Positions 1 through 35,247 of a stretch of 35,247 bases of DNA are shown piece after piece (position 1 is the stretch's first letter; every line of letters starts with the position of its first letter). Source of the stretch: Opitutales bacterium (GTDB lineage Bacteria; Verrucomicrobiota; Verrucomicrobiia; Opitutales; Coraliomargaritaceae); the NCBI GenBank assembly GCA_030729385.1, contig JANQXM010000016.1:1-35247 (forward strand), in the 5' to 3' direction. The translations under genes and the position numbers were made by a program. The notes below the pieces were generated by a model, which did not search any database, was not told where the DNA came from, and worked only from the letters and a program-made list of their open reading frames with translations.

Positions 1-102
1 GATCACCCCGATGCACTGCAACGCCTGCCCGGTCAGCGACGGGGCAGCAGCGGAGGCGAGGGGGCTCTCGGTTATGGATGCGGATACGGATGAGGGTTGC
101 AT
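1..102 (-). CDS. N-terminus of an unidentified protein, cut by the window edge
   Basis: An open frame of 34 codons runs leftward from an ATG at 100-102 off the window edge without a stop. It begins MQPSSVSASITESPLASAA, a low-complexity Ser/Ala/Pro-rich start typical of a flexible N-terminal tail. A good ribosome binding site (GGGAG, 8 bases before the ATG) supports the start, which is notable because most genes here lack one. The visible part is too short to name a family. It could also be a chance open frame, since the stretch is GC-rich. Confidence 0.45.
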   Translation of the reverse strand, partial: MQPSSVSASITESPLASAAAPSLTGQALQCIGVI

Positions 103-321
103 GGAAAAGTCTCCCGACGTGGTGGTGGTTGCGGGCATGGGCCCTACGGAGAAGTGAGTGGAAAAAGCTGATGCGGCCAGGCCGCGGTGATTTGTGGTTT
201 TGGTGGTGGTGCTAATGCTAGGAATCGCGTATGCCAGTAGGACTTGAAGAATGTTCATACTGCGTTAGTATTTTTTTTTTGATGCCGGTCAAATGTATTC
301 GTCGGAAAGTCTAGATTGGAA

Positions 322-627
322 CTAATTATTCGAATCCTTAATCATCCTCTTTAGATGATGCTCCAAGCTTTTTTGCCGCTGTTCCGCATTTTGGATACCT
401 AGGGCTTCAGCAAAACCATTGATTGCATCAAAACTTTTGAGACTCGATCTCATGAAGGCTAAGGCATTATAGACGTCTTCTGTTCGCATGTCTTGATCAT
501 GGCATAGATCCACTGCCTCTTTTAGCTGGGACAGAGCATAGCTCGTTTCTTGAAGGCGGGCGAGTAGTTCATTGTCCGATTGAAAGGGGAGCCCTTTGGT
601 TCTTCTGTGTGGATCTCCGTATTGCAT
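322..627 (-). CDS. small hypothetical protein, 101 residues
   Basis: This is an unrecognised, mostly helical, charged soluble protein with no signal peptide, membrane segment or metal motif. From about residue 20 it reads as amphipathic helices rich in Leu, Ala, Glu and Gln, and it ends in a Lys-rich tail. No ribosome binding site is evident before the ATG at 625-627. An overlapping frame on the same strand (522-746, 74 residues) covers the N-terminal third, so the true start, or an old frameshift, is uncertain. Nothing on the left side is obviously linked. Next to a tRNA remnant and a toxin-antitoxin pair, it may be an accessory gene. The amino-acid composition looks protein-like, which is the main reason for keeping it. 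Confidence 0.45.
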   Translation of the reverse strand: MQYGDPHRRTKGLPFQSDNELLARLQETSYALSQLKEAVDLCHDQDMRTEDVYNALAFMRSSLKSFDAINGFAEALGIQNAEQRQKSLEHHLKRMIKDSNN

Positions 628-1048
628 ATATAGGTAATCAAATGTTCACTAGTTTTAAAGTCAACCATTAGAGTAAATGCAGATTGCTCCGTTAAGGGCT
701 GTATTTTTTTAGCGGGCTGTTCTAAGGATAGACAACTCCACCGCACAGCACCTACAGACTCCCCACCCCTAGGTAGATTGTTGCCCGATTATTGCCACTT
801 TGGCATTACTATATTGCACTCCATTGCACCCTGATACATGAGCGATCCCTTTGTTTATGGGGGTTCCGCTTATTCAGCGGCTTGGATTATTGCCAAAAGA
901 GGATTCGACTCCCTCCACCCGCACCATGCTTCGCTTTTAGCTACGTATGGCGTAGCCAAATAGGGGTTCTACACCAAAGATTTGGGACAAGTGGCTACGA
1001 CACAATGAACCTGGGCTTGCAGCAATCATGCATTCCGCAGCGGAATTC
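628..1048. other. gene-poor stretch between the hypothetical gene and vapBC
   Basis: About 420 bases with no convincing coding frame. The only long plus-strand frame (792-1052) runs through a tRNA 3' end and is rejected. The stretch holds the tRNA remnant at 899-926. Just after it is a small perfect hairpin, GCTACG-tatgg-CGTAGC (940-956), whose arm core GGCTACG recurs near 989. Composition and content suggest a decayed integration site or a remnant of a removed element rather than a regulatory region for a neighbouring gene. Confidence 0.5.
899..926 (+). pseudogene. 3' fragment of a tRNA gene (T-arm, acceptor strand, CCA)
   Basis: The 28 bases parse as the 3' end of a tRNA: T-stem GAGGA (899-903), T-loop TTCGACT (904-910), T-stem CCCTC (911-915), acceptor strand CACCCGC (916-922), discriminator A and encoded CCA (924-926). 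The closing pair of the T-stem is A-C instead of the normal G-C, as expected in a decaying copy. No matching 5' acceptor (GCGGGTG) or D-arm lies upstream. A TTGG/CCAA mini-hairpin at 882-896 sits where the long variable arm of a Leu-type tRNA would be, but the isotype cannot be fixed. Such fragments are commonly left by integration of islands or phages into tRNA genes. Confidence 0.55.
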
Positions 1049-1077
1049 TTGACAAAATGCCATGTCTGTGTATTGAT
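1049..1077 (+). promoter_or_regulatory. candidate promoter for vapBC
   Basis: A consensus -35 box TTGACA (1049-1054) is followed after 16 bases by TATTGA (1071-1076), a weak -10 box. Transcription would begin about 1083-1085, essentially at the ATG chosen for vapB (1084). That suggests a leaderless or nearly leaderless message and agrees with the lack of a ribosome binding site. Confidence 0.35.
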
Positions 1078-1083
1078 CTGTGT

Positions 1084-1320
1084 ATGGCTACTAAAACACT
1101 GTCTGTCGATGAAGAGGCTTACCGCAAGTTAGTGCAAGCTCGTCGGAATGCGCGTGAATCTTTTTCTAAGGTGATCAAACGAGCGACTTGGGACACCAAT
1201 CTTCATCGCTGTGGGGATCTTCTGGATTGTGCGCAAGGTGAGATGAGCGATGAAGAAATTGATATTCTGGAACGTGCTCAATCGACCGATTCAGCCCCCG
1301 CAGATAAATGGAAGGACTAG
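1084..1320 (+). CDS. vapB: VapB-family antitoxin
   Basis: This 78-residue protein begins MATKTLSVDEEAYRKL and resembles the VapB antitoxin family described by Pfam as VAPB_antitox. The N-terminal half (residues 1-35, including RRNARESFSKVIKR) is the likely DNA-binding and dimerisation part. The acidic C-terminus (residues 50-78) would wrap around the toxin. An in-frame ATG at 1057 would add nine residues, but it overlaps the putative -35 region, and the shorter start fits the family. The gene overlaps the vapC toxin gene by 13 bases, the usual coupled arrangement. By family precedent the VapBC complex represses its own promoter. Confidence 0.8.
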   Translation: MATKTLSVDEEAYRKLVQARRNARESFSKVIKRATWDTNLHRCGDLLDCAQGEMSDEEIDILERAQSTDSAPADKWKD

Positions 1321-1703
1321 TCTTTGATACGAGCTTTCTGATTGATTTTCAGAAAGAGCGCCGTAACGGGAATCAAGGTGCGGCGCATACATTCTTGAAG
1401 CGTAATCGTGAAGCGGTCGCTTACATGCCGATGACGGTTTATGGTGAATTCGCCGAAGGCTTTGCGAGTTTAACAGATCCGCGCTTTTTATCAGTGGTTG
1501 GTGCTTTTGAACTTTGTCCAATCACGGCTGAAGTGGCTGAGATCTATTCGAGGGTGACTCGCGAACTGCGAGCAGATGGGCGGCTCATTGGAACCAATGA
1601 CCATTGGATCGCCGCGTGTGCCTTGCATTTGGAACGTCCTTTGGTGACGGGGAACCTGGATCACTTCTCACGAGTGCCACAGTTACAATTGATGTCTTAC
1701 TAA
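1308..1703 (+). CDS. vapC: VapC-type PIN-domain toxin ribonuclease
   Basis: A 131-residue single-domain PIN protein. The acidic residues expected to bind the catalytic metal are visible: D7 in LVFDTSFLID, E47 in VYGEFAEG, D98 in GTNDHWIAA and D118 in GNLDHF. PIN toxins of this family cut tRNA or rRNA when released from the antitoxin. The start ATG lies within the last codons of vapB, so translation is coupled. The gene is full length and looks active. It ends 30 bp from the convergent efflux operon with no obvious terminator between. Which RNA it cuts cannot be told from sequence. Confidence 0.9.
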   Translation: MEGLVFDTSFLIDFQKERRNGNQGAAHTFLKRNREAVAYMPMTVYGEFAEGFASLTDPRFLSVVGAFELCPITAEVAEIYSRVTRELRADGRLIGTNDHWIAACALHLERPLVTGNLDHFSRVPQLQLMSY

Positions 1704-1733
1704 TTGAGCACAACAAGAGACTGATTGAGACGA

Positions 1734-4700
1734 CTATTTAAAAAGTCTTATCGCGCCTTCACGAATGTCTTCTAGAATCGTGTAGAAGGCGGGCACTAAA
1801 ATCAGGGTGATGAAGGTGGCGAAGAGGACACCAAAACTGAGGGAGATCGCCATGGGGATGAGGAACTGGGCTTGGAGGCTCTTTTCAAACAATACCGGCA
1901 GCAGACCTGCAAAGGTGGTGAGCGATGTTAGAATGATTGGGCGGAAGCGTAGGGCGCCGGACTTTTCGATGGCCTCTCTAAGCGGCATGCCTTCGGCGCG
2001 TTCTTGGTTGATGAAGTCAACGAGCACTAAGCTGTCGTTGACCACCACACCAGCGAGGGCGACGAAACCTAGCACGGAAAGAATACTCATGGGTTGCCCC
2101 ATTAGCATGTGTCCTCCTATTGCGCCGATCAGACCGAAGGGGATGACGATCATGACGATCACTGGCTGGATGTAGGATTTCAGCGGGACTGCGAGTAGGG
2201 CGTAGATGATGAAGAGGGCGATGAAGGTCATTTTTTGCAGGCTGGCAAAGATGTCGGCCTGTTCGCGGGCCTCGCCTTCGAAGGACCAAGAAACGCCTGG
2301 ATATTCGGCGACAATTTCATCGAGAAAACTGACCGTGGGCTCGGACTCTTTCCAAAACATGAGTTTCGCTTTGAAGTTGAACTGAGACTTCCCGCTGAGT
2401 GAGGCCTTGATCAGTCCGAGGTCGGCCACGCTCTTGTCGGCGTCGGCGATGATGTTGAGCACGCGTCGGCGATCGATTCGGGTGATTTTTGAAAAGCCTT
2501 CAGTGATTTCGAAATCGGCCACGGCGTCGAAGGGCACTTCTGTGCCGTCGGGTGTGCGGATGCGAAGATCTTCAAGGTTTTCGACTGAACGTCGTTCATC
2601 GAGTGGATAGCGGACCATGACTTTAATGTCATCGCGTCCGCGTTGGATGCGTTGTGCTTCGACTCCATAGAAGGCGGCGCGGACTTGTCGGCCGAGGTCG
2701 GCTTGACGGAGTCCGAGTGGTTCGGCGGTGGTGTGGAGGTCGAGCTGTATCTCGCGTTTGCCACTGCTGTAGTTGTCTTTGATGTCAAAGAGTCCCTCGT
2801 AGGTGGCGAGCTTGGCTTTAATCGCTTCGGAGGCGGCTTGAAGGGCTTTAAAGTCGCGGCCAGTGAGTTGTATGTCGATGGGCATGCCGGCGGCACCTGC
2901 GGCATTTGCATTGAAGGCGACTTCTTTGGTGCCGGGGATCGGGCCGATCAGTTCACGCCAGCGGTTAGCCAAGTTAGGGGCAGAGAGTGCTTCGATATCG
3001 CCACCTCCAGGGAGGTCTTCTCGTTTGACCAACTCCACGGCGATTTCGGCGAGGTTGGTGTCGCCTTGGCTAAATGAATCGCCCATCGGCCCGCCACTGC
3101 CTTCAAAGGGCTGACCGCCGATGGTGATGACGGCATTGTCAAACGGTTCGCCATAACCCTTATCTTTGGTTTCCTTTATGAGTTCGTTGAGACCGCGTTC
3201 CATTTGTTGAATGGCGCGTGTGGTGAGTTCAAGCGGTGTGCCTTCGGGCATGACTAATTTTGCCACGATGTAGTCCGAGGGGACTGGCGGAAAGAAGACG
3301 AAGGGTAGATGTTTTCCAACCAGCATGCCAATCATGATGATGAGCAAGCCGATGAATGATGCAGCGGTGGCGTAGCGGAAGCGAATGGCTCGATTGAGGA
3401 ACGGGCGATAAGTGGATTCGATAAAGCGCTCCAAACCATCGGCGATTTTGCGTTGTTGGCGTCGAAGCCACCCCAGGTTTTCACGGTCACCGCCACCGAC
3501 TTTGCAAAGTGTGAGGTGGTAGGGCAGCACGAGCTTTGATTCGATCAGTGACCAGATCAAGGTGGCGATGACGACCACAGGAATGGGGAAGAAAAACTTA
3601 CCGAGGAATCCGGGAATGGTCAGAATGGGCAGAAACGCGACGATCGTGGTGAGCACGGCGAAGGTGACCGGAATAGAGACTTTTTTGGTGCCGGCTACAG
3701 ACGCAGCGACGCCGGGCCCGCCATGTTTTTGAAATTGGGTGAAGACGCTCTCGCCGACGATGATGGCATCGTCCACCACAATCCCGAGCACGAGAATGAA
3801 ACCAAACAGTGAGGCCAAGTTGATACTGATGCCGAGCGCAGGCAGGAAGAGCATGGACCCTAGAAACGAGATCGGAATGCCCAGCATAACGAAGAAGGCC
3901 AGCGATGGTCGCAGGAAGAGCGTTAGCACCAGGAAGACAAGGATCAGACCGAAGATGCCATTCTCGATCAACATCTGCAGGCGACCTTTCAGGTAGTAGG
4001 TGAAGTCACGGAAGGCTTCGACTTCGATGCCATTGGGCAGCTGGTCATCAATGGTTTTGGCAAATGCCTGCACTTGGGCGGAAACATCTAGCGCGCTTTG
4101 ATCGCCCACGGCGAAGATGCGCAGCAAAACCGCGCGCTTGCCGTTGAACTCAGTGACCAGTGGGTCGTCGACAAAGCCATCATCCACCGTCGCGACATCG
4201 CGCACATACACCGCGGATCCGTCGGGAAGTGTGATGACAGGGATATCGCCGAAGGCTGCACCTTCGTAGGCTTTGCCTGTGGTGCGCAGCAGAATCTCGC
4301 CGCCACGTGATTTGATACTGCCGCCGGGAATGTCAATGGAAGTGCTGCGAATGGCTTGAACGACGTGGTCGAAGGTGAGCCCGTATTGGCGTAGGGATAA
4401 TTCGGATACGTTGATCGAGATCTCAAATTCGGCTATACCTTTGATGTCTACTTGAGTGATGCCTTCCTTGTTGCTGAGCTCGTCGCGAATGAATTCGGCG
4501 ATATCCTTGAGCGTCTTAGGATCGGTGTCTCCAAAGATGGCTAGCGAAATGACTTCGTTGCGAATGAGCAGTTCTTCGACAGTTGGTTCTTCGGCTTCTT
4601 CGGGAAAGTTGTCGATGGCGTCGACCCGCACTTTGATTTTATCGGCAATCTCGGTCGCGTCGTAGCCACGCTCGACTTCAATAGCGAGTGAGCCGTAACC

Positions 4701-4952
4701 CTCCGCCGCTGTGGCAGTGACTTTCTTAATGCCTTCTACATCCTGTATGCGGTCTTCTATGAGTTCGATGATGCCGCTTTCCACTTCTTCAGGAGCCGCG
4801 CCGGGATAGGGCACTGCAACGCTGACGATATCGAGGTCGAGCTCGGGGAAGAGCTCTAACTTAATTGAACTCGCAGCAAAGAGACCCGCGACGATGACAA
4901 TTCCCGCGAGTAGGTTGGCGGCGACACCGTTTTCTGTGAACCAGCGAATCAT
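1734..4952 (-). CDS. RND-family efflux permease (AcrB/MexB-like inner-membrane pump)
   Basis: A full-length, 1072-residue proton-driven resistance-nodulation-division pump. The N-terminus MIRWFTENGVAANLLAG starts TM1. A large periplasmic loop follows (PYPGAAPEEVE near residue 50), then a helix bundle including GIVVDDAIIVGESVF near residues 390-405, whose paired Asp residues match the proton-relay Asp pair of AcrB. The second half repeats the pattern, with GVVVNDSLVLVDFIN near residue 985 and a helical C-terminus. The start overlaps the adaptor stop by 4 bases (ATGA), so the two are translationally coupled. It is the last gene of the operon tetR-outer membrane factor-adaptor-pump. The substrate cannot be predicted. 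There is no Met-rich or heavy-metal signature, so a drug- or metabolite-exporting role is more likely than CusA-type metal export. Confidence 0.95.
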   Translation of the reverse strand: MIRWFTENGVAANLLAGIVIVAGLFAASSIKLELFPELDLDIVSVAVPYPGAAPEEVESGIIELIEDRIQDVEGIKKVTATAAEGYGSLAIEVERGYDATEIADKIKVRVDAIDNFPEEAEEPTVEELLIRNEVISLAIFGDTDPKTLKDIAEFIRDELSNKEGITQVDIKGIAEFEISINVSELSLRQYGLTFDHVVQAIRSTSIDIPGGSIKSRGGEILLRTTGKAYEGAAFGDIPVITLPDGSAVYVRDVATVDDGFVDDPLVTEFNGKRAVLLRIFAVGDQSALDVSAQVQAFAKTIDDQLPNGIEVEAFRDFTYYLKGRLQMLIENGIFGLILVFLVLTLFLRPSLAFFVMLGIPISFLGSMLFLPALGISINLASLFGFILVLGIVVDDAIIVGESVFTQFQKHGGPGVAASVAGTKKVSIPVTFAVLTTIVAFLPILTIPGFLGKFFFPIPVVVIATLIWSLIESKLVLPYHLTLCKVGGGDRENLGWLRRQQRKIADGLERFIESTYRPFLNRAIRFRYATAASFIGLLIIMIGMLVGKHLPFVFFPPVPSDYIVAKLVMPEGTPLELTTRAIQQMERGLNELIKETKDKGYGEPFDNAVITIGGQPFEGSGGPMGDSFSQGDTNLAEIAVELVKREDLPGGGDIEALSAPNLANRWRELIGPIPGTKEVAFNANAAGAAGMPIDIQLTGRDFKALQAASEAIKAKLATYEGLFDIKDNYSSGKREIQLDLHTTAEPLGLRQADLGRQVRAAFYGVEAQRIQRGRDDIKVMVRYPLDERRSVENLEDLRIRTPDGTEVPFDAVADFEITEGFSKITRIDRRRVLNIIADADKSVADLGLIKASLSGKSQFNFKAKLMFWKESEPTVSFLDEIVAEYPGVSWSFEGEAREQADIFASLQKMTFIALFIIYALLAVPLKSYIQPVIVMIVIPFGLIGAIGGHMLMGQPMSILSVLGFVALAGVVVNDSLVLVDFINQERAEGMPLREAIEKSGALRFRPIILTSLTTFAGLLPVLFEKSLQAQFLIPMAISLSFGVLFATFITLILVPAFYTILEDIREGAIRLFK

Positions 4953-6088
4953 TGGGTGTTTTCTTGATCGATGATTTCGACGGGCATGCCTTCGATGTAG
5001 TATGCGATCGGACTGGTGGCGACGCGGTCGCCAGGTTCGAGTCCGCTGTTGATGATGACTTGCTTGGCGTCGCTTTTGACGATGCCGATTGTTCGGGTCT
5101 GCAGTGTGTTTTCACTGGTGAGGACGTAAACTGTATCGGATCCGCGCAAAGCGTATCGGGGCAATGAATACACATTCTGAATTGAGCGACCTTCGATCTC
5201 GGCGCTGAGAAAGGTGCCTCGACGCAGGATGTGGTCGTTTACAGTCGTATTGAAAGGAGACTGGATTCTAGCAACTGCATAAAGTAACCGGCTGCTTGGG
5301 TTAATGTTGTCCTCTATGCGAACCAGAGGCGCTATCCAGTTTACATCAACATCGTTGTTCTTCTGTGTTAAGGTCACGGAAGACGGCTCTTCACTGTCTC
5401 TGTCTAAAAAGGATGCTTCTTGCTCGGTAATTGGTAGGCGCACTTCAGCGCTTTGAGTTGCGTAGATGCGGGCGAGTGGGTTGCTGGGATTGGTGATGAC
5501 GAATTGACCGAGATCGACGTTCTTGTTGAGCACGATGCCGTTGTAAGGGGCGATGATCTGTGTGCGCTCGATGTCGCGGCGTGCTTTGTTCAGTGCCGCT
5601 TGAGCGCTTTTGACCATTGCCATGGCTTGCTTAAGTTGCGGCTTGCGGAGTGTGAGGTCGCTGGCTTCACCTGTGCCGAGTGCGAGCCAGTCTGCTTCGG
5701 CTTGCTGGGCGAGTGCTTGTTCTTGGGCGAGTTTTAACTCTGCATTTGCCAGATCTGCTTCTCTGGTAGCGGCAGCGGCTTCATAGTCGGTGGGATCAAT
5801 TTTTATTAAAACATCGTTCTTCTTGAAATGGTTGCCTGCGCGAAAGTTGTCGGCGACTTCGATGACGCGACCGCTGACCTCTGCGATGAGATCGGTTTCT
5901 ACTGTCGGCAAGAGGGTGCCTTGGCTCATGATTGTGAGTTGAACGGTCGTCGGCTGGACTTCGATGATTTCGACGCTGGTGATGGGGCGAATGGGTGCGA
6001 TTTCATTGGGCTCGGGTTTGAGCATGATTTGAAAGGCAGCGATGATACCGGCGCAGAGCAGGATGAGTATGGGGAGGAGCGTTTTCAT
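4949..6088 (-). CDS. RND efflux periplasmic adaptor (membrane fusion protein)
   Basis: A 379-residue HlyD/AcrA-type adaptor linking the inner-membrane pump to the outer-membrane channel. An N-terminal hydrophobic segment (residues 1-20) anchors or exports it. A lipoyl-like half follows (AEVSGRVIEVADNFRAG, about residues 68-85). A long Ala/Glu/Gln-rich alpha-hairpin spans about residues 110-170, and the second lipoyl half carries IIAPYNGIVLNKNVDLGQFV (about 174-193). Beta-barrel and membrane-proximal domains follow. There is no lipobox Cys, so it is probably held by the N-terminal helix. It overlaps its neighbours by 4 bases on both sides, the tightest coupling in the window. Confidence 0.94.
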   Translation of the reverse strand: MKTLLPILILLCAGIIAAFQIMLKPEPNEIAPIRPITSVEIIEVQPTTVQLTIMSQGTLLPTVETDLIAEVSGRVIEVADNFRAGNHFKKNDVLIKIDPTDYEAAAATREADLANAELKLAQEQALAQQAEADWLALGTGEASDLTLRKPQLKQAMAMVKSAQAALNKARRDIERTQIIAPYNGIVLNKNVDLGQFVITNPSNPLARIYATQSAEVRLPITEQEASFLDRDSEEPSSVTLTQKNNDVDVNWIAPLVRIEDNINPSSRLLYAVARIQSPFNTTVNDHILRRGTFLSAEIEGRSIQNVYSLPRYALRGSDTVYVLTSENTLQTRTIGIVKSDAKQVIINSGLEPGDRVATSPIAYYIEGMPVEIIDQENTQ

Positions 6089-7479
6089 GATGCGTTTTCA
6101 AATGGACCACCGAGTGCGAGATAGAGGTCGATGCGGTTTTGCAGGAGGAGGTTGCGCAAGGCGATGAGGCGGCTGCGCGCGCTGGCAGCGGAGCGCTGAC
6201 TGTTGAGGACGTTTACAAAATCGGCAGTGCCTTCGCGATAGCGTTGCCATGCGAGTGCTTCCGCCTCTGCAGCTTCTTGTTCGGCTATGAGAAGTTGTCG
6301 TTGCTGGTCTTGAAGAAAGCGTTCGGCGGCGAGTGTTGTTTCGACTTCGAGAAATGCTTGCAGGGCAGTGGAGCGATATTGGGCAATACTTTGTTCGAGT
6401 ATGGCTTGGCTGCGGTCGATGTTGGCATTGATGCGACCACCTTGGAAGATGGGTTGCGTGAGATTAGCGCCCAGTTTCCATGCGGAGAAATCACTATCCA
6501 GTAGGTTATTGAATTCTTGAGAGGAGGTGCCGGCTGAGGTAGTTAGGCTGATTTTAGGAAGCCGATCTTTGCGGGATGCATTGAGTTCTTTTTCGGCGGC
6601 GGCGAGACGTCGTTCAGCAGCAATAAGATCGGGTCGGCGGCTGAGTAAATCTGCTGGTAGCCCTGCGGGGATATTTTTTGGCAGCGGGGGAAGGGTGCTT
6701 TTTGTGATCAGTTCGGATTTCGGATAGCGGCCGATAAGGACTTCTAGGCTGCGCGTGGCTTGATCTAGTGCTCGGCGCCGAGTGGTGATATCTGCATCGG
6801 CAAAGGCTGTTTGCGTGCGCATTTGTCGCAGTTCTAAGCCTTCGCTGAGCCCGCGCTTGAAGCGTTGTTCGATGGTCTGGAGGTTGGCTTGGTCGGCTTC
6901 AGCGGTCTTCTGCGAGAGGTATAGCTGTTCTTGCGCCTCAATGTAGTTGAACCAGCTCTTGGCGACGTTGGCGGCAAGTGAGAGGCGTGCGCCGCGTAGT
7001 TCAGCTTCGCTGGCTTCTACCTGTGCGAGTGCTGCGGATGAACGATCGCGGAGTTGTCCCCATAAATCGAGTTCCCAACTCAAGTTGAGTGCTAGATCGT
7101 AGTTATCAAAGCGAACGCCACCCGTGTTACTTGGACCGAAGGTGCTGATTTTTTGACGTGTGCCATTGAGCCCGAGACCAGCACTGGGCAATTGATCGGC
7201 ACCAGCGATACGCGCTTCAGCAATCGATTGATCAAACTGTGCGGCTGTGCGTTGTAAATTGGGATTGTTGACCAGTGCTTCCTCAATCAGCACTTCTAGG
7301 TCAGGACTGTTTAGATCTTTGAGCCAAGCTTCTGGAGCTCCTTCAATCGTGGCCGCGGCGTTCCATGTGTTGGGGAGCTCGATCTGCGGGGCAACGGATT
7401 GCTGCGGATAGGTCGCGCATCCGGCGAATGTGATGCTGGCTGCGATGCAGAGACCTTGAAACTGTCGTTGAGGTGTCAC
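6085..7479 (-). CDS. outer-membrane efflux lipoprotein (NodT/OprM-like TolC family)
   Basis: A 464-residue TolC-family channel with a lipoprotein signal: a hydrophobic stretch ending SITFAGC, so Cys20 would be lipidated. The body shows the two homologous coiled-coil halves of the family, with LVNNPNLQRTAAQFDQSIAEA in the first and LSRRPDLIAAERRLAAAEKEL near residues 280-300 in the second. The start is GTG (7477-7479), preceded by an A-rich stretch rather than a ribosome binding site. It lies 11 bases after the tetR stop and overlaps the adaptor gene by 4 bases, so all four genes probably share one transcript. Confidence 0.94.
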   Translation of the reverse strand: MTPQRQFQGLCIAASITFAGCATYPQQSVAPQIELPNTWNAAATIEGAPEAWLKDLNSPDLEVLIEEALVNNPNLQRTAAQFDQSIAEARIAGADQLPSAGLGLNGTRQKISTFGPSNTGGVRFDNYDLALNLSWELDLWGQLRDRSSAALAQVEASEAELRGARLSLAANVAKSWFNYIEAQEQLYLSQKTAEADQANLQTIEQRFKRGLSEGLELRQMRTQTAFADADITTRRRALDQATRSLEVLIGRYPKSELITKSTLPPLPKNIPAGLPADLLSRRPDLIAAERRLAAAEKELNASRKDRLPKISLTTSAGTSSQEFNNLLDSDFSAWKLGANLTQPIFQGGRINANIDRSQAILEQSIAQYRSTALQAFLEVETTLAAERFLQDQQRQLLIAEQEAAEAEALAWQRYREGTADFVNVLNSQRSAASARSRLIALRNLLLQNRIDLYLALGGPFENAS

Positions 7480-7490
7480 TTGTTATTGTT

Positions 7491-8147
7491 TTATTTTGCT
7501 GACTGTTCAAAGCCCGCGCTGGCGTAGTTAATGAGTTCAGCAACCACTCTATCGTAATTACGGGGGCCCAACTTACTCTCGGACAGATTTTCGAGAATCA
7601 CTTGATCGATTGTGGCACCAAGCATCGTGCTGATGCTTAGGAAGAATCGGTATTGTAAGGTTTCAATCGTCATATCAGGGCAACTGCGGTGCAGTTCTGC
7701 CAGATAGCGTTGCGTTAAATCACGAAAGAGATCTCGGTGCATGCCGCGCATAAAGTCGGCGGGCTCGGTGAACGCGCGACCGATCATTTGAATGAGCGCC
7801 GGGTTTGGGCCTGAGCCTGTGCCATTTGATTCAAACAGCGGTCGAAATAAGGAATCGAAAATCGCATTCACTGGGACCGGTTTCGACGCATATTGCTCAA
7901 TGAGCTGATCGAGACGTTTTAGGCGTTCTTCGTTGATCGGCTCGATGCGGTCTCGGATGACTTCGAGTATGAGTTTACTCTTGGATCCAAAGTGATAATT
8001 GACGGCAGCCAGATTGACTTTTGCCTCGCGGGTTACATCACGCAGGGTCATGGCACGAAAGCCTTTTTCGGCGAAAAGTTTCTCAGTCGTGCGGATGATT
8101 TTCTGCCGAGTTCTATCGCTAATCGAGGGGTTCATTTTCTGAGGCAT
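7491..8147 (-). CDS. TetR-family repressor of the efflux operon
   Basis: A 218-residue one-component regulator. The N-terminal helix-turn-helix is clear: RTTEKLFAEKGFRAMTLRDV, then VNLAAVNYHFGSKSKLI with the conserved YHFGSK recognition-helix ending (about residues 40-60). The C-terminal ligand-binding domain (residues 80-218) resembles the CecR/YbiH type of TetR proteins. Unusually for efflux systems, the regulator is not divergent but is the first gene of the pump operon. It would therefore be co-expressed with the pump and set its own level. A palindrome overlapping the region just before its start codon (8150-8167) is the likely operator. The ligand is unknown. Confidence 0.93.
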   Translation of the reverse strand: MPQKMNPSISDRTRQKIIRTTEKLFAEKGFRAMTLRDVTREAKVNLAAVNYHFGSKSKLILEVIRDRIEPINEERLKRLDQLIEQYASKPVPVNAIFDSLFRPLFESNGTGSGPNPALIQMIGRAFTEPADFMRGMHRDLFRDLTQRYLAELHRSCPDMTIETLQYRFFLSISTMLGATIDQVILENLSESKLGPRNYDRVVAELINYASAGFEQSAK

Positions 8148-8149
8148 GT

Positions 8150-8167
8150 TTTAAACAATCGTTTGAA
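8150..8167. promoter_or_regulatory. candidate TetR operator
   Basis: An 18-bp inverted repeat, TTTAAAC-aatc-GTTTGAA, has six of seven arm positions symmetric. It lies 2 bp upstream of the tetR start codon. The arm length and short spacer fit TetR-type operators. Binding here would block initiation of the whole four-gene efflux operon. Confidence 0.5.
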
Positions 8168-8460
8168 CCGAGGTGATAGTCAAGAGAGTGAGATGAAATG
8201 ATTGTGTGGGGAAGGGAGAGGGCAGTTGGAAGTGGGAAGTGGGAAGTTAGGACTGGGCAGTTGGGACAGCTCCGATACATCCAGGCGGGCGAGATGGTTT
8301 GGGTTTGGCTGCCTTAAAAAAAAAAGAATTCTGCGAAATCTGGAGGGTTGCGGTCCGTCGCAACCGCTGATGGTTCGATGCATTTAAACGTTTCTGCGGC
8401 AATGACGGAGCATTGCCTTCCAAATGAAGTTACGCATTTCATGTCATTATGCTCAGACAC
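8168..8460. other. non-coding region upstream of the efflux operon
   Basis: About 290 bases without a convincing gene. It contains a G-rich imperfect tandem run (GGAAGTGG units, about 8228-8250), a run of ten A (about 8317-8326), and a perfect hairpin GGTTGCG-gtccgt-CGCAACC (8346-8365) with no T-run. The efflux-operon promoter must lie here, but I could not pick out convincing -35 and -10 boxes. Confidence 0.4.
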
Positions 8461-8491
8461 AAAAAAGCCGACTCTAGTGAGTCGGCTTTTT
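8461..8491 (-). terminator. terminator after the HPr gene
   Basis: A perfect 8-bp stem, GCCGACTC-tagt-GAGTCGGC, is flanked by an A-run on the left and a T-run on the right, so it can work in both directions. It sits 20 bases past the stop of the HPr gene. Confidence 0.9.
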
Positions 8492-8509
8492 AAAGAAAAT
8501 AAAAGTGGC

Positions 8510-8815
8510 TTAGGCTTCTTCGAAGCGGCGTTCAAAGAGGGCTTCTAGTTCGCCTAGCATGGTCGTGGCGGCTTCCGCATCGCCTTCAGCACGGACGGTA
8601 AGTTTGGAGCCTTTACCAGCAGCCAGCATCATGAGTCCCATGATGCTCTTACCATTAACTTGCTCATCGTCCTTCTCGACCCACACTTCGCCGGAATAGG
8701 TGTTAGCAATGCGAACAATCATCGCGGCAGGACGGGCGTGAATGCCCATCTTGTTCTGCACGGTGAGTTCTTTATGCATGGTTTGCTTCGAGTCGCTGGT
8801 TTCTGATGTGCTCAT
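8510..8815 (-). CDS. ptsH: HPr-family phosphocarrier protein
   Basis: A small protein of the PTS HPr fold. The phosphorylated His is in MGIHARPAAM (His26 from the first Met). The regulatory Ser motif is present as NGKSIMGLMML, so it could be a target of HPr kinase. An internal Met (start at 8779) would give 89 residues and put the His at position 14, close to the usual 15; the longer start adds a Ser/Thr-rich 12-residue tail. Neither start has a ribosome binding site. No enzyme I or sugar permease lies nearby, so a regulatory rather than transport role is plausible. The gene stands alone, with its own terminator. Confidence 0.93.
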   Translation of the reverse strand: MSTSETSDSKQTMHKELTVQNKMGIHARPAAMIVRIANTYSGEVWVEKDDEQVNGKSIMGLMMLAAGKGSKLTVRAEGDAEAATTMLGELEALFERRFEEA

Positions 8816-9017
8816 TAATTCGGCGGAGAAAACTTATAATATAAGTATTAGCAAGAAATAATCCAAAACTGCTAGGATTAAGAGTTATTATTAGTGATCT
8901 CGTATTAAGTCTGTGAAGATTTTCACCGTCAAGGGGTAAAAAGCTGGAAATACTCAGACTTCTAGTGAACTGGGAACTGGATCTGCGGTGAATGAGTCGT
9001 GCATATCGACGATCCAC

Positions 9018-9046
9018 AAAAAAGCCCTTTCGATTGAAAGGGCTTT
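9018..9046 (-). terminator. terminator after the small basic protein gene
   Basis: An 11-bp stem, AAAGCCCTTTC-gatt-GAAAGGGCTTT, with a run of six A on the left that reads as U in the minus-strand transcript. It lies about 25 bases past the stop codon. Confidence 0.85.
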
Positions 9047-9071
9047 AAAGTGTAAAGGATCAAAGCGCGGC

Positions 9072-9230
9072 TTATTCTTCCGGCTTAGTCTTCTTGAGGC
9101 CGATGACGCGATTGCCATCTTCCCACTCTCCGCGCTTGCGGAGCAGGTCCACGCGCTCGAAACGCTTGAGGACTGTTCGATTCTTTTTGCCGCCACCGCC
9201 GGTGGCCTTAAAGCTGTTGTGTTGTGACAT
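9072..9230 (-). CDS. small basic protein of the Chlamydiae/Verrucomicrobia/Planctomycetes type
   Basis: A 52-residue gene, start MSQHNSFKA, centre KKNRTVLKRFERVDLL, end RVIGLKKTKPEE. The pattern of an N-terminal MSQH, the VLKRFERV core, a G-W-D-G-spaced segment and a KTKPE ending matches the small basic protein family known from Chlamydiae and Verrucomicrobia (TIGR04137, from memory). It is Lys/Arg-rich with a flexible Gly-rich patch, fitting a proposed rRNA- or ribosome-associated role that is not well established. It has one of the few clear ribosome binding sites in the window (AAGGA, about 8 bases upstream) and its own terminator, which suggests strong independent expression. Confidence 0.9.
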   Translation of the reverse strand: MSQHNSFKATGGGGKKNRTVLKRFERVDLLRKRGEWEDGNRVIGLKKTKPEE

Positions 9231-9359
9231 AGTGGGTTCCTTGTTAAAAGTGAAAGCGGAGGAATAAATGGTGGCATCTACTAAAGATCAAGGCCTAATC
9301 CGCTCTATTTTCGGCTTTTTATGGGTCTTTTTCTGGTTTTGAGCGGCTTTGAAGTGGAA

Positions 9360-10736
9360 TTAGACCAAATAAGGCAGTGAAAGGGAGGCTAAACCTAGAA
9401 TCAGAAGGAAGCCACACATGTCTGTGACGGTGGTCAATATCGGCCCAGATGCGAGTGCTGGGTCCTGTTTCATCGCTTTTAGCAGGAGGGGGACGAGGCC
9501 GCCAACGCAGACGGCAATGGTGGTATTCAAGGCAAGTGCGCCACCGACGACTAAGCCCAGCACCACATTGCCTTTCCAAAACCATGCAAGACAACCAATG
9601 AGTAGGCCTAAACAGGCACCGTTGATCATGCCCAGAGTGGATTCCTTGATGAAGACGCGGCCAAATTCTTTAGGGTTGATCAAATCGAGCGACAGTTCGC
9701 GCATGGAAACGGCCACTGCTTGATTTCCTGAGCAGCCGGACATATCTGAAATAATTGGCAAAAAGACGGCGAGGGCGATGACGGCCTCAAGTGTGTCTTG
9801 GTGGAAGGCAATGACACTGGCTGAAATGATATTGAGAACGATATTGATGCTCAACCAAGAGAGACGACGTCGGCTTCGCACACCAAGTGGCATGGAGCGG
9901 AGTTCTTCTTTACCCATCAAACCCTGTAATTTGAGCAAATCCTCAGTGGCGGATTCTTGGAGGGATTCGGTGGAGGCCTCGCGGTCGACGATACCGATCA
10001 ATCGCTTGCGCGCGTCCACGACCGGAAGACCTAGGAAGTTGTATTGCTCAAAGAGGTTCTCCAGATCCAGCACGCTTGTGTCGGCTTCGACCGTGATGGG
10101 GTCGGGAATCATAATGTCCGCAGCAGTTTGATCACGTAAGGCGAAGAGTAGGTTGCGAACCGGGAGCACGCCTAGTAGCACGTTGCGAGCGCCGATCACA
10201 TAGGCATATTGAACGCCGTATTCGATGTATTTTTCGCGCTTAGATTGTATGTCGTTTAAAATCTGCTCGACGGTCATGCTCGCCTTGAATGAGACAAACT
10301 CGCTATACATTAAGGCGCCAGCGGTGCCTTCTTTGTAGGCCATGAAGCGGCGTGTTTCTGCGGCGACCTTGTCGTCGAGTTCATCAAGAATCGCTTCGCT
10401 ATCGCTATCCTTGAGTTCGTTTAGGAGGTCGGCTCGGTCGTCACTGTCGAGTAGCCTGACGATTGGCGCAGCCGCGTCAGGTTTGAGCTCCTCGATAATG
10501 TCGGCACCTTGGAAGTAGTAAACATGTTCGAGGACTTCGGCGCTTTGCTCGGGTGAAAGCAGGCCGAAGAGTTTGGTGCGCTGATCCGCGTCGAGACGAT
10601 CCACCAGTTTTGCGGTATCATCTACGTCGGCTTCCTGTAGCGCACTCATGGCCTTGCCGGAATCGGAGGTGTCGATGGCTGCTGTTAATTGCTCTAGCAG
10701 GTCATCAAAATTGATAGGTGGTGCTTCGTTGTCCAT
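9360..10736 (-). CDS. mgtE: MgtE magnesium channel/transporter
   Basis: A 458-residue MgtE with all expected parts. An acidic cytoplasmic N domain (about residues 20-125, e.g. LVDRLDADQRTKLFGLL) is followed by a pair of CBS domains (about 130-255, including IMIPDPITVEADTSV and LGLPVVDARKRLIGIVD). A connecting helix then leads to the five-helix membrane pore (about 285-458). The pore signature SGCSGNQAVAVSMREL is present, with the acidic residue in ISDMSG just before it. In this family magnesium bound between the N and CBS domains closes the channel. I start at the ATG at 10734-10736 (MDNEAPP) because the 21 residues upstream are not MgtE-like. It is divergent from the fluoride channel genes across a 68-bp gap. 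Confidence 0.94.
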   Translation of the reverse strand: MDNEAPPINFDDLLEQLTAAIDTSDSGKAMSALQEADVDDTAKLVDRLDADQRTKLFGLLSPEQSAEVLEHVYYFQGADIIEELKPDAAAPIVRLLDSDDRADLLNELKDSDSEAILDELDDKVAAETRRFMAYKEGTAGALMYSEFVSFKASMTVEQILNDIQSKREKYIEYGVQYAYVIGARNVLLGVLPVRNLLFALRDQTAADIMIPDPITVEADTSVLDLENLFEQYNFLGLPVVDARKRLIGIVDREASTESLQESATEDLLKLQGLMGKEELRSMPLGVRSRRRLSWLSINIVLNIISASVIAFHQDTLEAVIALAVFLPIISDMSGCSGNQAVAVSMRELSLDLINPKEFGRVFIKESTLGMINGACLGLLIGCLAWFWKGNVVLGLVVGGALALNTTIAVCVGGLVPLLLKAMKQDPALASGPILTTVTDMCGFLLILGLASLSLPYLV

Positions 10737-10804
10737 GTGCGTGGTTTGGTATGAGATGTTGAAGTAGGCTTTACAGGTAGCGGCTTTCGAGCCAAGCAAG
10801 ATAT

Positions 10805-11191
10805 GTGTTAATCTTTCTAGTAGTTATAGGATGTGCCCTTGGGGGGATGCTGCGCTATGTCTTGATGACGGGAGTGACTCGAATTTCAGGTGAAGCTTTT
10901 CCGTGGGGCACTTTGTTTGTGAATGCCTTGGGTAGTTTTCTGTTGGGACTCGTGCTCGGTGCCGGAGTGAATCCTGCTGATTCATGGCTTTCGTTTGAAG
11001 GCGCGCATGCCTTTGCCGCCGTGGGTTTTTGTGGTGGATTGACGACTTTCTCGACTTTCAGTTTGCAGACGCTGACGTTGGTTTCCTCGCAGCAATGGGG
11101 GCGAGTGGCGGCCAATGCCTTTGGCAGCCTAGCGCTTTGTGCGCTGTGTGTGATCAGTGGTTATGCAATTAGCGAAGGGATTAGCGCATGA
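10805..11191 (+). CDS. crcB: CrcB/Fluc fluoride channel, first copy
   Basis: A 128-residue four-helix membrane protein of the CrcB (Fluc) family, which exports fluoride. The hallmarks are present: GGMLRY at residues 13-18, TLFVNALGSFLLG in helix 2, and the helix-3 break GFCGGLTTFSTFS, which carries the Phe and Thr residues lining the ion path. The start is GTG (10805-10807); an ATG two bases earlier runs into a stop at once. The next gene, a second copy, overlaps by 4 bases. Two different Fluc proteins made together often form a heterodimer of opposite membrane orientation. No fluoride riboswitch consensus was found in the 68 bp upstream. Confidence 0.92.
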   Translation: MLIFLVVIGCALGGMLRYVLMTGVTRISGEAFPWGTLFVNALGSFLLGLVLGAGVNPADSWLSFEGAHAFAAVGFCGGLTTFSTFSLQTLTLVSSQQWGRVAANAFGSLALCALCVISGYAISEGISA

Positions 11192-11595
11192 GGCAGCTGT
11201 TATGGATTGGGCTTGGAAGTGCTTTAGGCGGGGCTTTGCGCTATGCTTTGGACCTTTTGGCTGCGACCATTGGCTTCGGCGCTTTGTCACCGTCGACCTT
11301 GGTGATCAATTTGACCGGTTCACTTTTGATTGGCTGGCTGGCGGGTTGCTGGGCGACAGGTGGGGCGATTGCGCCGCATCCGTATAAGTGGCATTTTTGG
11401 ATGACGGGTTTTTGTGGCGGCTATACGACGTTCTCCACCTTCAGTTGGCAGGTGGTGGATCTAGTCAATCAAGGGCAGGGGCAACTGGCTGGTTTTTATG
11501 CCGCGGCCAGTATGGTCTTTGGTCTCGTGGCTGTTTGGCTTGGCTTGTCCTTGGCGGTTCGCAGTCGTGCTGCTAATCAGCAAGATCTGTCTTAA
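11188..11595 (+). CDS. crcB: CrcB/Fluc fluoride channel, second copy
   Basis: A 135-residue second Fluc subunit that overlaps the first gene (ATGA). It carries the same signature set: GGALRYALD, LVINLTGSLLIGWLAG and GFCGGYTTFSTFS. It has diverged clearly from copy 1 outside the motifs, so this is an old pair rather than a fresh duplication. GAAGGG within the end of copy 1 could serve as a ribosome binding site. The C-terminal tail is Arg-containing (VRSRAANQ), while copy 1 ends without positive charges. By the positive-inside rule that difference fits opposite topologies and a heterodimer. Confidence 0.92.
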   Translation: MRQLLWIGLGSALGGALRYALDLLAATIGFGALSPSTLVINLTGSLLIGWLAGCWATGGAIAPHPYKWHFWMTGFCGGYTTFSTFSWQVVDLVNQGQGQLAGFYAAASMVFGLVAVWLGLSLAVRSRAANQQDLS

Positions 11596-11659
11596 TCTTA
11601 CTCGTAATCTGAATCCTAATCGCCTTTCATCCGTATAAGATTACTAGTAAGATTAAGAC
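11589..11659 (+). repeat. long inverted repeat between crcB and psd
   Basis: Two 22-base arms (11589-11610 and 11638-11659), with one mismatch, flank a 27-base loop. The arm core is CTTAATCTTACT. The left arm overlaps the crcB stop codon and the right arm ends 4 bases before the psd ATG, followed by TTTT. In RNA it would fold into a stem hiding the region where ribosomes must load for psd. It could be a terminator or attenuator, or a mobile palindromic repeat. Confidence 0.75.
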
Positions 11660-11663
11660 TTTT

Positions 11664-12575
11664 ATGAATCAGACTGAACAATACGATGCCCCGATACAGT
11701 TCTACAACCGTCACACCGATTCGGTGGAAACAGAGTCGGTCTATGGAGAAGGCTTTTTGCGCTGGGCTTATGGCAATCCGCTAGGTCGATTGACGGTTGC
11801 AGTTGCGGTGAAACGCCTCTGGTTCTCGCGCTGGTATGGCTGGCGGATGGATCGTCCTGCGAGTCGTGAGAAGGTGCTGCCGTTTCTCGAAAGCTTCGGG
11901 GTCGATCCGGATGAGTTTGCGGATGAAGTCGAAAGCTATGCTACTTTCAATGAGTTCTTTTACCGTAAGCTAAAGCCCAGTGCGCGTCCGATTGCGGAAG
12001 GTGAATCAGTCGCAGTCTTTCCTGCAGATGGTCGGCATTTGGCGATACAAGATATCGCCGCGACCGATCAATTTTATATCAAAGGGCAGCAATTTGATTT
12101 GGCTAAGTTTTTGGGAGATCCGGCACTGGCGGAGAAATTTGCGGGTGGCTCGGTTTTGATTTCACGACTTTGCCCAGTGGATTATCACCGCTATCATTTC
12201 CCGGTTTCTGGGCAGGCTGGGCCATCAGATATATTGGATGGTAGTCTTCGTTCGGTCAGCCCACTGGCGTTACGCCGAAGGCTTTCGATCCTCTGGGAAA
12301 ACCGTCGCGCGCGGACCGTGGTCGAATCGCCCGAGTTTGGTGAAGTCGTTGTCATGGAAGTCGGGGCGACTTGTGTTGGCGGGATGCACTCCACCTTCAC
12401 TCCAGGGGCGATCGTGAAGGGCGACGATAAAGGCTATTTCTCTTTTGGCGGTTCCTGTGTCACCACAGTCTTTCAAAAAGGCGCGATCCGTTTTGATGGC
12501 GACCTCAACGAAAACGCGGCGCAAGGTCTCGAAGTATATGCTAAGATGGGCGAACGCTGCGGGGTGACAGGGTAG
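11664..12575 (+). CDS. psd: phosphatidylserine decarboxylase proenzyme
   Basis: A 303-residue enzyme making phosphatidylethanolamine from phosphatidylserine at the membrane. The family landmarks are the charge-relay Asp in [10 protein letters not shown] (about residue 119), the His pair in [11 protein letters not shown] (about residues 172-180) and [12 protein letters not shown]. The self-cleavage motif is [12 protein letters not shown] near residue 263. Cleavage before the Ser would give the pyruvoyl cofactor on the small C-terminal alpha subunit. The Cys after the Ser is unusual; LGST or GGST is normal. A large stem-loop ends 4 bases before the start codon and no ribosome binding site is visible. 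It may be read through from the crcB pair. Confidence 0.93.
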
Positions 12576-12645
12576 CACAGCAATTCATTTGAAGGGCAAT
12601 GCAGAGCGCAACCTTTCAGGAATTTGTCGAATTCATCCTAAAGGT

Positions 12646-12670
12646 AATGGCGGTCGTCCCGACCGCCATT
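12646..12670. repeat. palindromic hairpin downstream of psd
   Basis: A perfect 11-bp stem, AATGGCGGTCG-tcc-CGACCGCCATT. It has no U-run, so it is more like an extragenic palindromic repeat or a stability element than a classic terminator. Confidence 0.65.
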
Positions 12671-12714
12671 GCATGTGTTTCGCTCCGAGTCAAATTGAGC
12701 GGTCCAGACGTGTG

Positions 12715-12731
12715 GCGATGGGGACCATCGC
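12715..12731. repeat. second palindromic hairpin between psd and pntB
   Basis: A perfect 7-bp stem, GCGATGG-gga-CCATCGC, 44 bases after the first hairpin. It lies 36 bp past the pntB stop on the minus strand. It also lacks a T-run. The two may be parts of one composite repeat. Confidence 0.55.
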
Positions 12732-12767
12732 TCCTGCGCTACCGGATCAAACTTTTCAGCAGTTAGT

Positions 12768-14195
12768 TTACGCGTCCTTAAACTGTGCGACCAGCCCGGT
12801 GACGGTTGCTTTGGCATCGCCGTAGATCATGCGGCTATTCGGAGCGGTGAAGAGTGCGTTTTCAAGACCAGAGAAACCTGCGCCTTTACCGCGCTTGAGA
12901 CAGAATGCGGTTTTTGCTTTATGAGCTTGGATGATCGGCATGCCATAGATCGGACTGCTAGGATCGTCGGCTGCGGCTGGATTCACCACGTCGTTGGCGC
13001 CGATAACGATGGCGACATCGACCATTTCGATGGTGGGGTTGACGTCGTCCATTTCCACGAGTTGCTCGTAAGGGACATCGGCCTCGGCGAGGAGGACGTT
13101 CATGTGACCCGGCATGCGACCCGCAACGGGGTGGATAGCGAACCGGACTTCGCAACCGTTCTCTTCTAAAATACTACCCAGTTCTTTAACTGCGTGTTGT
13201 GCCTGTGCGACGGCCATGCCGTAACCAGGAATGAAGATGACGTTCTTGGCTGCTTCGAGGATGTAGTAAGCGTCGTCCACGGAGATAGGCTTGAGCTCGC
13301 CGGTGCTGGCGGCGCCACTGGCTTGTGCGGTCGCTCCGAAACCGGAAAAGAGCACGTTGACCAAGGTGCGGTTCATCGCCTTACACATGATGACTGTAAG
13401 GATGAGTCCCGAAGCGCCGACTAAACAGCCCGCGACGATGAGCACATTGTTTTGAATAACGAAACCCGCGGCACAAGCTGCGAGACCGGAGCAGGAATTC
13501 AAAAGTGAAATAACCACTGGCATGTCACCGCCGCCAATAGGCATAACTGCAAAGATACCAAGGAGCAGGGAGAGCACGATTACCGCGATCAACATAGGGT
13601 AGGCCAATGAACCAGTCGGATCGATTGCGAAGATCACGCCAGTGGTGATGATGCCGAGTGCGAGCAGTGCATTGAATGCTTTTTGCCCAGGGAAAGTGAG
13701 GGCGCGACCACCGAGCTTGCCGGAAAGTTTACCCCAAGCATACATCGATCCGGTAAAGGTGATGCCGCCAATTAGGATCGCGAGGACGATGACGGCGGCA
13801 GTGAATGTATCCACGGATTCGATACCCGCGGCTTCAGCGACCTTGCCAAGTAGGTTACCATTGATGGCAGCATGTTCACGCTGATATTCGGCTGCGCCGA
13901 CTAGGAGTGAAGCGAGCCCACCGAAACCGTTAAAGAGAGCGACGAGTTCAGGCATGCCTGTCATTTGCACGCGCTTGGCGGCGATGAAGCCGATGATAGA
14001 ACCAGCGGCGAGAGCACCGATGATGAGTGCGTAGCTCAGGTCGCTATCAACTAGCGTGACAAGCACGGCAAGCCCCATGCCGACAGACGAGAGCAAGTTG
14101 CCTTTACGTGCGGTGGCTGCGTTGCCGAGCATCTTGATGCCGAAAACGAAGAGAATCGAGGCTGCGATATAGGAGAGATTTACAAATTGTTCCAT
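12768..14195 (-). CDS. pntB: NAD(P) transhydrogenase subunit beta
   Basis: A 475-residue subunit. The N-terminal membrane half (about residues 1-265) has multiple helices rich in Gly and Ala. The C-terminal NADP(H)-binding domain (about 295-475) has the nucleotide-binding GYGMAVAQAQHAVKEL, then VRFAIHPVAGRMPGHMNVLL, and IVIGANDVVNPAA. These are signature blocks of domain III. With the two alpha subunits it forms the inner-membrane enzyme that uses the proton gradient to make NADPH from NADH. It is last in a three-gene operon. Length and motifs are intact, and no ribosome binding site is visible. Confidence 0.95.
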   Translation of the reverse strand: MEQFVNLSYIAASILFVFGIKMLGNAATARKGNLLSSVGMGLAVLVTLVDSDLSYALIIGALAAGSIIGFIAAKRVQMTGMPELVALFNGFGGLASLLVGAAEYQREHAAINGNLLGKVAEAAGIESVDTFTAAVIVLAILIGGITFTGSMYAWGKLSGKLGGRALTFPGQKAFNALLALGIITTGVIFAIDPTGSLAYPMLIAVIVLSLLLGIFAVMPIGGGDMPVVISLLNSCSGLAACAAGFVIQNNVLIVAGCLVGASGLILTVIMCKAMNRTLVNVLFSGFGATAQASGAASTGELKPISVDDAYYILEAAKNVIFIPGYGMAVAQAQHAVKELGSILEENGCEVRFAIHPVAGRMPGHMNVLLAEADVPYEQLVEMDDVNPTIEMVDVAIVIGANDVVNPAAADDPSSPIYGMPIIQAHKAKTAFCLKRGKGAGFSGLENALFTAPNSRMIYGDAKATVTGLVAQFKDA

Positions 14196-14215
14196 GACGA
14201 GATGGGGCCTAGGTG

Positions 14216-14243
14216 CGTGATGCGGGATTCGTGATGCGGGATT
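14216..14243. repeat. two tandem copies of a 14-base repeat
   Basis: CGTGATGCGGGATT occurs twice head to tail in the 51-bp gap between pntB and the second alpha gene. A looser TAATGG-type repeat lies in the next gap (about 14530-14560). Both look like simple intergenic repeats. Confidence 0.7.
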
Positions 14244-14246
14244 CGA

Positions 14247-14525
14247 CTATTTCTTCTTTTTGAACATGCCGAGCATGCGATCGGTGACCATATAGCCGCC
14301 GACGACGTTTACAGTGGCGAGGACGATTGCGGCGAAGCCGATCCACATAGAAACGGTGTCTGCGGTGGTCTTTACTGCGAGAATAGCGCCAACAACAGTG
14401 ATCCCAGAGATCGCATTGGAGCCAGACATTAGCGGCGTGTGTAATTGTGAGGGCACTTTGGCGATCAACTCGAAGCCAAGGAAGGCCGAGAGGACGAAGA
14501 TGAAGAGAAGTAGTGTGAGGTCCAT
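14247..14525 (-). CDS. pntAB: NAD(P) transhydrogenase subunit alpha part 2 (membrane part)
   Basis: A 92-residue membrane protein that corresponds to the C-terminal membrane segment of a fused PntA. Three hydrophobic helices are visible: LLLFIFVLSAFLGFELIAKV (residues 5-24), ISGITVVGAILAV and IGFAAIVLATVNVVGGYMV. A conserved loop, PSQLHTPLMSGSNAISG, lies between the first two. The Lys-rich end (MFKKKK) is cytoplasmic. Splitting alpha into two genes is the arrangement known from Rhodospirillum rubrum. It lies between the other two transhydrogenase genes, 34 and 51 bp away. Confidence 0.94.
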   Translation of the reverse strand: MDLTLLLFIFVLSAFLGFELIAKVPSQLHTPLMSGSNAISGITVVGAILAVKTTADTVSMWIGFAAIVLATVNVVGGYMVTDRMLGMFKKKK

Positions 14526-14559
14526 GGGAATTAATGGCTAATGGTTAATGTCTAATTGG

Positions 14560-15693
14560 CTATTCGCCCTTAAAGCGTTCGTGGACGATTTGTCCGTCTT
14601 TGGTGATAAGGCAGCCACTAAGGATTTCGTCTTCAGTGTTGTAGTTGAAGTCCTTGGCTTCGGCGTCCCAGAAGTGCTCGATCAAATTATAGAAATTTGA
14701 GGCGAGCATGAGTGTGGCGTCTTTAGGATAGTAGCCTTCGAGGTTTTCGGGGCCGAGGATGCGGACACCGTTGTCGGTGACGACTTCTTCGCCGACTTTG
14801 GAGCCTTCGACATTACCGCCCGATTCAACCGCGAGGTCGACGAGTATGCTGCCGGGGAGCATTTGTTTGAGCACTTCGTTATTGAGGATGAGTGGTGCTT
14901 TACGGCCAAAGAGTTTTGCGGTGGTGATCACCACGTCTGCGCGGGCGCAGGCCTTGGCCATTTCCAAGCGTTGTTTTTCCAGCTGTTCCGGAGTCAATTC
15001 TTTGGCGTAGCCTTGATCGGTTTGGCCCATTTCACCTAGGTCAACCTTCACGAATTTGGCACCGAGTGATTTGACCTGCTCTTCGACGACTGGACGCGTA
15101 TCAAATGCTTCGACACGTGCGCCGAGACGCTTGGCTGTGGCGATCGCTTGTAGCCCAGCAACACCAACCCCGATGATAAAGAAACGTGCGGGTGAGATCG
15201 TGCCGGAGGGCGTCATCATCATGGGCAGAATCTTGCGCATGCGGTCGGCGGCCATAGTGACGGCGGCGTAGCCAGCGAGATTGGCTTGTGAGGATAGCGC
15301 ATCCATCTTCTGCGCGAGTGTGCTACGCGGAATCATTTCCAGGCTGACTGCTGCGATGTTACGCTGGGCAAGATCGTCGATCAGTGCCTTTTCATTGAAT
15401 GGGTCGAGGAAACTGATGTGGAGTGTGCCGGGGCGAACACCCTCGAGTTCGCTGGCTTCAGGTTTACGCACACGGGTAATGATGTCGGCCTGTGCATAAC
15501 CACTAGCGGCATCGTCCACGATTTGTGCGCCTGCTTCGATATACTCGGCGTCGGTGTAGTCTGATTTTAAGCCGGCTCCTTTTTGGACGAGCACTTCAAG
15601 GCCGAGGTCTTTTAGTTTCTTTGCAGTGGTGGGTGCAATGGCGGCTCTTGTTTCCGCCGGGTGTGTTTCGAGTGGGGCAAATAAGCGTTTCAT
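14560..15693 (-). CDS. pntAA: NAD(P) transhydrogenase subunit alpha part 1 (NAD-binding)
   Basis: A 377-residue soluble domain I that binds NAD(H). It begins with the alanine dehydrogenase/PNT fold (ETHPAETRAAIAPTTAKKL near residue 8) and carries the Rossmann motif GVGVAGLQAIATAKRLGA (about residues 175-192) followed by FDTRP. Another conserved block is RAGARADVVITTAKL-like (ACARADVVITTAKLFG). The C-terminus ends soon after the fold, consistent with a split alpha subunit. It is the first gene of the pnt operon. A 7-bp inverted repeat about 20 bp upstream (15714-15738) could be a regulatory site. Confidence 0.95.
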   Translation of the reverse strand: MKRLFAPLETHPAETRAAIAPTTAKKLKDLGLEVLVQKGAGLKSDYTDAEYIEAGAQIVDDAASGYAQADIITRVRKPEASELEGVRPGTLHISFLDPFNEKALIDDLAQRNIAAVSLEMIPRSTLAQKMDALSSQANLAGYAAVTMAADRMRKILPMMMTPSGTISPARFFIIGVGVAGLQAIATAKRLGARVEAFDTRPVVEEQVKSLGAKFVKVDLGEMGQTDQGYAKELTPEQLEKQRLEMAKACARADVVITTAKLFGRKAPLILNNEVLKQMLPGSILVDLAVESGGNVEGSKVGEEVVTDNGVRILGPENLEGYYPKDATLMLASNFYNLIEHFWDAEAKDFNYNTEDEILSGCLITKDGQIVHERFKGE

Positions 15694-15713
15694 ACGTATC
15701 TAAATAAAGGATC

Positions 15714-15738
15714 TATATCGTTTGTTGATAGCGATATA
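15714..15738. promoter_or_regulatory. inverted repeat upstream of the pnt operon
   Basis: TATATCG and CGATATA arms (7 bp, perfect) are separated by 11 bases, within the presumed promoter region of pntAA. It could be a repressor or activator site. The sequence is AT-rich, so chance is not excluded. Confidence 0.3.
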
Positions 15739-15819
15739 AAGTGATTTATTTGAATCAGGCTAACTAATTTTACGAGACTTTGTAGTTGTTACTTATGCAA
15801 TGCTCGCTGGGCGCACAAA

Positions 15820-15851
15820 AAAAGGTCGAACGTTTGCACGTTCGACCTTTT
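15820..15851 (-). terminator. terminator after fructose-bisphosphate aldolase
   Basis: A perfect 14-bp stem, AAAAGGTCGAACGT-ttgc-ACGTTCGACCTTTT, extended by further A on the left (U in the minus-strand transcript), 19 bases past the aldolase stop codon. Confidence 0.93.
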
Positions 15852-15869
15852 GAAAAGTATCGGATTCAA

Positions 15870-16901
<1,032 letters not shown>

Positions 16902-17100
16902 GATACTGGATTAGTTTTGTTTATTGCGTTTAACTTCAGTTTAAGTATGTCTAATGCATGTTTTCCGGATGAGGCGACATCATTTCTTTTGGTGCTGAAT
17001 TTTCAACCTTGGATTTATCTCTAATGCATCTTTTAGACCAAAAGTATCGAATTGCACTGGAAATTCATAATTTTTAGTATAAGTCACCTGGTCCCCTTCC

Positions 17101-18937
17101 TTGTTTATTGTGAATATATTACCCTATAGTTTATCGCGTGTGCTGGCTTTTTTGATGCTCAGCGCTTCGGCTTCTTGGGCTCTGGATGGTGGCAATGATG
17201 TCTATTTTACTGTGCCGTCAGGGCAAACGACAGGTTGGAAGGCTTTTGAGATCATTACTGACGATGATACATTAGGCGGTCTGGCAGTTGGTGGTTTTAC
17301 TTGGGATGCAGGCAATCATGATGACTGGGATGGTTTGGGTGCGTATCGACAGAGCGAAAGTGTGTTATCTGTATTCATCAATCATGAGGTTGGCATTGAT
17401 GTCGCGAACGACATAATCGGCAGCTTTAGTCGTGTGGACTTGGATGTTGCCGCTTTAAAGGACTGGATTGCTTTAGGTATCCCGAATAACACCAATTCTA
17501 ATCAGGTGCAGCGTCCGAGCGCTGTAGTGATGTCTTTTGGTCTGGGTTGGTCGTCGGTTGATTCCGCGAGTGTGACGACGGCATTGGATAATCCTTGCTC
17601 AGCAAATGCGTGGCTTGCCAATACTTTTGGTGAGGGTCGAGGTTTTGCCGATGATTTGTATCTTCTCGGTGAGGAACTCGAAGCGGGCTCGATATGGGTG
17701 ATGGATTTATCCGATAATAAATTGTATCAAGCAGTCGACCTTGGGGCTGGACGTTGGGAAAATGCGACACCGATTGATACCGGACGGACGGATACGATCG
17801 CACTGGTCATTTCAGAAGATCGTGGTCCAGTTCCATCCGATAGTTCTCCTCTCTATTTATATGTAGGCGAGAAGGATCCTGCCGGTAATTTCCTGGAGCG
17901 TAACGGACTTTCTGGAGGTAAGATATACTATTGGGACTGCACTGACCTTGGGGGGGCAATCTGGCACATTTGCGGGGATCTTTAATGGCGGCAATGGGCT
18001 TACCTTGAATGGGCTGTGGGTGACTGATCTTGCAGATGCGGTTCAGTTTTCGAAATGTGAAGACGTCCATACCAATATGAATAAGGACTCTGAGGGGTAT
18101 GGTCGTGAAGTGGCCTTGGCTTGTCAGTGGCAGGGGCTTTTTAAAATTGATTTCAAGTCCACACCTTTCGTGCAGGGTGACATCGGTCCCGGTGCCACGA
18201 GCACTATCACGGTTTTATTAAAAGGGGAAGAGGGGGATTCAGTATTGGGGGATCAAGATAACCTTACTTGGTCTGCGGACGGTAAAATTTATATTAATGA
18301 AGACGAGCCCACGGATGGTAATGTATGGGTGCTCGACCCCGAGGGTATCGAGGCGGGATATGCCACCGGCAACAATACTCCGGATGCTACGCAATATGGT
18401 ATATTGATGGATGTGAATACTGATGGTGAGAGTTCGGGAATCATCGATGTTTCCGAACAATTGGACTATCAGCCCGGCAGCTTGTTTTTAACGGTTGCGC
18501 AATCTGACACGCTTAACGGTAATCAACTCGCACTGTTAGTTTCGCCGAATGCAGCACCACTTTACTCGGTTTATGATGATTGGACGGCTAGTTATCCGGC
18601 ATTAGATACCGAGGCAAAGCGCCTCGACACGGCTGATCCGGATATGGATGGCCTCTTGAATGCGATGGAATTTGCTCTCGGGTTGTCGCCTGTGCAGGCA
18701 AATACGACTTCGCCAATTATATTTAATCCCAGCGCCTCGACGCTTAGCTTCACGCCGGTTCGTTCATTGAACGTGGTCAATTACCATGTTCAATATACGC
18801 ACGACATTACACTTGGATTTACTACTGCGAATTCCATCGTCGTGAGGGCTGTTGATATTGACGCATCGGGAATTGCCACGGTAACTCTACCTGCAGGCGA
18901 TCAACTCTTCTACCGCTTGTGCGTGGAAGTTTACTAG
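17101..18937 (+). pseudogene. secreted PhoX-like (DUF839) protein, split by a frameshift
   Basis: Two frames (17101-17985 and 17948-18937) join into one protein of about 610 residues if the seven-G run at 17950-17956 is read as six. Part 1 has a signal peptide (LSRVLAFLMLSASASWA) and blocks such as VFINHEVGID and DLYLLGEELEAG. Part 2 carries DNLTWSADGKIYINED and VWVLDPEG, the repeating pattern of PhoX/DUF839 proteins, which are calcium-dependent phosphatases in studied cases. The C-terminus has an Asp-rich DPDMDGLLNAMEFALG segment and a beta-rich tail seen on secreted verrucomicrobial proteins. Part 2 has no usable start of its own. The start is TTG (17101) or GTG (17110). Unshifted, the product stops after about 290 residues. 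It could be a true mutation, phase variation, slippage or a sequencing error. Confidence 0.75.
17950..17956 (+). other. seven-G tract at the frameshift point
   Basis: A homopolymer of seven G within the PhoX-like gene. Removing one G gives CTT GGG GGG CAA and restores a continuous frame. G-runs of this length are known slippage sites in replication, transcription and sequencing. Confidence 0.85.
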
Positions 18938-18944
18938 CGCGCGA

Positions 18945-20393
18945 TTAATCGTATCGGCGACGTAGATTCGTTGGTAAGATGCCGAGTTCTTCGCGATACT
19001 TAGCAACCGTGCGACGAGCGATTTTGATGTCTTTATCTTTGAGTAAATTAACGATGCCTTGGTCGCTATAAGGCTTTGATGGGTTTTCTTCTTCGATGAA
19101 GTGACTGATCATATCTTTGATCGTCTTGTTCGACACGGATTCGCCGCTGGCTGAGGTGAAGCCAGGTGTGAAGAAATACTTGAAGGCGAAGACGCCGTGC
19201 GGTGTGCGGATGTATTTGTTGGCGATTGCCCGGCTGATGGTCGTTTCGTGCACGCCCACTGTTTGAGCAATGGTGTTCATCGTCAATGGGCGCAGTTTAG
19301 AGACGCCTTCTTCGAAGAATTCGTTTTGAAAACTGAGGATTTCTCGAGTGATTCGCTCAATGGTTTGTTGGCGTTGCTCGATTGAGCTGATGAGGAACTT
19401 CCCCGAGCGCATGCGCTCTAGCATGTAGTCTTTCTCTTGTTTGCTGAGGGTTCCCTTCGCCAGTAAGTCTTTGTAAACGCCGCTGATACGTAGGCGCGGT
19501 ATGTAGTCGTTGTTTAAATCGACTTTCCACTCGCCGTATTCATCTTTGAATACAGTGACGTCCGGTTCGATGACCGCGTTGGAGTCGGGGCTGAAGCGCT
19601 TCCCTGGTGCGGGGTCGAGAGTGGAGATTTCTTCGATCGCGGCTTGGACGTCGTCGGTTGTCGTTCCGGTCTTGCGGCAAATGTCGGGGATGCGGCGTCG
19701 CACGAGTAGGGGGAAGTAGTCGCGAAGTATGCGAGATGCGAGTGATGTGCCGCGACCACGCAATTCCAATTGTGTGATCAAGCAATCTTGCATGTCCACT
19801 GTGCCGATGCCTGGGGGGTCGAAGGTTTTGAGTGTTTCGACGCACTTCTGCACGGTGCCATAAGGTGTGCGGCTGGTCAGTGCGATGTTGGAAACTGTTT
19901 CAGTTAGGTAGCCGTTGTCGTCTATACTACCGATGAGGTAGAAGAGGGCTTCGCGCTCTTGCTTGGAGCAGTCGGTCAGTTCTGCTTGTTCAATGAGATG
20001 CTGTTGCAGTGAGACGCCCTGTGTGAGGGAGTTCATGAAGTGGTCGCGGCGCTCTTCGTCTTCAGTGGTGTGGGTTTGTCCGCTGTTCTCTTGAGCAAAT
20101 TGCTCGCGCACATCTTCGCTCATTTTGTCGAGGATGCTATAGTCATCGACGTCGAAGCTAAGCTCTTCGTCGGCGTCGCGCTCGTCCTCGGTCGTCGTTT
20201 CACGTTCTTCTTCGACGCTAATGCTGTCGATGGAAAGTTCTTCCAGTAGCGGGTTGGTTTCCAGTTCTTCGAGGATGGAAGTGCGTAGTTCTACCGCGGG
20301 CGCTTGTAGAATTTTAAGTGAATTGCGTAGTTGAGGCGCTAAAACTAGCGACTGCGTTTGTTTTTGAACCTGCTGAAAACCCTGTGAGCTCAT
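18945..20393 (-). CDS. rpoN: RNA polymerase sigma-54 factor
   Basis: A full-length sigma-54 of 482 residues. Region I at the N-terminus is Gln/Leu-rich ([19 protein letters not shown], about residues 12-30) and contacts the activator ATPase. An acidic region II follows (about 45-115). The core-binding region and the helix-turn-helix ([20 protein letters not shown], about residues 365-385) come next. The RpoN box [14 protein letters not shown] is near the C-terminus and reads the -24 element. GGAG precedes the start by 11 bases, one of the few ribosome binding sites here. The kinase gene lies 16 bp upstream on the same strand. Its stop is only 7 bp from that of the convergent PhoX-like gene. 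Confidence 0.96.
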
Positions 20394-20409
20394 ATTGAAA
20401 CCATCTCCG

Positions 20410-21411
20410 CTATGTCTCTGTGTGAGCGCCTAGACCGGGGGTTGCACCTGTGGCCCAGCGACGCGCTGCATTGCGTCCGTCCTCGCTGTAGAGATCGATG
20501 ACGTAATTCGCTAATTTTTCGTTGGTCGGTCCGTAGCCTTCGCCGTAGAGGAAGACCTCCAGGGCGGTCAGCATTTGGTCTGCGCTTTGAAAGCGTTTGT
20601 TGCGATCGCGCTTGAATCCAAGCTGTAATATATCGTCCAATCTTGGATCGATATTATTGTTCATTTCGTTGAAGTCAGGAATTGCGAGTTCGAGGATATT
20701 CTTGCGTGTCGCGATTTCGTCGGAGGCCTCAAAAATATTCTCACTAAGTAGCAGTTCGGCTAGGATAATGGCGCAGCTGAAGAGGTCGGCTCGTGAATCA
20801 GTGACTTGGCGCAGGGCTTGTTCGGGGGAGAGGTATTCATCCTTTCCTGCGATCACTTCGCCTTCCTTGTTATACATGAGGTCGAGTGCTTTCGCGATGC
20901 CGAAGTCTGTAAGCTTCACGTCGCCTTCGCGGGCGATCATGATGTTTCTTGGGTTCACATCGCGGTGAACAATGCCTAAGGGGCGCCCCGACTTATCGCA
21001 TTTTTTATGGGCGTAGGCGAGACCGCGGCAAACGCGCGAAACGATGAAGGCGGCAATATCTGCGGGTATTGCTTGGCTGGTCAGCTTGTGGCGTTCGATG
21101 AAATCTTCTAGCGTGATGCCGTCCACATATTCCATGGTCATGAAATATTGACCGCTGATCTCACCTAAATGGTAAGTTTGAACGATATTTGTGTGGATCA
21201 AGTCAGCGACGAGTCGGGCTTCGCCAATGAAATTATTTCGAAATTCTTCAATTTTAGAATATTCTTCCCGGATCAACTTCACTGCGACGCGCTTGGAGAA
21301 GTCGCCGGCACCGTGCTGCTCGCCCTCGTAGACTATGCCCATGCCGCCTTCAGCGATCACTCGGGTCAGCTCAAAGCGCAGTTCTGCAAATATGTGGCGA
21401 AGCTTTGTCAT
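20410..21411 (-). CDS. soluble eukaryotic-type Ser/Thr protein kinase
   Basis: A 333-residue Hanks-type kinase with no membrane segment or extra sensor domain. The Gly loop [11 protein letters not shown] (about residues 19-29) is followed by VAVKLI with the ATP-binding Lys. The catalytic loop is [12 protein letters not shown], the magnesium loop is LTDFGIAKA, and LSPEQALR stands in place of the usual APE region. All catalytic residues are present, so it should be active. The activation segment is short ([13 protein letters not shown]). It is co-directional with rpoN, 16 bp away, which hints at a shared transcript and perhaps a link to sigma-54 control, though the targets are unknown. Confidence 0.93.
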
Positions 21412-21540
21412 TTCCCTGTATCAAAGGTCTATATAATCATTTCGCAAGCGGATTTATCAAACTAGCACGAAAAATGCTACAATCGTAATATCGGCAGTCC
21501 GTGAGTTGACACGAGAGACCTTCCGGCTTTGTTTTCAGTC

Positions 21541-21858
21541 ATGATAACAATTACTGATAGTGCCGTCCTGCAAATAAGTAAGCTGGCAGCGGAAAAAGCG
21601 AGCGAAGGTCAATTACTGCGTATCTTTGTCGAAGCGGGTGGTTGCTCCGGTTTCGAGTATGGAATGTCTTTTGATGATGCCAAGCCAGACGATAAGCAGC
21701 TTGAAGACAATGGGGTCTCGTTCCTCATCGATGCTACCAGCTATGAATACTTGGATGGCAGTGAAGTCGATTTTGACGATGGTCTCAGTGGCAAAGGTTT
21801 TGATATTCGTAATCCCAATGCGACCAGCACATGTGGCTGTGGACGGTCTTTTAATTAG
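21541..21858 (+). CDS. A-type iron-sulfur cluster carrier (HesB/IscA/ErpA family)
   Basis: A 105-residue A-type carrier that delivers Fe-S clusters to apoproteins. The three cluster-binding Cys residues are visible: one in EAGGCSGFEYG and two in the terminal TCGCGRSF. It begins MITITDSAVLQISKLAAEK, the usual family start. An in-frame TTG at 21529 would add four residues, but the ATG at 21541 fits the family length. No other isc or suf genes are nearby, so it is probably a stand-alone carrier such as ErpA. The three HesB/IscA/ErpA subtypes are hard to separate without alignment. Confidence 0.93.
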   Translation: MITITDSAVLQISKLAAEKASEGQLLRIFVEAGGCSGFEYGMSFDDAKPDDKQLEDNGVSFLIDATSYEYLDGSEVDFDDGLSGKGFDIRNPNATSTCGCGRSFN

Positions 21859-21883
21859 TCTTCGTATAATTTAATCAAAAAAA

Positions 21884-21936
21884 GAGGCGGCCCTATCCGT
21901 TAGCAAATGCATCGGGTGGGGCTGCCTCGGTTTTTT
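21884..21936. terminator. shared bidirectional terminator
   Basis: GAGGCGGCCC (21884-21893) pairs with GGGCTGCCTC (21919-21928) across a 25-base loop, with one mismatched position. It has an A-run on the left and TTTTTT on the right. It lies between the convergent Fe-S carrier and carboxyltransferase genes and can end both. Confidence 0.75.
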
Positions 21937-21945
21937 AGGTTGGGA

Positions 21946-23448
21946 CTAGACGACTTCTTCGACGCCGACTTCGAGGCGTTTTCCGTTGATCGTCAAACCG
22001 TAGCGCTTGACCGGACCGCTTGAAGTCGAGGGTGCAGCAGCAGGGCAGGCTGGTGCTTCGGCTTTCGCAGGTGCAGGCTTGGGCTTTGGTTTGTTGGTCC
22101 CTTTGAGATGAGCTTCCAATTGAGCAGGGAACATTGCGTAGATTACGCAGTGCTCGTCGTCGCTTGGTAAACCTTTACCTTCAAGTTCTTTGCGCAGGTC
22201 GTCCATGTGCTTGTGAACGGCACCCGGTGCTTCAACAGGGCGGCAAGTGATGGGCTCTTTCTTCGCTTGCTTGGCGGCCAGAGCTTGTAGCTCGGGGTCC
22301 ACCGGCGCAGGCGTGCGGCCATAGTAGCCAAGTGCGATGTCTGCGGCTTGTGGCGAGATTTGTTTCCAGCGGCCGAACTTCACATTGAGGAAGGCTTGCA
22401 TGCCGACGATCTGCGAAGTGGGGGTGACCAGTGGGATCCAGCCAAGAGCTTCGCGCACGACCGGGATTTCGCGGAAGACTTCGTCGAATTTATCTTCCAT
22501 CTTTTGCTCTTTGAGCTGTGTGCGGAAGTTGGAGAGCATGCCGCCGGGCACTTGATACTCGAGTGTATCGACATCGATCACTTCGTTTTTGTGACCAGTG
22601 AAGTCGCTGAGCTCTTCATAGGCTTTTTCAAGGTGAGTGCGGACTTCTCTGAGCGATGCTTTTTGTTCATCGCTGACTACGGGGCAGCGTTTGTGCCCTT
22701 GCAGCATGGCAAGCATACGCGTGGTGTCTGGCTGTCCTGTGCCGTTGGCAAATGGTGAAACCGAAAGGTCGATCGCATCTACACCCGCATCGATCGCGGC
22801 CATGTAAGTGCCTGCTCCTAGACCCGCTGTGTCGTGGGTGTGAATCCAGACAGGAATTTTGAGCGTATCTTTTAGACCTTTGATAATGTCGTAGGCCTGC
22901 ATCGGTGGAATGAGTCCCGCCATATCTTTGAGGACGATGGCATGGGCACCCATGTCTTCGAGCTCTTTACCCATCTCGATGAACTTCTCGGTGGTGTGCA
23001 CGGGGCTGCTGGTGTAGCAGATGGTGCCGTGGGCTTGTGCTCCAGCTTCTCGAGCGGCGTCGATCGCGCATTTCATATTACGCGTATCGTTGAGCGCATC
23101 AAAAATACGGAAGATGTTCATACCGTGCTTCGCGCTGGTTTTGATGAACGTGCTGACCACATCGTCAGGGAAGTGGGCGTATTGCACGATGTTTTGTCCG
23201 CGCAACAGCATCATGTGTGGTGTCTTTGGGCATGCCTTCTTTAGTGCATCGAGGCGGTCGAAGGGGAATTCGTCCAAAAAGCGAAGTCCGGAATCAATTG
23301 TGGCACCGCCCCAAGTTTCGAGAGCACCGAACCCCCAGTCGTCGAGTTGCTTACAAACGGGCAGCATTTGCTCGGTTGTCATGCGCGTTGCGGCGAGGCT
23401 TTGGTGTCCATCACGGAGGACGTTGTTGTTAAGTATTACTGATTTCAT
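21946..23448 (-). CDS. carboxyltransferase subunit of oxaloacetate decarboxylase or pyruvate carboxylase, without biotinyl domain
   Basis: A 500-residue OadA/PycB-type subunit that moves CO2 between oxaloacetate/pyruvate and biotin. The barrel starts NNNVLRDGHQSLAATRM, the metal-binding Asp region, with LETWGGATIDSGLRF next. The Lys of VLKDMAGLIPP is the one carbamylated in the family, and HTHDTAGLG supplies metal ligands. The conserved helical domain continues to about residue 430. A Pro/Ala/Lys linker (PKPKPAPAKAEAPACPAA) follows. The protein ends just after YGLTINGKRLEVGVEEVV, the first strand before a biotinyl domain. The AMKM biotin site is absent, and the opposite-strand gene beyond the stop leaves no room for it. 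The carrier must be elsewhere. Confidence 0.92.
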   Translation of the reverse strand: MKSVILNNNVLRDGHQSLAATRMTTEQMLPVCKQLDDWGFGALETWGGATIDSGLRFLDEFPFDRLDALKKACPKTPHMMLLRGQNIVQYAHFPDDVVSTFIKTSAKHGMNIFRIFDALNDTRNMKCAIDAAREAGAQAHGTICYTSSPVHTTEKFIEMGKELEDMGAHAIVLKDMAGLIPPMQAYDIIKGLKDTLKIPVWIHTHDTAGLGAGTYMAAIDAGVDAIDLSVSPFANGTGQPDTTRMLAMLQGHKRCPVVSDEQKASLREVRTHLEKAYEELSDFTGHKNEVIDVDTLEYQVPGGMLSNFRTQLKEQKMEDKFDEVFREIPVVREALGWIPLVTPTSQIVGMQAFLNVKFGRWKQISPQAADIALGYYGRTPAPVDPELQALAAKQAKKEPITCRPVEAPGAVHKHMDDLRKELEGKGLPSDDEHCVIYAMFPAQLEAHLKGTNKPKPKPAPAKAEAPACPAAAPSTSSGPVKRYGLTINGKRLEVGVEEVV

Positions 23449-23649
23449 AATGTCTTAGGATAAGTAAAACTTAAGTGTAGTGATTGTAGGATTCAAGTTT
23501 TTTATGCAAAAAAATGGCGATCCTCTTGAAATGGTCTCAGGCTGGGCGTGCCGAGGAGCCCTCCAGCCCATGAATGCTAGACGGTGTCGATGAAGTCTTT
23601 CAACCGAGCACTTTGCCCGGTTGTTGCTGGATGAAGCGTGGTTTTGGAG

Positions 23650-25767
23650 TTAGAGCCCTTGGGACTTTCGCTCGGCGCGCTGAGCGTCTTCCATACGATT
23701 CAACTGACGGTAAGCCAAAGAAAGGTTATACCATGCGCGGTAGAACTGTGGTTCCATGGCTACGGTCTCTTCGAGATAGCCAGCGGCGCGTTCCAGGTCG
23801 CCAGCTTCAGCGGCGAGTAGTCCGAGAGAGTATGGGAACATTGGATTTTCAGGTGCGAGCTCCCATCCGGTGTTGAGATAACGAGCCGCGGGGTCATTCA
23901 TTCCAGCTGAGCTCAACAGTATGGCTGCTTGGTGATACATCTCCGGATTGAGCGAATCCAGCAGCACGGCACGAACGACATACTTTTGCACATCGGCAGG
24001 GTTCCTATCGCGTGCTGCTTTATTGGCCATAAGGAGTAGGCTTTGCGGGCGATCCATATTGAAATCGATATAGTTCTGCCACTCTTCTGCTACTTGCGCG
24101 TCAGGGACATCAAGTCCTTGTGAGGCGAGCGCCATGGAAGCCGCGATGCGGACGCTGTGAGAGTTGTCGCCGAGTTTGTCGATGATGACTGCTTTGTTTT
24201 CAGGCATTTGTCCGAGTGAACGGACTGCCCGACCACGGACCAGGGCGCTTTCGTCGTCCAACAACGTTTTGAGGTGAGTGACGACTTCGATGTTCGGCAG
24301 ATAGCTTGCGAGAAGTCCTGCGTAGGTGGCTCGCCATGCGGGGATTTCTTCTCCTTCGGCGACGGCTAATAGTGCCGGCATCCCTTCCGGTTCCATCGCA
24401 TAGGCGGCAGCGATCGCACGTGCGCGCTGGCGTTGGCGGCTTTGAGCGAGTTTCTCGCCATACCATTTCTCAGCATATTCGACTGCCCAGTCGACGCTTT
24501 CGTCGCTATGACATTTACTGCAGGCGTTGGGGATCCCGAGTTCTTGAGTCATCAGTGGATCGGGGGAGTGGAAGCCGTGGTCTGCCCGATCATCGATTTG
24601 CATATAGGTTGTTTGAGGCATGTGGCATTCGACACAGCGATTGCCGGTGCTGCCTGCTGGGTGAAAACTGTGCTCGGTTGGCTTGATGATCGGTGCCTCC
24701 ATTGTGCCACCAGCTTCATGGCAGCGCATGCAGAGCATGTTATTTTCTACGGGCAAAATGTGCTCCAAAGTGTGCGGGTTGTGGCAGTCCATGCAGCTCA
24801 CTCCAGCGTGTGCCATGCGGCTCATTTGGAACGATCCATAAACAAAGTCTTCGTCGATAATTTGTCCGTCCGGGTGGTAAAGGTCGGGCTGATCCGGAAG
24901 CGACAATGTGAAGTGGTCGTCATATGCATCACCGAATTTATATGCATCTGCGGTTAACTGATCGCGACGAGAGTGGCAGGTTGCGCAGTTTTGAATGGTG
25001 TGCACTTTGTCCGGAATCGGTTTACTGGTATAGTTTTCTGATTGAGCTTCGGCTATGTGATCTTCGAGTCCGGTATGGCATTCGGCGCAGGCGATGCCTT
25101 GTTGGATCCAATTTGGATCGTAGCTGTTGCTCTCAAAATTAAATCCTTTTTGGTATTCGGTGGTGTGGCAATAAGCGCAGTTTGAATTCCAGTTCATACC
25201 TTGACCGGTCCAGTGTCCCCACTCGCCAGGCATGCGGTCTTGCCCCGCATACACATCCAACCAGCGGTCTTCTATAACGTCGTAGGTGGCGCTGATGGTT
25301 TGGAACTTATTGCCTGGTAACTCGGCAAGGTATTGGCGTAAGGGCGTGTAGCCGATCACACCGACAAGGTCATAGACTAGCGGGCTTTCACCTTCCTTGA
25401 GCACGCGAAGCTCAAATTTCCCGTTGTTTTCGGCGAGTTCGTAAGTGACGCCGGATTCCTCAACATAGCGTGCCGGGGTGAAGGCGCCGCGATCATGCTC
25501 GATCGAGACTGGGCGGTTGGCTTTGGCGTGATGACTCTTTTTCCAATCGGCAACTGCGTCTTCATGGCACGTGGCACATGCGTCGGGACCGACGACCGCT
25601 TGTCGTGCTGGATTATGAGAGATCGCAAACGCGGGTATGTCGCTACGATTGCTTCCTTTAGTGGGCTCGTATCCAGCGTCGCTGGAATCACCGCATCCGG
25701 AGAAAAGGCAGATGAGACTAGCAAATGCTACAGCGATAGTGCCGGAGCGTAATAAATGGAAAAGCAT
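23650..25767 (-). CDS. octahaem c-type cytochrome lipoprotein with HEAT-like and TPR repeats
   Basis: A 705-residue exported lipoprotein; the signal ends LICLFSGC, so the Cys would be lipidated. Eight CXXCH haem-binding motifs lie in the first two thirds: CATCH, CAYCH, CAECH, CATCH, CMDCH, CMRCH, CVECH and CSKCH. The cytochrome part resembles the c554-like multihaem family. The C-terminal third switches to helical repeats: HEAT-like units (LLDDESALVRGRAVRSLG) then TPR units (NPMFPYSLGLLAAEAGDLER, YRAWYNLSLAYRQLNRMEDA). The repeats suggest docking to a partner. It should act in the periplasm in electron transfer. No haem-export or reductase genes are nearby. The substrate is unknown. Confidence 0.88.
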   Translation of the reverse strand: MLFHLLRSGTIAVAFASLICLFSGCGDSSDAGYEPTKGSNRSDIPAFAISHNPARQAVVGPDACATCHEDAVADWKKSHHAKANRPVSIEHDRGAFTPARYVEESGVTYELAENNGKFELRVLKEGESPLVYDLVGVIGYTPLRQYLAELPGNKFQTISATYDVIEDRWLDVYAGQDRMPGEWGHWTGQGMNWNSNCAYCHTTEYQKGFNFESNSYDPNWIQQGIACAECHTGLEDHIAEAQSENYTSKPIPDKVHTIQNCATCHSRRDQLTADAYKFGDAYDDHFTLSLPDQPDLYHPDGQIIDEDFVYGSFQMSRMAHAGVSCMDCHNPHTLEHILPVENNMLCMRCHEAGGTMEAPIIKPTEHSFHPAGSTGNRCVECHMPQTTYMQIDDRADHGFHSPDPLMTQELGIPNACSKCHSDESVDWAVEYAEKWYGEKLAQSRQRQRARAIAAAYAMEPEGMPALLAVAEGEEIPAWRATYAGLLASYLPNIEVVTHLKTLLDDESALVRGRAVRSLGQMPENKAVIIDKLGDNSHSVRIAASMALASQGLDVPDAQVAEEWQNYIDFNMDRPQSLLLMANKAARDRNPADVQKYVVRAVLLDSLNPEMYHQAAILLSSAGMNDPAARYLNTGWELAPENPMFPYSLGLLAAEAGDLERAAGYLEETVAMEPQFYRAWYNLSLAYRQLNRMEDAQRAERKSQGL

Positions 25768-25880
25768 GGCTTAGAATGTTTGTAATAAACGCGGACGGTC
25801 AAGCAGGATGCTTTTGTTTTGCTAAACCTATTAGTGACTTCGATGAAGCGTATGAAAGGTGGCTGTGGCGCTGCAAAGCT

Positions 25881-26192
25881 TCAAGACTTTCGCCGATAGC
25901 TGCCGGGCTTTCTTTGATTGTTTCGTTGCTTTAGAAAGATCGGAATGAATTTACCCTCAATGAAATCAAAGGCGGCTTGAAGACCTTCCTTTTTATAAAC
26001 GACTCCGATCTCGGCTTCCATAGCCGTGGGTTCGCCGAGTGAGGAGAGGAATTGATTCGATGTCATTTGAATAAACACCTCCGCGCGCTTGGCTGTCGGG
26101 ATGTCGCTCTGTTTCAGTATCCATTCCCGTGCAAACAGTGCGAGGACGGCGTCGCCGATCCAAGCTTGAGTGCGTTTTTCGTTAGCTGGCAT
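25881..26192 (-). CDS. small RNase III-domain protein resembling Mini-III
   Basis: A 103-residue protein with the core of the RNase III fold and no double-stranded-RNA-binding domain. AWIGDAVLALFAREWIL (residues 10-26) aligns with the family's GDAV motif and gives catalytic Asp14. AMEAEIGVVYKKEGLQAAF (57-75) aligns with the EALIGA block and gives catalytic Glu59. The residue before WIG is Ala, as in Bacillus Mini-III, and not the Glu of canonical RNase III. The ending is basic (RNNQRKPGSYRRKS). It is shorter than most Mini-III proteins, probably missing a loop. It lies five bases after the lipoprotein gene and downstream of polA. A role in rRNA maturation is possible by family analogy, but this is inference. 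Confidence 0.75.
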   Translation of the reverse strand: MPANEKRTQAWIGDAVLALFAREWILKQSDIPTAKRAEVFIQMTSNQFLSSLGEPTAMEAEIGVVYKKEGLQAAFDFIEGKFIPIFLKQRNNQRKPGSYRRKS

Positions 26193-26197
26193 TGTGG

Positions 26198-26773
26198 CTA
26201 GGGGAGCTTAGTGAGTTCAGTTTCGATGTAGGCATCTTCAGTTGTCAGATGTTTGAACCAAAAGTCCTGTAACTCTCCTGTGGTGGCCGTGACAACAGGG
26301 AAGTTGTCTTCAATTAATTCGTGACGCAGGGCATCCGGGTGTTCCTCTAGGAATTTAGTAAACCAAGCAAAACTAGGGACTCGAAGGGTGGCAGTTGTTT
26401 CTGAGACTTTCACATGAATGAGTGAGTGGACCGGTATGCGGTGAATCATATACACGCTACTCATCGGTAATTTATTATCATTAGATGTGTCGGGGTATAT
26501 ATCGATGAAGAACTGCTCTTTAATCTTAAAGGGTGTGCCGATGAAAAAGCCTGTGGAGTCGTCGCCCTCTGTGATAATGATATCATAGGACTTGGCGTCG
26601 TCAGAGGGTTTGAAGTGCCACTTGTTCTGTTTGCCAGTTTCTTGCCATTCTCCGGCGAGACTTCGATCGGCGATGACATCGTCTTCAGCGTAGAAAGGTT
26701 GCAGCGAGACAACGAAGCAACCAGGGAGGAGTGCTAAGAGTATGAGGAGTGGGGTAATCGTTGATTTTTTCAT
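26198..26773 (-). CDS. hypothetical lipoprotein between polA and the RNase III-like gene
   Basis: A 191-residue lipoprotein of unknown function. The signal MKKSTITPLLILLALLPGC gives a Cys at residue 19. I place the start at 26773 because the longer frame would put 19 polar residues ahead of the signal. The mature part is beta-rich with scattered aromatics (SLAGEWQETGKQNKWHF, FFIGTPFKIKEQFFIDIYP), suggesting a lipocalin-like or beta-barrel fold, though none can be named. It starts 16 bp after the polA stop and ends 5 bp before the RNase III-like start, so the three may be co-transcribed. It is unlike its neighbours in function. Confidence 0.8.
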   Translation of the reverse strand: MKKSTITPLLILLALLPGCFVVSLQPFYAEDDVIADRSLAGEWQETGKQNKWHFKPSDDAKSYDIIITEGDDSTGFFIGTPFKIKEQFFIDIYPDTSNDNKLPMSSVYMIHRIPVHSLIHVKVSETTATLRVPSFAWFTKFLEEHPDALRHELIEDNFPVVTATTGELQDFWFKHLTTEDAYIETELTKLP

Positions 26774-26789
26774 AAGATGTTTGTGTGAC

Positions 26790-29585
26790 TTAGTGGGCTT
26801 GTAGCCAGTTGTCGCCGATGCCGATTTCAATTTCGATGGGGGCGGGAAGCTCCAATGCTTTTTGCATGCCTTCGGTTATGAGTTCGCGGACGACATTTTC
26901 TTCGGATGGATCGAGGTCGAAAACCAATTCGTCATGCACCTGGAGAAGCATGCGCGTATTCAGACCCTTTTCTGTAATTGATTTTTGGATACGCACCATG
27001 GCGAGTTTGATCATGTCTGCCGCAGTGCCTTGGATGGGCATATTGATCGCGTTGCGTTCGGCGGCGGCGCGAATGGTGCCGTTGCCGGAGTTGATGTCGC
27101 GAAGATAACGGCGGCGACCTGTGATAGTCTCAACATAGCCTTTTTCTTTCGCGCTTTCTTTCATGCGCTCCATGTAACCTGGAATGCCGGGGAATTGGGC
27201 GAAGTAGCTGTCGATAATCTCCTGTGCTTCGGTGCGGGAGATAGTGCCGAGGCGTTGTGCAAGACCAAAGGCGGAGATGCCATAAGGAATGCCGAAGTTG
27301 ACCATCTTTGCCGTGCTTCGCTGATCGCGGTCTACAGCATTGAGTTCGATATCGAAAATTTTGGCGGCAGTGGCGGTGTGGATGTCGCGACCTTCACGAA
27401 AGGCTGTGAGTAGCCCCTCATCGCCGGTTAATGCGGCTAGGATGCGGAGTTCGATCTGCGAGTAGTCGGCGGCGAGGAGCTTCCAGCCCGCACGAGGGAC
27501 GAAGGCTTTGCGTATTTCGCGGCCTCGCTCACTGCGGACCGGAATGTTTTGTAAATTGGGATCGTTGGAAGAGAGGCGACCGGTGGAGGTCTGGACTTGT
27601 CCGTAGTTGGTATGCACGCGGCCAGTCTTTGGGTCGACTGAATGCGGCAGAGAGTCGATGTAGGTGCTTTTGAGTTTAGTGAGTTGGCGATACTCGAGGA
27701 TGTTGGCGACGATGTCGTGCTTGGGCGCGAGCGAGGAGAGGACTTGCTCGTTAGTCGCATATTGACCGGTCTTGGTCTTCTTCGGTTTTTCGACGAGTTT
27801 GAGTTCATCAAACAGCACTTCACCTAGTTGCTTGGGCGAGTTGAGGTTGAACTCGCGGCCAGCGGCTTCGTAGATCGATCTTTGAAGTGCGTCGATATGA
27901 TCGATCAATGAGGCTCCGGTTTCGGCGAGCACGGCTTCGTCCATCCGGATGCCTTCGCGTTCGATTGTGGCGAGAACTGGAAGCAGGGGCGTTTCGATTT
28001 CGTAGAAGACTTTGGCCTGACCGCTTTCTTCGAGTTTCGGTTCAAAGACCTGCCAGAGTTGCAGGGCGATGTCGGCGTCTTCGATCGCATAATCGGCGAG
28101 TGCTTTGGGTTCGACGTTCGAGTAGTCGATGTCTTCCCCCTTTTTGATGTCAGGGATCAGTTCGCTGAAGCGGATCGGTGAATATTGGAGAAAGTCTTCC
28201 GAAAGCGTGTCGAGGTTGTGACGTTGCTCGGGATCTATCAACGCGTGAGCAATCATCGTGTCGTAGCAAGTGCCTGCGACTTGAACTTGCTGCTCGGCTA
28301 GGATGGAGAGGTCGAATTTTAAGTTGTGCCCAATCTTAGTCAGTGCGGCATCGGCAAAAATGGGGCGAAGTTCTTCAAGCCCAGTGATGTCGTTTTGGGT
28401 GGGGAGAAACCAACCGCTTTGCGGTTTTGTTGAAAAGGAAATACCGACGAGTTGCGCGCGGCGTGGGTTGAGCGCGGTGGTTTCGGTATCGAATGCGAAG
28501 GTGCCTGCGGCTTTGAGCTCGGCGATGAGCTCAGCGCGTGTGGTGGCGTCGTGCGCGATCCGATAGTCTACTTTGACGTCGCCGAGTTTCTGGAACGTCA
28601 CCTGCGGTAGGAGATCGAGCTGATCGGAGTCCGCCGTAGAAGCCTTGGTGCTTTTCTCGTCGTCTTCGCTCATAAGCACGAGGTCGGTCGCGGTTTCTTG
28701 CACGGAAAAATCACTGCCGAAAATGCGCTTACCCAATGTCCGGAATTCAAATTCTGCGAATATTGGAACGAGCTTTTCTTGGTCGGGCGAGTCGAGGCGT
28801 ATGCTGTCCCAGTCTGATTCGATAGGGACGTCGAGTTGGATGGTGGCGAGTTTTTTGGAGAGACGTGCGTTGTCGGCGTGTTCGCGAATGCGTTCCTGCT
28901 GTTTGCCTTTCAACTCGTCGACATGCTCGATGATGCCTTCGACGGTGTCGTAAGCGGTGAGTAACTTTTCGGCTGTCTTCGGGCCGATGCCTGGCACGCC
29001 GGGGATGTTGTCGGAAACGTCGCCACAGAGCCCTAGCATATCGATGACCTGATCGACACGAGCGATGCCCCATTTTTCTTTGATTTCATTCACACCCCAA
29101 ATCTCAGCGCCGTCGCCTTTACGGGAAGGGCGATACATTTTGATCTTTTCGGTGACGAGTTGTCCGAAGTCCTTATCGGGCGTGACCATGAAGATCTCGT
29201 CGAAACCATCTGCTTCGGCGCGATGTGCGAGGGTGCCAATGATGTCGTCGGCCTCGTAGCCATCCATTTTGAGCACCGGAATGCCAAAGGCTTCTGCGAT
29301 ACGGCTGAGGTGAGGCATGGCAGCCGAGAGGTCTTCGGGCATGGCTTCGCGCTGAGCTTTGTATTCGGGGTAGAGGATGTGGCGCTCGGTAGGAGCCGAG
29401 GTGTCAAAAACCACAACCAAGTGGCTGGGCTTTTGATTGCTGATCAATTCGATCAGCGTGCTGGTGAAACCAAAGATGGCCGAAGTGTTGAATCCCTTCG
29501 AAGTATAAATCGGGCTACGGATAAGAGCAAAGTGAGCGCGGTAGGCGAGGGCCATACCATCTAATAGATAGAGCTTTTTAGACAT
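26790..29585 (-). CDS. polA: DNA polymerase I
   Basis: A 931-residue repair and Okazaki-fragment polymerase with all three domains. The 5' nuclease (residues 1-300) starts MSKKLYLLDGMALAYRAHF and includes MDGYEADDIIGTLA. The 3'-5' proofreading domain (about 330-540) keeps the metal-binding FAFDTETTAL and HNLKFDLSIL, so proofreading should be active. The polymerase (about 550-931) carries the fingers and palm motifs AADYSQIELRILAAL and LLQVHDELVFD. I use the ATG at 29583-29585, since 38 upstream residues in the longer frame are unrelated to the family. No ribosome binding site is visible. It is divergent from dgkA and is followed by two small co-directional genes. Confidence 0.96.
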   Translation of the reverse strand: MSKKLYLLDGMALAYRAHFALIRSPIYTSKGFNTSAIFGFTSTLIELISNQKPSHLVVVFDTSAPTERHILYPEYKAQREAMPEDLSAAMPHLSRIAEAFGIPVLKMDGYEADDIIGTLAHRAEADGFDEIFMVTPDKDFGQLVTEKIKMYRPSRKGDGAEIWGVNEIKEKWGIARVDQVIDMLGLCGDVSDNIPGVPGIGPKTAEKLLTAYDTVEGIIEHVDELKGKQQERIREHADNARLSKKLATIQLDVPIESDWDSIRLDSPDQEKLVPIFAEFEFRTLGKRIFGSDFSVQETATDLVLMSEDDEKSTKASTADSDQLDLLPQVTFQKLGDVKVDYRIAHDATTRAELIAELKAAGTFAFDTETTALNPRRAQLVGISFSTKPQSGWFLPTQNDITGLEELRPIFADAALTKIGHNLKFDLSILAEQQVQVAGTCYDTMIAHALIDPEQRHNLDTLSEDFLQYSPIRFSELIPDIKKGEDIDYSNVEPKALADYAIEDADIALQLWQVFEPKLEESGQAKVFYEIETPLLPVLATIEREGIRMDEAVLAETGASLIDHIDALQRSIYEAAGREFNLNSPKQLGEVLFDELKLVEKPKKTKTGQYATNEQVLSSLAPKHDIVANILEYRQLTKLKSTYIDSLPHSVDPKTGRVHTNYGQVQTSTGRLSSNDPNLQNIPVRSERGREIRKAFVPRAGWKLLAADYSQIELRILAALTGDEGLLTAFREGRDIHTATAAKIFDIELNAVDRDQRSTAKMVNFGIPYGISAFGLAQRLGTISRTEAQEIIDSYFAQFPGIPGYMERMKESAKEKGYVETITGRRRYLRDINSGNGTIRAAAERNAINMPIQGTAADMIKLAMVRIQKSITEKGLNTRMLLQVHDELVFDLDPSEENVVRELITEGMQKALELPAPIEIEIGIGDNWLQAH

Positions 29586-29730
29586 TGGGAAATAGGTTGA
29601 AGATCGTGGGTAGAAGGTCGAACACGGAATCTCGAATTTTGACGTGAAGCTGATTTTTTGTGGCTCCCTTGTTACAAATTGAGATTCGACTTTTAACAAT
29701 AGAGAAACAGTTTAACGCTTTTTAATTCAA

Positions 29731-30144
29731 ATGGACTCGGAAACAGAAAAACACAAAGACCCTGCCGTTCATAAGAATAAGGGTATAACTCGCGTGTTGA
29801 AAGCATTTGGCTACTCGCTCGAGGGAATTGCTTCGAGTTTGAAGCATGAGGCGGCTTTTCGGCAGGAAGCCTTGTTTGCCTGTATTCTGGTGCCAGTGTC
29901 TTGTTTTCTTCATATGCCGTTGGCGCATCATTTGATCTTGGTCGCCTCGGTGTTGTTGGTGCTGATCGTGGAGCTGATCAATTCTGCGGTTGAGGCAGTG
30001 GTTGACGATATTTCATTGGAACACCGCCCGCTCGCCAAGCGTGCTAAGGATATAGGGAGCGCCGCTGTATTCTTAAGCCTTTTGAATTGTTTGATCTGCT
30101 GGGTGTCTGTCATTGCGGCGAATTGGTCACAAATAGTGAGCTAG
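29731..30144 (+). CDS. dgkA: DgkA-family diacylglycerol kinase (prokaryotic membrane type)
   Basis: A 137-residue three-helix membrane enzyme that phosphorylates diacylglycerol or undecaprenol; the two activities are hard to tell apart by sequence. The active-site region is clear: IVELINSAVEAVVDDIS (about residues 80-96) and HRPLAKRAKDIGSAAVFLS (about 99-117). A polar N-terminal tail of about 20 residues precedes the surface helix EGIASSLKHEAAFRQE. The A-rich upstream sequence has no ribosome binding site. trmL starts 10 bp after its stop, so the two probably share a transcript. In an envelope context it may recycle lipid carriers. Confidence 0.93.
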   Translation: MDSETEKHKDPAVHKNKGITRVLKAFGYSLEGIASSLKHEAAFRQEALFACILVPVSCFLHMPLAHHLILVASVLLVLIVELINSAVEAVVDDISLEHRPLAKRAKDIGSAAVFLSLLNCLICWVSVIAANWSQIVS

Positions 30145-30153
30145 AAGCCAATA

Positions 30154-30615
30154 ATGTTACACATCGTTTTATTTAACCCTGAAATCCCGCAGAATACTGG
30201 AAACATCGGTCGGCTCTGCGCGATCACCGAAACGCGCTTGCATTTGATTCATCCGCTCGGCTTCACGATCACCGATAAGCACTTGAAACGCAGTGGGATG
30301 GACTATTGGCATTCTTTGGATGTGCATCATCACGATGATTGGGACGCGTTTCAGGCGAGTCCACATAAGCCGGAGCGACTTTGGTTATTCACCACCAAGG
30401 CAGACCATGTATATTGGGACGTGCAATACGCCGATGGCGACGGACTGGTCTTCGGCAACGAGGGGCATGGCGCACCGGACTGGTTACACTCCCAGATGGA
30501 AGGGCAACGGCTCACGATCCCGCATAAAAACACGGATTTGCGCTCATTGAACCTGTCGACCGCAGTGGGAATCACGACATATGAAGCGATTCGCCAATTA
30601 TCGGTGGTATCTTAG
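30154..30615 (+). CDS. trmL: tRNA (cytidine(34)-2'-O)-methyltransferase
   Basis: A 153-residue SPOUT methyltransferase that 2'-O-methylates the wobble base of certain leucine tRNAs. The start MLHIVLFNPEIPQNTGNIGR and the C-terminal knot LRSLNLSTAVGITTYEAIRQ are diagnostic of TrmL. The SAM-binding middle block is LVFGNEGHGAPDW. Length and motifs fit the family well. The gene is 10 bp after dgkA and about 190 bp before rpsA. No ribosome binding site is apparent. Confidence 0.95.
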   Translation: MLHIVLFNPEIPQNTGNIGRLCAITETRLHLIHPLGFTITDKHLKRSGMDYWHSLDVHHHDDWDAFQASPHKPERLWLFTTKADHVYWDVQYADGDGLVFGNEGHGAPDWLHSQMEGQRLTIPHKNTDLRSLNLSTAVGITTYEAIRQLSVVS

Positions 30616-30705
30616 TTGGTGAGCCAATGCTGCCAACGGCATTGAATACCAGTATTTTAGGCTTGCAGGCGAGGGGCGGACACCTACTTTCCTGCGTTCC
30701 TTTTG

Positions 30706-30723
30706 CGATGATCGGTATCATCG
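30706..30723 (+). promoter_or_regulatory. hairpin in the rpsA leader
   Basis: A perfect 7-bp stem, CGATGAT-cggt-ATCATCG, about 80 bases upstream of the rpsA ATG in the gap after trmL. It may be part of a leader RNA or an operator. Ribosomal protein S1 genes are often controlled through a folded leader without a Shine-Dalgarno sequence, but that link is inferred. Confidence 0.35.
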
Positions 30724-30802
30724 ACTGCGCCTCGGCGTAGGTAGTTTATCAACAATAACATCCAACCAGCTGCCACTTCGGTGTGCAGCACACAAATAGT
30801 AT

Positions 30803-32458
<1,656 letters not shown>

Positions 32459-32483
32459 ACCTCGTTTACCGCAACTATCTAAC

Positions 32484-32515
32484 AAAGCCCCGCAGTTTTC
32501 TGCGGGGCTTTTTTT
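32484..32515 (+). terminator. terminator after rpsA
   Basis: A perfect 12-bp stem, AAAGCCCCGCAG-tttt-CTGCGGGGCTTT, running into a T tract that ends at 32515, 26 bases past the rpsA stop. Confidence 0.95.
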
Positions 32516-32592
32516 GCGCCTGCATTTCGGTCCCTGCTTTCTTGCTTTCCTTTTCGAAAAACAATTCACTGCCTGTCGTGTTTTCCCTTCGT

Positions 32593-33144
32593 ATGATTCG
32601 TCATGTTCTGCCTGCCATATTGAGTGGTGGTGCGCTAATAATGTCGGGCTGCGTGACTCAAAAGTCTAAGCCCGCGAATATCCCGTTCCATACGCTCTAT
32701 CGACCCATTAACGATGCAGGTGCGCAGCAATTCCTAGAGCAGGGGATTGCAGTGCTGCGCCGTGACGATGCGCCCCTCGAGTTTTCGGTGCGGCAGGTGT
32801 TACTTCGCCATGCGGAAAAAAATGAAATCGGCCGTGGTTATAAAGTTCGCGAGCACTTTTCGCTCACCGAAATTGTCGACGCGCAGCAGGGCATTTTTGC
32901 CATCTACATCGCGGTGCCGCCGAGCGATCCGGAATTTTACCCATTCTTGGCACATGAAATTGGGCATTTGAAGCGACCCTCAGTTGAAGATGACTGGGAT
33001 ATGGAAGGTTGGTGCACTGTTTTCTCTGAAAAGCTCTGCGCAGAACTCGGCAAAGACTGGAGCGCATGGACACAGCGCTTTAAGGATAATCCCAAGGGGA
33101 AATACGCGCGCTCTTATTTTAAGGCCAAGCTCGAGAATCAGTGA
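32593..33144 (+). CDS. lipoprotein with an HExxH zinc motif
   Basis: A 183-residue lipoprotein: the signal MIRHVLPAILSGGALIMSGC gives Cys20. I prefer this ATG over one at 32542 because 17 extra residues would spoil the signal. The mature part contains PFLAHEIGHLKRP, a canonical HExxH zincin motif with the basic residues following. A possible third ligand lies in the acidic stretch DDWDMEGW just downstream. Size and layout suggest a small, perhaps minimal, metalloprotease on the outer or inner membrane. The family is not recognised and catalysis is unproven. It is 81 bp past the rpsA terminator with its own unknown promoter. Confidence 0.8.
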   Translation: MIRHVLPAILSGGALIMSGCVTQKSKPANIPFHTLYRPINDAGAQQFLEQGIAVLRRDDAPLEFSVRQVLLRHAEKNEIGRGYKVREHFSLTEIVDAQQGIFAIYIAVPPSDPEFYPFLAHEIGHLKRPSVEDDWDMEGWCTVFSEKLCAELGKDWSAWTQRFKDNPKGKYARSYFKAKLENQ

Positions 33145-33233
33145 TCTATCCTCGGAACTGTCAGTAGCTAGAAATTTCTCTAATTATTAAACGCGAGGTG
33201 TTCTCTTTCGCGAAATGTGGTATAGTGCGCTTT

Positions 33234-34568
33234 ATGAAAAATTCATCTGTTGTTCGTCCTGTTGTTTTGATGGGTGCCTGCCTGCTCACGCTACTGCTGG
33301 GTGTTTTTATTGGTTTTCAATTGGACGGCCGAGGACCTGATGCGGAAAAGTCGTCAAATGAGCGAACTGTTAAGACGGCTAAGACCGGGGAGCGGACGAT
33401 GGTGCAGAAGCTCGGGACGTCTGGTGGGCTTGGTGCCGAGCTGACTGCAGATGCGCTGGAAGTGGGGGCGAGTCCGCTAAGTCCTCAGTTAGTAGCGATC
33501 GATGCATTTTTGCGTATGGCTCAAATGGATCCTTTGGCTGCGGCGGAGGAAGCTTTGTCAGCCTCGAATGATTTGGAGCGCATCTCTAAACTTGCGCTCT
33601 TGCTCGCAGAGGCGAGCTCCGAAGATATGCCAGGAATTGCGGAATTGATTTCCAGTGAATCGAACGATTTCGACCGGATGCAACAAATGGGCATGCTGTA
33701 TTATGCTTGGGGGCGCATCGATGCGCCTACCGCGGTGGCTTATGCAGAAGAGCAGGGCGGTCGTCATGCGGGCATGGCCACAGCCGTGGCGCTCTCCTCC
33801 TGGGCGAGTCTTGATCCCGGCAGTGCGCGTGCATGGGTCGATGGGCAAGAGAATCCGAGCCGCTATCAACGAGGACTGTTGATCGGATGGAGTGAGCAAA
33901 ATCCTCTACAAGCGCTGCAATATATTGCTGGGTTGGGCACTGAGTCTGATTTAATGGATCGTTGGGCGGCACCTCAAATAGCACGTAATTTGATTAGCGC
34001 GCGTGGCGTGATGGCTTTAGACGATCTGGCGGCCATGCCAGCGACTCAAAATCGTCGTGAATTGCTAGAGCGCTTGGCCGACGAGCTCGGAGAGACGGAT
34101 CCTGCAGCTGCGGCCGTGCACCTCTCTTCGATCAAGGATACAGAGATTTTAAGAACCGCTGTGCCCGAAGTCGCACAGGAGTGGGCTCGCAACGATCCGC
34201 AGGCTGCGGTCGAGTTTGTTTCTGGCTATAAGGAAAACACCGAGGTCTATGCTCGCGCGATGGCCGAAGCGATTGAGGAGTGGGCCGAACGCGACCCCTA
34301 TGAAGCGGGCGTGTATTTAAATTCTCTGCCCGCTTCGCCGGATCTGGACCGGTCGGTTGCTGAGTATTCCCGAGAAGTGGCACGAGTTGACCCTGATGGT
34401 GCTATGAGTTTTGCGGTCTCTGTAAATGATCCACGGATACGTGCGGATACTATTCGGCGTGTGGCTCGAGATTGGCAGCGTTCCTCACCCGAAGATTACG
34501 CTGCTTGGGCTGCCGCTAACCCAGAGGTCGCTCCTGCAGATACTGGAAGCGACGCTCGCAGAGATTAA
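33234..34568 (+). CDS. membrane-anchored protein of W-DP helical repeats
   Basis: A 444-residue protein of unknown function. An N-terminal anchor (VVLMGACLLTLLLGVFIGF, about residues 11-29) is followed by a charged linker to about residue 90. The rest is helical repeats of about 30-33 residues marked by a Trp-x3-Asp/Asn-Pro pattern: WASLDP, WSEQNP, WARNDP, WAERDP and WQRSSP, with degenerate units LGETDP and VARVDP. Trp positions are about 159, 190, 219, 317, 350 and 414. After each marker comes Ala-x2-(F/Y/W), suggesting stacked helix pairs like TPR or HEAT solenoids. The start at 33234 replaces a longer frame at 33198 because it puts the anchor in the normal place. A candidate -10, TATAGT, lies about 10 bp upstream. 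Confidence 0.85.
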   Translation: MKNSSVVRPVVLMGACLLTLLLGVFIGFQLDGRGPDAEKSSNERTVKTAKTGERTMVQKLGTSGGLGAELTADALEVGASPLSPQLVAIDAFLRMAQMDPLAAAEEALSASNDLERISKLALLLAEASSEDMPGIAELISSESNDFDRMQQMGMLYYAWGRIDAPTAVAYAEEQGGRHAGMATAVALSSWASLDPGSARAWVDGQENPSRYQRGLLIGWSEQNPLQALQYIAGLGTESDLMDRWAAPQIARNLISARGVMALDDLAAMPATQNRRELLERLADELGETDPAAAAVHLSSIKDTEILRTAVPEVAQEWARNDPQAAVEFVSGYKENTEVYARAMAEAIEEWAERDPYEAGVYLNSLPASPDLDRSVAEYSREVARVDPDGAMSFAVSVNDPRIRADTIRRVARDWQRSSPEDYAAWAAANPEVAPADTGSDARRD

Positions 34569-34660
34569 GTCGGCGTCGTGTAAGTTCCTAACTTTGGTGG
34601 GCGGGACCGCGGCGAATGGCGCTACCTCAAAACTTCCAGCTGTTGCCGTAATAGATGAAC

Positions 34661-35230
34661 TTAGTTCTTCTTGGGTAGAATCACGCGTCGCCGCGGAACT
34701 GTTGTCGTCGGTTTGGAATTGTTATTTACTTGAACTGTTAAGCCCGGAGGCAAATTCGGCGTTGCATTATTTGCTGTCGCGGGAGGTGCAGATGTGGCGA
34801 CTGCCATAGGGACGTCAGTTGATTCCATGAGCGTTAACTTTTCAGTTCGACCGTTTTGGCTCACCGTGACGGTCTTGGAGTCGACATCAAACTTCGTGAT
34901 TTTGATATTGTCGCGGCTTTCTCCTTCGGGAATCCAATAGCCCTTTTGATCGCTTTTATTGAAGAGGCTGAATTTGTAGACGCCATTCATTTGGACGATC
35001 CCGCGGAACTCGATTTGCCGTGCAATGGCTCCATTCGCAGCAACTGCTTTTGGCGGCTCTACCCGCGTCGGCTTCTTGTGGTCGTGTGGTAGAAACGGAC
35101 TTCTGCTTTCGAGTGTTTGACTCGAAAGTGAGAGGGAGGAGGTAAGCGTAAACAATACGCACAGCAGTAGCTGGCTACCATATCGGGCGCTTTTAGCAGA
35201 GGGGCAATTCGCTGTAGTTGATGGATGCAT
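34661..35230 (-). CDS. secreted hypothetical protein, perhaps truncated at its N-terminus by the window edge
   Basis: A 189-residue protein with a signal or anchor (YGSQLLLCVLFTLTSSLSLS, residues 17-36). A Pro/Lys linker follows, then a small beta-rich domain (about 68-145): IEFRGIVQMNGVYKFSLF, then ITKFDVDSKTVTVSQNGR, and EKLTLME. The tail is low-complexity Pro/Asn/Thr ending in basic RRRVILPKKN. The beta core resembles the small domain of secretion or pilus accessory proteins such as PilP or GspC, but this is only a resemblance. The frame stays open upstream of the ATG to the window edge, so the true start could be further out. No ribosome binding site is seen. Confidence 0.75.
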   Translation of the reverse strand: MHPSTTANCPSAKSARYGSQLLLCVLFTLTSSLSLSSQTLESRSPFLPHDHKKPTRVEPPKAVAANGAIARQIEFRGIVQMNGVYKFSLFNKSDQKGYWIPEGESRDNIKITKFDVDSKTVTVSQNGRTEKLTLMESTDVPMAVATSAPPATANNATPNLPPGLTVQVNNNSKPTTTVPRRRVILPKKN

Positions 35231-35247
35231 CGATGTTATCGTGTGCG

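Follow-up and report, generated by a model that had tools for sequence, protein, structure and literature searches.

Frameshifts confirmed by homology were surveyed with GeneTack in genomes that came from older sequencing technology (PMC3711429), where those occurring as singletons were put down to sequencing errors or recent indels and those occurring in clusters were considered candidates for recoding or phase variation. Poly-G contingency genes are known from Campylobacter and Neisseria: Neisseria homopolymer runs are predominantly variable from a length of 8 upwards (PMC5084427), and the Campylobacter G/C tracts demonstrated to vary measure 8–13 (PMC3025981). At the level of transcription, A/T runs were the only homopolymers with insertions in the transcriptomes of E. 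coli and Buchnera (PMC5574713).

Here, we describe a PhoX-like gene that is split between two frames at a run of seven Gs. It lies in a 35,247-nt stretch of DNA (the window, which is the whole stretch analysed) from a member of the Opitutales. The gene is like the homology-confirmed singletons of the GeneTack survey (PMC3711429) in having one frame switch, intact homologs and no clustering with other broken copies, and no difference from them is evident. The explanation that we favour, with a probability of roughly one half, is a recent one-base inactivating indel in an accessory gene for a secreted protein.

The frame break at the seven-G run

The run occupies positions 17950–17956 of the + strand, and the reading frame changes there (Table 1). 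The first frame is open from a TTG at 17101 (or a GTG at 17110) to a TAA at 17983–17985; its start codons are GTG or TTG only, with no usable ATG. The second open frame spans about 17867 to 18937 and overlaps the first around the run. Codon usage tracks the first frame before the tract (0.135 log-odds per codon) and the second frame after it (0.144), and all remaining frames contain stops and have negative codon log-odds. Past the tract, the first frame adds nine out-of-frame residues (AIWHICGDL) before its stop, so that the product of the assembled allele is 291–294 aa.

The junction was pinned using the closest relative (L088, from genome G479), a single open frame of 627 codons that is 54% identical and has no G run at the junction codons. 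Where L088 has GGKVYNWDPEGSSTNGTLSGIFSGGNGTSVNG, the window has GGKIYYWDCTDLGG in frame 1 and QSGTFAGIFNGGNGLTLNG in frame 2; across the junction stretch, GGKVYNWDPEGSSTNGTLSGIFSGGNG of L088 corresponds to GGKIYYWDCTDLGG (frame 1) and then QSGTFAGIFNGGNG (frame 2) of the window. This alignment confines the frame switch to ~24 nt that include the seven-G tract. In this genome, a 24-nt stretch picked at random would overlap a G/C run of at least seven with a probability of ~0.001.

Table 1. Features of the split gene and its two neighbours (window coordinates).
Feature	Coordinates	Strand	Description or evidence
fba, class II fructose-bisphosphate aldolase, left neighbour	15870..16901	-	Pfam PF01116; transcribed away
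First half	17110..17985	+	Begins at GTG (or TTG 17101); signal peptide and N-terminal portion of the PhoX-like body
Second half of PhoX-like body	17957..18583	+	Another frame; profile match, alignments, relative-rate test
C-terminal domain, ~125 aa	18548..18937	+	Shared with many other large proteins of the class, at their ends
rpoN, sigma-54 factor, right neighbour	18945..20393	-	Pfam PF04552/PF04963/PF00309; convergent

Relatives of both halves were sought in 373 genomes of the order, and the 26 relatives found there are continuous across the junction, which makes the break a singleton. For a profile comparison, we used nine relatives, leaving out both the window and L088. The upstream half matches positions 39–268 of this profile (E = 3e-24) and the downstream half matches positions 309–497 (E = 2e-10), while 0 of the 40 shuffled sequences that served as controls gave a match. 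In addition, the second half keeps ED 320–321, DN 386–387 and ED 400–401 (numbering of the joined protein), which are invariant in a four-sequence alignment. The two halves are consecutive parts of one ancestral gene, as the sequence-only reading had proposed; the intact relatives and the profile matches to both halves bear out its view of one gene split at the seven-G run.

These relatives also bear on two other accounts of the frames. In the first, transcriptional slippage or programmed ribosomal frameshifting would yield the full-length protein, and the overlap of the open frames around the tract speaks for it. However, none of the relatives shares the frame switch or the tract. The earlier suggestion of slippage is also unsupported by the transcriptomes of E. 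coli and Buchnera, in which G/C runs did not produce insertions and deletions avoided G (PMC5574713). We consider this account highly improbable. In the second, the frames would be two separate genes, the latter translated from TTG 17948 or a later start. While the second frame does have this TTG at the junction, its product would be without a signal peptide, and the nearest ATG, which overlaps the stop (17985), lies in the third frame and is closed after 7 codons. No stand-alone counterpart of the second half was seen in the order, and the two-gene account is barely credible. Slippage, programmed frameshifting and two genes were all rejected.

Family membership and the C-terminal domain

The joined protein, which was used solely as query in searches and alignments and for one fold prediction, has the architecture anticipated from the sequence alone: a signal peptide, a PhoX/DUF839-type body and a C-terminal domain frequent in the class. 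The label "DUF839-like" stands by way of relatives. The joined protein is homologous end to end with proteins (L033, L034, L036 and L095) that pass the cut-off of the PhoX family model (Pfam PF05787, DUF839; Pseudomonas fluorescens PhoX, PDB 3zwu), and there is a weak profile match to the PhoX structures 3zwu/4amf (E = 0.04). The label does not stand by direct match, as neither half nor the joined protein gave anything against PF05787 at E up to 1. L088 likewise has no match, and both proteins are too diverged for this model. They further differ from the PhoX family in the extra C-terminal domain, and a phosphatase role is putative. Wider searches of Pfam and NCBIfam with the halves and the joined protein gave no match, and a single-sequence structure prediction of the joined protein reached a pLDDT of 30, too low to be of use. 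Its own genome gave no match to PF05787, and two scans of a genome-contig collection confirmed no relative.

The last 125 residues form a domain that stands at the very end of other proteins in 31/32 cases checked and that occurs in 7 of the 9 genera of the family. A class-wide search using the window/L088 alignment, in which the matches are dominated by this domain, hit 158 of 384 genomes. The domain itself has no match in Pfam or NCBIfam. It contains a calcium-loop-like motif (D-D-DG-N-E), followed by a stretch ending in F-R-x-V, and the same extreme C-terminal domain is borne by L002, L003, L004, L028, L141 and others. It may represent a sorting or anchoring domain that has yet to be described.

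Gene neighbourhood and the state of the downstream half

Between fba and rpoN, the PhoX-like gene is the only one on the + strand, and it ends 7 nt before the rpoN stop codon. No other gene is affected by the break, as both neighbours are transcribed on the other strand. Promoter and terminator scans at the gene gave nothing above chance. In two same-genus genomes (sister species), rpoN and fba adjoin at distances of 228 and 162 bp with no gene between them, and ~110 bp in front of fba can be aligned with one of the two. The spacer here (16902–18944) carries a 1.8-kb gene for a secreted protein, and the protein body found no match in the other searched genomes of the family. Considering that the spacer is empty in the sister species and that the body is without a match elsewhere in the family, the gene is dispensable and its loss is to be expected; it is sporadic and was probably acquired. 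Elsewhere in the window, positions 23650–25767 encode a large protein in which several haem-binding cytochrome c domains occur together with HEAT and TPR repeats.

To describe the downstream half, the window and L088 were compared in relative-rate tests against eleven outgroups. Changes found only in the window are not in excess after the tract (1 of the 11 tests gave p = 0.03, in the opposite direction). Among 33 downstream columns that are conserved in relatives, the window alone loses 0 and L088 alone loses 4. This lack of excess change, with normal codon usage after the shift, agrees with the earlier observation of no other damage. As the downstream half is without decay, the break is recent, reversible or artefactual, and the single lesion at the G tract upholds that three-way statement of the sequence-only reading, although its reversible member, phase variation, is itself unsupported (see below). 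A single lesion together with intact homologs elsewhere is also the pattern of a recent pseudogene allele.

Origin of the one-base change

As a baseline for the tract, we used a sample of 700,957 bases in 41 stretches including the window (~27% of the genome). This sample holds 27 G/C runs of at least seven, with 31 or 14 expected from simple base-order models. Fourteen of these runs lie inside continuous frames, and a gene is broken only by the run in the window. Frameshifts were detected with a simple homology-free codon model, which registered the break in the window as a brief gap separating two frames and not as a direct switch; with this model, no further homopolymer-linked split genes were seen in the 701 kb, and all other frame changes close to homopolymers look like ordinary gene boundaries. 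Separately, a seven-C run (L104:6660–6720, at G000:C6 ~86685) lies in frame in the part of a lipoprotein-like gene that encodes its signal peptide (MIQRLLPPLFVVLFAGC). That gene is intact, and slippage at that place would switch a surface protein.

An assembly or consensus error, in which the assembly misstates the tract length of a gene that is intact in the organism, is a real though doubtful possibility. The second half looks fully maintained, as such an error would leave it; the intact downstream half fits a recent indel and an assembly error alike. Gaps of 10 and 100 Ns show that the assembly is scaffolded. Over 12.1 kb, two of its contigs (C66 and C70) share 99.87% identity and align without gaps, differing by 16 mismatches. 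This pair (L122 of G000:C66 and L125 of G000:C70, in opposite orientation) represents strain variants in one bin or a recent duplication, so a strain mixture is possible. The GeneTack survey also speaks for an error and against a recent indel, as homology-confirmed singletons are often errors and are expected to be so more often than true indels (PMC3711429). Against an error, other long homopolymers in the 701 kb break no genes. Homopolymer errors are thus not general in the assembly, since the window's run is the only one there to break a gene. The N-gap scaffolds point to short reads, a kind of data with no raised rate of homopolymer indels (PMC3025981). Finally, the broken gene is dispensable, whereas errors should strike core genes too.

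Phase variation was the other proposal made from the sequence alone: a contingency gene whose tract length changes reversibly, switching a secreted protein on and off. Like the poly-G contingency genes of Campylobacter and Neisseria, this locus carries its G run within a frame that encodes a secreted protein. The homopolymer lies at the break, the downstream half is intact, and the possible strain mixture (C66/C70) would suit a variable locus. Unlike in those genes, the run is of 7 rather than at least 8, shorter than the variable lengths, and it is not conserved, being absent from the relatives. There is no genome-wide set of such loci, and this one is known from a single assembled sequence. 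The count of long G/C runs shows no clear excess over the two expectations, with most of the runs in intact genes, and the genome encodes MutS and MutL family proteins. On these grounds the proposal was not upheld, and we consider it unlikely. It would be a long shot that this free-living verrucomicrobium uses the seven-G tract to switch a newly acquired secreted PhoX-type protein on and off, reversibly and at a low rate, with a population mixed for phosphorus scavenging.

We therefore favour a genuine recent indel, because no other homopolymer breaks were found and because the gene is dispensable. By this explanation, a sporadic and probably acquired gene of the PhoX superfamily, located between fba and rpoN, would have taken a one-base slippage indel in its G run, and we infer that the organism's DNA does carry this indel and that the consensus is not in error. 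Translation of the assembled allele would halt nine codons past the tract. The predicted product is a truncated secreted protein that lacks both the second half of the body and the C-terminal domain, and it is very likely inactive. The allele would be an ordinary loss-of-function allele, either fixed or segregating, and too young for further decay.

If things are as they seem, the case is an ordinary one of little significance: an accessory secreted gene caught early in its loss, or else an error through which annotation misses a functional gene. Should the tract prove to vary in the living population, homopolymer phase variation would be extended to free-living Verrucomicrobiota and to a phosphorus-acquisition family.
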